This document shows, piece by piece, positions 1 through 64,000 of a DNA stretch of 64,000 bases. Made by a program: the position numbers and the translations under genes. This stretch comes from Isoetes taiwanensis (lineage: Eukaryota; Streptophyta; Lycopodiopsida; Isoetales; Isoetaceae): positions 666,182 through 730,181 of the forward strand of contig JAJEKV010000080.1 of assembly GCA_021234155.1 (NCBI GenBank), written 5' to 3'. The stretch's first letter is position 1, and every line of letters begins with the position of its first letter. Under the pieces are notes generated by a model. That model did no database searches. It was not told the origin of the DNA and saw only the letters and a program-made list of their open reading frames with translations.

Positions 1-812
1 GAATAAAAATGGAGCATTTTGGTGAGGCCATTATTGCCGCTGTGTGCAAAATGAAGAATAGAGTCTGTTTAAAATGAAGTCTGTTTGCTGTTTATGTAGC
101 TCCCTTCTACGAAAATCTCTGCATGACGTGGCGTCCAGATAGGAGCTTACCTGACGGCGCTTGACGGCCGCAAACGGCGCTCTTAATTCTTCGTATTTTC
201 ACTTCTCCTGGAAAATCCTTATCTTCAAAGGCCCAGATCTCTGATTCTAAGCTAACGTGGCCTCCTCCTTACCGTTTGATCTCCATCCCCTTCTTCCTAG
301 AGAATGACAGCATTTGCATGGGAAGGGCTATCTTAGTATTACGAATTATGGAAAATTACAGGGTGACTATTGACCTGTTTATTCCAATGCCTTATTATTC
401 AATACGAAGCATATCAAAAACCATTTCAGACAATGCTTTTCCTGTCGATGTGGAGAAAGCTCTTTCTTCACGTGATATGCACCAAATTCTAGTGGATGAA
501 CTGTAACCTGATCACTACCTTGAAAAATTTTGTTGCACATAGTTGCTTATCATTGTGGTTGCAAGCTTTTTTTTCTTTTTATTAGCCTCCTACTAAGATG
601 AAAAACGTTTTGATCCGAAAACATCAAAGCCGTGAGACCAGGTTAACACAGGTATGGAGTCCAAAATTTATGTGAGCTTTTATTCAGCAAAATGCTTCCT
701 TACTGTACATTACCATGTTTACCTTGCCTGTTTTAACTTTGTCGATACACATAACTTAACCTATGTCCTGAAAGTTACTTTGCTTCCAAAATTGCCCCAC
801 TGCATTGCATTC
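1..812. other. 3' flank of the LHT8-like gene; little else recognisable
   Basis: AT-rich DNA downstream of the minus-strand transporter stop at 813. It would hold that gene's 3' UTR and terminator region. The only open frame of note is at 276-506 on the plus strand, listed separately. I see no TE motif, tRNA or other RNA gene here. Confidence 0.4.
276..506 (+). CDS. Unrecognised small ORF or exon remnant
   Basis: A 76-codon open frame. Its second half (reading ...VDVEKALSSRDMHQILVDEL before the stop) looks charged and protein-like rather than random, but I recognise no family. It may be the terminal exon of a gene that starts outside the window, or chance. There is no splice or promoter evidence. 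Confidence 0.15.
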   Translation: MISIPFFLENDSICMGRAILVLRIMENYRVTIDLFIPMPYYSIRSISKTISDNAFPVDVEKALSSRDMHQILVDEL

Positions 813-3410
813 TTACATTGGTTTGAAAAAACTGAACTTTACACCTGTATCTACAATACTCCAAATACCACCTGCACTGACTAAAAACATGAGCACAATC
901 GCCAGAATGCCAAGAGTCCAGTTTAAGTACCAACTAAAGCTAAACTTGTCGGGCTTCTTGATGAAAATCCACATAAGGCAGGGATAGCAAAAGGTTACAG
1001 GAATGCTGGTTAGGCCACCCAGAAGGCCTGCAAAACTGGAAAGGAAAGGAAAAGCTATGGCTCCAAGGAAGTTAAGGAACACAAAGAACACGCGGAAGAG
1101 AACACGGACTAGCTTTGGGCATGGCTTGTTTGTTTTACTTGTGTAAGATTGCTCGAAAAAGTCAAATGTAGGCATTGAGTAAATTTGGCAGGTGCTTAAT
1201 GAGTTGAGCGCCACGAATAGAAAAGTTGCAGCTAGCCACCCAGATGGTATGTCTTTGATATGGTAGTTGAACAGAGCTATGAGTATTCCTGCAGAAGGCA
1301 TCTGTTGAAGCCAACACATGATTAGCAGCATATAAGCTGAAGACTATCTGGTGACTCAACATCATGAATAAATTACAACTAGTTCCAGGGACTGATACAG
1401 AAAAGCAATTTTATATTTAGAAGATGCAGCAGATTGATGATATACCTTATTTCCATAAGCCCAATAGCCTGCAATGGCAACTGGAAAGAAGCAAAATGCC
1501 ACAATTGCATAAGCCACCTTTGCGCCTCTCCACATGGGGACATAAGCAGGGTGTTTAAGAGTAGAAGGCATGGTTCCCTAGAACAAAAATATACAGTTTC
1601 CAGTTACCAAAAAACACTTCAATGCTATCTCATTATAGGAAACAAAGATTCCCTACCTGTATTTCCAATGCTAAATTGTGGCCTCTAAAGGCAAATGCCA
1701 CAATTCCAAGGGCATTAAATATAGAGAAAGCAGTTGCTGCTGATGATTCAGGTTTTACTATATCATAAGAAACGCCTGGTGGTCTGGGCTTGGCTACAGA
1801 AAGAGCCCAAACCATTGTAGTGTAGGCAACAGCCATAACAGCTCCGACAAAGGAAATACCAGCTACAGAGTTTAAGTTGGGAAGCTGGGCCACAATTGAG
1901 CAGAGCACAGCAAAAGTCAAGTACCATTCCACAGTTGTTAATCCGGGGCCTTTGCATGACAGGCAAAGAGTTGTGTAAAAGAGCTTGAGAGCAGCTCCCC
2001 CAAAGATTATGAGCCCTGTAGCTGTGCCAGCAGAGAGACTTAGCACTGGAACCACTCCTAGATATGTGCCTAATTTCTCTCCTGCATTAAAAAAGGAAAC
2101 ATGTTACAAGAACATTCCCTCTGATCATGTCAAATTTTTCATGAAAATCATTTAATGTTGTATGCCCAAAGAATTCTATATCATGTCAGTGAATTGAATT
2201 TGCTGCAAACATCCACGTTCTTTGAGTTTGATGCCAAGCATTCTAGATCATGGGCGGCGAAGCATATTCAGATTGCACATGATTTTTTCTAGCACATGCC
2301 ATCCTATCTGGACCACTTTAAGAAGAAAAAGGAAGCAGAACAAGAAGAAGAGAAGAAGAAGGCATGGACCGATTTAAAACAATCAATATCATAGATACAG
2401 CCAAGTTGCATGTGGGAAAGCGTCAACCTATTCTATTAAAAAATACAACTGATTGTATGCCCTGAAATCTGGGTCCTAGGCATTTTCCCGTGTGATTACA
2501 CTATATGATCCTAAATCAATTTGTTTAAAAAGCACCCACCAAAAGCTACTTGTACCAATTCAACATATCTGCTGTACCGCTTCCCTGGAATGGCTTCGTG
2601 CAGCTGGATTAGAAGCCAGAGGGTATACATTTGCCAGCAAAATGCAATGACCAGTGCCAAGAGTCCCCAAGACCTGCGTTTTACAAACCCACAAAAAATA
2701 TTTCGTCGGAAACCAAGAAAAGCCGATTTGCAAGATCAGAAGCCAAAAAAGAAAATAATGTAGCAGAGAAACCACAAAATCTGTTAGATTGTTAATTAAA
2801 CATGTAAAAAACATTCAATGCAAACTACCCAAGGATCAAACCCAAGACAAAACAGTAGACTGAAGAGAAATCTACATATTCTAGACTGATAGGAGATAAA
2901 TGCGTACCAGCCGAGGAATGTGAATGCAACTGGTAGAAGCAGAGCTTGGAAACCGATTCCGGCATTGAGATTGTGAAAAGCAGAGTAATAAGCATTTCCA
3001 TTCCTGGACTCTGTAATGGGTAACCAAGCATCTTGAGGATTGAGCTTGGTAACATGTCCTATTTCTTCAAGATACAGCTTCATACTGACAAATGCATTTC
3101 TCATAGGAGTTCCTATTGTCGGAGTTAAAAATCTGGGGGAACGAAAAGCCCCTCTCGGAGATCTAGGAGCCGAAGGGGACATGAGAGTGGAAGGGGGTCT
3201 TGTGCTTGCCGGAGTAATATTAGATGGAGGTCTTGGAGAATATGTCCCTGGAGTTAAAAACCCAGGAGAAAATATTGGTGGGGATCTTTGCCCTGGTGTT
3301 AATGGAGGAGTAACACCATACGGAGTAGATGGATTCGATAGCAGTTCTAGCTTTTCTTGAGTTCGATCTGATCGCCCAGAGCATGGAGTAGATGTTTCCA
3401 CAGAACCCAT
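813..3410 (-). CDS. LHT8-like: Lysine/histidine transporter-like 8 type amino-acid permease, five exons
   Basis: Predicted plasma-membrane proton-coupled amino-acid transporter of the AAAP family (LHT clade). Coding exons, read by homology and GT/AG borders: 3410-2908, 2673-2540, 2081-1657, 1577-1446 and 1301-813. They total 1683 nt and 560 aa with consistent phases. The first ~110 residues are Pro/Ser/Thr-rich (SPGFLTPGTYSP-like repeats), as in LHT8-type proteins. The conserved body follows: SFLTPTIGTPMR-like linker, YLEEIGHVTKLNPQDAWLPI, RNGNAYYSAFHNLNAGIGFQ, then hydrophobic membrane segments, TTVEWYLTFAVLCSIVAQLP, FAFRGHNLALEIQ, YVPMWRGAK and IYSMPTFDFFEQ. It ends FSFFKPM. The start is the ATG at 3410, which opens the Pro-rich leader. 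All exons are intact, unlike most ORFs further right, and the gene lies outside the duplicated unit. Confidence 0.93.
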
Positions 3411-4264
3411 CTTGAAGAAAATTTTGGAAACCTATTCAATCCGATCAGGAACTGTATCTCGCATTTGCCTTGAAGGGTTACCTTGAATGCAAAAAAATCA
3501 CCTCTGCTGATGATAGAAGTACATGTTGTTCTTGCTGAATGAATGCTTATATTTGAGCAGAGCGACTTGAATGAGCATCTGCATTCAAGATGAGAATGCC
3601 CTTTTATGCCTTGCCGACTTTAGGCCTGGGTAGCCCTTTGGAAGCAAGAAAAAATATTCTAGGACCGGAGTTCCGGAACCAGGTATATGGCATTTAGGAA
3701 CTGGCTGGCTATGAAGTGGAGTCAATGCTTTACTTTGAGACCCAAAACCCTAAAACTAAAGCTCCTCGATAAGCTACTGTCCAAATCCATATTTTAATGA
3801 GAAAATGTTGTTTCGGGACCGGATCAGCTTGACCACGCTCTTGGCCTGGTATTCTTTATCATTTGTTTGGTACACCGAGCTCCATTCTGTCCTGGATTTG
3901 CCATAACCAATGCAGTCGTTAGCTCTGTTTTGTGCCCTGGCGTCCAAATTGACTACTATATATTTCGCTTTCAGAAATTTTTTTTATTGATGCTGAAGTT
4001 GGTAAACCCAGACAGTTCACATTGGAATTGGAGCCAATGAACTCTATAATGAGTGCCGGTAGCATGGTCAAGTCCGGCGAACGCTGCCATGTCTGTAAGC
4101 TTGTCTGGCTGATAAATCACAACTGTCTGTCTGGCTGAATAGGGGACCCGTTATCACCAGCGGGAAGTGCGATTTGCGCTGGCATGGTGACGTGGGATTT
4201 TTCTTACCATGGAATAGTAAAACTTCATTGTCTAGGGAATATTTAAGCCCCGAATTTTGAAAAA
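3411..4264. promoter_or_regulatory. Upstream region of the LHT8-like gene
   Basis: About 850 bp between the transporter start and the left border of the duplicated unit. It should contain the 5' UTR and promoter of the minus-strand gene. I cannot pinpoint a TATA box or transcription start. There is no credible ORF or repeat. It is single-copy in the window. Confidence 0.4.
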
Positions 4265-5200
4265 CCCTACACTGTGTTCCTCTCTTTTTTGTCTTAAGCT
4301 CACTATTTTGCTCTTGGGACTTGTTTCGATCTTCTTAGGATTGTTCAAAGATATGCATGTCATAGATCCACTCCTTGTCATTTTGTCCCCACGAACCCTA
4401 TTTTTTTATCTCTCCCATTGACTATTTATCCCCTCCATCCCAACGTGGGAGGCCTAAATCCAGATTTATAAATAAAACTACTTGCTTTCAAGTCGTGCGT
4501 TCACGAGATCTAAGTCTGTTCTGTTTACAGAGATCATCTTATCATAAAGCTAATATTTCATTCCTGTTCATGTGATCTCATAGCTGGACAATAAAATCAT
4601 TGTCAACCGTGTGCAAGTATGTAGAATTATCTTTGCCAATCATCCATGCAACATAAGTACATATTATTCAACTCAGATACACATGGGTATGCCAGTGGAT
4701 ATGGCCCACAATAGGACTTTGATGCTTCAAAAGTCTTGTTCCATACTAATTTTAAATATATCTCATTAGATTAGATGAAGTTGGTATTTGATCACAACAC
4801 TCAGATATCAGTCAAATTTTACTATGTTTAGTTGATACTTGTTGCTAGTACTATGAGCATCCCAAGGATAAAACATTACATATAATGGTCTTGGCAAATT
4901 ATACACATAGTATCCAAGACTTTGCAATTTTCATGAATGTGTATCTATAATTAACGAATATAAATTATGTATGTGTACCTTCTAGATGGAATGTTGTAAT
5001 ATACTCATATTTTTGTAGACACATATCAGCTGAAAGCAATAAGAAAATAAAAATAAAATAAAATGTCCATTGGTGCTCTCAAAGATGGTGATGCCCAAAG
5101 CCCATATACAATAGACATGATAGACTAATCATAAAGCATAAGTTGAAATGAAGAAGGTTAGGTGAAGTCGAAACAAAATGAAAAGGACAAAATTTAAGGG
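4265..5200. other. AT-rich noncoding stretch at unit start (unit 1)
   Basis: No gene is recognised. The stretch is almost base-for-base repeated at 36486-37415, with isolated substitutions such as at 4855/37074 and 5030/37249. Short open frames near 4375 and 36594 have no protein-like composition. Confidence 0.5.
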
Positions 5201-5600
5201 TAAGTCGCATTTAAATAAAAGTGGGTCACATCGATTTCCACTTTTCTTAGAACCTGTTATTTTACCACGAAAAAGCGAGGGAAAAGTTTTAGGCCTCTAT
5301 AACCATCAAAATTTGAGTATTTACGTGTTAGGTTGGGTCCAAGCATCCTATATCTTTCCCCTATTTTCTCGGATCGCAGTCGAGAACACCAAGGATACAA
5401 CTCAAATAAAGGAATTTCATTACACATTGAAGACAAAGTTCACGGTTGAAAAGAATTTTTATTAATAAATGAAATAGTTACAAGCGTTTTTTACATGGGA
5501 CCTTGAGAGACCATGGCGGTCTTGTTGTCCTCTGATCACATCATCATGGTAGGTGGTCCACCTTACGGGGAGGAGCGTCGCGGGGGCTTCTTCTTACCGT
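5201..5600 (+). repeat. Dispersed repeat family A, member 1
   Basis: It starts TAAGTCGCATTTAAATAAA and GTGGG, then TTTTCTTAGAACCTGTTATTTTAC. Further on it has ATGAAATAGTTACAA and GACCATGGCGGTCTTGTTGT. The same order of blocks, diverged, occurs in the 0.6-kb insertion inside the copia integrase region (13664-14262 and 46068-46670). No TSD or coding sequence is evident. It could be a solo LTR, TRIM or other short element. Confidence 0.5.
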
Positions 5601-5689
5601 CTATAAGCTTTGGGGGCAACTTTGAAAAGGCGTGAAATGCCTCACGAGGAGGTGCCTCGTGAGCCACCTTGGCAGTAGGGTCGAATATG

Positions 5690-5992
5690 CTCGTTCCCCA
5701 ACCTCGTGGATGTCATGCAATGTTTGCAAGATCCTTTGAGCTTTCTGAAGTTGCAAAATGTTCTTCCTCTCTTCCTCATCCCTTGAGGTCCCATAGCGTC
5801 TACAATCACGAGCAAGCTTATCCCAAAGCCACGGTAAAAGTGTAGCCTGAGCGGGATCTGTGCCATGTAGAACAAAGAGAGTCCATGATCAACAATTACG
5901 GTGCCATTAGTCATGAGTAACGAAGTAAAGGATGCAGAATTCAAAATAGATTGGAGAGCATTCATTCCATATAGTTGCATCCAATTACACAA
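5690..5992 (-). pseudogene. Unrecognised coding remnant with charged helix-like tail
   Basis: On the minus strand one frame reads LWDKLARDCRRYGTSRDEEE and then RKNILQLQKAQRILQTLHDI, a charged, helix-prone composition typical of real protein. An overlapping frame stays open upstream of it. The unit 2 copy at 37900-38210 preserves it. It may be another exon of the adjacent phosphatase-like remnant or an unrelated fragment. Family not recognised. Confidence 0.25.
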
Positions 5993-6178
5993 AGAAGCAT
6001 AAAAACGGTCTCATCATTGGGACAAGCAGTGCCTTTCTCGAGTCGAGAAAGGCCCTAGAAAGTCAATGTACAAGTGTTTTCATTCACAGGAATATAGTAC
6101 AATTGTTCGTTTTTTTTCAAAACTTCACAGAATTTTGCTATCTGAAATCAGAGGTCATGACTGAACTTGATCACCATA

Positions 6179-6690
6179 TTATTTCTCGTCCATAGCCCTC
6201 ATGATCGCCCTGCTCTCCGGATCAACCTGCTTGAGGTTCGGATAGTTCCTAATCACATCGGCCACAAGAATAGAAAACAGGGATTCCGCCAACACCGGAA
6301 CGAGAGTGTAAGACATCCACTTATCCATTTCATGCTCTTCTAGCCGATAACTCTTTGCGATGATTGTATCGTCCGAGTTATGATAGCACTTGTAGGCGGA
6401 GTCATCTATGATCAACGTGTTGTGTTTGTTAAAATCCTAGTATGCTTCATAAACTCTTTCCAGCCTTTTCACCATAATAAGCTTCCCCTTCATGATGGCC
6501 GGATCGAGATATGATACATGGTCGAATCTTTCGTTTCCCCAAACAAACTTGAACTTCAAAACGGGCAGGCGGAGTACACCAAGGATATTGACAACATTTT
6601 TGTTTTGCCACACAAGACCATATGGCAACACCCAACACCCCGAAGGGTTGTTTAGGGGGAGAAAAAAATAACAAACCAGCCCTTTCAGCC
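6179..6690 (-). pseudogene. FCP1/NIF-type (HAD superfamily) phosphatase C-terminal remnant
   Basis: Minus-strand reading gives NKNVVNILGVLRLPVLKFKF, VWGNERFDHVSYLDPAIMKG and KLIMVKRLERVYEAY. An in-frame TAG at 6437-6439 follows, then DFNKHNTLIIDDSAYKCYHN and a final segment ending RAIMRAMDEK at 6179. In FCP1-homology phosphatases (CTD/NLI-interacting-factor family) a LKDL/W..F...NTL-IDDS-KC order is diagnostic of the C-terminal half. Here the IDDSAYKC motif is intact. The N-terminal DxDxT catalytic loop is not visible, and a frame change near 6600 precedes the kept part. With the shared internal stop this is best read as a truncated pseudogene. The unit 2 copy carries the same stop. Confidence 0.6.
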
Positions 6691-6919
6691 CTTCAGGCCC
6701 ATTCGTCCCTTCGTCTAAACCTGCTCCAGTGCCATCGCCACTCGGCTGCTCCACCGCCATCGCCAGGACTTTCCAAAAATAAAAACCAAACCATTCAACC
6801 TAAGATTATTTTACCCGCATTCAAAACCCTAGAGTCATCTAGGGTCAAAACTCGCCCTCCAGCTCAGACTTGTACAGTTTTTCTATACAATACTTATACA
6901 TAGCGGGTGAACATAAAGT

Positions 6920-7130
6920 TAGCCCGGTTATGGTGATTCCATCACAGAACATTCTCTACCGTGGAATCACCAACCTGCCTGGAACGAGTCCGTTCCGGAG
7001 GCCCCCTTATCCATACCTAACGAACCCGTTTAATACCTTGGCGGAATCCACGGCCTCAAATCCGGGCCCGGAATCAGCATCAAGTTATTCCATCACCATC
7101 AGAAATTGATTAGTCGGTGGAATATCCCGA
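6920..7130. repeat. GGTGATTCC / GGAATCACC motif cluster
   Basis: Short degenerate repeats around GGTGATTCC and its complement recur here and, more densely, at 10870-11110. Unit 2 counterparts are 39175-39480 and 43225-43470. No coding potential. Confidence 0.4.
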
Positions 7131-8060
7131 TAAAAATTCAAATTTGTTCACGTCATATTCTTGATAGGTTTTGCGGCTCCCTCACGGCTATGGTGGAAGT
7201 AAGAAGGGCTTGCTCCATCCACGGATGTCATTAGAAACGATCTAAGGTTGAGGAAATGCATTGGGCGAAGGTAAAAGATCTAAGCTTGGGGAATGCACGG
7301 AAAGCGGTGCTTGGAGGAGTACATACGGTGACAATAAATATATTTGGTTACCATTTTTTCATGTATTTTCGGAGGCGCCAAGCTATGATCTTCGGGAGGT
7401 TTGGCGGTGCTGCGGCTATGTGGAAGTAAGGAGGGGTTGCTCCATCCATAGATGGTGTTAGAAGCGAGGTTGGGATTAGAATATGTCTATTTTACGGGGT
7501 TATACGAGGTTAGAATAGATGGCATTAGAACAGTACATTTTCCAGTGAGAAGGCGCCAAGCTACTCCACGATGATCGCACACAGTCGCATTGCATAAGAG
7601 CTAAAAGGCGTGGATTTACGGCATTTTGGATGCAGCCATGGTGATAAGGCGCCCGATTCGGTTTCTTTGGACCGAGGCGATATAAAGTGGCAACCAAAAG
7701 GAAATCCACCTCCCTGTGCATGGATTCCCAATAAACCCAACAAAGATCAAAGCCAGGCAACATTCTCTGGTAAGAAATGGGGTTTCTATTCCATTTTTTG
7801 GCATGTTCTTGTTCTTGCTTTAAAAGCGGGCATGTTTCTTGTTTCTTGTTCTTGCCTTGAGGCGACCCATGGCATTCCGATATTGGCAAGGGTTCAAATC
7901 CCCAACCAGAAAAATTCTGGGCAGTGTAGAGCATAACAAACACAATGACCTAGCAAACACACTAATGACCTGTGGTGCAATTGCAGATTCCTTTTTCAAA
8001 AACACGAAAATTTGGCACTTTTGACCTATTTTTATAAAAACATGCACTAAACAAACAAGT
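7130..8060. other. Noncoding stretch with a tRNA-like B box
   Basis: No supported gene. Near 7890 (unit 2 near 40230) the sequence GGTTCAAATCCCCAACC sits within an arm-like context and resembles a Pol III B box / tRNA T-arm. I could not fold a full tRNA or find a convincing A box. It may be a SINE or tRNA-derived relic. Confidence 0.25.
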
Positions 8061-10130
8061 CGCATGTCAAATAGAGCAATACTAAAGGCGGAATACTAAT
8101 GTTCATTGTGCAAAAAAATAAATACTGCATTTTGACTAGAAACGCCCAAAAACATGATTAAATTGTATATTCCGAGTTACAAAAAGCATTAGTTTCAGCA
8201 AATAACGAGTAATGCTAATTTTTTTTAAATACCAAGGGGTGATTCTTTGTGAGCAAAGACTTCTTCATCTTCTTGTAAAAGAATTATTAAAACAGCTTTT
8301 AACTATATTGTTTGCATATGTGCTTACAACGAAATTAACATATATGAACGTAATGAAAAATATGAAAAGCATGTGACATTTGGATTCAAGTTGGGCTAGA
8401 GGAGAAGAAAATCAATAGGTTAGAAAGGAAGGTAGATGGGTAGATAGGTTAGAAAGGTAGGACGACGGGTAGGTAAAAACAAAAAGTGGTGGCTAGTGTC
8501 TATGCGCGCATTGCTATGCTTGGCGTATAGCATCAGTAAAAAATTTTTTTTTGGGAAAACTAGGGTTTCTGCAGGCCGATTGAATCTTTTCGCGTACTCT
8601 TCAATCCGGTAGTTCTCTTCTTTCTTTCCTCAGGTGCTTTCAGATTATCTTCAATCCCGAATGGCGGGAGTTTCGCGAGGTTTTGATTTTCGCTTCTTGA
8701 TTTCCGCCGGGTTTCTTGATTTCGCGAGGTTTTGGCGGTACGCTTGACGATTTTGGGCCGAATATCTAGATCGAAACTATCTCTGTTGGTCAGTTATTTT
8801 GCTGCAGGGGATAAGCATGAGGTTTCAGGTGCCGATGTTCTGCTGGCTTCGGTTATAGCATTTGCAAATAATGTGAGAGTTTTTAAGCTTGTTCGGGGCA
8901 TCTTCTTATGCACAAGATCTAATTATATGGTAAGATTATGCAAATTATTGCAGATTATAGCGAAATATTACTCAAGATTCAATTAATATTATATAAATTT
9001 AATGAGTGGATTTGCCCCTTACATTGGTCAAAATCAGCCTTTGGACACATGCAGATTAAGTTCCAGTGATTCTGTCCTTGAATCATAGGTTAATCTGTTA
9101 ACAAATTAGGTGGAGACTGTTAAGTATAGAGCACACACAACGGAAGCAGCCTACAAGTCTTGGGAAACTAAATACATCTGCCGTAGAGATTGGAAATGGA
9201 GTTAAAATGGATATGCTCAAGTGGACGTACAAGATGAAGCAAAGTTCATATTCTGCAATCTAGTCTTGTAATCTGTCTCAGGAACTGTATTGTGGCATAG
9301 TACCTGTAAGGCATGATACTAATGGCAAAACATTGCAGATTATATATTAACAATTACATTTCTTTACAAAGGCGTTTGAGACTTTGGTGTTCTTTGCATT
9401 TCATTTGCCTTGCTCTAACTGCACGCTTTTCCCTAATTTAGCATAGATCTGGTCATCTCATAAATTTGATAAGTTCTGATGCATGAAATATGATACATAT
9501 TTGGCTCAGAATTGCTGCTAATTCATAAGGATTCACATCTTCTGGCCAAATATTTTTGAGCTTAAGCATTAATGCTACATTGCTATTAATTGCTAGAGTG
9601 GTATTGGGCGTTACTGAAAACTATAGCCTTGCTCAAGCCCATGTCTGGCACTTGAAGGCATTTCTTTGATTCAATCGACTAAGTTTTTTGCGGGTTGTAT
9701 GCGAGGAAATTAAAAGCTTCCCTTTCTGAGATATGATGTGGATATGATGTGGTTTTTTGAAAGATAACATGTTAAGCTTCATGTTTGCTTGGCATCATGC
9801 TTTATAGGTTATTTAAAATGTCTCAATAAAATGTCTGATCCAATCATATATAGTTTTGGGTAAGAGCATGTTAGGGTCTACATGTTTTGGAAACTACCTG
9901 GAAAATACTCTGGGTAGTCAAAGATGATGATATATTTGAGTTCTTAACATCTTCTTGACATCACAAAGTACCTTATAACATGTATGTACTACTACTCTTG
10001 AACATAACACAATTTCTTTTAGTCAATCTTGTAGTTTAGGTACTTTAAAATACAATTATGTACTTTGCAGTACCGAGAGAAAAGTACCTTTTTGGTAATT
10101 TTTTATGTAGGCCCTAACATGCTTTCACTC
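8060..10130. other. AT-rich noncoding stretch upstream of the copia LTR
   Basis: About 2 kb with no protein-like frame on either strand. A small frame at 8732-8986 (unit 2 41071-41325) follows a 5'UTR-like AAAACTAGGGTTTCTGC stretch and could be a first-exon relic, but it matches no family I know. The unit 2 copy is 40390-42470. Confidence 0.35.
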
Positions 10131-10139
10131 TTTTAGTTG

Positions 10140-10345
10140 AGGTGCTATGTACTGTTTGTTATGCCGCATAGCCCTCGATCGCCTCGTGATATTTTTTTAA
10201 ATATTGTTTTAGAGTTGAGGTTCTATGCGCGGATAGCTCATAATATTTTTCACTTGTCGTGTTGCTATGCGCGTATAGCATCGTGATATTTTTACAGTAA
10301 CGTTTCTTGTAGTCGAGGTGCTATGTGCCTATACTGCAATGATGT
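10140..10345. repeat. Imperfect ~60-bp tandem repeat carrying a near-palindrome
   Basis: Four degenerate units share a core like GCTATGCGCGTATAGC followed by ATCGTGATATTTTT. Cores lie near 10144, 10221, 10264 and 10319. One further core occurs alone near 8503-8532. No CDS overlaps. The unit 2 copy is at 42483-42680, with the isolated core at 40861. Confidence 0.6.
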
Positions 10346-10869
10346 TTAGGAGCCTTGTTGCCGCGTTTCTTTATTTCTACTTTTTACAATGTGGTTTTAC
10401 TATAATTTTTAAGTGGTCTTTTTGTTTTCGTATGTTATCAAGTTTGTGGAAAAACTAAACATAGCTTAAGTTATTTCACCCTTAAAAATGCATGTGAAAT
10501 TTAAAACATGTCTATGTTCTACTTTTGACCACCCTAAAAGGCACATCGTAATTAAAATCGAGGACCATTTTTTAGAATTATTTAAAGGGCATATTTTAAG
10601 GGTATTTTAGGGAATCTTTGAAAGATGCTTTTTATTAGTGCAAGCATAAGCCATTAGTGTGTTTGCTAGGTCACCTTGTTAACAATAGACATGCACAAAT
10701 AAAATGGAGTAGCAGAGCTTGTTTTTGCACCATTGGTTTAGTAGTAATTTCATTCATGATCAAATAGCGTAGCCTTCTACTTAAACCATCTTCAACCATT
10801 TTTTATAAAATCAAGCATAAACCTGGGGATTGAGCCATCGCCAATTTTTCTTCCACACTGCGGAGTTAT

Positions 10870-11115
10870 TCTGATTCAGCGGTCTCGGTGATTCCTTCAG
10901 ATGAATATAGTAGTACGGTAATTCCGCAGGGGAAAATTATCATCTGCGGTGATTCTGAGGGGGAGAATGTTATGGTATCGGTGATTCCATGGGATAGAAT
11001 ATTCTTGTTATGTGATTCCGCGGCGGGGATCAACTCCATATGATTGATCCACGTAGAATAGAAGGGTGGTGATTCGTCCGTCGGTATTTTCTTGAGATGT
11101 GATTCAGGTAGGAAG
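10870..11115. repeat. GTGATTCC degenerate minisatellite (unit 1)
   Basis: GGTGATTCC/GGTAATTCC recurs about every 40-50 bp, interleaved with AGAATATT/GAGAATGTTA. In unit 2 (43225-43470) the minus strand reads as a repetitive peptide (HGITVYHN, CRITAYDN, GGITVYYI), which betrays the repeat rather than a gene. Confidence 0.5.
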
Positions 11116-11404
11116 GTAGGAAATGGAGCTTGTTAGATGCGGATAACTTGGCGGTAGGGATAGGGGGGTAGGAGGGTTAGTGATTGGGTAAAAGCTATTG
11201 TGGTGTATCAAAAATCGCATTTTGGCCACATTTTGCACCTTATTTGGGGTAGAATCGGGTTGGTGTATCACAAGGCGGAGATGCGAGAGTCTTGAATTAA
11301 TGGCGTCGGTTATTTTGAATTTTATGCCCGTCATTGTCCCTCATTTCAAATTAGAAAATAATCACCTCTTCTTTTGTTTTTTTGCCGCTTCTTGCCGATT
11401 GAAC

Positions 11405-12093
11405 TGTTAGAAGTTAATTGTCATGTACATCTTTCATGAAGTTGAATGCAGAGATTGAAGAATAAAGAAATGGAAGAACTCAGTTGATGCATGGTATGAT
11501 GATCTTTTGAAACCTAGGTTGAAATACAATGGTTATCAAGGTTGAAATACAATGGTTATCAAGGTTAAATGGTGACAATGAATAATGTCTTTTATTGAAA
11601 TGAGGTTTAATGGTTTCAATGGTTCAATATAGCATGGAATCTCGAATATGTTGATAAAAGCAGTTGAGCCTGTGGGATAATCCGGTGAAGACGAATTCCC
11701 AGTTAGGAATTCTTATCCTCTGCCTAAATGGCTGGGGATCTATGTTTTAAGCTAAGAAGAATTGATTGGAGGCGTGCACTGCCTTGAATAGAGTGGGAAT
11801 CGACGGATAAAGCAGGCTCGACGTGCTACAGTGTTTTCTTTGATCACTCTGCTACAGTAATTCTAATATTTATGACTATGATTTATGGCAATGGTTGTAA
11901 ATAAATAACACATAGGGGTTAGATTGATCAAGAGATTAGAGACCACAATTTGGCTCTCTTGCTTCAATTTAAAACCTCTTAGAAGTGTAGGAGACTTGTA
12001 GCACTTGAAAAATTATTGATCTTGAAGTTGTGTGATTCTCAAATATTGTTGTTACTGCTAAAGATTGATCTAGTAGACACTTAAATTCTATCA
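11405..12093 (+). mobile_element. Copia element 5' LTR (unit 1)
   Basis: It begins TGTTAGAAG and ends TCTATCA, the TG...CA ends of a plant copia LTR, and is followed directly by the primer-binding site. Length is 689 bp. It contains an exact 23-bp tandem duplication near 11519-11564 (GTTGAAATACAATGG core). The downstream 3' LTR was not found. Confidence 0.75.
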
Positions 12094-12107
12094 TTGGTAT
12101 TAGAGCC
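12094..12107 (+). other. Copia primer-binding site (unit 1)
   Basis: TTGGTATTAGAGCC abuts the LTR. It is one base from the usual plant copia PBS TGGTATCAGAGC, complementary to the initiator-methionine tRNA 3' end. Confidence 0.75.
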
Positions 12108-12126
12108 AGGTTGGCTTAAAGTCATA

Positions 12127-13159
12127 ATGTCTACTAGATTTGCAGCCAATTTGTTAAATCAAATTGAAGTCTTTAAGGGGGACATTGGATTCCAAGTCTG
12201 GAAGGAGTCTATTAAGTACATTTTGGAATTTAACCATTTGTGGCATCTTGTAGATGGTGGTGGTTTGGAGTCACTAGTCACGCTAGTTACGGTAATGCAA
12301 GCCCGGTGCGGCTCAAATAATCCGGGGAGGAGGGAGTGGAACTCCGGGGAGGATCACAGGTATCTTGACTCCTACTATTCTTTGTGGCGAGATGACACCA
12401 AAGTTATGGAAGCACAACAGATAATTCTGAGTAAGGTAGGAACTGCTCTTAAGTTGAGATTAAGAGGGTTGAAGCCACATGAAATGTAGCAGTATCTTAT
12501 AAGTCAATATGAGGTAAAAAGCTCATCCCAAATAGATTTGTTGGAAAAGCAACTAAGGAAGCTAAAATTATTTAAAAAGGATGGCAGATCTTGAAGGGGC
12601 TGGAAATGTTTTAAGTGAGCAATATCAAATATTGGCATTGTCTAGGGCTGTTTCTCACAACACTCACCTTGCAACATTAGTGAGAAATATAGCCACTTCA
12701 AAGGAACATGCTTTGAGGATTATTAGAACTGAATTTGAGCAGTCCAAAGGTATGCAAGAGGATGATCAATCTCCTGAAGTGTTGTTTACAAGGAAGCAAA
12801 AAAGAGGAGGCAGTTCCAGCTTTGCAAAAGATAGATTGGGGCCCTGCTACACCTGCAACCAATATGGACATCTCAAAAATGAATGTCCAAGTGAAGGTAA
12901 GCAATTTAAATGCTTTAATTGTGATGGTAAAGGTCACATATCTGCAAATTGTCCAAGTCCCAAGAGTATTGGGGGAAGAGGGAGAGGTCGAGGAAGAACT
13001 CAAATGGACTCTAAAAGGGGAAGGGGGAGATTTAAAAGAAACACTAGTGTGAATATCATGGAAGAGACAAATGAAGAAAATCCTGATGACATTGAGGTAA
13101 TACATGCACTTAATGTTTCCAAGATTTTAACAAAAGTGATAACATGTTTCTCATTATAG
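12127..13159 (+). pseudogene. Copia Gag (UBN2-type with two CCHC knuckles), broken copy
   Basis: Retrotransposon nucleocapsid precursor. The ATG at 12127 (MSTRFAANLLNQIEVFKGD) begins the conserved copia Gag. An in-frame stop occurs at 12487-12489, and the Ser/Gly linker around 12260-12390 is scrambled relative to unit 2, mostly where unit 2 has CAG or CTG. The 3' part is open from ~12581 and carries two zinc knuckles (CYTCNQYGHLKNEC and CFNCDGKGHISANC) and an RG-rich basic tail. The breaks look like sequence error rather than decay. Confidence 0.8.
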
Positions 13160-13585
13160 ATTCAGGAGCAGAAAGATCAGTAGTACATGATTTGAAGATA
13201 TTAAAAGAATGTAAAAAGGAGAATGGTCAAGTTCAGCTTGGAGATGGTGGGGTGCAGAAAATTAGAGACTCTGGAATATTAGAGCTGTTTGATTTAAATG
13301 GAAAAAGTGTGATGCTTAAAGAGGTTTTGTGTATTCCAACTCTTGTGAGAAATTTAATCTCAGTTTGCCAACTTGTGGATCTTGGTTATAAAGTTGTTTT
13401 TGAAAAGCTTGAATGCAAAATATTTTCTTCATAACATTTTGAAGTTTATTGGAAGGAGAGTAGGAAATTTGTTTGGCTTTGACAAAGATCATATCTTGTC
13501 TATCAATCTTGTTGAGTGTCCATCAAAGACAACTTGGCACAATAGATTATGCCATACTCATTCTACCAATATTGATTTGCTATAA
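13144..13585 (+). pseudogene. Copia protease and pre-integrase zinc region (unit 1)
   Basis: The aspartic protease motif is intact here (IIDSGAERSVVHDLKIL), followed by LQLGDGG-like and VRNLISVCQLVDLGYKVVFE segments. The frame then shifts before the pre-integrase segment TTWHNRLCHTHSTNIDLL, which ends at a stop at 13585. Unit 1 is the better copy for the DSGA site and the VCQLVDLGY segment. The HHCC finger is completed out of frame by CAGCQLGK near 13615. Confidence 0.75.
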
Positions 13586-13663
13586 CAGCAAAAAAGGATG
13601 ATGAAAAATTGCAATGTGCAGGATGCCAACTTGGTAAGCAATCAAGGCTTGCATTTAAAGCAC

Positions 13664-14262
13664 ATAAGTCGTATTTAATTAAAGTGGGACTCATTCCATT
13701 CCCACTTTTTTTCGGAACTCTGTTATTTTACACAAGAAGGAGCACCAGGCCAGCGTCCTTAATTCAAATTTTTTATGCATTCTTGTGCATCCAAGCTTTC
13801 TCCCAGTTTTTGTCGGATAGCGAGTTGAGTCCCTGTTTTGGGGCTTATTTGTCATTCAAAATAAGAGTTTTTCGCGTGAGGGTGAATTCCTTTACCAAGA
13901 CATTTTGGCTCTATTTTCTTAGGTGGGTAGATAAAGAGATCACAAATTCCAACAAAAATTAAAGCAAATTGTTTACTTAATCACCAAAAATACTACTTTT
14001 GAGATACCTTATATTTATAAATGGGCTCATTACAATATATATTACGATTGGGTGGAAGCGACCATAGTGGTCGTATTATCACAATGATTACACCCTCTTC
14101 ACACATGAACCACCTAGTGCAAGCGGTAGCGTGGAGCTCTGTCCAAGTCGCGGGCAACTTCTGGGGCGATAGAAATTTGTATGAGAAGTTGGTTCATAGG
14201 CCCCGTGCTTGTATGTCAATGATGTCACCACCCTCTTCTCGGCATCTTTCTTCAATGGTGGT
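13664..14262 (+). repeat. Repeat family A insertion inside copia integrase (unit 1)
   Basis: Copia coding is lost between GKQSRLAFKAH (ends ~13663) and FIAKRAKRTLDLIHTNLCGP (resumes ~14263). The ~0.6 kb between opens TAAGTCGTATTTAATTAAAG and contains GCGACCATAGTGGTCG. It shows the same block order as the repeat at 5201. It looks like an insertion into integrase; a target duplication could not be fixed. Confidence 0.55.
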
Positions 14263-15053
14263 CTTTTCATTGCTAAAAGAGCTAAAAGAACTTTAGATCG
14301 ATACACACAAATCTGTGTGGACCTATCAATATTACAAGAATAGAAGGACATAGATATTTTATGACCTTCATAGATGATTTTAGCAGAAGAACAAGATGTT
14401 ATCTGCTAAAGAGAAAAAGTCAAGCCTTTGAAGCCTTGAAATTATTTGTAGCTGAAGTAGAGCTAGAAACAGAAAGAAAAGTTAAATGTATAAGATCAGA
14501 CGGAGGGGAGGATATTTATCAAAGGAATTCAAGTGGTCTTGTGCTACTTGGTGGTATTAAAAGGCAGGTTGACTTGTAGATATTCTCCACAACAAAATGG
14601 AGTAGCTGAAAGAAAAAATAGGACTCTGCTCAATGTTGTTCGTTCAATGCTAAAATACTCTGGCCTACCAAATTTCTTATGGAGTGAAGCTCTGAAAGTA
14701 GCAGTTCTTATTCAAAACATATTGCCATCTGTAAGTACAAAAGGTACGATTGCACGAAATGATGATGCAGAGGGGGGAAAATTCCTGTTTATGAACATTT
14801 AAGGTCATTTGGATGTTTGGGTTTTGTTCATACTCCTGAAGAAACTAGAAAAAAACTTGATGATCGAGCATGTATTGCATATATGGTGGGATATGATTTG
14901 CATTCAAAAGCTTACAGATTATATGATCATGCTCATAGAAAAATCCTAATTAGCAGGGATGTAGTATTCAATGAAAACAAGTTTTACAAAGCAATTTTTA
15001 ATATTAATGATGATAATAATTTGAAGGCTAATCAAACTAAATGCTTGATGTGA
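14263..15053 (+). pseudogene. Copia integrase core, broken copy (unit 1)
   Basis: The rve integrase core is present in pieces. MTFIDDFSRRTRCYLL carries the first Asp. CIRSDGGEDIYQ is a corrupted second-Asp region. NGVAERKNRTLL carries the Glu. GFVHTPEETRKKLDDRACIA and ISRDVVFNENKF form the C-terminal part. Frame changes occur near 14515, 14560 and 14760, all repaired in the unit 2 reading. Downstream to ~15700 the integrase-RT linker is heavily scrambled at CTG/CAG sites. Confidence 0.75.
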
Positions 15054-15439
15054 AAGAACGGTTGAGCATCTTGCTTTCGAGGTGAGGTTGGAATCTGAGG
15101 GATACAAGAGGAATTCTTAGCGGTGATAATGAAGATGGAGATGAAGATACAATTGAATCACAAGATCTTGAAAGTCATCGAGGAGAGGTTGAACCTCTTG
15201 ATTGAATCTGCATTACACGAATTTTGAGATAGCGAGAACTGAGCCATTTGTAATTTTGGCGAGAACTGAACTGCTATACCCATGGCAAGACCAAAAAGGA
15301 AAGCCAAAAAATTTTGAAGCACAAATCTTGGTGATGAAAGCAAACTTCAACTAGAGTTGCATGGTAGAGCGAAGAAGGAAGAAGTAAAAGGCATCATGGC
15401 GACAAAGGTGAAATCCATTCTATATTTGATATTCTTGTT

Positions 15440-16416
15440 TTAAGCCCGATAAAATTTTGCCAAGTAATTTTGAAGAAGCTATTAAAATAATGATTGAAAA
15501 AGCGGAGCAAAGCTATGGAGAATGAGATGCAATCTTTCAAAAAAGCGAAACCTATCTTGTGGTTGACAAGCCACGAGGTAAAAATATTGTTGGCAATAAA
15601 TGGATTTTTAGAATAAAGCCGAGGCATTGATGGAAAAACAAAAAAAGTATAAAGGCAAGGTTTGTGGCACAAAGCGTTTACTCGGAAAAGAAAAGGGTTA
15701 GATTTTGATGAAACATTCTCACCATTGGTCAAGATTAATAGTTTGAGAATGCTACTAGCCATTGCAAACTCGTGTCACATGGAAATTCATCATATGGATG
15801 TAAGCCTGACATTTCTTAATGCAAAACTTGAAGAAGAAATCTATTTGAAACCTGCACCGAGTTGAGGAAGGAAGAAGAAGGAAAAGTTTGGAGATTAAGC
15901 GAGGCGGGTCTATGGGCTGAAACAAGCACCAAAGGGGTGGTACAAATGTATGGACAATTATCTTCTAGAGCAAGGTTTTGAAAAGTTAAAGTGTGATGGG
16001 AATTTATCTACGGATATAATCTTTGGAAGCGGTGGTGTATTATAGCTTTATATGTTGATGACAATATCATGGTTTGCAAATGACAAAGATATTTTGACTC
16101 AATGCAAACAAGCTGCTCAATAAAGCGTTCCCAAATGGCGATTTAGGTGAACTTAAAAGGTTTCTTGGCATTGAAGTATCTGAGGGACGAGAAAACATAA
16201 GCTGCGACATTGAGCCCGACAAACTCATATCCTAAATATGTTGAAGAAATTTAATATCGTGATTGCAACATAGCACAAACTCCCTTAGTACCGGAGGAAG
16301 ATCTCGACTAATATGTCTCCAAAAATAGAAAGAAAAAAAGCAAATGGAAAATGTGCCTTATAGATCAGCGATTGGTTGCTTGTCTTATGTAGCAAATTGC
16401 ACAAAACCCGGATATA
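15440..16416 (+). pseudogene. Copia reverse transcriptase, broken copy (unit 1)
   Basis: RT fragments are recognisable: LDFDETFSPLVKINSLRMLL, MEIHHMDVS, YMGLKQAP-like and YVDDNIMV (catalytic YVDD near 16050). Many frame changes occur. The series stops at KPDI (~16416), where the nested DNA element begins. Confidence 0.75.
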
Positions 16417-16763
16417 ACAAAGTTGCGTATTAAGCGGGGAGCAAATCATTGAAAGCGAGAGCAAAAGGAATATTCCTCAAAAGATTCCTTTTTTTTTACA
16501 AAAAGGGGTAAAAGCGAGGTTAAAAAAAAAAAAAAGATGCATGAAATTCTATTTTGACCCCCCCCCCAAATGACTAATTTTTTTTTTCAATGAAAAATTG
16601 ACTTTTTTTAAAGTGTCACTTTTCTTAGCAAATAGAATGTTCTTAAAGTATGTTTTAAGAGACAAACTCTAATTTTAGGAGGATAAAATATTTAACAAAA
16701 ATTGAAGTAAGTGCATGCTTGAAGCTGTAGTATTCTCAAAAATTGAAGATAGAATCTTCATAT

Positions 16764-19700
16764 TCACATACAAAATTCTGATCTTTTCTAAGACTTCGGT
16801 TATGTGCAAAAGTGTGAGGAGTGATGAGAGAGGGATCGGGGCGTCTTCATATTCATTTTATGCCATCGTCATCACCTTCACTTCTTTCTTTGTCATCAGG
16901 AAGTGCTTGAGTTATCTTCCTCATCACTATCAACAGACGGTGAAGCATTGTCACCACCTTCTTCATCATCTTCTTCGTAATTACAAGCTTTTTAAGCAAA
17001 TTGATAGTCTTACGGCGTGAGCGATTGTCGATTTCAATTTAAAATCATAGCACAAAATAGTCCGTCATTAAGGTTCATTTCGTCCCTACAACCCACCTTC
17101 TTGGACTTTCTCCCTTTTCCTTGGCTTCTCATTTCTAACTCATATCTACCTTCAAAAGCATTTTACGGCGTGTTGCAAGCCAATGAATCTTGAGTTTAGT
17201 GACTAAGCCTTCCTCCTTGGCTGTGTCAAGCACTTTTACTATCGAGCGATTCGACCTTTGTCATCCTCCTCGGTCGGAAGAGCAATTAGCATACCTTTGG
17301 TAATTTACGTGATATTACCTTGAGGCTCATTCTGCGTCTTGGTCAGGGTACATGACTCGGTCCTCCTCGTCTTCTACTGCGAGGTGCAAATGTAGCCTTT
17401 GCTTGGACTGCTTGGTCTTTGGGGTTGATGGAAGGTGTTAGGCCATTGAAATGGTTCTTGCAAGCTGTCTTAGAGCTATATTTTTGTACAACAATTTTAC
17501 GTTAGAAAGAAATTACTCCACCACATCAGATCTTCTTCTAAGAAGTACTTAAAACTGAGGAAATTCCATTTTCAATGGCTTTTAAGGATGACTCTGGGGT
17601 ACTTTTTCTTACCTTGGACTCCTTAGGATTTTTGAGAGCAAGTTGTTCAGCCACGTTCTATGAAGGAAGTGTGCGGAATATATTTAAGGAAGCGTAATCC
17701 CTACGGTGGACTCGGTCCTTAGTTGTGGTATACTTCTTCCCCTGTAAGAAGCTTTGGCCATCCTTCAAGTAGAACTTGATATGATCTTTGAAAGGTGAGA
17801 TCATTCAACTTGTTCGCGACTTGTTCTCTGTTTGAGCGTTGAGAGAAAACAAACTCTCTAAAATCAGCGGTCTCTTTAAGAAGATCGACCCTTTGGAGTA
17901 GGAGTGTAAGAATCTTCAATAATTGAACTAAAGAAGGAAGGAAGGAAAGCCTTCTTCCTTCTAAAGGCGCCTGAGAAAATCTTTGAACATTTGGTCAATC
18001 GATCATGAGTGTGGCCTACAAGTAAGAAACAGAGCTTCACTTTTCTAAAGATCCCTAGCTCCACTAACATGGCCACGATGCAAAGAGTGTTTGATTCTTG
18101 TTCTCCCTTGTAGTATTGTCAAGTTGCAGATAAAAAGCTTTGGTGGTAATTGCTCTTGCTTTCGCCGCGGGACCTTGTTAAAATTGTAATTGTGAGGTTC
18201 GGGTCACCATGCAAGTTTGGATCGTCAAAAATACTTTGCACTTTAGACTTCCTTTGAAGACCATAGCTCCTACAAGGTGGACCTTAACAAAACATTCCTC
18301 GGCACATCCTTAGGAATGTTCAAGAAATGTGGTAGAGTTGTTTTTTTTTGGTCCATTCCATCAATCACATGAGACATGTATTGCGGTGGGCGTTCAAGAG
18401 CTTTTTTTTTCTATGCTTGGCAAGCTTTCTTCTCTCTGCTTTGCTTGTTGTTCACGATGTCGGCAAGGTTACATTTGCACAATATCGTAGAAGAAATCAG
18501 GTCAAAACATTTTTACGAAACAAGTGAGAGATTGGAGAACATGAGCTTACTTCTTTTCGACCTCTGTCTTTGCGGTTTCTTGTTGACTCTTTAATTACGC
18601 ACACCTCGAGCAAGCGGACATTCTATGTTTTCTAGGAATTTTCACAAGACCGAATTCACTTTTCCGCGGTGCGGTGAAGTGTGAGTAAGAGATGTCTTTG
18701 AAGGTGAGTGCAAGTCTCTTTGTACTCATTAAAAACATCTTTTTTTTTGGTGATGTTATCGGTTAAATGATACATGTTCTTTGTTAGGTAGCTTCTCACA
18801 TGTTTCTCTAAAATATTTCTCCATCCATGACCACGGTGACAAGGGCATGCATGGTTACAACTCTTCTTGGTCCACAATGATCATCGATTCTTTGGATTTT
18901 TGTCAGTCTTTTGTGTATTCTAGACATTACGGTGGACCCTAAGCGGTGGACAACCATAAAGCATTTACGGCAAACTTCTTGGCCGGTTAATGTAGTGCAA
19001 GAAGGTGTTGCGATGCTGGTCTTACATGATAAGCTAAGTAGGCATTACGGTGCGCCAATGTCATGGGCGTAGTTGTCTCTAAGCGCTTTCGTAATTTAGC
19101 CATATTAAATCTGTTGATGCAACCCAATGAGCAGCATTTAGTTCTCAAAAGTCTCCTCATTTTGTGTTCATCCATAAGATTTCTTCTTCTTCTTGAGAGG
19201 AGCAAGCCCTCAAACCAAAATCCACCTTGAATTTCTTTGAAGATTGGCTTGAGAACATGTAATCTCTTTGTTCCTCGTTGGTGTCTTCATCTTACGATGA
19301 AACTTCTACTACGGGGGGTGACTTCCTCTGTCACGAGTGGTGTGCTTGTAGAGGAAAAGCAGACCGCGTGAAGTTGTTCAGGAATAGGCGGGGATGCGGT
19401 GTTAAAGGATGGTGATGGCCCATAAGAGGTTGTGGCATCATTTGTTCTTGTACCATCTTGAAAAGGAGTTCTTGCAAACATCTCCTTTAGAAGCGGACTG
19501 GAATTACGCAAATCCATGTGTCTAACCGTTGTTGTGTGAAGAGGAGTGCATCTTTGGGCGTCGTCCTCATTTGTAGTGAAGTCTGGTGAGAGAAATTGTA
19601 GTGAATCTCACGGTCTTCTTTACTTTACTACGTGTTCCTTGTATGTTTGGATGAAGGGTGAAGCAACAAATGGGGGGTAGCTTGTTCTTGAACACCGTTG

Positions 19701-20001
19701 TTGTGGAGCTTCCATAGGTGGTCGGGGGATGGAACAAAGGGTGATGGCAACATGCTCCGGCTGGTGGTGATTCTTTGGAAGGAGATGCGGTGTCTTTGTC
19801 TCTGAGGACTTGGTGGCGGTTGGAAGGGTGGTGGAAGTGCATTACGTCTTTGGACTCGGTGTGTCTTGAGGAAGCAACAACGATGAGTAGAGGTAGGAGT
19901 CGGAGAATGCCGGTCTTCACTAGAAATAGCGTTGTTCCCAAAGCGTGTCCTCGAGAACAGGGCGAGTTTGAGACAACAAAAGGTGGTGGAAGCTTGTTCA
20001 T
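16764..20001 (-). pseudogene. DUF7869-like RNase-H-type protein, candidate transposase (unit 1, frame-broken)
   Basis: Minus-strand gene of the nested element. Recognisable segments in order: a Ser/Pro/Thr-rich N-terminus (from the ATG at 20001), MDEHKMRRLLRTKCCSLGCI (19.1-19.2 kb, cysteine cluster), YHLTDNITKK (~18770), the IDGMDQ region (~18350-18370), LDNTTRENKN region (~18090-18128) and VELGIFRKVKLCFLLVGHTH (17996-18060). The C-terminus is acidic, near 16764-16980. Frames change repeatedly, at places where unit 2 often differs by CAG/CTG edits. The assignment rests on motif recall and needs a profile search. Confidence 0.55.
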
Positions 20002-20428
20002 GGCGGTTCGTCATCTTAACAAGCGCAAAAAATAGTAAAGAGATTTGAGAAACTTTACGTGTCGCGAGCTTTTCTTATTCGAATACTGCATACGTAGTAC
20101 AAGTAGAAGTTCGGTACTAATCAAGTGAAAGTCAAAATAAAAGCTATTACGGAATACACAAAGAGTAGGATAGTAAAAGCTAAGCGTATTCCGCTTCACA
20201 TAGAAAAAGAAAAGGCGAAAAGGATACCTTTAAAAGGAAATTTGGCGCCTTGATTGCGTATTCGGTCTCGGGCTCGAGTTGCCCGGCGCCGGTATACCGA
20301 TTATAAATAGGGAGGACCGTATTCCGATTCACATAGGCGAACATGGGCCGGTCGGTAAGAAAGTACAGCGTACAATCATTTGCATAATACGTTTCTTATT
20401 CCCGAATACACTATCGCCTTCCCTCGGA

Positions 20429-20664
20429 GAAAGTGTATTCCGAATACACTGGCCTTCGCTTTGAAGGCAGGAAAGTGTATTCGGAATACACTGGCAGCCT
20501 TCACGAAAGTGTATAGCGAAAGTGTATTCGAATACACTTTCAGCTTTCAAAATGAAGGCCAAAGTGTATTCGAATACACTTTAAGCCTTCAAGTGAAACC
20601 AAAGTGTATTCGAATACACTTTAAGCTAACCGGTGGCGAAAGTGTATTCAGGAATACACTTTCG
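20429..20664. repeat. Palindrome array 1, divergent promoter region (unit 1)
   Basis: Six copies of a dyad built on GTGTATTCGAATACAC with AAA/TTT arms, spaced about 40-50 bp. They are separated by GGCCTTC/GAAGGC-type spacers. The array lies between the starts of the two divergent genes of the nested element. Further half sites occur at 20070-20340. Confidence 0.8.
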
Positions 20665-20889
20665 TGTTTTTAGGTTTTAAGAGGTTACTTTTCCATGCGT
20701 TTTTTAGTTATTTTAGGCGTTTTTTCTGCCTTTAAAGCTTGTTTAGACCTTTTTCTTCGTCAAGATTGCAGTGCTTTTTTGGCATTTTTGTCCTCTTTTT
20801 GCCCTCTTTTTTCCCTTTTTGCAAGACATTTTGTGATACGGAATAGTTTTTGGCCCTTGTTTTTCTCTAACAAGGTCGTGTTTACAAAC

Positions 20890-23800
20890 AATTTGCCTGA
20901 GACAAGAAGGCGACAGAAAAACAACGAAGAGGCCCTTAAAATCCCACGAAAGCCGCACCCTGAGAGAGAAGGCTTGAGGAGTCAATTGCGCCTACTATCT
21001 CTGAAAACTTTCAAACTCAATGGTTCTTTACAAAGGGGTATACGGAAAGTACAGCACCCTTACTTTCCTACATATCAGTTGAGACCACGGAACCAAAAGA
21101 TGCGATGGCGAGGGAATTTATGCGCATGGGCACCATCCTTCGCCGTGAGTGAAGTATTTGGGGAGTCGGTCGGGTAGGGAGGCTGTCTTTTCGGACATCC
21201 CAAGGCTTTATTCATGTTGATGAATCCTACCTTAGAGTGGTGAAAGTAAATCCACATCCTCTTTACAAGTATGTTTCTCACTACGAACAAAAGTAAGCTC
21301 TGTTCCATCATTAACTTCGTTCGAAGCACAACGGCGAGGACTTCCCCTGACGAGAGTCGAGAACAAGGGGAAGAGGATAACCTAGAGAGCGGCGGTGCAT
21401 CATCACCATCACGGGAGTCCATCGGAGACCGAAGAAAGGCCACCGTCACCACCACCAAAGCGGCAAAGGCAAACCGTTGCGCTAAAAAACTAAAAAGCAA
21501 AGCGGCTTTGATTACCTTGAGAAGATGCTCACGAGGCACAAAAAAAAAGAAGAAGGGGAAAGGCAAAGCACACGGTGTTGCTTTCAAAAAAAAAAAAGTT
21601 GATAAAACATCGAGAAAATGGAGGAGATAAAACTGCACAAGTTTGTGCAAGGTGTCATTATTGCCCGATCACTTGTATGAAGCTTCCACCGAAAAATGAA
21701 GGCTGGTGAAAGGCCACCGGGTTCGCAAAATTTCGCCGATCACTTGAGGAACTGAAAAGGCGAGAATAAGGAGCAATCAAATGCTCATGTGGCCCCAATA
21801 GTTGTCCTTGTTGCGGGGGGGCGATGCAAAACCCCGAGGACTATGGCGGAGAAAGCGAGACCTACACTCACTCGTCTTGGGAGGCAATCGACTTCAAGGC
21901 AAGAAGGCAACTTTATAAAAGAAAAGAACCGAGGTACCTCTCAGTCCTCTGTATTTGTTTCTTGTGGTCTTACCGATGAAGAAGCGAAAATCGTTGCCAA
22001 CACCCACAATCGCGACAGCGAATATAAACTAAAGATGAGCCGTCGACAAGATCCGGTTCATGCGAAGTGCGTAATTTTCAAGGAAAAGTCACGGTGAGGA
22101 CTGAAAAGCCGGCGTTTTCCTTGGAGCTTAAGGGCGTGTGCCATTGAATCTTTTGAAATATGGCGAGGCCAATAAAAGCGATCTCTCATTGGTTTCAATT
22201 AGCTTTTAGAGATGGCAAGGTAAGCACAAAAGCGTATTCGAATAACAAATCAACTATCTCCGTGAAATCTTTTTGAGCAGATTTGGGAACTCGGGGCGAG
22301 ATATTTTCAATGTTGAGCGAGGGGAGTTAAAGAGCAAGGAGCAAGGGGACAGCCAAGAAAAAATCATCGGCGTGCCCAAAAAAAATGACCATTACCGTGC
22401 GGCGAGAAATGCGGGGCTTCTCAGAACCACGAGAGATTACGGGAGGCTTCTCCAAAAGTTGTTGATAAGGAGTTTAGCCTAGAAGAAATGTCAAAGGAAT
22501 TGCACAAGTAAGATCTACGCCACAAACTTTACTCTTTAGGCGTTAGAGTCCCAAAAACATCGGGGTAGATAGTGTATTCGGAATACACATACCTTTCTTC
22601 ACATGGGCCTTTGTGTATTAGGAATACACAATGCTTTTCTAGAGACAAGCAATGTGTATTAGGAACATTATATAAAAGAAAGCATGTGTGATACGGAACT
22701 CACATGTCCTCTTCTAAAAAGTATTGTGTATTCGAATACACATTGCTTCCTTCCGGAGATGCAATGTGTATTAGGAATACCACAATGCATTGTTCGAGTA
22801 GCATCACCGGTTAACCGGTTTGTATTCGAATACGTTTAGCTTGACTTTTATTTGTTTTTCTTCTACTTTGACTTGTTCCTCACTTTTTAACTCATTCTTT
22901 CCTTAGCGTCTTGCAGCCAAAAAAGCGTCATAACATGTCAAACATGTTTGATGGAGCGACTAAGCGTAGAGACATGGGAAAGGTGCAAGGAACTCTACCC
23001 AATAGCCGCCGGCGTGGCGCATTGTGCAATATGCACCAAATTTTGAGGGCTGGGTAAGTACTCTCAACATTCCTCGTCTTTGCACACCACGATCTCCTTA
23101 CGGTTGTTGTTTATGTTTTTCCTCGAGCAAAAGAAAAACAAAGACCTTCAGGGATTTATGCATTTGGTTAGAACAACACGGGAAGAGAGGTCGTTAAATT
23201 TGAAAGAAGAAGCTGTTGAGCGAGAACCATCCGACTACGAGAGATTTTGCATGTTTGATCAAAACAATTTATATTCAATCATTCACGGTGATTGCACGAA
23301 ACTTTGTCGAACGGTTAAGCCCGCGAGGACTTCACTTTGGTTATTCTGATCTTCCCTACGGGTTTAAGCTTAAAGGCGTGAATCTGACGACCAGCCCTTC
23401 AAATTTTCAGAATTTAATGCTTTTATTGATGGAATCAAGCGGATCCTGCTTGACTAAACATTGGCGTTTAGTTACTTTCCATTCGAGCATGCGGTCGGCT
23501 TGGTAGAATCAGCTTTCAAAAACCACTTTGGTTCTCGGTTCGAGGCGGGATATGAAAACCTTATGCGGTAAGTCTTATTCGAATCTGATTACTTTTCTCT
23601 TTGATTCGTGGTGTATTAGGAATAGTATTTTCTGTTTACGGTTTTGAAGTGTTTTCTCTTTTTTGCTAACATCACTTTAAATGTTTCACTAGGTACAAAG
23701 CGAACATCAACTACCATGGTGGAGGTCCAAGGTTGCTTAGCAAGGTAGAGTACCTTCATGTAGCTTATTGGAGTTTTGATGGGAAGAGGACCATGGAACA

Positions 23801-24363
23801 CTTCAACAACTTTGCCTTTGTCAAAACTTTTCAAGCGTCCTTGAGTTTCCAGCGGTCTTCACAATTGCGGGACCCAAGCGCACAAAGGCGGGATTGTGAA
23901 TCACTACGAAACCACAAAAGCTCATCAACCATCTCACGGACATGTTCTCGCGTCGTCCGGAGATTGGAGATGCTGATACTTTCTCACAGTTCTGGTACTA
24001 CTATCGCATGTGCACTTAAGAAGGGCATAGCTGTATGGTAGCCGTGGATATTGATAAGGATCTTTGTTAATTTTGTGAAGATGATGGTTTGCCTTACCTA
24101 CTTTACCGGATGAACATCAAGAGCTAGGGGCCAAGTCTTCATCGATTATGCTAAACTAAGCGTCCTCGGAGATCTGACCTCCATTCTCCGGCTCACTAGG
24201 CGATGAGGCAACCTTTGCGAGCTTAAAAAGTAGCTTTAGCTACCATTCAGGAAGGACAAGGAGGATACAAAACTTAAGTCTCCGGCAAAGGGCGGCCCGG
24301 CCTGAGAAGGACGAGGCGGCGGAAGCGAAAAAAAATGATGAGGACTATGATGTAGATCTTTGA
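20890..24363 (+). pseudogene. ParB-like plus DNA methyltransferase-like protein (unit 1, frame-broken)
   Basis: Plus-strand gene of the nested element. Segments: basic N-terminus with KRQRQ- and KKKKGKGKA-type stretches (to ~21600); ParB-like part 21640-22480 with GLTDEEAKIVANTHN (21964-22010); intron with palindromes 22508-22916; NLYSIIHGDCT (~23263-23295); DLPYGFKLKG (23348-23377); HWRLVTFHS (~23460); intron 23568-23692; YHGGGPRLLSKVEYLHVAYW (~23713-23770); acidic end DEDYDVDL stopping at 24363. DLPYGF is read directly only in this unit. Many small frame changes. Confidence 0.55.
22570..22836. repeat. Palindrome array 2, inside an intron of the plus-strand gene (unit 1)
   Basis: Seven dyads with the same GTGTATTC..GAATACAC core but different outer arms (CAAT..ATTG, CATG..). 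They lie inside a predicted intron (22508-22916, GTAAGA...TTGCAG). Several are scrambled relative to unit 2. Confidence 0.75.
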
Positions 24364-24719
24364 CTACTGCACATTAAAATTATCATTATTTATTACAATG
24401 AATCTTCTATATTGATGTACGAAAATTTATTAAAAACATATTACTTTTTTTTCCTCTCCATTTTGGTGCTTGTTTTTTTTCATGCTTTCAGTCTCTTCAA
24501 GTCTCTGCCTAAATTTAAGCTATTTGTATGATTTACGTTTTCATAAGTACAAAGTTATAAGCCTAATAATGGCCCAAAATTACCGAAAAAAAAAATCACG
24601 AACCTCTAGAAATTCTCAACAACTTTCAAAAAGGCTTATTTTAGAAACATGGTGTTTTTTAAAAGGGAATCTTTGAAACGGGAGTGATGCAACACTCCCG
24701 TTTAATTTGCTATCGTGTT

Positions 24720-25285
24720 ATATAGCCTTTGGAGTAAACTTGTTGAGCAGGTACAACAATAACCCTGGTTTAGAACATTGGACAGCTGCTAAAAGAATTT
24801 TGAGATATCTGAAAGGTACCTTAGATATTGGTATTAGGTATAACTCAGATGAACTTAAACTTAAGGCCTATTATGACTCTGACTGGGCAGGTGATTGTGC
24901 CCCTATAGCTTGGAAATGCAAAAAGCAAGGAAGTATAGCCCTATCTAGTGCAGAAGCAGAATATAATGCTGCAACTTTGCTAACTAAGGAGGTCATTATG
25001 GGAGAAAGGCGCTGCTGAGCTGGGGGTAGAACAAGCAGAACCTACAATAATTTTTGTGATAGCACAAAATTTTGCATAGCCATGTCGAAATCTGTGTTGC
25101 ATGAAAGATGCAAGCATATAGAAATGGAAGTCCATTTTATTAGAGATATGGTTGAAAGAAAGCGGGTACATCTTGCATATGTTATACGAGGTCGATCAAA
25201 TGGCGGTTACTAACAAAGGCCTTGTCCTTGGAAGATTTAAGGTTCTAAGAGATGCGATGCGATTACATGGAAAAAATTAGTGGCT
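24720..25285 (+). pseudogene. Copia RNase H end, broken copy (unit 1)
   Basis: It resumes after the nested element with IAFGVNLLSRYNNNPGLEHW and continues to AYYDSDWAGD and SSAEAEYNAATLL. It then breaks near 25008 through small scrambles at CAG/CTG sites. The end, with a VLHERCKHIEMEVHF-like stretch, is recoverable only in another frame. Confidence 0.75.
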
Positions 25286-27060
25286 AAACTTAGCTAAAGA
25301 AATTTTGGCCTTGTTTGGAAAAAAAATTGGCTAAACTATAGCCCTTTTGGGCTAAAAAAAAATAAAATTTTAGCCAAGTCTATTTCATGCCCCACCTCCA
25401 TTTAGATCCAACTTTAGCTAATCCAAGAAAGTGTATGCCAAAATTTGGAAGATTTAGCCAAAACTTAGAAGCTTTTAGTCAAATTTTAGTGTACTTTAGC
25501 TAAATTATCCTATAGCCTTTATATTTATTATGGTGGGTTAATATTTAGGTCTTGAGTTAGTGCAAAATAGTCAAAAGATAGAAGATTTTTTTTTTTTTAA
25601 ATAAAAGTTTAGCTAAGCGTAAGAAAATCAGTGTGGCAAAATTTAGAAAGTTTAGCTAAACATTAGAAGCTTTTACCTCAAATTTTGGCATACTTTAGCC
25701 TAGTCTATTTCACCACTTTGAATATAAAAGTTTCTTAATTTTTTCCACAGTGCGGTATAATCATGCACTCTGAGAGAAGGGGTCAATTAGTGTCGACAAA
25801 GCGTCACCACAACATTGGCAAATATACCGACATTATGGGTGACATTACTTGGGCCGAGACACTTATACATGCTTATTTATTAGGGAGGATTTCATGATGT
25901 CGACATCTCATTTATTCTGAGGAGAATTTTGTGGCGTCGACCTTTAGGTCTTAAATGGCCAGATGGACTCATCTATTAGGAAGATTTACATGCCATGCCA
26001 CTCTCTCTAAATTTAAACCCATATGCTATAGGGCACGAGACATCAAACATCGTTACAAGGGGCAAGCTACCAATTACAACTTCTTAGATCAATGCATTAA
26101 GACCATAGGGTTGGCATCAATTCACAATTATACCGAGGTTAACACATTACACAATTTCTCACTATGCTATGGCGTCTTATAACTTGCACCATGGTTATAT
26201 AGAAATGCATAAAATTGATTGGGATTATTAATTATGGATTTAGATTTTGGGACATTTTCAAATGTGGAAAAAGAATATTTCATATTTTTGTCTTTGGTTA
26301 TCCTACCATATATGGAGGCTCAAATTTGAAATTTCCCAAGCATAGGCATGAGCAATGCAATTACTTTAACTTTCACATGTCTAGAAGCCCGACATTGTTT
26401 CAACTTAACAATATTCGATGGAGAAATGTTCATGGGGGCCTTGGCAGCGATAAATTCTTGTACACATAAATTGATATTTCATATTTGCTAAAATCCACCC
26501 TAATGTATTGGGTTGCATATAAACTTGTGATCGAATACCCTTCAACAAGCTTATCTGCTCAAGATGGGTTGTTCGTCCTCCTAATACTCATTTCAAGGAA
26601 AAGACAAATGTTAGCGGCGGCTTCGACAATCTTAGCCGTCGACTTACCAACATTCATAAAGGAGTTAAAAGAAAACCTAGCACACTTCATACATTTCACT
26701 TGCAATCATGTAAGTTTTCTAAATGAAGTAGATAATGCTTGAGCATACGTGCAAGAAGTTGGAACATAGAACAATGACCATTACAACCCTCTCTTCATGT
26801 TGCTTAGCAGCCACTTCCACTTTGTTAAGTTTACCACGAACTCTCGGATATAAAGCTATGAAAAATAAACTTTGGCTTCCAAAGATGATATGTGGAGAGA
26901 TGGAGAAGGAATCAAAAGGCTGTGTTTATGAGCATTGCTTCGCTTGAAGGTCGGGAACCGAAAACTTGCTTTGTTTGAAGATGAGAAAGATGCATGACAT
27001 TTACTAATCTGTTTCTACGCATGATTTTCCAAGTAAATACGTGTATAGTATATTGGGATT
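25286..27060. other. Repeat-rich noncoding stretch between copia and eL24 (unit 1)
   Basis: No gene recognised. The first ~450 bp are dominated by TTTAGCTAAA/TTTAGCC motifs and include a ~105-bp direct repeat (near 25410-25515 and 25605-25710). The last part (26492-26926) recurs, diverged, at 35972-36482. There is no 3' LTR for the copia element. Confidence 0.45.
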
Positions 27061-27123
27061 AGGGCTTCTTTGGGCTTAGGGTCCTTTGTCTTTCTAGGGT
27101 ATGAAGAGAAACCGCGAGCAGCT

Positions 27124-27612
27124 ATGGTGTTGAAGACGGAGCTATGCCGGTTTAGCGGGGCGAAGATCTACCCAGGCCGGGGCATTCGCTTTGTAAGGGG
27201 AGATTCACATGTTTTTCTCTTCGTCAATTCAAAATGTAAGAGTTACTTCCACAACAGGTTGCATCCTGCCAAGCTCCCATGGACAGCCGTTTACCGGAAG
27301 TGGCATAAGAAGGATGCCCATGCTGAAGCTGTAAAGAAAAGACGTCGCACTACTAGCAAGCCTTATTCTAGATCGATTGTGGGTGCTTCTTTGGAGGTTA
27401 TTCAGAAGAAAAGAAGTGAGAAAACGGAAGTTCGTGTTGCTGCCCGTGAAGCTGCATTGAAAGAAATCAAGGAGCGGATTAAGAAGACTAAGGATGAGAA
27501 GAAGGCTAAGAAGGCTGAGGCCATAGCCAAGGCAACCAAAGTGAAGGGTGCTGTTCAGAAGGGCCCTGTTGGTAAAGGTCCCAAGCTTGGTGGTGGTGGT
27601 GGAAAGCGTTAA
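27124..27612 (+). CDS. RPL24: 60S ribosomal protein eL24, intronless copy (unit 1)
   Basis: Full-length 162-aa eL24, a large-subunit protein at the intersubunit bridge. It opens [20 protein letters not shown] and continues [21 protein letters not shown] Lys/Arg-rich body follows, with [20 protein letters not shown] and a helical [20 protein letters not shown] tail ending GGGGGKR. The ATG at 27124 is preferred to the upstream in-frame ATG at 27070 because family members begin MVLKTELC. It has no introns, whereas plant eL24 genes usually have several (from general knowledge). A 22-A run follows 0.46 kb downstream, so a processed retrocopy is likely, but the frame is open and could be expressed. 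Confidence 0.9.
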
Positions 27613-28073
27613 TCTTGGTAAGAGAAAGCAAATGTTAAGTTTTGTTTTCCTTTGTAGTTTACATAAAGTCTTATTGTTCGGAAGTCTGTTTGAGTGGTTG
27701 GGATCTTGTACCAAAATTGTAAGTAGTCTGCCTTTGTCGAAAGGAGCAAGAACCTGGACTCGGTCGAAAACATAGATTGTTGGGCTTGGCCTGATTGTTA
27801 GGTCTTTTGGAAGTATAAGTCCTGAGATAAGCTGATATGGACTATTATCTGTTCATGTATGGTGGCCTAAGAAGATGATCCGCAATGGCAAAGGACTATA
27901 AAGTAAAACGATAACGCTATGTTGTAGAGCAGATAAACAGGCCTGCATAATAATAGAATTGATGTGAGTTGTTTGGGTAATAGATATGGAGCAGACCATC
28001 TGGAGAGGTAACAATAGAGTTTTATTTGCTATGTGTTAGTTAATGTATGTGAAAATGGTAATTTGATTGGAAG

Positions 28074-28095
28074 AAAAAAAAAAAAAAAAAAAAAA
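28074..28095 (+). repeat. Poly(A) tract, probable retrocopy tail (unit 1)
   Basis: A run of 22 A downstream of the eL24 stop, after a 3'UTR-like stretch with TGTATGTGAAAATGG. The unit 2 counterpart at 60610-60630 is interrupted by one G. It is compatible with the A-tail of a reverse-transcribed mRNA. Flanking target duplications were not identified. Confidence 0.55.
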
Positions 28096-28099
28096 GAGA

Positions 28100-30220
28100 A
28101 TGCTCGGATATATGAAAACCAGATTTTTGTGATTTTATGGTTTTGCATTGCTTGCTTGTGGAAGAAAAAGGAGAGAATTGAAAAAACAAGGGGCAATCAA
28201 TGTGTGAATCCATCTGCATAAGCATAGGAATAGTCCCTGCCTTTTGGGGCGGGGGCTGCTTAGATGTGCATTGCGGTGGGGTTTTGAATCCTCCGGTTTG
28301 TTTCTTCTTTCTACTTGCGGTGGCAAAATATTGCATTTGGTATCGGCTTTTATGGAAAACATTATCAATCAGTTTGGTAGGCGTAGACACAACATAGGAC
28401 TGGTTTATAGTTTGCGGCCCCCTTCCGGTGAACACGACGGCCAACAAGCGGTCTTCTTTCTTGCGGCGTGAAATACATCAAGATTATTTGTTTTGTCTTT
28501 CGGGTTATTGGGGTTGATTGGTGGTTGTTGGGGTTGATTGTTGGCGAGAATCAAGCGATTGGAACGAAGGCGTGCGAGAATCAAGCGGTGTTTTTGTCTT
28601 CTTTCTTTGTTTTGTCTTATTCACTGCTGCGGGCTGTAGTGTTCAGGGACAAGGGAGGGGCCAAACTAGAAGTCACCCCAACATAGATCCATGTGTGTGT
28701 TTTTGTGGCCATGAATCTTGTGATAAGGTTCCCAAATTATCTTTCACTATGATTTTGTGAATGGTTTAGCGGAAAATAGGGGTTAGCGTTTTATTCTAGT
28801 TTTTTGGACCTTTGGGCAATGTTGTAAATCGTGGTGGCCCGGTCCAGAGCATGGTGGGGCCCGATTGGAAGGCGGTGATCCCAGAGCATGGTGGGCGGTC
28901 AGAACATCTTTGGGCGGTAGCGGGGGATGGCCTTGAGGAAATCCGACCTTAAACTTTGTGAGGAAGATCAGGCATCCACGGGAGGAAAAACAAGTGGAGG
29001 CGAAGTCGGCGTAAGCAGGGGAGAGCTCTGCTTAGGTCGATTTGGCGCTTGGGTTCTAGCTAAAGCTCGAGGTCGATTTACGCTCACGGAGGTCGATTCT
29101 GCGCTAGAGGTTTTCTGCTCACGGAGGTCGGTTTACTGCTTTCGGGCGTCAATTTACGCATAAAGCCCGGTTGCGACTATGTACTCCAGCTTGGGTTTCT
29201 AGTTATGGCTACTCCAGCTATGGTTATTCCAGCTATGGCAGGAGGAGATAACCCAGGACTGCCTCGATGTTGCGGCTCTTATTGGCGAAATTTGGGGAGT
29301 TGCTTTGCTGATTCTTTCTTGTTCAAGCATGTAAAATTTTTGATGAAATTGCAGTGGCGTTCTGATCTATTCTTCACTCTTGTTCTTATTTGTTCACTTT
29401 AAAGTTCTTTGTTCACTTCAAGTTCTCATCTCTTCTTCCTCCTCCTGTTCTTATTTGTTCTTATATGTCTTACGTAGAATACAATGGTGTTGGTGCATTT
29501 CTCATGTGTATGGATTGAGGTATACCATTATATATATATATATCATTATAATAGCTGTATGGGGTGCACAAGTTTATACGTGGGTTTCATGTGGAAATGC
29601 CCGATGACCCTTGATTTGGCATATTCATGGAACTATACTTGGATCAATGATAAAAAAAAGCAATAAGGATATAGCAATAAGGATATGTGTTGTTTTTGTG
29701 GCCATGAATCTTGTGATATACAAGATGGTTGATGCTAATGTAACATTCTTATCCTTTCCTTGCTTTCTATTGGGGACTAGAATCTAATTTAAGCTTGTTT
29801 CTATTCTGGGTCAACCTAGCATAGGATTTAATTTCCATGGTTGTCAAACCCCCTAAAACAGAGCCATCTAAGTGTTTGACCCCATATGACACTTAGATGT
29901 AGGGGCTCACGATGCTTCAGGAGGATATTTATGGAAATATTCGAGATCAAGGGCTGGAAATCCACTAGAGCACTCGTCAACCATAAGAACCAGCAAGATG
30001 TGAATCAAAGCGGAGAGAAAAAGGGAAGATGGGGTGAAGCGATTTGTTGAAAGGAGACTGATTTCTTTGGAAGGACTTGCTAGAAAGCAGGCTGATTCTT
30101 TGGAAAGGAGACCAATTTGCGGGAGCCAGAAAAATAGGGCTTCATCATGCTTTATTCTTACGCATCGTTATCGCCATCTCAAATGAGGTCGTTGGAAAGC
30201 ATAGTAAATGGAAATGTGTT
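28100..30220. other. Noncoding stretch downstream of eL24 (unit 1)
   Basis: No recognised gene. It holds a ~28-bp direct repeat (GGCCATGAATCTTGTGATA core at ~28698-28725 and ~29691-29718) flanking ~1 kb, a TA microsatellite (29530-29548), a doubled AGCAATAAGGATAT at 29668-29690, and a short ATG frame at 29205 starting MATPAMVIPAMAGGDNPGLP. Unit 2 counterpart: 60640-62740. Confidence 0.4.
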
Positions 30221-30229
30221 CTTGTTTTA

Positions 30230-31367
30230 TAAATATGGGTAAGACTAAGATCTAGGCTTTGGAATCTGAGAATGCTACCCTAATGTGCCGGGGAATATGA
30301 TAGATCAAGCTCAATCCTATAAATATTTAGGACATGAAATTTTACGGGGCGTAAACCACGGACAAAGGGTGTTGATCTCGAATTTGCAGCTGACTTTAAA
30401 AGCGTTTTCACGCCATGGCAAATATGTGGAACATTCTCACATCACCTATTGGCCACTTGGAAGAGACTTTTTGAGACTCTAGTCATGCGATAATTGCGTA
30501 TGCTAGTGAAATATAGGGACCATCACTTTCTCGTTCTAAATGGCGAGAAGTTGAAGCAATTCAAAAAGACATTTTGGCATATGGTTTTGAAAGTGAAAAG
30601 GCGGTTCCATATGAGCTGCATTATTTGAGTGTGGATCGTTTCCCTTGGAGATACACTCTATAAACAACTGCAGCTTAGATACCTTGATCAGAAACATCAA
30701 GCAAATGAGAACTCCTTGATTGGCTTGCTCTTAAAAGGCAAATGAAACTTCTAAAGCGGATGGGCGAGCTCTTTGGTACAAAGATGTGCATGGATGGTTA
30801 TCCAGATGGGGCTTATGCTCCTTTTTACGGATAAATTTAAGGCTCATGCCTTTCTTGCATATTGTGAGGCATCGATAAAAAAAACTCAATATTATATTAG
30901 ATATTTTAATCGAGCATAGTCATGCCATATCTGTGTCTTCCGGCATGTTCCCAGGACAAATCGGGGCCATTGCTGCGCCTCAGGTGTGAGTTCTCCTTTG
31001 CCTAATGATTGAGAAGGGAGATGGTTGAAAATTGAGGAGCGGAGGATTTATGCGTGCAAAGAGGATATAGAAGCAGAGAAACATGCCATATACTTTTGTC
31101 ATAGACATGACACCCTTTGCGTAAATATTCCGAGTTGATTGGACTCTACCTATGCATTTGTTTCCACACCTTCCCTCCTCCCTCACCTAGGGAATTTTCT
31201 TGAGAGCTTTTTGAACAATGTTGGACTCTGCTAGTGTTTTTATTATATGCGAGATAGAGTTTTGATCAGCTCTCTCTTACTCTACCTCATTGATTGTACT
31301 AGACATGTATCTTTCTTGTCCCATAGCCCGGGCTTAGAGGGGCGTTAATATATTATTATTATTATAA
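30230..31367 (+). mobile_element. LINE 3' part, frame-broken (unit 1)
   Basis: Fragments of a non-LTR retrotransposon ORF2 C-terminus: IDQAQSYKYLGHEIL, FETLVMR-like and ASEI.GPSLSRSKWREVEAI, then HKMIEKGRWLKIEE-like and CKEDIEAEKHAIYFCHRH segments. It ends in a GC-containing hairpin-like stretch and an ATATTATTATTATTAT tail (31345-31363). Frames are broken at the same kind of CTG/CAG sites as elsewhere. Confidence 0.7.
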
Positions 31368-33208
31368 ATCTTTGCGGATGGAGATCTTGTGGGAGTATAC
31401 CATTAGTAGTACTTAAACTAGACTTAGCAAATCTTTGCTATTGTCATAGAATGATTGTAGCTTAAAGGGAGGCCAGACCCTTTGGTGTGCATTTGTCTTA
31501 AAGGGGATTCGAATCCTTTGGTTTGTCTATGAATTTGTTGCTTGTAGATTTTATGTACATTCATTGAATCGTGGTAGTTTTGTTGGAGAATCGATTGGTT
31601 GAAAGCTTAAGCATAAATTATGGTGAAGTGGTGTCATTTATGAGCAAGAAATATGAAGGTTTTCTTTCAAACTATCCTTTTGCATCTTTGTCACTAGTAA
31701 GCAAGTCTGCTTGAGCCGTGAGTCTGTTGTATATTATGATGTTATGGCTTGCTTCTTGCTGCATGATCAGCGCGGTACGCATTACATGTACTTACATTGC
31801 CTTTCATTAGAATAGTAGTTCTTGGCGCAAGGTAATATTGGCTTATTAAATTTTTAATGGCATAAAATTTACGTAGTTTTTGGTTTATGTTTGGGATATG
31901 GTTGGGGCATCGATGTTCTAAAGGATGATGTCAACATAACTTATTGAAACTACTAACTAGCTAACTATACTAATGTTATATGATTTTAGTGTATACATAG
32001 ATATGAAGTTTTAGAGCTACATATATATGCGTAATAACCTATAATCCTTAGATACTTTTGGATTGTCTTGGTTTTGTGATGATGATGATGAACTAATATG
32101 TAGCATAATTACAAGGGCTTCCAAGCCCGGTTTGATATGGATGTATAAATGCTCATATCACGAGACCACAAACTATATATCCTAAAACAATTGGATGAGT
32201 TGCTAAAAAGTGTCTGATTTGATAGGAAAAATAATCATGTTAGCTCCTTGATTGTATTGGTGCAGTGCATTGCGCATGCCTTGTTGGCTTGCCTTAGAGG
32301 ATTTTCCACTAGGCTTGCAAGTGTGTCGATTTCATGATTACTATTACCAATGGATTGGGTATGCATCTTGCCCATTCTATTGTTAATGGTCCTCGAATTT
32401 GTGTATCTCTTCCTACTTGTCTCTATTCCCCGGTCGGTAGTGGTCAAAAGTGGCCCACTTTTTTCAAGTACAAACTTCGTGCCTTAATGGACTTAGTGGC
32501 CAAGATGTTTCCCAATGTTGAGGCTTTAAGCTGCTTACGGTCTAGGCATACTTTTGTCTCTACCTCCCCAATTGCTCCTATCCCTGTCACATAGCGACCA
32601 CTTCTTTGAGTGTCGTGTTGTATCATCTTCTTCCCCTTACGCCTCTGCACTAGTTAATTTCCCGGTATTACCGGCTCGTATGCCTTCTTCTCTAGCTATT
32701 TACGCACCATCGCCTTCTTTGAGTGCATCTCGAGTCTCGGTCTATATCGGTAGACCCTCTTAATGAGGATCAACACTCTCGTCTTACGGACATTGCTCAC
32801 AAGCAAAATTATTGGAAGAAGGATGGTCTACTCCGCGGGAAGAAGCTTGCGTGTAAAAATAGCTTCGGCTCCTCAATCTGCGTTAGTTCACTCTGTAGCG
32901 GTATGCGCTTCACGATTATTCTGATGGATGTCCACGATTGATGGTATTGAAACAGAGAGGCGAGATCAAGTTCTTTGTTAATGATTCTATGGATGTGGAA
33001 GTTGACACTGGTTAAAATAACTTTTTCTATAAATATGATTATATATTATTCTTCTCTTTGTAGGAGAGGAAAATAGTGTGCGCATTATCTTGTCATGCTT
33101 AGATGGGTGGCCCCTTTCGGTTGGATCTGATTGTCCTTTGGGTTTTATTTGTCTGTCTGCATTGTATTATGTATTATGATGGAGTGTTATTAATAAAGTT
33201 TGGCGTCC
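31368..33208. other. Region unique in view (unit 1 right part)
   Basis: No firm gene. Protein-like fragments occur at 32334-32594 and 32723-32941 (LNEDQHSRLTDIAHKQNYWK), but I do not recognise them. They lie just upstream of a poly(A)-tailed 3' end at 33209, so they may belong to a retroelement. The unit 2 counterpart falls outside the window beyond ~31460. Confidence 0.3.
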
Positions 33209-33236
33209 TTCAAAAAAAAAAAAAAAAAAAAAAAAA
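33090..33236 (+). mobile_element. Retroelement 3' end with poly(A) tail
   Basis: TTGGTTTTATTTGTCTG-like 3'UTR, then TTAATAAAGTTTGGCGTCCT and a run of about 25 A to 33236. The AATAAAGTTTGGC...CCTTC-A(n) layout is typical of plant L1-type LINE or retrocopy ends. The body upstream is unrecognised. Confidence 0.5.
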
Positions 33237-33239
33237 TCT

Positions 33240-35960
33240 TATTAGGATACTAAATTGTTTTGATAGAGGTTCAAGTCACCGTATTTTCATATTCCAAAAG
33301 CTTAGATGCATCAATATACATTAGAGCTATAGGATTTAAGATACATTCAAGCTATAGGATTGACGGATCCGACAAATCGAGATAGCTAGAGGCGACCTCA
33401 TGTAGAATATATTACCAAACATTACTATTACATTTTCAAAACTTCACGATGATCCATTGGTGTATATCGGCTTCAAACTTTTTTGAACCAATAGGAATGA
33501 GTTTTACTTTCCTAAGTTGACTTATTATAGTCTTTGATAGTTTTCTAGTATTGCCATTCTTGAGAAGATTTTTCCGTTGAAAAGACTTAAGAGGCTAATG
33601 GTTTTTAATCCTAGTAGTAATGATTGCACTATTTCAATTGCACAAGTCCCATGACGGTTGGTCTCATTGGATATAAGAAAATCATTCTATTTTTATTTTA
33701 TATTTATCTAAAAAGAAAAATTACGGGGAATGATAGATTCATCTTCCCAACTAAGAAAGGGGATCCTTTAAAATTTTCTTCCTACCAACCTAATGGTAAC
33801 AATGGCGGTGGTAATCAAGGATTGGGCACACACTTGAAGAAGATAAGTTTGTAGTAATTGTCTTTTGGGGGAAGATAGATTATTTTGCTATCGTAGTTAT
33901 AAATGGTGTGGGCAACCCTTTTTAGTACATAAGTTGTTGGACTTAACTCATTGTGACGTTCTTCCTATATATCAACTACTCTAGAAGATGGCTTGGTTGC
34001 TCTAATGAGGAGACATCCATGTGTAGATTGTGACATCAATGAATATTCTAGAACAATGAGAACCACGGTGGCACCTTGATTAGCCTTTTTTAGAGGTAGA
34101 TCCGTTGGGCGGAAATCATCGCCATATCAATTTATTCTAAATAAGCACCAGATCATCCAACTTTCTCTTTATTACTATGATTAACCTTTGATTTTAGTTC
34201 AACTAAGTGTCTATTTCATTCATTCATATCATTTCCTAAGAAGGATGATGCGGAAATATCTTACGCACTACATTTTAAGGACACGATGTTGAAGAATATC
34301 TTCAAGGGGAATTAAGCGACAAGGAGAGTTTTCTAGGAATAGAAAGCATCAAATTTCAATTAGATGGGGCTCACTTCAAAGATGGGGGCTTCTTTGAAAA
34401 GGTACATGACCTAATTCTACAGTCTTATTCTCATTTTTTTGTATTAATCTGTTCAATCGCATCGAAGACAAAAGTGATGAAAAAGCTGAAGAGGGATTAC
34501 CTGGCCTGAGCAGACTATTGGTCAAAAGTCCTTAACCATATGCACTCATAGGGAGGATTTCAAGGTATGTGTTATTTGTATTGTCCTTTTATTCAATTTG
34601 ATTGGACTTCTAAGGTGTAATATATGCCTTGCAATCGAGGATCTCGATGGATCATACAAAGCAATCAGAAGAAGATCACGAGATCAACAAAGAAGGCGAA
34701 ATTTGGGGCGATCAAACTCCACCTCACTTGGGCTCTTGTGGTGGCGTTTTAACTAGATTCGTAAAGTGCTATAAACATTTAGTTAATTAATTTTACTGTA
34801 GTAATAGGAACTTTTAAATGTCATCGGGTAATATTGGTGTATTGTCACGGGAATGGCTATCTGGTTCCCTTACCCAAGACACGAGGACCCAGCTCGCACA
34901 GTGTAGGGAGCTACACAATCAAGAGCGATCTCAAGGTGAAATGCGGGGTTTGTGGGATATGAATGATTGTAATTCTAGGAGCGACATGGATATCTTGTTA
35001 GCGTTATCTTCTTTTGTTTTCTATAGGAAGCGATGGAGGTTACATGCGGAAGCGGTTTAGTAGGGACATCCTTAGATCTAACAAAAGAGCATTGAACTTC
35101 GAGGGCCAAGGCTCACGGACCCCAACCTTAGTTCAAAAGTAGCCTCGAGCTTGGCTTCAAAAACTTGCTTCGAGGGAATACGCTTGGCGATTTCAAGCTA
35201 AAAATCATGCCACAGAGAGAAAAGCCATACCGGATCAATACTTGAAAGATGATGAAAAGATACAAGTAATAGCGGATGTGTAAGGCAAGGGGTAGCTCGG
35301 CGATCCTTTAGAAGAAAGAGCCAACTTCCCATTTTACTCTGTTTCGCAGCTCCCAAATAAGAACATCCCATTCTTCTTAAATCAATTCTTTGAGTAAATT
35401 TTAATTGAGAGGGGTTGCAATGATTTTGAGTTCAAAATATAGGTGAAAAAAGAAAAGAGGCCGAACAAAACATAGGAAAAGGAAAGCACCAATGGAACCT
35501 ACATATGCAATTGCTCGATTGGCTAATGTTTTCGGCAAAACCTAGAAGAGGAAGAAAAAAAAATAAAAAGTGGGTTGGGTGATGGCGATGGCAATGGCGA
35601 TGGCTATGACTATGGCTATCAACATCAACAACTAACCTTGGAAGAATGCGCAGATTTGGAATCACCAAAACTTCATCTTGGATGAATGCTTGCGGTCGAT
35701 TGAGCATCCACAAATAGTTCACTTTGATGGGCCACAAATTTTCTTAAGGCCTTTTAGACCCTAGGTTAGGTCTCGTGTTCGAACCTCACTAGGATCTTGG
35801 CATCCTGGGACCTTTTGGCCCTGGTATCCTTGGGGGTGGTGCTCCTTGAAGGGGATTGCAAAAACATGCCATGTAATGTAGTCGTATGTCCTATGGGATG
35901 GCTTGTGCTACGGCAGTAAAAATACACCTTCCTTCCTTTTCAGTTTCCATGTCCATTTTC
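33240..35960. other. AT-rich region with unrecognised small frames
   Basis: Only weak coding hints. One is a frame at 34818-35060. Another reads protein-like around 35160-35290 (SREYAWRFQAKNHATERKAI). A CATCGCCATTGCCATCGCC-type simple repeat (ATGGCGATGGC units, 35580-35625) lies in the second half. No family assigned. Confidence 0.3.
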
Positions 35961-35971
35961 TATACATTTCA

Positions 35972-36482
35972 ATGCTAAAATCACCTAATGTATTGGTTTG
36001 CATATAAACTTGCGTGGAATACCCTTCAACAAGCTTATCTGCTCCAAGATTAGTTGTTAAGTCCTCTAATACTCATTTCCGGGAAAAAGGCGAATGTTCC
36101 CGCCGACTACAAACTTCTTTTAGATATAAGGTTGTTTGATGCAATATCATGTATAAACGACATGTCAATTTTATCCGACAACCTTACTTCATCGACTTAC
36201 CAGCATTTGTAAAGGAGTTAAAAGGAAACCTAGCACACAACTTCATACATTTCACTTGCAATCTTGTAAGTTTTCTAAATGAAGTAGATAATGCTTGAGC
36301 ATACATGCAAGAAGTTGGAACATAGAACGATGACCATTACAGCCTCTCTTCATGTTGGCTTAACCGCCACTTCCACTTTGTTAAGTTTACCCTGAACTCT
36401 AAGATATGGAGCTATGAAAAATAAACCTTGGCTTCAAAGATGATGTATGTGCTGCAGAGATGGGAAGGAATCAAGAGCTGTG
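35972..36482 (+). repeat. Diverged duplicate of the eL24 upstream region, at the unit junction
   Basis: Aligns with 26492-26926 and 59018-59455: shared CTAATGTATTGG, ACCCTTCAACAAGCTTATC and GAAGTAGATAATGCTTGAGC. It has an extra ~65 bp block near 36113-36178. It ends exactly where unit 2 starts (36486). Confidence 0.75.
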
Positions 36483-37414
36483 CTTCCCTACACTGTGTTC
36501 CTCTTTTTTGTCTTAAGCTCACTATTTTGCTCTTGGGACTTGTTTCGATCTTCTTAGGATTGTTCAAAGATATGCATGTCATAGATCCACTCCTTGTCAT
36601 TTTGTCCCCACGAACCCTATTTTTTTATCTCTCCCATTGACTATTTATCCCCTCCATCCCAACGTGGGAGGCCTAAATCCAGATTTATAAATAAAACTAC
36701 TTGCTTTCAAGTCGTGCGTTCACGAGATCTAAGTCTGTTCTGTTTACAGAGATCATCTTATCATAAAGCTAATATTTCATTCCTGTTCATGTGATCTCAT
36801 AGCTGGACAATAAAATCATTGTCAACCGTGTGCAAGTATGTAGAATTATCTTTGCCAATCATCCATGCAACATAAGTACATATTATTCAACTCAGATACA
36901 CATGGGTATGCCAGTGGATATGGCCCACAATAGGACTTTGATGCTTCAAAAGTCTTGTTCCATACTAATTTTAAATATATCTCATTAGATTAGATGAAGT
37001 TGGTATTTGATCACAACACTCAGATATCAGTCAAATTTTACTATGTTTAGTTGATACTTGTTGCTAGTACTACGAGCATCCCAAGGATAAAACATTACAT
37101 ATAATGGTCTTGGCAAATTATACACATAGTATCCAAGACTTTGCAATTTTCATGAATGTGTATCTATAATTAACGAATATAAATTATGTATGTGTACCTT
37201 CTAGATGGAATGTTGTAATATACTCATATTTTTGTAGACACATATCAGCTAAAAGCAATAAGAAAATAAAAATAAAATAAAATGTCCATTGGTGCTCTCA
37301 AAGATGGTGATGCCCAAAGCCCATATACAATAGACATGATAGACTAATCATAAAGCATAAGTTGAAATGAAGAAGGTTAGGTGAATTCGAAACAAAATGA
37401 AAGGAACAAAATTT

Positions 37415-37830
37415 AAGGGTAAGTCGCATTTAAATAAAGTGGGTCACATGCGATTTCCACTTTTCTTAGAACCTGTTATTTTACACGAAAAAGACGAGGG
37501 AAAAGTTTTCGGCCTCTATAACCATCCAAAATTTGAGTATTTCTGTGTTAGGTTGGGTCCAAGCATCCTATATCTTTCCCCCTATTTTCTCGGATCACGA
37601 GTCGAGAACACCAAGGATACAACTCAAATAAAGGAATTTCATTACACATTGAAGACAAAGTTACAGTTGAAAAAGAATTTTTATTAATAAATGAAATAGT
37701 TACAACGTATTTTACATCAGACGCAGAGACCATGGCGGTCTTGTTGTCACTACAGTCACATCATCATGGTAGGTGGTCCACCTTACAGGAGGAACGTGCG
37801 GGGCTTCTTCTTACCGTCTATAAGCTTTGG
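37415..37830 (+). repeat. Dispersed repeat family A, unit 2 counterpart
   Basis: Unit 2 equivalent of the repeat at 5201-5600. It has the same opening TAAGTCGCATTTAAATAAA and the same GACCATGGCGGTCTTGTTGT block near the end. Confidence 0.5.
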
Positions 37831-37899
37831 GGGCAACCTGAAGAACGTGAAATGCCTCACGAGGAGGTGCCTCGTGAGCCACCCACTGGCCGCCGGGTC

Positions 37900-38210
37900 G
37901 AATATGCTCGTTCCCCAACCTCCGTGGATGTCATGCAATGTTTGCAAGATCCTTTGAGCTTTCTGAAGTTGCAAAATGTTCTTCCTCTCTTCCTCATCCC
38001 TTGAGGTCCCATAGCGTCTACAATCACGAGCAAGCTTATCCCAAAGCCCTGGTAAAAGTGTAGCCTGAGCGGGATCTGTGCCATGTAGAACAAAGAGAGT
38101 CCATGATCAACAATTACGGTGCCATTAGTCATGAGTAACGAAGTAAAGGATGCAGAATTCAAAATAGATTGGAGAGCATTCATTCCATATAGTTGCATCC
38201 AATTACACAA
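37900..38210 (-). pseudogene. Unrecognised coding remnant, unit 2 counterpart
   Basis: Same charged minus-strand segment as at 5690-5992, containing LWDKLARDCRRYGTSRDEEE. It is nearly unchanged between units through this part. No family assigned. Confidence 0.25.
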
Positions 38211-38397
38211 AGAAGCATAAAAACGGTCTCATCATTGGGACAAGCAGTGCCTTTCTCGAGTCGAGAAAGGCCCTAGAAAGTCAATGTACAAGTGTTTTCA
38301 TTACAGAATATAGTACAATTGTTCACGTTTTTTTTTCAAAACTTCACAGAATTTTGCTATCTGAAATCAGAGGTCATGACTGAACTTGATCACCATA

Positions 38398-38910
38398 TTA
38401 TTTCTCGTCCATAGCCCTCATGATCGCCCTGCTCTCCGGATCAACCTGCTTGAGGTTCGGATAGTTCCTAATCACATCGGCCACAAGAATAGAAAACAGG
38501 GATTCCGCCAACACCGGAACGAGAGTGTAAGACATCCACTTATCCATTTCATGCTCTTCTAGCCGATAACTCTTTGCGATGATTGTATCGTCCGAGTTAT
38601 GATAGCACTTGTAGGCGGAGTCATCTATGATCAACGTGTTGTGTTTGTTAAAATCCTAGTATGCTTCATAAACTCTTTCCAGCCTTTTCACCATAATAAG
38701 CTTCCCCTTCATGATGGCCGGATCGAGATATGATACATGGTCGAATCTTTCGTTTCCCCAAACAAACTTGAACTTCAAAACGGGCAGGCGGAGTACACCA
38801 AGGATATTGACAACATTTTTGTTTTGCCACACAAGACCATATGGCAACACCCAACACCCCGAAGGGTTGTTTAGGGGGAGAAAAAAATAACAAACCAGCC
38901 CTTTCAAAAA
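38398..38910 (-). pseudogene. FCP1/NIF-type phosphatase remnant, unit 2 counterpart
   Basis: Base-for-base equivalent of the remnant at 6179-6690. It has the same IDDSAYKC motif, the same in-frame TAG (38656-38658) and the same C-terminal end. The stop therefore predates the duplication, or the two copies are one locus assembled twice. Confidence 0.6.
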
Positions 38911-41900
38911 TTCTTCCCTTCGCCCATTCGTCCCTTCGCCTAAAATTAAAATTCGATTACCATCGCCAATAAAATAATGATTAACGCTCCCACCGCCATC
39001 GCCAAAGACTTTCCAAAAATAAAACCAAACCATTCAACCTAAGATTATTTTACTCAGATTCAAAACCCTAGAGTCATCTAGGGTCAAAAACTCGCCCTCC
39101 GCAAATGACTTGTACGCTTTTTCTATACAATACTTATACATAGCGGTGAACATAAAATTTGTTAGTTCATAATGGTTATGGTGATTCCATCCTCGCGTAA
39201 CATTCTCTCCACCGCCATCGGAATCACCAACCTAAGATTATTTTACGATTCAAAACGAGTCCGCTCCAGGCCCCCTTATCCATACCTAACATAGCGGTGA
39301 ACATAAAGTTAGTTTGCTATGGTGATTCCATAATACCTTAACCCGCCTCGAACGGTCCGCCCCAATCATCCATACCTCCAAATCCCACAGATTCGGCACA
39401 GTCTCGGAATCATCACTCTCCGTTATTCCATCACCATCCGAAATTGATTCCGTCCAGTGGAATATCCCCAGTAAAAATTCAAATTTGTTACGTCATATTC
39501 TTCGATAGGTTTTGCAGCTCCTACGGCTATGGTGGAAGTAAGAAGGGCTTGCTCCATCCACAGATGTCATTAGAACAGTCTAAGGTTGAGGAAATGCATT
39601 GGGCCAGAGGTAAAAGATCCTAAGCTTGGGGAATCGCCTGGAAACGGTGCTTGGAGGAGTACATACAGCGGCAATAAATATATTTGGTTACCATTTTTTC
39701 ATGTATTTTCCAGGCAGAAGGCGCCAAGCTATCTTTCAGGAGGTTTGGCAGCTGCTGCGGCTATGGCGGAAGTAAGGAGGGGTTGCTCCATCCATAGATG
39801 GTGTTAGAACAGGTTGGGATTAGAATATGTCTATTTTCTGGGGTTAGCACAGGTTAGAATAGATGGCATTAGAACATGTCTGTTTTCCCAGCAGAAGGCG
39901 CCAAGCTACTCCCTGATGATCTGCACCTGGTCGCATGACTGCATAAGAGCTAAAAGCTGTGGATTTCTGGCACACAGATACCTGGCCATGGTGATAAGAC
40001 GCCAGTTCGGTTTGCTGGACAGGGCAGTATAGTGGCAACCAAGGGCAGAAATCCACCTCCCTGTGCATGGATTCCCAATAAACCCAACAAAGATCAAAGC
40101 CAGGCAACATTCTCTGGTAAGAAATGGGGTTTCTATTCCATTTTTTGGCATGTTCTTGTTCTTGCTTTAAAACGGGCATGTTTCTTGTTTCTTGTTCTTG
40201 CCTTGAGGCAGCCCATGGCATTGCCGATATTGGCAAGGGGTTCAAATCCCCAACCAGAAAAATTCTGGGCAGTGTAGAGCATAACAAACACAATGACCTA
40301 GCAAACACACTAATGACCTGTGGTGCAATTGCAGATTCCTTTTTCAAAAACACGAAAATTTGGCACTTTTGACCTATTTTTATAAAAACATGCACTAAAC
40401 AAACAAGTCGCATGTCAAATAGAGCAATACTAAAGGCGGAATACTAATGTTCATTGTGCAAAAAAATAAATACTGCATTTTGACTAGAAACGCCCAAAAA
40501 CATGATTAAATTGTATATTCCGAGTTACAAAAAGCATTAGTTTCAGCAAATAACGAGTAATGCTAATTTTTTTTAAATACCAAGGGGTGATTCTTTGTGA
40601 GCAAAGACTTCTTCATCTTCTTGTAAAAGAATTATTAAAACAGCTTTTAACTATATTGTTTGCATATGTGCTTACAACGAAATTAACATATATGAACGTA
40701 ATGAAAAATATGAAAAGCATGTGACATTTGGATTCAAGTTGGGCTAGAGGAGAAGAAAATCAATAGGTTAGAAAGGAAGGTAGATGGGTAGATAGGTTAG
40801 AAAGGTAGGACGACGGGTAGGTAAAAACAAAAAGTGGTGGCTAGTGTCTATGCGCGCATTGCTATGCGCGTATAGCATCAGTAAAAAATTTTTTTTTGGG
40901 AAAACTAGGGTTTCTGCAGGCCGATTGAATCTTTTCGCGTACTCTTCAATCCGACCGTTCTCTTCTTTCCTCAGGTGCTCAGATTATCTTCAATCTGAAT
41001 GACAGCAGGTTTCGCAGGTTTTTGATTTCGCTTCTTGATTTCACTTCAGGTTTCTTGATTTCGCAGGTTTTTGGCAGGCTGCTTGACGATTTTGGGCCGA
41101 ATATCTAGATCGAAACTATCTCTGTTGGTCAGTTATTTTGCTGCAGGGGATAAGCATGAGGTTTCAGGTGCCGATGTTCTGCTGGCTTCAGTTATAGCAT
41201 TTGCAAATAATGTGAGAGTTTTCAGCTTGTTCCAGGGCATCTTCTTATGCACAAGATCTAATTATATGGTAAGATTATGCAAATTATTGCAGATTATAGC
41301 GAAATATTACTCAAGATTCAATTAATATTATATAAATTTAATGAGTGGATTTGCCCCTTACATTGGTCAAAATCAGCCTTTGGACACATGCAGATTAAGT
41401 TCCAGTGATTCTGTCCTTGAATCATAGGTTAATCTGTTAACAAATTAGGTGGAGACTGTTAAGTATAGAGCACACACAACGGAAGCAGCCTACAAGTCTT
41501 GGGAAACTAAATACATCTGCCGTAGAGATTGGAAATGGAGTTAAAATGGATATGCTCAAGTGGACGTACAAGATGAAGCAAAGTTCATATTCTGCAATCT
41601 AGTCTTGTAATCTGTCTCAGGAACTGTATTGTGGCATAGTACCTGTAAGGCATGATACTAATGGCAAAACATTGCAGATTATATATTAACCCAATTACAT
41701 TTCTTTACAAGGCGTTTGAGACTTTGGTGTTCTTTGCATTTCAACTGCCTTGCTCTAACTTGCACGCACTTTCCCTAATTTAGCATAGATCTGGTCATCT
41801 CATAAATTTGATAAGTTCTGATGCATGAAATATGATACATATTTGGCTCAGAATTGCTGCTAATTCATAAGGATTCACATCTTCTGGCCAAATATTTTTG

Positions 41901-42482
41901 AGCTTAAGCATTAATGCTACATTGCTATTAATTGCTAGAGTGGTATTGGGCGTTACTGAAAACTATAGCCTTGCTCAAGCCCATGTCTGGCACTTGAAGG
42001 CATTTCTTTGATTCAATCGACTAAGTTTTTGCAGGTTGTATGCAGGAAATTAAAAGCTTCCCTTTGCAGATATGATGTGGATATGATGTGGTTTAGCTGA
42101 AAGATAACATGTTCGCTTCATGTTTGCTTGGCATCATGCTTTATAGGTTATTTAAAATGTCTCAATAAAATGTCTGATCCAATCATATATAGTTTTGGGT
42201 AAGAGCATGTTAGGGTCTACATGTTTTGGAAACTACCTGGAAAATACTCTGGGTAGTCAAAGATGATGATATATTTGAGTTCTTAACATCTTCTTGACAT
42301 CACAAAGTACCTTATAACATGTATGTACTACTACTCTTGAACATAACACAATTTCTTTTAGTCAATCTTGTAGTTTAGGTACTTTAAAATACAATTATGT
42401 ACTTGCACAGAAGTACACAGAAAAGTACCTTTTTGGTAATTTTTTATGTAGGCCCTAACATGCTTTCACTCTTTTAGTTGAG

Positions 42483-42680
42483 GTGCTATGTACTGTTTGT
42501 TATGCCGCATAGCCCTCGATCGCCTCGTGATATTTTTTTAAATATTGTTTTAGAGTTGAGGTTCTATGCGCGGATAGCTCATAATATTTTTCACTTGTCG
42601 TGTTGCTATGCGCGTATAGCATCGTGATATTTTTACAGTAACGTTTCTTGTAGTCGAGGTGCTATGTGCCTATACTGCAA
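42483..42680. repeat. Imperfect tandem near-palindrome repeat, unit 2
   Basis: Counterpart of 10140-10345. The best core, GCTATGCGCGTATAGC, is at 42605-42620 and an identical core is isolated at 40861-40876. In unit 1 the isolated core is scrambled. Confidence 0.6.
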
Positions 42681-43224
42681 TGATGTTTAGGAGCCTTGTT
42701 GCCACGTTTCTTTATTTCTACTTTTTACAATGTGGTTTTTACTATAATTTTCGTGGTCTTTTTGTTTTCGTATGTTATCCAAGTTTGTGGAAAAACTAAA
42801 CATAGCTTAAGTTATTTCACCCTTAAAAAATGCATGTGAAATTTAAAACATGTCTATGTTCTACTTTTTGACCACCCTAAAAAGGCACATCGTAATTAAA
42901 ATCGAGGACCATTTTTAGAATTGACCCCCCCCAAAAGGGCATATTTTAAGGGTATTTTAGGGAATCTTTGAAAGATGCTTTTTATTAGTGCAAACGCAAG
43001 CCATTAGTGTGTTTGCTAGGTCACCTTGTTAACAATAGACATGCACAAATAAAATGGAGTAGCCGAGCTTGTTTTTTTGCACCATTGGTTTAGTAGTAAT
43101 TTCATTCATGATCAAGTAACGTAGCCTTCTACTTAAACCATCTTCAACCATTTTTTATAAAATCAAGCATAAACTTCTGCTGGGATTGAGCCATCTGCCA
43201 ATTTTTCTTCCCTGCCTGCAGTTA

Positions 43225-43470
43225 TTACAGATTCAACGGTCTCCAGGTGATTCCTTCCCGATGAATATAGTACACGGTAATTCCACCGAGGAGAAAATTA
43301 TCATACGCGGTGATTCTACAGGGGAGAATGTTATGGTATACGGTGATTCCATGGGATAGAATATTACTGTTATGTGATTCCACGGCAGGATCAACTCCAT
43401 ATGATTCCGTCACGTAGAATAGAAGGGTGGTGATTCCGTCCAGCGGTATTTTGCAGATGTGATTCAGCCG
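43225..43470. repeat. GTGATTCC degenerate minisatellite (unit 2)
   Basis: Unit 2 counterpart of 10870-11115, with better preserved GGTGATTCC spacing. It lies just upstream of the copia 5' LTR. Confidence 0.5.
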
Positions 43471-43770
43471 GAAGGTAGGAAATGGAGCTTGTTAGGTACG
43501 GATAACTTGGCAGGTAGGGATAACAGGGTAGGAGGGTTAGTGATTGGGTAAAAGCACGCTGTGGTGTATCAAAAATGCGCATTTTGACGCCACATTTTTG
43601 CACCTTATTTGGGGTAGAATCGGGTGGTGTATACCGAAGCGGAGATTGCGAGAGTGCGAATTAATGAGCGTCGGTTATTTTGAATTTTATGCCACGTCAT
43701 TGTCCCTCATTTCAAATTAGAAAATAATCACCTCTTCTTTTGTTTTTTTGCCGCTTCTTGCCGATTGAAC

Positions 43771-44459
43771 TGTTAGAAGTTAATTGTCATGTACATCTTT
43801 CATGAAGTTGAATGCAGAGATTGAAGAATAAAGAAATGGAAGAACTCAGTTGATGCATGGTATGATGATCTTTTGAAACCTAGGTTGAAATACAATGGTT
43901 ATCAAGGTTGAAATACAATGGTTATCAAGGTTAAATGGTGACAATGAATAATGTCTTTTATTGAAATGAGGTTTAATGGTTTCAATGGTTCAATATAGCA
44001 TGGAATCTCGAATATGTTGATAAAAGCGCTTGAGCCTCAGTGGATAATCCTAAGAAGACGAATTCCCGCTAGGGAATTCTTATCCTCTGCCTAAATGGCT
44101 GGGGATCTATGTTTTAAGCTAAGAAGAATTGATTGGAGGCGTGCACTGCCTTGAATAGAGTGGGAATCGACGGATAAAGCAGGCTCGACGTGCTACAGTG
44201 TTTTCTTTGATCACTCACTGCAAGAATTCTAATATTTATGACTATGATTTATGGCAATGGTTGTAAATAAATAACACATAGGGGTTAGATTGATCAAGAG
44301 ATTAGAGACCACAATTTGGCTCTCTTGCTTCAATTTAAAACCTCTTAGAAGTGTAGGAGACTTGTAGCACTTGAAAAATTATTGATCTTGAAGTTGTGTG
44401 ATTCTCAAATATTGTTGTTACTGCTAAAGATTGATCTAGTAGACACTTAAATTCTATCA
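43771..44459 (+). mobile_element. Copia element 5' LTR (unit 2)
   Basis: Also 689 bp with TGTTAGAAG and TCTATCA ends, carrying the same internal 23-bp tandem duplication near 43884-43929. The primer-binding site follows at 44460. Confidence 0.75.
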
Positions 44460-44473
44460 TTGGTATTAGAGCC
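44460..44473 (+). other. Copia primer-binding site (unit 2)
   Basis: TTGGTATTAGAGCC immediately downstream of the LTR. The open frame that runs through it starts before the true gag ATG, so gag should be started at 44493. Confidence 0.75.
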
Positions 44474-44492
44474 AGGTTGGCTTAAAGTCATA

Positions 44493-45563
44493 ATGTCTAC
44501 TAGATTTGCAGCCAATTTGTTAAATCAAATTGAAGTCTTTAAGGGGGACATTGGATTCCAAGTCTGGAAGGAGTCTATTAAGTCTGTTTTGGAATTTAAC
44601 CATTTGTGGCATCTTGTAGATGGTGGTCGAGCTGGAGTCACTAGTCCTGCTAGTTCTGGTAATGCAAGCCCAGGTGCCAGCTCAAATAATCCAGGAGGAG
44701 GGAGTGGAACTCCAGGAGGATCTGGAGTATCTTCAGCTCCTACTATTGCTGTGGCAGATGACACCAAAGTTATGGAAGCACAACAGATAATTCTGAGTAA
44801 GGTAGGAACTGCTCTTAAGTTAAGATTAAGAGGGTTGAAGCCACGTGAAATGTGGCAGTATCTTATAAGTCAATATGAGGTAAAAAGTTCGTCCCAAATA
44901 GATTTGTTGGAAAAGCAACTAAGGAAGCTAAAATTATTTAAAAAGGATGATCTAACAGATTTTTTGGAGAAGTTTGATTCAATTGTGGCAGATCTTGAAG
45001 GAGCTGGAAATGTTTTAACTGAGCAATATCAAATATTGGCATTGTCTAGGGCTGTTTCTCACAACACTCACCTTGCAACATTAGTGAGAAATATAGCCAC
45101 TTCAAAGGAACATGCTTTGAGGATTATTAGAACTGAATTTGAGCAGTCCAAAGGTATGCAAGAGGATGATCAATCTCCTGAAGTGTTGTTTACAAGGAAG
45201 CAAAAAAGAGGAGGCAGTTCCAGCTTTGCAAAAGATAGATTGGGGCCCTGCTACACCTGCAACCAATATGGACATCTCAAAAATGAATGTCCAAGTGAAG
45301 GTAAGCAATTTAAATGCTTTAATTGTGATGGTAAAGGTCACATATCTGCAAATTGTCCAAGTCCCAAGAGTATTGGGGGAAGAGGGAGAGGTCGAGGAAG
45401 AACTCAAATGGACTCTAAAAGGGGAAGGGGGAGATTTAAAAGAAACACTAGTGTGAATATCATGGAAGAGACAAATGAAGAAAATCCTGATGACATTGAG
45501 GTAATACATGCACTTAATGTTTCCAAGATTTTAACAAAAGTGATAACATGTTTCTCATTATAG
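44493..45563 (+). CDS. Copia Gag polyprotein, intact in unit 2
   Basis: Gag coats element RNA and forms the virus-like particle. The frame is 356 aa from the ATG at 44493, chosen because upstream codons translate the primer-binding site. Order: UBN2-type Gag core (residues ~1-230), with a Ser/Gly/Ala/Pro-rich linker near 55-90; two CCHC knuckles (CYTCNQYGHLKNEC, CFNCDGKGHISANC) near 255-295; RG-rich RNA-binding stretch; acidic end. It stops at 45563, overlapping the protease frame by a few codons in the -1 frame. The same -1 relation exists in unit 1, so it is not a local error in one copy. Confidence 0.88.
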   Translation: MSTRFAANLLNQIEVFKGDIGFQVWKESIKSVLEFNHLWHLVDGGRAGVTSPASSGNASPGASSNNPGGGSGTPGGSGVSSAPTIAVADDTKVMEAQQIILSKVGTALKLRLRGLKPREMWQYLISQYEVKSSSQIDLLEKQLRKLKLFKKDDLTDFLEKFDSIVADLEGAGNVLTEQYQILALSRAVSHNTHLATLVRNIATSKEHALRIIRTEFEQSKGMQEDDQSPEVLFTRKQKRGGSSSFAKDRLGPCYTCNQYGHLKNECPSEGKQFKCFNCDGKGHISANCPSPKSIGGRGRGRGRTQMDSKRGRGRFKRNTSVNIMEETNEENPDDIEVIHALNVSKILTKVITCFSL

Positions 45564-45988
45564 ATTCAGAGCCAAAAAGATCAGTAGTACATGATTTGAA
45601 GATATTAAAAGAATGTAAAAAGGAGAATGGTCAAGTTCAGCTTGGAGATGGTGGGGTGCAGAAAATTAGAGACTCTGGAATATTAGAGCTGTTTGATTTA
45701 AATGGAAAAAGTGTGATGCTTAAAGAGGTTTTGTGTATTCCAACTCTTGTGAGAAATTTAATCTCGGCCACCAACTTGTGGATCTTGGTTATAAAGTTGT
45801 TTTTGAAAAGCTTGAATGCAAAATATTTTCTTCATAACATTTTGAAGTTTATTGGAAGGAGAGTAGGAAATTTGTTTGGCTTTGACAAAGATCATATCTT
45901 GTCTATCAATCTTGTTGAGTGTCCATCAAAGACAACTTGGCACAATAGATTATGCCATACTCATTCTACCAATATTGATTTGCTATAA
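45548..45988 (+). pseudogene. Copia protease and pre-integrase zinc region (unit 2)
   Basis: Open for 146 codons, with the pre-integrase HxxxxH segment (TTWHNRLCHTH) ending at a stop at 45988. The catalytic DSGA of unit 1 reads DSEP here because GGAGCAGA became GAGCCAAA. The VCQLVDLGY segment is also altered near 45765. The protease would be inactive as written, but both changes sit at CAG-type sites and are suspect. Confidence 0.75.
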
Positions 45989-46067
45989 CAGCAAAAAAGG
46001 ATGATGAAAAATTGCAATGTGCAGGATGCCAACTTGGTAAGCAATCAAGGCTTGCATTTAAAGCACA

Positions 46068-46670
46068 TAAGTCGTATTTAATTAAAGTGGGACTCATTCC
46101 ATTCCCACTTTTTTTCGGAACTCTGTTATTTTACACAAGAAGGAGCACCCCGACCCGAAAACTGTCCTTAATTCAAATTTTTGTCTGTTACTGTGCATCC
46201 AAGCTTTCTCCCAGTTTTTGTCGGATAGCGAGTCGAGTCCCTGTTTTGGGGCTTATTTGTCATTCAAAATAAGAGTTTTTCGCGTGAGGGTGAATTCCTT
46301 TACCAAGACATTTTGGCTCTATTTTCTTAGGTGGGTAGATAAGAGATCACAAATTCCAACAAAAATTAAGCAAATTGTTTACTTAATCACCAAAAAATAC
46401 TACTTTTGAGATACCTTATATTTATAAATGGGCTCATTACAATATATATTACAGTGGGTGAAGCGACCATAGTGGTCGTATTATCACAATGATTACACCC
46501 TCTTCACACATGAACCACCTAGTGCAAACGGCGCGTGGAGCTCTGTCCAAGTCACGGAGCAACTTACAGACGATAGAAATTTGTATGAGAAGTTCGTTCA
46601 TAGGCCACGTGCTTGTATGTCCAACTGATGTCACCACCCTCTTCTCGGCATCTTTCTTCAATGAACTGGT
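46068..46670 (+). repeat. Repeat family A insertion inside copia integrase (unit 2)
   Basis: Unit 2 counterpart of 13664-14262 at the same point of the integrase gene, so the insertion predates the separation of the two units. Confidence 0.55.
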
Positions 46671-46673
46671 CTT

Positions 46674-48098
46674 TTCATTGCTAAAAGAGCTAAAAGAACT
46701 TTAGATCTGATACACACAAATCTGTGTGGACCTATCAATATTACAAGAATAGAAGGACATAGATATTTTATGACCTTCATAGATGATTTTAGCAGAAGAA
46801 CAAGATGTTATCTGCTAAAGAGAAAAAGTCAAGCCTTTGAAGCCTTGAAATTATTTGTAGCTGAAGTAGAGCTAGAAACAGAAAGAAAAGTTAAATGTAT
46901 AAGATCAGACAGAGGGGGAGGATATTTATCAAAGGAATTCAAGTGGTACTGTGCTAACCGTGGTATTAAAAGACAGTTGACTTGTAGATATTCTCCACAA
47001 CAAAATGGAGTAGCTGAAAGAAAAAATAGGACTCTGCTCAATGTTGTTCGTTCAATGCTAAAATACTCTGGCCTACCAAATTTCTTATGGAGTGAAGCTC
47101 TGAAAGTAGCAGTTCTTATTCAAAACATATTGCCATCTGTAAGTACAAAAGGTACAGTACCTGAAATGATCTGGTCAGGGAAAATTCCTGTTTATGAACA
47201 TTTAAGGTCATTTGGATGTTTGGGTTTTGTTCATACTCCTGAAGAAACTAGAAAAAAACTTGATGATCGAGCATGTATTGCATATATGGTGGGATATGAT
47301 TTGCATTCAAAAGCTTACAGATTATATGATCATGCTCATAGAAAAATCCTAATTAGCAGGGATGTAGTATTCAATGAAAACAAGTTTTACAAAGCAATTC
47401 CTAATATTAATGATGATAATAATTTGAAGGCTAATCAAACTAGTACTGATGTGAAAGAACCAGTTGAGCATACTGCTCAGACTGAGGTTGGAATGCAGGA
47501 TACAAGAGGAATTCTTGACAGTGATAATGAAGATGGAGATGAAGATACAATTGAATCACAAGATACTGAAAGTCTGTCAGAGGTTGAACCTGCAGTTGAA
47601 TCTGCATTACCTGAGGCTGAGATAGCAGAACCTGAACCGGCTGTAATTTTGGCAGAACCTGAACCTGCTATACCCATGGCAAGACCAAAAAGGAAAGCCA
47701 AAAGGACTGAAGCACAAATCTTGGCTGATGAAAGCAAACTTCAACTAGAGTTGCATGGTAGAACTGAAGAAGGAAGAAGTAAAAGGCATCATGGCAGCAA
47801 AGGTGAAATCCATTCTATATTTGATATTCTTGTTTTAGAAACTGATAAGCTGCCAAGTAATTTTGAAGAAGCTATTAAAAGTAATGATTCAGAAAACTGG
47901 AGCAAAGCTATGGAGAATGAGATGCAATCTTTCAAAAGAACAGAAACCTATACTGTGGTTGACAAGCCACCAGGTAAAAATATTGTTGGCAATAAATGGA
48001 TTTTTAGAATAAAGCCAGGCATTGATGGAAAAACAAAAAAGTATAAGGCAAGGTTTGTGGCACAAGCGTTTACTCAGAAGAAAAGGGTTAGATTTTGA
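46674..48098 (+). CDS. Copia integrase and start of reverse transcriptase (unit 2)
   Basis: A long open frame (442 codons from an internal Met at 46770; coding similarity starts ~46674 with FIAKRAKRTL). The DDE integrase core is complete: FIDDFSRRT, IRSDRGGGYLSKEF and NGVAERKNRTLL. An acidic, Pro/Glu-rich linker follows (~47450-47690), then the RVT_2 opening WSKAMENEMQSFKRTETYTV and NKWIFRIKPGIDGKTKKYKA. The frame ends at 48098 through a one-base shift near 48070, where RT continues in the next frame. This is part of a polyprotein, not a separate gene. Confidence 0.85.
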   Translation, partial: FIAKRAKRTLDLIHTNLCGPINITRIEGHRYFMTFIDDFSRRTRCYLLKRKSQAFEALKLFVAEVELETERKVKCIRSDRGGGYLSKEFKWYCANRGIKRQLTCRYSPQQNGVAERKNRTLLNVVRSMLKYSGLPNFLWSEALKVAVLIQNILPSVSTKGTVPEMIWSGKIPVYEHLRSFGCLGFVHTPEETRKKLDDRACIAYMVGYDLHSKAYRLYDHAHRKILISRDVVFNENKFYKAIPNINDDNNLKANQTSTDVKEPVEHTAQTEVGMQDTRGILDSDNEDGDEDTIESQDTESLSEVEPAVESALPEAEIAEPEPAVILAEPEPAIPMARPKRKAKRTEAQILADESKLQLELHGRTEEGRSKRHHGSKGEIHSIFDILVLETDKLPSNFEEAIKSNDSENWSKAMENEMQSFKRTETYTVVDKPPGKNIVGNKWIFRIKPGIDGKTKKYKARFVAQAFTQKKRVRF

Positions 48099-48800
48099 TG
48101 AAACATTCTCACCATTGGTCAAGATTAATAGTTTGAGAATGCTACTAGCCATTGCAAACTCGTGTCACATGGAAATTCATCATATGGATGTAAGCACAGC
48201 ATTTCTTAATGCAAAACTTGAAGAAGAAATCTATTTGAAACCTGCACCAGGATTTGAGGAAGAAGAAGGAAAAGTTTGGAGATTAAACAGGGCAGTCTAT
48301 GGGCTGAAACAAGCACCAAGGGAGTGGTACAAATGTATGGACAATTATCTTCTAGAGCAAGGTTTTGAAAAGTTAAAGTGTGATGGGAATTTATACAGAT
48401 ATAATGCTGGAAAGCAGTGGTGTATTATAGCTTTATATGTTGATGACAATATCATGGTTGCAAATGACAAAGATATTTTGACTCAATGCAAACAACTGCT
48501 CAATAAACGTTCCCAAATGACAGATTTAGGTGAACTTAAAAGGTTTCTTGGCATTGAAGTATACAGGGACAGAAAACATAAACTGCTGACATTGAGCCAG
48601 CAAACTCATATCCTAAATATGTTGAAGAAATTTAATATGCGTGATTGCAACATAGCACAAACTCCCTTAGTACCAGGGCAGAAGATCTCAGCTAATATGT
48701 CTCCAAAAATAGAGAAAGAGAAAAAGCAAATGGAAAATGTGCCTTATAGATCACTGATTGGTTGCTTGTCTTATGTAGCAAATTGCACAAAACCAGATAT
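48022..48800 (+). pseudogene. Copia reverse transcriptase, interrupted (unit 2)
   Basis: Copies element RNA into DNA. The frame carries DETFSPLVKINSLRMLLAIA, MDVSTAFLNAKLEEEIYLKP, YGLKQAPREWYKCMD and the catalytic ALYVDDNIMVAN. It proceeds to YRSLIGCLSYVANCTKPDIT. Conserved copia sequence stops there at ~48800, exactly where the nested element begins, and resumes at ~57232 as IAFGVNLLSRY. Without the insertion the domain would read straight into RNase H. Confidence 0.85.
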
Positions 48801-48880
48801 AACAAAGTTGCGTATTAAACGGGAGCAAATCATTGAAACGAGAGCAAAAGGAATATTCCTCAAAGATTCCTTTTTTTTTA
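48801..48880 (+). repeat. Left terminal inverted repeat (unit 2)
   Basis: ATTAAACGGGAG here is the reverse complement of CTCCCGTTTAAT at the right end, and TCAAAGATTCC repeats the pairing further in. The pairing is imperfect in between. The unit 1 copy is 16417-16510. Confidence 0.6.
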
Positions 48881-49142
48881 CAAAAAAGGGGGTAAAACGA
48901 GGTTAAAAAAAAAAAGATGCATGAAATTCTATTTTGACCCCCCCCCAAATGACTAATTTTTTTTTGCAACGAAAGAATTGACTTTTTTAAAGTGTCACTT
49001 TTCTTAGCAAATAGAATGTTCTTAAAGTATGTTTTAAGAGACAAACTCTAATTTCAGAGGATAAAATATTTAACAAAAAATTGAAGTAAGTCCAGAATCG
49101 AAACAGTAGTATTCTCAAAAATTGAAGATAGAATCTTCATAT

Positions 49143-52100
49143 TCACATGCAAAATTTACGCCTTTTTCTAAGACTCCGCTTATGTGCAAAAGTGTGAGGA
49201 GTGATGAGAGAGGGATCCAGGACGCCTTCATATTCATTTATGCCATCGCCATCACCTTCACTTCTTTCATCATCATCCGAGGAAGTGCTTGAGTTATCTT
49301 CCTCATCACTATCAACAGACATCTGAAGCATTGTCACCACCTTCTTCATCATCTTCTTCGTAATTACAAGCTTTTTTAAGCAAATTGATAGTCTTCATGT
49401 AGACGATTGTCGATTTCAATTTAAAATCATAGCACAAAATAGTCACGCCATTAAGGTTCAGCTCGTCCCTACAACCCACCTTCTTGACTTTCTCCCTTTT
49501 CCTTGGCTTCTCATTTCTAACTCATATCTACCTTCAAAAGCATTTTCTCGAAAGCGTGTTGCAAGCCAATGAATCTTGAGTTTAGTGACTAAGCCTTCCT
49601 CCTTGACTGTGGTCAAGCACTTTTGCTATCCGTAATCCGCCGACCTTTGTCATCCTCCTCACTCGGAAGAGCAATTAGCATACCTTTGGTAATTTCTCGT
49701 GATATTACCTTGAGGCTCATTCCCCGCCTTTGGTCCGAGGTACATGACTCGTCCTCCTCGTTTTCATCTAGAGGTGCAAATGTAGCAATCGCTTGGACCC
49801 GCTTTGGTGTTTGGGGTTGATGGAAGGTGTTAGGCCATTGAAATGGTTCTTGCAACCGCCTTAGAGCTATATTTTGTACAACAATTTTCTCTGCTCGAGA
49901 AAGAAATTACTCCACCACATCCGATCTTCTTCTAAGAAGTACTTCAAGCCTCGAGGAAATTCCATTTTCAATGGCTTTTAAGGATGACTCGGGGTACTTT
50001 TCTTCCTCGCTTGGACTCCTTAGGATTTTTGAGAGCAAGTTGTTCAAAGACGCTCTATGAAGGAAGTGTCCGAATATATTTAAGGAAGCTGCAATCCCTC
50101 CTGGTGGACTCCAAATCCTTAGTTGTGGTATACTTCTTCCCTCAGAAGAAGCTTTGGCCATCCTTCAAGTAGAACTTGATATGATGTCGAAAGGTGAGAT
50201 CATTCAACTTGTTCACAAAATTTGTTCTCTCGCTTGAACGCTGAGAGAAAACAAACTCTCTAAAATCAGCAGCCTTTTAAGAAGATCGACCAATCGGAGT
50301 AGGAGTGTAAGAATCTTCAATAATTCAACTAAAGAAGGAAGACGTAAAAGCCTTCTTCCTTCTAAGGCTAACGTAAAATCAATAACATTTGTCAATCTGA
50401 TCATGAGTGTGGCCTACAAGTAAGAAACCGAGCTTCACTTTTCTAAAGATCCCTAGCTCCACTAACATGGCACAAGAGACGCAAAAGAGTGTTTGATTCT
50501 TGTTCTCCCTTGTAGTATTGTCAAGTTGCAAATAAAGCACCGGTGGTAATTGCTCTTGCTCGCACAGACCTTGTTAAGAATTGTAATTGTGAGGTTCGGT
50601 CACCATGCAAGTTTGGATACGCCAAAAATACTTTGCACTTTAGACTTCCTTTGAAGACTATAGCTCCTACAAGGTGGACCTTAACAAAACATTCCTCCGC
50701 ACATCCTTAGGAATGTTCAAGAAATGTGGTAGAGTTGTTTTTTTTTGGTCCATTCCATCAATCACAAATGTATTACATGTATTGCAAAGGGACGCTCAAG
50801 AGCTTTTTTCTATGCTTGGCAAGCTTTCTTCTCTCTCACGCTTGTTGTTCACGATGTGTCCGGCAAGGTTCTCATTGCACAATATCTCAGAGAAGAAATC
50901 AGGTCAAAACATTTTCTCTCAAACAAGTGAGAGATTGGAGAACATGAGCTTACTTCTTTTCGACCTCTGCCTTTGCAGCTTCTTTGTTGACTCTTTAATT
51001 CTCGCACACCTCGAAAGCAAAATGCATTATTCTATGTTTTCTAGGAATTTTCACAAGACCAATTCACTTTTCCACATACCGTGAAGTGTGAGTAAGAGAT
51101 GTGTCAAGCCGAAAGTGCAAGTCTCTTTGTACTCATTGAAAACATCTTTTTGGTGATGTTATCGCTTAAATGATACATGTTGTCGTTAGGTAGCTTCTCA
51201 CATGTTTCTCTAAAATATTTCTCCATCCATGACACAAAGAAGAAGGGCATGCATGGTTACAACTCTTCTTGGTCCACAATGATCATCGATTGCTGGATTT
51301 TTGTCCGCCTTTTGTGTATTCTAGACATTCTCGTGGACCCTAAATGGTGGACAACCATAAAGCATTTCGCAAAACTTCTTGACGGTTAATGTAGTGCAAG
51401 AAGGTGTTATGGTCTGGTCTTACATGATAAGCTAAGTAGGCATTCTGTCCGCGCAATGTCATGGAACTCAGAAGTTGTCTCTAACCGCCAGTAATTTAGC
51501 CATATTAAATCTGTTGATGCAACCCAATGAGCAGCATTTAGTTCTCAAAAGTCTCCTCATTTTGTGTTCATCCATAAGATTTCTTCTTCTTGCAGAGGAG
51601 CACGCCCTCAAACCAAAATCCACCTTGAATTTCTTTGAAGATTGGCTTGAGAACATGTAATCTCTTTGTTCCTCGTTGGTGTCTTCATCTTCTGATGAAA
51701 CTTCTACTCTGGGGGTGACTTCCTCCGTCCTGAGTGGTGTGCTTGTAGAGGAAAACAGACCACGTGAAGTTGTTCCCTAATAGGCGGGGTACAAAGAGTT
51801 AAAGGATGGTGATGGCCCATAAGAGGTTGTGGCATCACCGTTTCTTGTACCATCTTGAAAAGGAGTTCTTGCAAACATCTCCTTTAGAGCGGACTAGAAT
51901 TCTCAAGAATCCATGTGTCACAACCCGTTGTTGTGTGAAGAGGAGTGCATGCCGAGCCGTCGTCCCTCATTTGTAGTGAAGTCCCGTGAGAGAAATTGTA
52001 GTGAATCTCACGCCTTCTTTACTTTCTCGTGTTCCTTGTATGTTTGGATGAAGGGGCTAAGCAACAAATGGGGGTAGCTTGTTCTTGAACACCCGCTGTT

Positions 52101-52397
52101 GTGGAGCTTCCATAGGTGGTCCCGGGATGGAACAAAGGGTGATGGCAACATGTCTCAACCGGTGGTGATTCTTTGGAAGGAGATGCCGCAGGCCGCCTAC
52201 GTGACTTGGTGACGGTTGGAAGGGTGGTGGAAGTCCGTTACGGCCGGACTCGGTGTGTCTTCGAAGCAACAACGATGAAGCAGAGGTAGGAGCCTGAGAA
52301 TGCCTGGTCTTCACTAGAAATGACGCTTGTTCCCAAGCCGTCCTCCTCGAACCGCACGAAGTTTGAGACAACAAAAGGTGGTGGAAGCTTGTTCATG
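49143..52397 (-). CDS. DUF7869-like RNase-H-type protein, candidate transposase (unit 2, frame-broken)
   Basis: Candidate recombinase of the nested element. In reading order: Ser/Pro-rich N-terminus from ~52397; RTKCCSLGCINRFNMAKL (~51500-51560), a CC..C cluster as in DUF7869-family proteins; FVIDGMDQ with TLPHFL (50730-50766); LPPVLYLQLDNTTRENKNQT (50490-50545); VKLGFLLVGHTHDQID (50391-50440). It ends in an acidic tail rich in DSDEED and SSDDDE with a basic last segment, stopping at 49143. Spacing D(IDG)-~78 aa-D(LDN)-~40 aa-D/E(HTHDQID) is compatible with an RNase H fold. A single unbroken frame does not exist, and introns and sequence error cannot be separated by eye. It is transcribed divergently from the plus-strand gene. 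Confidence 0.55.
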
Positions 52398-52827
52398 AAG
52401 CGTTCGCCATCTTAACAACCGCAAAAATAGTAAAGAGATTTGAGAAACTTTCAGAATGCAGCTTTTCTTATTCCCTCAATACACGCCTATGAGTACAAGT
52501 AGAAGTTCCAAAGACTAATCAAGTGAAAGTCAAAATAAAAGCTATTCGAATACACAAGAGTAGGATAGTAAAGCTAAACGTATTCCGCTTCACATAGAAA
52601 AAAAAGAGAAAGACGAAAAGGATACCTTTAAAAGGTAATTTCGGGCGCCTTCGCCATGTATTCCAGCCTCGAGCTCGAGTTGCCAGCCAAATACTTCGAT
52701 TATAATATTCGAGACCGTATTCGATTCACATAGAGTGAACATGGACAGTCAAGAAGAAAGTACAACGCATAATCATTTGCATGTTCGTTTCTTATTCTCG
52801 AACACACTATCGCCTTCCCTCGGGCTT

Positions 52828-53061
52828 AAAAGTGTATTCGAATACACTTTGGCCTTCACTTGAAGGCTTAAAGTGTATTCCGAATACACTTTCGCCACCG
52901 GCTTAAAGTGTATAGCAAAAGTGTATTCCTGGACACACTTTCGCCTTCAAGAAAGGCCAAAGTGTATTCCGAATACACTTTTTCAAGTGAAAGGTTGTGT
53001 ATTCCTCCACACTTTCGCCTCGATGAAAGTTTTTCTAAAGTGTATTCCCAATACACTTTCG
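52828..53061. repeat. Palindrome array 1, divergent promoter region (unit 2)
   Basis: Dyads at 52828-52850, 52870-52892, 52905-52941 (with an extra half), 52959-52982, 52994-53016 and 53037-53061, all variants of GTGTATTC(C)GAATACAC. Related half sites (GTATTCCGCTTCAC, GTATTCGATTCAC) occur from 52470. The position between two divergent gene starts suggests a regulatory or recognition role. Confidence 0.85.
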
Positions 53062-53288
53062 TTTTTTAGGTTTTAAGAGGTTACTTTTCCATGCTTTTTT
53101 TAGTTATTTTAGGCTTTTTTTTCTGCCTTTAAAAGCTTGTTTAGACCTGTTTCTTCGTCAAGATTGCGCGTTTTTTGGCATTTTTGTCCTCTTTTTGCCC
53201 TCTTTTTTTCCCTTTTGCAAGACATTTTGTATTCGAATAGTTTTTGGCCACTGCTTTCTAACAAGGTCGTGTTTACAAACAATTTGTA

Positions 53289-56200
53289 ATGCACAAGAAG
53301 GCAGCAAGAAACAACAGAAGAGGCCCCTTAAAATCCCACAGAAACCGCACCCACAGAGAAGGCTTGAGGAGTCACCGCCTACTATCTACTTAAAAACTTT
53401 CAAACTCAATGGTTCTTTACAAGGGGTACTTCGAAAGTACAAAGACCCTTACTTTCCTACATGTGTCCGTTGGAGCCCTCGAACCAAAAGGTAATGATGA
53501 CATGGAATTTGTCCGCATGGGCACCATCCTTGCCGCGGAGTGAAGTAGCCGGGGAGTCCTGGCGTAGGGAGACTGCTCTTTTCGCACATCCCAAGGCTTT
53601 ATTCATGTTGATGAATCCTACCTTAGAGTGGTGAAAGTAAATCCACATCCTCTTTACAAGTATGTTTCTCACCACCAACAAGAAGTCGCCTGCTCCATCA
53701 TTAATTACGCTCAAGCAATAACGAATGCAGGACTTCCCCTACAAATGAAGTCAAACAAGGGGAAGAGGATAACCTAGAGAGCCCGAAAGCAAAGGCATCA
53801 TCACCATCCGGGAGTCCATCGAGACCAAGAAAGGCCACCGCCACCACCACCAAAGCGGCAAAGGCAAACCGCTGCCGCTAAAGAGCCTAAAAAGCAAACG
53901 GCTTTGATTGCAAATGTAAGATGCCCCCCGAGGCACAAAAGAAGAAGAAGGGGAAAGGCAAAGCACCTCGGTGTTGCTTTTAAAGAAAAAAAAAAAAGTT
54001 GATAAAACATCCGAGAAAATGGAGGAGATAAACCCGCACAAGTTTGTGCAAGGTGTCATTTATTTGCCGGGCCACTTGTATGAAGCTTCCAATCAAAAAA
54101 TGAAGTCGGGTGAAAGGCCACTTCAGGTTCGCAAAAAATTTACCATCACTTGAGGAACCCGAAAGACGTAATAAGGAGCAATCCAAATGCTCATGTGGCC
54201 CCAATAGTTGTCCTTGTTGACGATGGAGCAAAGGCAAAACCCCCGTGACTATGACAGAAAAACGCAGAGACCTACACTCACTACGCCTTGGGAGGCAATC
54301 ACAGCCTTCAAGGCAAGAAGGCAACTTTATAAAGAGAAGAAGAACCCGAGGTACCTCTCCGCCCTCCTCGCAACAAGCATCGCGGGTCTTACCGATGAAG
54401 AAGCGAAAATCGCTGCCAACACCCACAATGCCGACAACGAAATATAAACTAAAGATGAGCTTCGGCGACAAGATCCTGCTTCATGCACGTGGAGTAATGT
54501 AATTTTCAAGGAAACGTACGGTGAGGACCTCAAGAAGCCGCTTTTTCTTTGGAGCTTAAGGAGGCGTGTGCCATTGAATGTCCTCACGAGGCCAATAAAA
54601 GGCGCTCTCATTGGCCACGATAACCGGTTTCAATTAGCTTTTAGAGATGGCAAGGTAAGCACAAAACGATTCCGTAATAACAAATCAACTATCTCACGCG
54701 GAAATCTTTTTGAACAGATTTGGGAACCCGTGACGAGATATTTTCAATGTTCGAACGAGGGGAGTTAAAGAGCAAGGGCAAGGAGACGCCCAAGAAAAAA
54801 TCATCCGACGCGCCCCAAAAAGAAATGACCATTACCGGCCGGGTGAAAATGCGTGGCTTCTCCGACACGTAGATTCCGAGAGGCTTCTCCAAAAAGTTGT
54901 TGATAAGGAGTTTAGCCTAGAAGAAATGTCAAAGGAATTGCACAAGTAAGATCTCTCCCACAAACTTTACTCTTTAGACGCTAGAGTCCCAAAACATCGG
55001 GGTAGATAGTGTATTCCGTATCACACATACCTTTTTCACATGGGCACCGTGGTATTCCGAATACACAATGCTTTTCTAGAGACAAGCAATGTGTATTCCT
55101 AATACACATTGCCCATGTAAAGGAAGGCATGTGTATTCGAATACACATGTCCTCTTCTAAAAGTATTGTGTATTCCGTATACACATTGCTTCCTTCAGAG
55201 ATGCAATGTGTATTCCGAATACACAATGCATTTTGTTTCGAGGTAGCATCACCAAGCAACCAGGCTTTGTATTCCGTATCACGCTTAGCTTGACTTTTAC
55301 TTGTTTTTCTTCTACTTTGACTTGTTCCTCACTTTTTAACTCATTCTTTCCTTAATGTCTTGCAGCCAAAAGAACGTCATAACATGTCAAACATGTTTGA
55401 TGGAGCAGCTAAACGTAGAGACATGGGAAAGGTGCAAGGAACTCTACCCAATAGCCACTTCTGACGAGCGCATTGTGCAATATGCACCAAATTTTGAGGG
55501 CTGGGTAAGTACTCTCAACATTCCTCGTCTTTGCACACACGATCTCCTTACAGTTGTTGTTTTTGTTTTTCCTCAGAGCAAAAAGAAAAACAAAGACCTT
55601 CCCGAGGGATTTATGCATTTGGTTAGAACAACACGGGAAGAGAGGTCGTTAGTCGAAGAAGAACCTTCACCGGTGGAGCCGTAACCATCCCACTCACTTT
55701 AAAACTTTTGAATTGAGAGATTTTGCATGTTTGATCAAAACAATTTATATTCAATCATTCACGGTGATTGCACAATTCCTAACCTTGTCTGAACGGTTAA
55801 GAACTTTTTAGATGGTACCCCTGCATGACTTCACTTTGGTTATTGTTGATCTTCCCAATCATTCGGGTTTAAGCTTAAAGACAAAGCCAGACTTCAATTA
55901 TTACGACCAGCCCTTCAAATTTTCAGAATTTAATGCTTTTATTGATGGAATCAAGCAGATCACAACGGCTAAACATTGGCGCTTAGTTACTTTCCATTCG
56001 AAAGCATGCACCGCTTGGTAGAATCAGCTTTCAAAACCACTTTGGTTCTCCAACAGCAGATATGAAAACCTTGTTCTGTAAAGTCTTATTCCGTATCACG
56101 CTTATTTTCTCTTTGATTACGTAGTGTATTCCTAATAGTATTTCCCTGCTTCGGTTTTCAAGTGTTTTCTTGTTTTTGCTAACATCACTTTAAATGTTTC

Positions 56201-56877
56201 ACTAGGTACAAAACGAACATCAACTACCATGGTGGAGGTCCAAGGTTGCTTAGCAAGGTAGAGTACCTTCATGTAGCTTATTGGAGTTTTGATGGGAAGA
56301 GGACCATGGAACACTTCAACACCGCCGCCACTGTCAAAAACTTTTCAAACGCCCTTGAGTTTCCAGCAGCCTTACGTAAATTGCGGACCCAACCGCACAA
56401 GGCAGATTGTGAATCACTACCGTAAACCACAAAGCTCATCAACCATCTCCGGACATGTTCTCGCCCGTGAGATTGGGTGCTTGATGCTTTCTCGTTCTCG
56501 TACTACTATCGCATGTGCACTTAAGAAGGGCCGCAAATCGTAGCCGTGGATATTGATAAGGATGTCGTTAATTTTGTGAAGATGAGACCGGGTCTGCCTT
56601 TACCTACTTTACCGCATCTAACATCAAGAGCTAGGGGCCAAGTCTTCATCCGATTATGCTAAACTAACGCCCTCGAGATACAAAAACCTCCATTCTCCAA
56701 ATTTCACTAGACGATGAGGCAACCTTTGCAGAGCTTAAAGAAGTAGCTTTAGCTACCATTCCAGAGGACAAGGAGGATACAAAACTTAAGTCTCCAGCAA
56801 AGGAGCAGCCGGCACAGAAGGACGAGACGGCAGAGAGCAGCCAAAAAAATGATGAGGACTATGATATAGATCTTTGA
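53289..56877 (+). CDS. ParB-like plus DNA methyltransferase-like protein (unit 2, frame-broken)
   Basis: Candidate DNA-modifying protein. The start near 53289 is a guess. Order: basic, Pro-rich region to ~53990; HKFVQGVIYLPGHLYEASNQ and GERPLQVR (54030-54130); PWEAITAFKARRQLYKEKKN and AGLTDEEAKIAANTHNADNE (54280-54445), resembling ParB/Srx-like proteins; intron 54946-55365; second possible intron 55504-55577; FCMFDQNNLYSIIHGDCT (55722-55775); the Asp-Leu-Pro motif region (55847, disrupted here); FSEFNAFIDGIKQITTAKHW (55918-55978); intron 56078-56205; YHGGGPRLLSKVEYLHVAYW. It ends acidic, DEDYDIDL, at 56877. GDC followed ~25 residues later by DLPY, with a downstream TFHS strand, fits N6-adenine/N4-cytosine methyltransferases. 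Alternative: an RNA or small-molecule methylase fold. Confidence 0.55.
55006..55285. repeat. Palindrome array 2, inside an intron of the plus-strand gene (unit 2)
   Basis: Dyads near 55007, 55048, 55087-55111, 55128-55149 (CATGTGTATTCGAATACACA core), 55164-55189, 55203-55228 and 55265. They sit in a predicted intron 54946-55365 (GTAAGATCT...GTCTTGCAG). The core equals array 1 but the outer arms differ between dyads and each pairs with itself, so base pairing or dyad symmetry is maintained. Confidence 0.8.
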
Positions 56878-57169
56878 CTACTGCATATTAAAATTATCAT
56901 TATTTATTACAATGAATCTTCTATATTGATGTACGAAAATTTATTAAAAACATATTACTTTTTTTTCCTCTCCATTTTGGTGCTTGTTTTTTTTCATGCT
57001 TTCAGTCTCTTCAAGTCTCTGCCTAAATTTCGCTATTTGTATGATTTCTGTTTCATAAGTACAAAGTTATCGCCTAATAATGGCCCAAAATTACACGAAA
57101 AAAAATGCAAAAACCTCTAGAAATTCTCAACAACTTTCAAAAAAGGCTTATTTTAGAAACATGGTGTTT

Positions 57170-57231
57170 TTTAAAAGGGAATCTTTGAAACGGGAGTGAT
57201 GCAACACTCCCGTTTAATTTGCTATCGTGTT
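57170..57231 (-). repeat. Right terminal inverted repeat with a perfect hairpin (unit 2)
   Basis: AAACGGGAGTG (57188-57198), a six-base loop and CACTCCCGTTT (57205-57215) form a perfect 11-bp stem. The outer arm also pairs with the left end of the element. The same hairpin is intact in unit 1 at about 24676-24703. Confidence 0.7.
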
Positions 57232-57803
57232 ATATAGCCTTTGGAGTAAACTTGTTGAGCAGGTACAACAATAACCCTGGTTTAGAACATTGGACAGCTG
57301 CTAAAAGAATTTTGAGATATCTGAAAGGTACCTTAGATATTGGTATTAGGTATAACTCAGATGAACTTAAACTTAAGGCCTATTATGACTCTGACTGGGC
57401 AGGTGATTGTGCCCCTATAGCTTGGAAATGCAAAAAGCAAGGAAGTATAGCCCTATCTAGTGCAGAAGCAGAATATAATGCTGCAACTTTGCTAACTAAG
57501 GAGGTCGTATGGGAGAGAAGACTGCTTGCTGAGCTAGGGGTAGAACAAACAGAACCTACAATAATTTTTTGTGATAGCACAAGCTGCATAGCCATGTCCA
57601 GAAATCCTGTGTTGCATGAAAGATGCAAGCATATAGAAATGGAAGTCCATTTTATTCGAGATATGGTTGAAAGAAAACGGGTACATCTTGCATATGTTAG
57701 TACAGTCAATCAAATGGCAGATTTACTAACAAAGGCCTTGTCACTTGGAAGATTTAAGGTTCTAAGAGATGCAGTACAGTACATGGAAAAAATTAGTGGC
57801 TAA
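57232..57803 (+). CDS. Copia RNase H and Pol C-terminus (unit 2)
   Basis: RNase H degrades template RNA during reverse transcription. The frame opens just inside the nested element and reads copia sequence from IAFGVNLLSRY. Catalytic acids lie in AYYDSDWAGD, SSAEAEYNAA and IIFCDSTSCIAM. The C-terminal NQMADLLTKALSLGRFKVLR hallmark follows, with a natural stop at 57803. It is separated from its RT half by 8.4 kb, so the element is dead in this form. No polypurine tract plus 3' LTR follows. Confidence 0.88.
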
Positions 57804-59600
57804 ACTTAGCTAAATGGCGAAATTTTGGCCTTGTTTGGAAAAAAATTGGCTAAACTATAGCCCTTTTTGGGCTAAAAAAAATAAAATTTTAGCCAAGTCT
57901 ATTTCATGCCCCACCTCCATTTCGTCCAACTTTAGCTAATCGCAAGAAAGTGTAGCTGCCAAAATTTGGAAGATTTAGCCAAAACTTAGAAGCTTTTACG
58001 TCAAATTTTAGTGTACTTTAGCTAAATTATCCTATAGCCTTTATATTTATTATGGTCAGTTAATATTTAGGTCTTGAGTTAGTGCAAAATAGTCAAAAGA
58101 TAGAAGATTTTTTCTTTTTTAAATAAAAGTTTAGCTAAACGTAAGAAAGTACAGGTGGCAAAATTTAGAAAGTTTAGCTAAACATTAGAAGCTTTTACCT
58201 CAAATTTTGGCATACTTTAGCCTAGTCTATTTCACCACTTTGAATATAAAAGTTTCTTAATTTTTTCCCTGGTACAGTATAATCATGCACTACAAGAGAA
58301 GGGGTCAATTAGTGTCAGCAAAACGTCACCACAACATTGGCAAATATACACTTCGACATTATGGGTGACATTACTTGGACGAGACACTTATACATGCTTA
58401 TTTATTAGGGAGGATTTCATGATGTCGACATCTCATTTATTACAGAGAATTTTGTGACGTCGACCTTTAGGTCTTAAATGAAGCCGATGGACTCATCTAT
58501 TGCAGAAGATTTACATGCCATGCCACTCTCTAAATTTAAACCCATATGCTATAGGGCACCCGAGACATCCAAGCATCGTTACAAGGGCAAGCTACCAATT
58601 ACAACTTCTTAGATCAATGCATTAAGACCACCGGAGTTGGCATCCAATTCACAATTATACCCCAGGTTAACACATTACACAATTTCTCACTATGCTATGG
58701 CGTACTATAACTTGCACCATGGTTATATAGAAATGCATAAAAATTGATTGGGATTATTAATTATGGATTTAGATTTTGGGACATTTTCAAATGTGGAAAA
58801 GAATATTTCATATTTTTGTCTTTGGTTATCCTACCATATATGGAGGCTCAAATTTGAAATTTCCCAAGCATAGGCATGAGCAATGCAATTACTTTAACTT
58901 TCACATGTCTAGAACTGACATTGTTTCAACTTAACAATATTCGATGGAGAGAAATGTTCATGGGGGCCTTGGCCGCCGCGATAAATTTCTTGTACACATA
59001 AATTGATATTTCATATTTGCTAAAATCCACCCTAATGTATTGGGTTGCATATAAACTTGTGATCGAATACCCTTCAACAAGCTTATCCTGCTCAAGATCA
59101 GTTGTTCGTCCTCCTAATACTCATTTCAAGGAAAAGACAAATGTTCGCGGCAGCTACGACAATCTTACTTCGTCGACTTACCAACATTCATAAAGGAGTT
59201 AAAAGAAAACCTAGCACACTTCATACATTTCACTTGCAATCATGTAAGTTTTCTAAATGAAGTAGATAATGCTTGAGCATACGTGCAAGAAGTTGGAACA
59301 TAGAACAATGACCATTACAACCCTCTCTTCATGTTGGCTTAACCGCCACTTCCACTTTGTTAAGTTTACCCTGAACTCTCAGATATAAAGCTATGAAAAA
59401 TAAACTTTGGCTTCCAAAGATGATATGTGGAGAGATGGAGAAGGAATCAAGAGCTGTGTTTATGAGCATTGCTTCGCTTGAAAGGTCGGGAACCGAAAAC
59501 TTGCTTTGTTTGAAGATGAGAAAGATGCATGACATTTACTAATCTGTTTCTACGCATGATTTTCCAAGTAAATACGTGTATAGTATATTGGGATTAGGGC
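57804..59600. other. Repeat-rich noncoding stretch between copia and eL24 (unit 2)
   Basis: Counterpart of 25286-27060. The direct repeat lies at about 57930-58035 and 58128-58232, with unit features GAAGCTTTTAC and TCAAATTTT. The start GGCCTTGTTTGGAAAA resembles a hAT/Harbinger MITE end, but no inverted partner was found. Confidence 0.45.
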
Positions 59601-59658
59601 TTCTTTGGGCTTAGGGTCCTTTGTCTTTCTAGGGTATGAAGAGAAACCGCGAGCAGCT

Positions 59659-60148
59659 ATGGTGTTGAAGACGGAGCTATGCCGGTTTAGCGGGGCGAAG
59701 ATCTACCCAGGCCGGGGCATTCGCTTTGTAAGGGGAGATTCACATGTTTTTCTCTTCGTCAATTCAAAATGTAAGAGTTACTTCCACAACAGGTTGCATC
59801 CTGCCAAGCTCCCATGGACAGCCGCTTACCGGAAGTGGCATAAGAAGGATGCCCATGCCGAAGTCAGAAGAAAAGACGCGCGCACTACTAGCAAGCCTTA
59901 TTCTAGATCGATTGTGGGTGCTTCTTTGGAGGTTATTCAGAAGAAAAGAAGTGAGAAAACGGAAGTTCGTGTTGCTGCCCGTGAAGCTGCATTGAAAGAA
60001 ATCAAGGAGCGGATTAAGAAGACTAAGGATGAGAAGAAGGCTAAGAAGGCTGAGGCCATAGCCAAGGCAACCAAAGTGAAGGGTGTTGCTCGTAAGGGCC
60101 CCCGTTGGTAAAGGTCCCAAGCTTGGTGGTGGTGGTGGAAAGCGTTAA
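59659..60148 (+). pseudogene. RPL24: 60S ribosomal protein eL24 copy with a frameshift (unit 2)
   Basis: Same gene as 27124-27612, but 490 nt long. One extra C in the GGGCCCCCGTTGG stretch near 60100 shifts the last ~14 codons to an early stop at 60111. A second patch near 59862-59882 changes a short internal stretch. Both changes lie where unit 1 has CTG. The break may be a consensus error. Confidence 0.85.
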
Positions 60149-61747
60149 TCTTGGTAAGAGAAAGCAAATGTTAAGTTTTGTTTTCCTTTGTAGTTTACAT
60201 AAAGTCTTATTGTTCGGAAGTCTGTTTGAGTGGTTGGGATCTTGTACCAAAATTGTAAGTAGTCTGCCTTTGTCGAAAGGAGCAAGAACCTGGACTCGGT
60301 CGAAAACCTAGATTGTTGGGCTTGGCCTGATTGTTAGGTCTTTTGGAAGTATAAGTCCTGAGATAAGCTGATATGGACTATTATCTGTTCATGTATGGTG
60401 GCCTAAGAAGATGATCCGCAATGGCAAAGGACTATAAAGTAAAACGATAACGCTATGTTGTAGAGCAGATAAACAGGCCTGCATAATAATAGAATTGATG
60501 TGAGTTGTTTGGGTAATAGATATGGAGCAGACCATCTGGAGAGGTAACAATAGAGTTTTATTTGCTATGTGTTAGTTAATGTATGTGAAAATGGTAATTT
60601 GATTGGAAGAAAAAAAGAAAAAAAAAAAAAGAGAGAATGCTCTCGGATATATGAAAACCAGATTTTTGTGATTTTATGGTTTGCATTGCTTGCTTGTGGA
60701 AGAAAGACAGAGAATTGAAAAAACAAGGGGGCAATCAATGTGTGAATCCATCTGCATAAGCATAGGAATAGTCCCTGCCTTTTGGGGGCAGGGCTACTTG
60801 GATGTGCATTGCACAGTGGGGTTTGAATCCTCCAGTTTGTTTCTTCTTTCTACTTGCAGGTGGCAAAATATTGCATTTGGTATCACGGCTTTATGGAAAA
60901 CATTATCAATCAGTTTGGTAGGCGTAGACACAACATAGGGCTAGTTTATAGTTTGCGGCCCCCCCCTGTCCCGGTGAACACGACAGCCAACAAGCAGTCT
61001 TCTTTGCCGCGACGTGAAATACATCAAGATTGACTGTTTTTGTCACTCGGGTTATTGGGGTTGATTGGTGGTTGTTGGGGTTGATTGTTGGCGAGAATCA
61101 AACAAAGGAACGGCGGCGTGGTGAAATCAAACAAAGTTTTTTGTCTTCTTTCGACTGTTTTGTCTTATTCACCTGCTGCAGGCTGAGTGTTCACCGGGAC
61201 AAGGGGAGGGCCGCAAACTAGAAGTCACCCCAACATAGATCCATGTGTGTGTTTTTTGTGGCCATGAATCTTGTGATAAGGTTCCCAAATTATCTTTCAC
61301 TATGATTTTGTGAATGGTTTAGCGGAAAATAGGGGTTAGCGTTTTATTCTAGTTTTTTGGACCTTTGGGCAATGTTGTAAATTCGTGGCGGCAGTCCGAG
61401 CATGGTGGGCGGTGGAGCAAGGCGCAGTCCGAGCATGGTGGGCAGTCCGAGCATGCTGGGCAGGCGCGCAGGGGATGAGGCGCAGGAAATCCGACCTTCA
61501 GCTTTGTGAGGGAAGATCCGCATCACAGAGGAAAAAACAACCGAGGGCTTAAGTCAGCGGCGTAAACAGAGGCTCACGGCCGATTTCGGCGCTTGGGTTC
61601 TAGCTAAAGCTCTCGAGGTCGATTTCTGCTCTGGAGGTCGATTTCTGCGCTAGAGGTTTCTGCTCTGGAGGTCGGTTTCTGCTCTGGACGTCAATTTCTG
61701 CATAAAGCTTCGGTTGCAGCTATGTACTCCAGCTTGGGTTTCTAGTT

Positions 61748-61858
61748 ATGGCTACTCCAGCTATGGTTATTCCAGCTATGGCAGGAGGAGATAACCCAGG
61801 ACTGCCTCCGATGTTGCAGCTCTTATTGGCGAAATTTGGGGAGTTGCTTTGCTGATTC
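61748..61858 (+). CDS. Short conserved-looking ORF MATPAMVIPAMAGG... (unit 2)
   Basis: A 36-codon frame beginning MATPAMVIPAMAGGDNPGLP and ending in a leucine-rich KFGELLC. It follows a CT/CTGGAGGTCG-rich 5'UTR-like stretch. Unit 1 (29205) has the same start but a different frame after an edit near 29266. It could be a first exon or a small secreted/regulatory peptide; no family is recognised and chance is possible. Confidence 0.2.
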
Positions 61859-62746
61859 TTTCTTGTTCAAGCATGTAAAATTTTTGATGAAATTGCAGTG
61901 GCGTTCTGATCTGTTCTTCACTCTTGTTCTTATTTGTTCACTTTAAAGTTCTTTGTTCACTTCAAGTTCTCATCTCTTCTTCACTCCTCCTGTTCTTATT
62001 TGTTCTTATATGTCTTCTGTGAATGCAATGGTGTTGGTGCATTTCTCATGTGTATGGATTGAGGTATACCACGTATATATATACGTATAATAGCTGTATG
62101 GGGTGCACAAGTTTATACGTGGGTTTCATGTGGAAATTGCACAGCCCTTGATTTGGCATATTCATGGAACTATACTTGGATCCAATGATAAAAAAAAAGC
62201 AATAAGGATATAGCAATAAGGATATGTGTTGTTTTTTGTGGCCATGAATCTTGTGATATACAAGATGGTTGATGCTAATGTAACATTCTTATCCTTTCCT
62301 TGCTTTCTATTAGGGGACTAGAATCTAATTTAAGCTTGTTTCTATTCTGGAGTCAACCTAGCATAGGATTTAATTTCCATGGTTGTCAAACCCCCTAAAA
62401 CACAGAGCCATCTAAGTGTTTGACCCCATATGACACTTAGATGTAGGGCTCTGATGCTTCCAGAGGATATTTATGGAAATATTCACAGATCCAAGGGCTG
62501 GAAATCCACTAGAGCACTCGTCAACCATAAGGGCAAGCAGATGCGAATCAAACGGAGAGAAAAGGGAAGATGGGGTGAAGCAGATTTGTTGAAAGGAGAC
62601 TGATTTGCTGGAAGGACTTGCTAGAAACAGGCTGATTTGCTGGAAGGAGACCAATTTGCAGGAGCCGAAAAATAGGGCTTCATCATGCTTTATTCTTCTG
62701 CATCGTTATCGCCATCTCCAAATGAGGTCGTTGGAAAGCATAGTAA

Positions 62747-63915
62747 ATGGAAATGTGTTCTTGTTTTATAAATATGAGTAAGACTAAGATCCTAGGCTTT
62801 GGAATACAGAATGCTACCCTAATGTACCAGGGGAATATGATAGATCAAGCTCAATCCTATAAATATTTAGGACATGAAATTTTTACGGGACGTAAACCCT
62901 GGACAAAGGGTGTTGATCTCAGAATTGCAGCAGCTTTAAAAGCGTTTTACGCCATGGCAAATATGTGCAGACATTCTCACATCACCTATTGGCCACTTCA
63001 GAAGAGACTTTTTGAGACTCTAGTCATGCCAGTAATTCTGTATGCTAGTGAAATATGGGGACCATCACTTTCTCGTTCTAAATGGCGAGAAGTTGAAGCA
63101 ATTCAAAAGACCTGGCTGCATATGGTTTTGAAAGTGAAAAGGGCGGTTCCATATGAACTGCTGTTATTTGAGTGTGGATCGTTTCCCTTGGAGATACACT
63201 CTATGAGCAACACGCTTAGATACCTTGATCAGAAACATCAAGCAAATGAGAACTCCTTGATTCGGCTTGCTCTTAAGGCAAATGAGAAACTCGAAACAGA
63301 TGGGCAGAACTGCTGGTACAAAGATGTGCATGGATGGTTATCCCGATGGGGGCTTATGCTCCTTTTACGATAAATTTAAGGCTCATGCCTTTCTTGCATA
63401 TTGTGAGGCATCCGATAAAAAGAAACTCCAATATTATATTAGATATTTTAATCCGAGCATAGTCATGCCATATCTCGTGTCTTCACCAAGATGTTCCTCG
63501 ACAAATCGGGCCATTGCTCACCTCCGTGAGTTCTCACCGCCTAATGATTGAGAAGGGGAGATGGTTGAAAATTGAGGAGAGCCAGAGGATTTGTGCGTGC
63601 AAAGAGGATATAGAAACAGAGAAACATGCCATATACTTTTGTCATAGACATGACACCCTTTGCGCCAAATATTCCAGGATTGATTGGACTCTACCTATGC
63701 ACGAGCTGTTTCCACACCTTCCCTCACTCCCTCACCTAGGGAATTTTCTTCGAGAGCTTTTGAACAATGTTGGACTCTGCTAGTGTTTTTATTATATGCA
63801 GATAGAGTTTTGATCAGCTCTCTCTTACTCTACCTCATTGATTGTACTAGACATGTATCTTTCTTGTCCCATAGCCTTCGGGCTTCCGAGGACGTTAATA
63901 TATTATTATTATTAT
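62747..63915 (+). mobile_element. LINE 3' part: ORF2 C-terminal region (unit 2)
   Basis: The 208-codon frame at 62747-63373 carries the post-RT 'thumb' signature of plant/metazoan LINEs: KTKILGFG, YKYLGHEIFTGRKPW, LFETLVMPVILYASEIWGPS, SRSKWREVEAIQKTWLHMVL and PYELLLFECGSFPLEIHSM. Another frame gives LMIEKGRWLKIEESQRICAC and KEDIETEKHAIYFCHRHDTL, the cysteine-histidine finger (C-x-C...H...C) near the ORF2 end. The 3' tail is ATATTATTATTATTAT (63898-63913). The RT catalytic core (FADD) and endonuclease are missing, so the copy is 5'-truncated, as usual for LINEs. Confidence 0.82.
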
Positions 63916-64000
63916 AAATCTTTGCAGATGGAGATCTTGTGGGAGTATACCATTCGAGTAGTACTTAAACTAGACTTAGCAAATGCTGCTATTGTCATAG

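Follow-up and report, generated by a model that had tools for sequence, protein, structure and literature searches.

The 8.4-kb insertion described here probably belongs to a family of cut-and-paste DNA transposons in the lycophyte Isoetes taiwanensis that encodes (i) a DUF7869 protein as its transposase and (ii) a divergently transcribed, ParB-like N6/N4 DNA methylase as an accessory that would mark DNA. The element interrupts a copia pol gene in the window, i.e., the whole 64,000-nucleotide stretch of DNA that was analysed. The earlier note had proposed an insertion of about 8.4 kb at this place with two divergent genes, and this holds: exact bounds (48801 and 57231), inverted ends, a target duplication, and uninserted copia copies are all found, with the DUF7869 gene on the minus strand and the methylase gene on the plus strand. 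The features are listed below (L numbers denote other copies).

48797..48800, no strand: left target-site duplication ATAT (identical flanks, empty sites)
48801..48825, plus strand: left terminal inverted repeat AACAAAGTTGCGTATTAAACGGGAG (end reading, flank comparison of copies)
49182..52410, minus strand: transposase gene, frames broken in the window copy (tblastn of L045 pieces; start by eye)
50130..50700, minus strand: DUF7869 (PF25273) domain, approximate limits (Pfam on L045 and L037, placed by tblastn)
52820..53066, no strand: intergenic (divergent-promoter) palindrome array, ideal form GTGTATTCYRGAATACAC (half-sites only and no exact form in the window copy)
53242..54666, plus strand: methylase exon 1 with ParB-like region, start codon provisional (tblastn; profile matches from copy L045)
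54717..54946, plus strand: methylase exon 2, approximate (tblastn)
55010..55290, no strand: intronic array of the same GTGTATTCYRGAATACAC palindrome (period of about 41 bp in L037 and L045)
55367..55504, plus strand: methylase exon 3 (tblastn; splice sites in L037 and L045)
55577..56078, plus strand: methylase exon 4 with motif IV, end approximate (tblastn, motif reading)
56206..56877, plus strand: methylase exon 5 with motif I, stop, and N6_N4_Mtase PF01555 (tblastn, Pfam)
57207..57231, minus strand: right terminal inverted repeat, inward reading AACACGATAGCAAATTAAACGGGAG (end reading, flank comparison of copies)
57232..57235, no strand: right target-site duplication ATAT (identical flanks)
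16417..24719, plus strand: second copy of the same insertion, in a duplicated block (limits from the earlier note; same copia site)

The element starts with AACAAAGTTGCGTATTAAACGGGAG (opening letters at 48801, AACAAAGTTGCG) and ends with CTCCCGTTTAATTTGCTATCGTGTT (last letters at 57231, ...CGTGTT). Its inverted ends, AACA...TGTT, are imperfect and span 25 bp with 19 matching positions, against the 12 bp first quoted for them. Likewise, the 4-bp target duplication first described as TATA-type is present, but its letters are strictly ATAT. The duplication was assessed by end pattern matching in 22 entries (20 fetched loci and the two window copies), 10 of which were dropped as showing no right end by pattern in the available stretch, two of these also lacking a left end. 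All 12 copies with both ends, which represent 11 insertion events because the two window copies share one, have identical 4-bp flanks, compared with 1/192 matches in shifted control comparisons. The duplicated letters are TTGT, AATA, ATGA, CATT, AGAA, CCTA, ATAT, GGAT, AAGG, and GGTA, with ATAT in both window copies. The 4-bp target duplication is therefore beyond chance, and the combination of inverted ends with a duplication of fixed length at independent sites is that of a terminal-inverted-repeat DNA transposon.

The genome that was searched comprises 1,658,258,908 bases in 1110 sequences; the available text on the published Isoetes taiwanensis assembly gives 1658.30 Mb in 204 scaffolds and 909 contigs, built from nanopore reads with Illumina polishing (PMC8566536). 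The left 191 bp of the element match at 40/40 scored places (of 1440 candidates) and a methylase exon at 150/150, the best-scoring of 3150. For the uninserted copia gene with a single ATAT there are 594 candidate places; all 40 that were scored match, with identities of 84-96%. Further copies at independent sites and empty sites, the check proposed by the earlier note, are thus both present.

The minus-strand gene matches Pfam DUF7869 with E 2.3e-52 for the L045 piece and 6.1e-49 for the L037 piece, which bears out its first description as DUF7869-like. In the window copy, the N-terminal start lies at about 52410, the C-terminal end at about 49182, and the domain motifs LDN and GHTHD near 50530 and 50410, respectively. 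Relatives number 160 proteins at E<=1e-5, and the 120 listed include Riccia, Ceratopteris, Adiantum, sea urchin, Clytia, oyster, coral, and the green alga Cymbomonas. The fold was modelled for the homologue P0004, which is about 40% identical to the element protein and stands in for it here, with an alignment of 75 of the 120 listed relatives; the model has a mean pLDDT of 77, a pTM of 0.60, and strands and helices ordered as in an RNase H fold. All 50 structural matches shown for this model are transposases or integrases, headed by Mos1, SETMAR, and retroviral integrases, with no Foldseek match at E<=0.001. Across the alignment, three residues do not vary (D466, H504, and D508), and D385 is conserved in at least 90% of the proteins. 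The homologue model and the alignment together thus present a catalytic domain of RNase-H fold whose acidic residues are conserved, as in DDE/D transposases. On the basis of this modelled fold, the protein is very probably the transposase of the element, in keeping with the original proposal that an RNase-H protein moves it. The same model offers a structural reason for DUF7869 proteins of plants and animals, which are annotated as unknown, to be read as transposases. Two listed relatives carry additional domains that probably reflect gene-prediction fusions: P0068 (Adiantum), in which DUF7869 is joined to the integrase core PF00665 (rve), and P0087 (Riccia), in which it is joined to the cellulase domain PF00759 by Pfam and name.

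Target duplications are 3 bp in CACTA and Harbinger, 8 bp in hAT, 9 bp in MULE, and 2 bp in Mariner elements, and these five superfamilies are ruled out by the 4-bp duplication of all 12 both-ended copies. Sola transposons and Ginger both make 4-bp duplications, and Ginger has a retroviral-type integrase. A Ginger assignment is not supported, as rve has no match at E<=1 in the L037 and L045 pieces or in the homologues P0003, P0004, P0019, and P0021; among the listed relatives one, P0068, carries rve with DUF7869. The Sola-1 feature of a 4-bp duplication, present in 12/12 both-ended copies, is not unique to Sola; with the cargo it makes the element a candidate member of Sola-1.

The second gene of L045 consists of a 479-residue open piece with weak ParB-family matches, then further exons, and then an N6_N4 methylase. 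PF01555 (N6_N4_Mtase) matches in L037 with E 2.5e-17 and 64 bits against a curated cut-off of 26.7. In other copies, motif IV reads DLPYG and motif I FSGSGTT, in the order IV then I; the window letters of motif IV are damaged near 55848-55866. At the places checked, GT-AG borders fit in L045, while the first donor of L037 reads AT. The ParB-like matches recur in one region of L045: TIGR03764 (E 0.0012, far under its cut-off), PHROG ParB-like (E 0.0049), and DUF6551 (E 0.052). A GGNHS motif (near 54283-54305 in the window copy) stands in Isoetes and Chara where the Box II arginine is expected, which by eye placement seems replaced by Ser. Profile searches thus match DUF7869 and PF01555, as the earlier note anticipated, and the ParB-like assignment, though weak, recurs; PF02195, also anticipated, finds nothing at E<=1 in either L045 or the Chara protein P0001.

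A search with the joined product finds two proteins among 5490 candidates: a Chara braunii protein of 1020 residues with 27% identity across the whole query, and one weak match. The methylase part alone finds 44, including eight further Chara proteins, one from the fern Adiantum, four short-contig pieces, eight proteins with PF02195 and PF01555, and other methylases. The short-contig pieces (P0125-P0127 and P0131) are 64-92% identical to the element and perhaps derive from Isoetes or a related plant. In profile comparisons with the eight PF02195-PF01555 fusions, the methylase part scores E 8.5e-18, and the ParB-like part scores E 0.22 with a probability of 0.3% (hhalign). Named phage methylases are 22-26% identical in the listed full-length rows. 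A tree of 23 rows chosen from the matches (seven plant or charophyte and 16 of prokaryotic type, other matches being omitted) places the Isoetes, Adiantum, and Chara rows in one clade (100/98, with a long-branch warning). The ParB-methylase fusions are not sister to this clade; the row closest to it is a single plain prokaryotic methylase, weakly placed (80/61).

The methylase gene was compared between subfamily A (L045, L037) and subfamily B (L040, L043). The ParB-like exon has dS values of 1.42 and 1.14, dN of 0.10 and 0.09, and dN/dS of 0.07 and 0.08, and the final methylase exon, over 108 aligned codons, a dS of 1.61, a dN of 0.12, and a dN/dS of 0.07, where dS is near saturation and the alignments take in some non-coding tail and assembly error that raise rather than lower dN. 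Ratios of 0.07-0.08 between subfamilies therefore indicate that selection kept the gene. Between L045 and L037, the transposase pieces give a dS of 0.038 and a dN of 0.037, with few changes counted; at a ratio near 1, recent constraint is not seen there. Identity of L045 to eight B copies is 93-99% over the initial 2 kb, falls gradually, and stands at 58-79% in bins from 5.2 kb onward. For these copies, picked by their left ends, the gradient suggests that lineages have exchanged sequence or undergone gene conversion.

The methylase might instead be a passenger gene, captured once and carried along by the element, with selection acting for the host or for some general role on DNA. The wide spread of DUF7869 among the listed plant and animal relatives, set against named plant or algal matches of the methylase search in Chara and Adiantum only, fits such a history, in that the transposase seems not to need the methylase. 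However, both genes occur with both ends in copies from both subfamilies, the low dN/dS is between copies of a multicopy element, and the same gene pair is reported from an unrelated algal lineage in the available text of PMC12477816; capture as a passenger is accordingly unlikely.

In the favoured reading, by contrast, the methylase is an accessory of the transposon. The DUF7869 protein would act as a DDE/D-type RNase-H-fold transposase that recognizes the AACA...TGTT ends, its catalytic role being predicted from the homologue model, and insertion would proceed via a 4-bp staggered cut. The divergent gene would encode a weakly ParB-like N6/N4 DNA methylase of prokaryotic type; purifying selection has retained this gene, presumably for its value to the element. 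Arrays of GTGTATTCYRGAATACAC and its halves occupy the divergent promoter region and a methylase-gene intron; the L045 element has 25 half-sites versus 1.5 after base shuffling. Full palindromes in the exact form number 0 to 11 per stretch examined, and 0 in both window copies, where letters are error-prone. Judging from their sequence, these arrays are candidate binding sites, and the ParB-like part may bind element DNA there. The methylase would then mark element DNA with 6mA or 4mC, and the mark could aid expression or transposition or let the element escape silencing. A broader proposal is tentative and on balance doubtful: under it, a transposon family of land plants would place a non-5mC mark of its own (6mA or 4mC) at its palindrome arrays. 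This self-encoded epigenetic system would operate alongside host 5mC silencing or counter it, and the streptophyte line would have carried it since a time before land plants arose.

The earlier suggestion of a new kind of transposon, made on account of the cargo, does not stand, because the Ectocarpus paper reports the same pairing. According to its available text, Sola1-1_Ec32 (Sola-1) has a gene for a ParB-like N4/N6 methyltransferase opposite the transposase, and similar proteins are cited from green and red algal transposons, the red algal citation concerning giant EnSpm elements (PMC12477816). By description, Sola1-1_Ec32 is a 21.5-kb element of a brown alga, whereas the Isoetes element measures about 8.4 kb and resides in a lycophyte; the green and red algal cases are likewise likened by description only. 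According to the available text of a survey, fusions of a ParB fold to an N6_N4 methylase occur more often in phages, and nucleotide binding requires the Box II arginine of the ParB-CTPase fold (PMC12704722). Such fusions, with examples among P0154-P0166, share domain order and methylase similarity with the Isoetes gene, but that text does not present them as transposon cargo, and the Isoetes gene has introns, a Box II arginine that seems replaced, and no sister position in the tree. Fungal TET/JBP dioxygenase transposons also carry a DNA-modification enzyme, which acts on 5mC, whereas the Isoetes enzyme would write a methyl mark (PMC12730594, available text). The 4mC methyltransferases of Marchantia and bdelloids are likewise bacterial-type methylases acquired by eukaryotes; the former is genome-wide and the latter chromodomain-bearing, and neither is presented as transposon cargo in the available text (PMC8885841). 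A land-plant family of methylase-carrying transposons was not found in the literature searched, which leaves out most subscription papers. As far as searched, what is new is this land-plant family with its abundance, its signal of selection, and its palindrome arrays, together with the interpretation of DUF7869 as a transposase. Algal methylase-carrying transposons are already reported with their purpose open; the Isoetes family is multicopy, its methylases form two diverged subfamilies under strong selection, and its palindrome arrays are regular, which makes this question testable in a vascular plant.

A block of about 27 kb occurs twice in tandem in the window (4265-31449 and 36486-64000). 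The copy at 16417-24719, initially listed as a second copy, occupies the same copia site within this block, and the two window copies thus represent one insertion event. They disagree by 9-23% per 500-base bin inside the element and by 0.4-16% outside (one bin of 35% and an edge bin excepted); with disagreement so uneven along the block, it may have been duplicated in the genome itself or doubled by the assembly. Reading frames are broken in both copies, largely at contexts typical of long-read error. Relative to three agreeing copies (L037, L045, and L048), the window copies depart at 144 and 108 of 179 5-mers with CHG, 141 and 116 of 290 with CG, and 690 and 464 of 4388 without CG or CNG. 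This pile-up fits basecalling errors at dense 5mC, perhaps partly true decay, and gives no indication of 6mA or 4mC. A non-mobile segmental repeat or assembly artefact with dead genes, to which the duplicated block, the disagreement inside the element, the broken frames, and at least one stop in 53 of the 150 best methylase exons of 3150 candidates (hand count) might point, is highly improbable, as it is already contradicted by the distinct flanks and target duplications of 10 fetched loci and by clean empty sites, and is further opposed by the 97 stop-free exons of the same count and the concentration of window disagreements at CHG and CG. Elsewhere in the genome, the left ends of L007 and L018 (C1045:18.21-18.23 Mb) directly adjoin segments of further copies of this element, resembling nested insertion.
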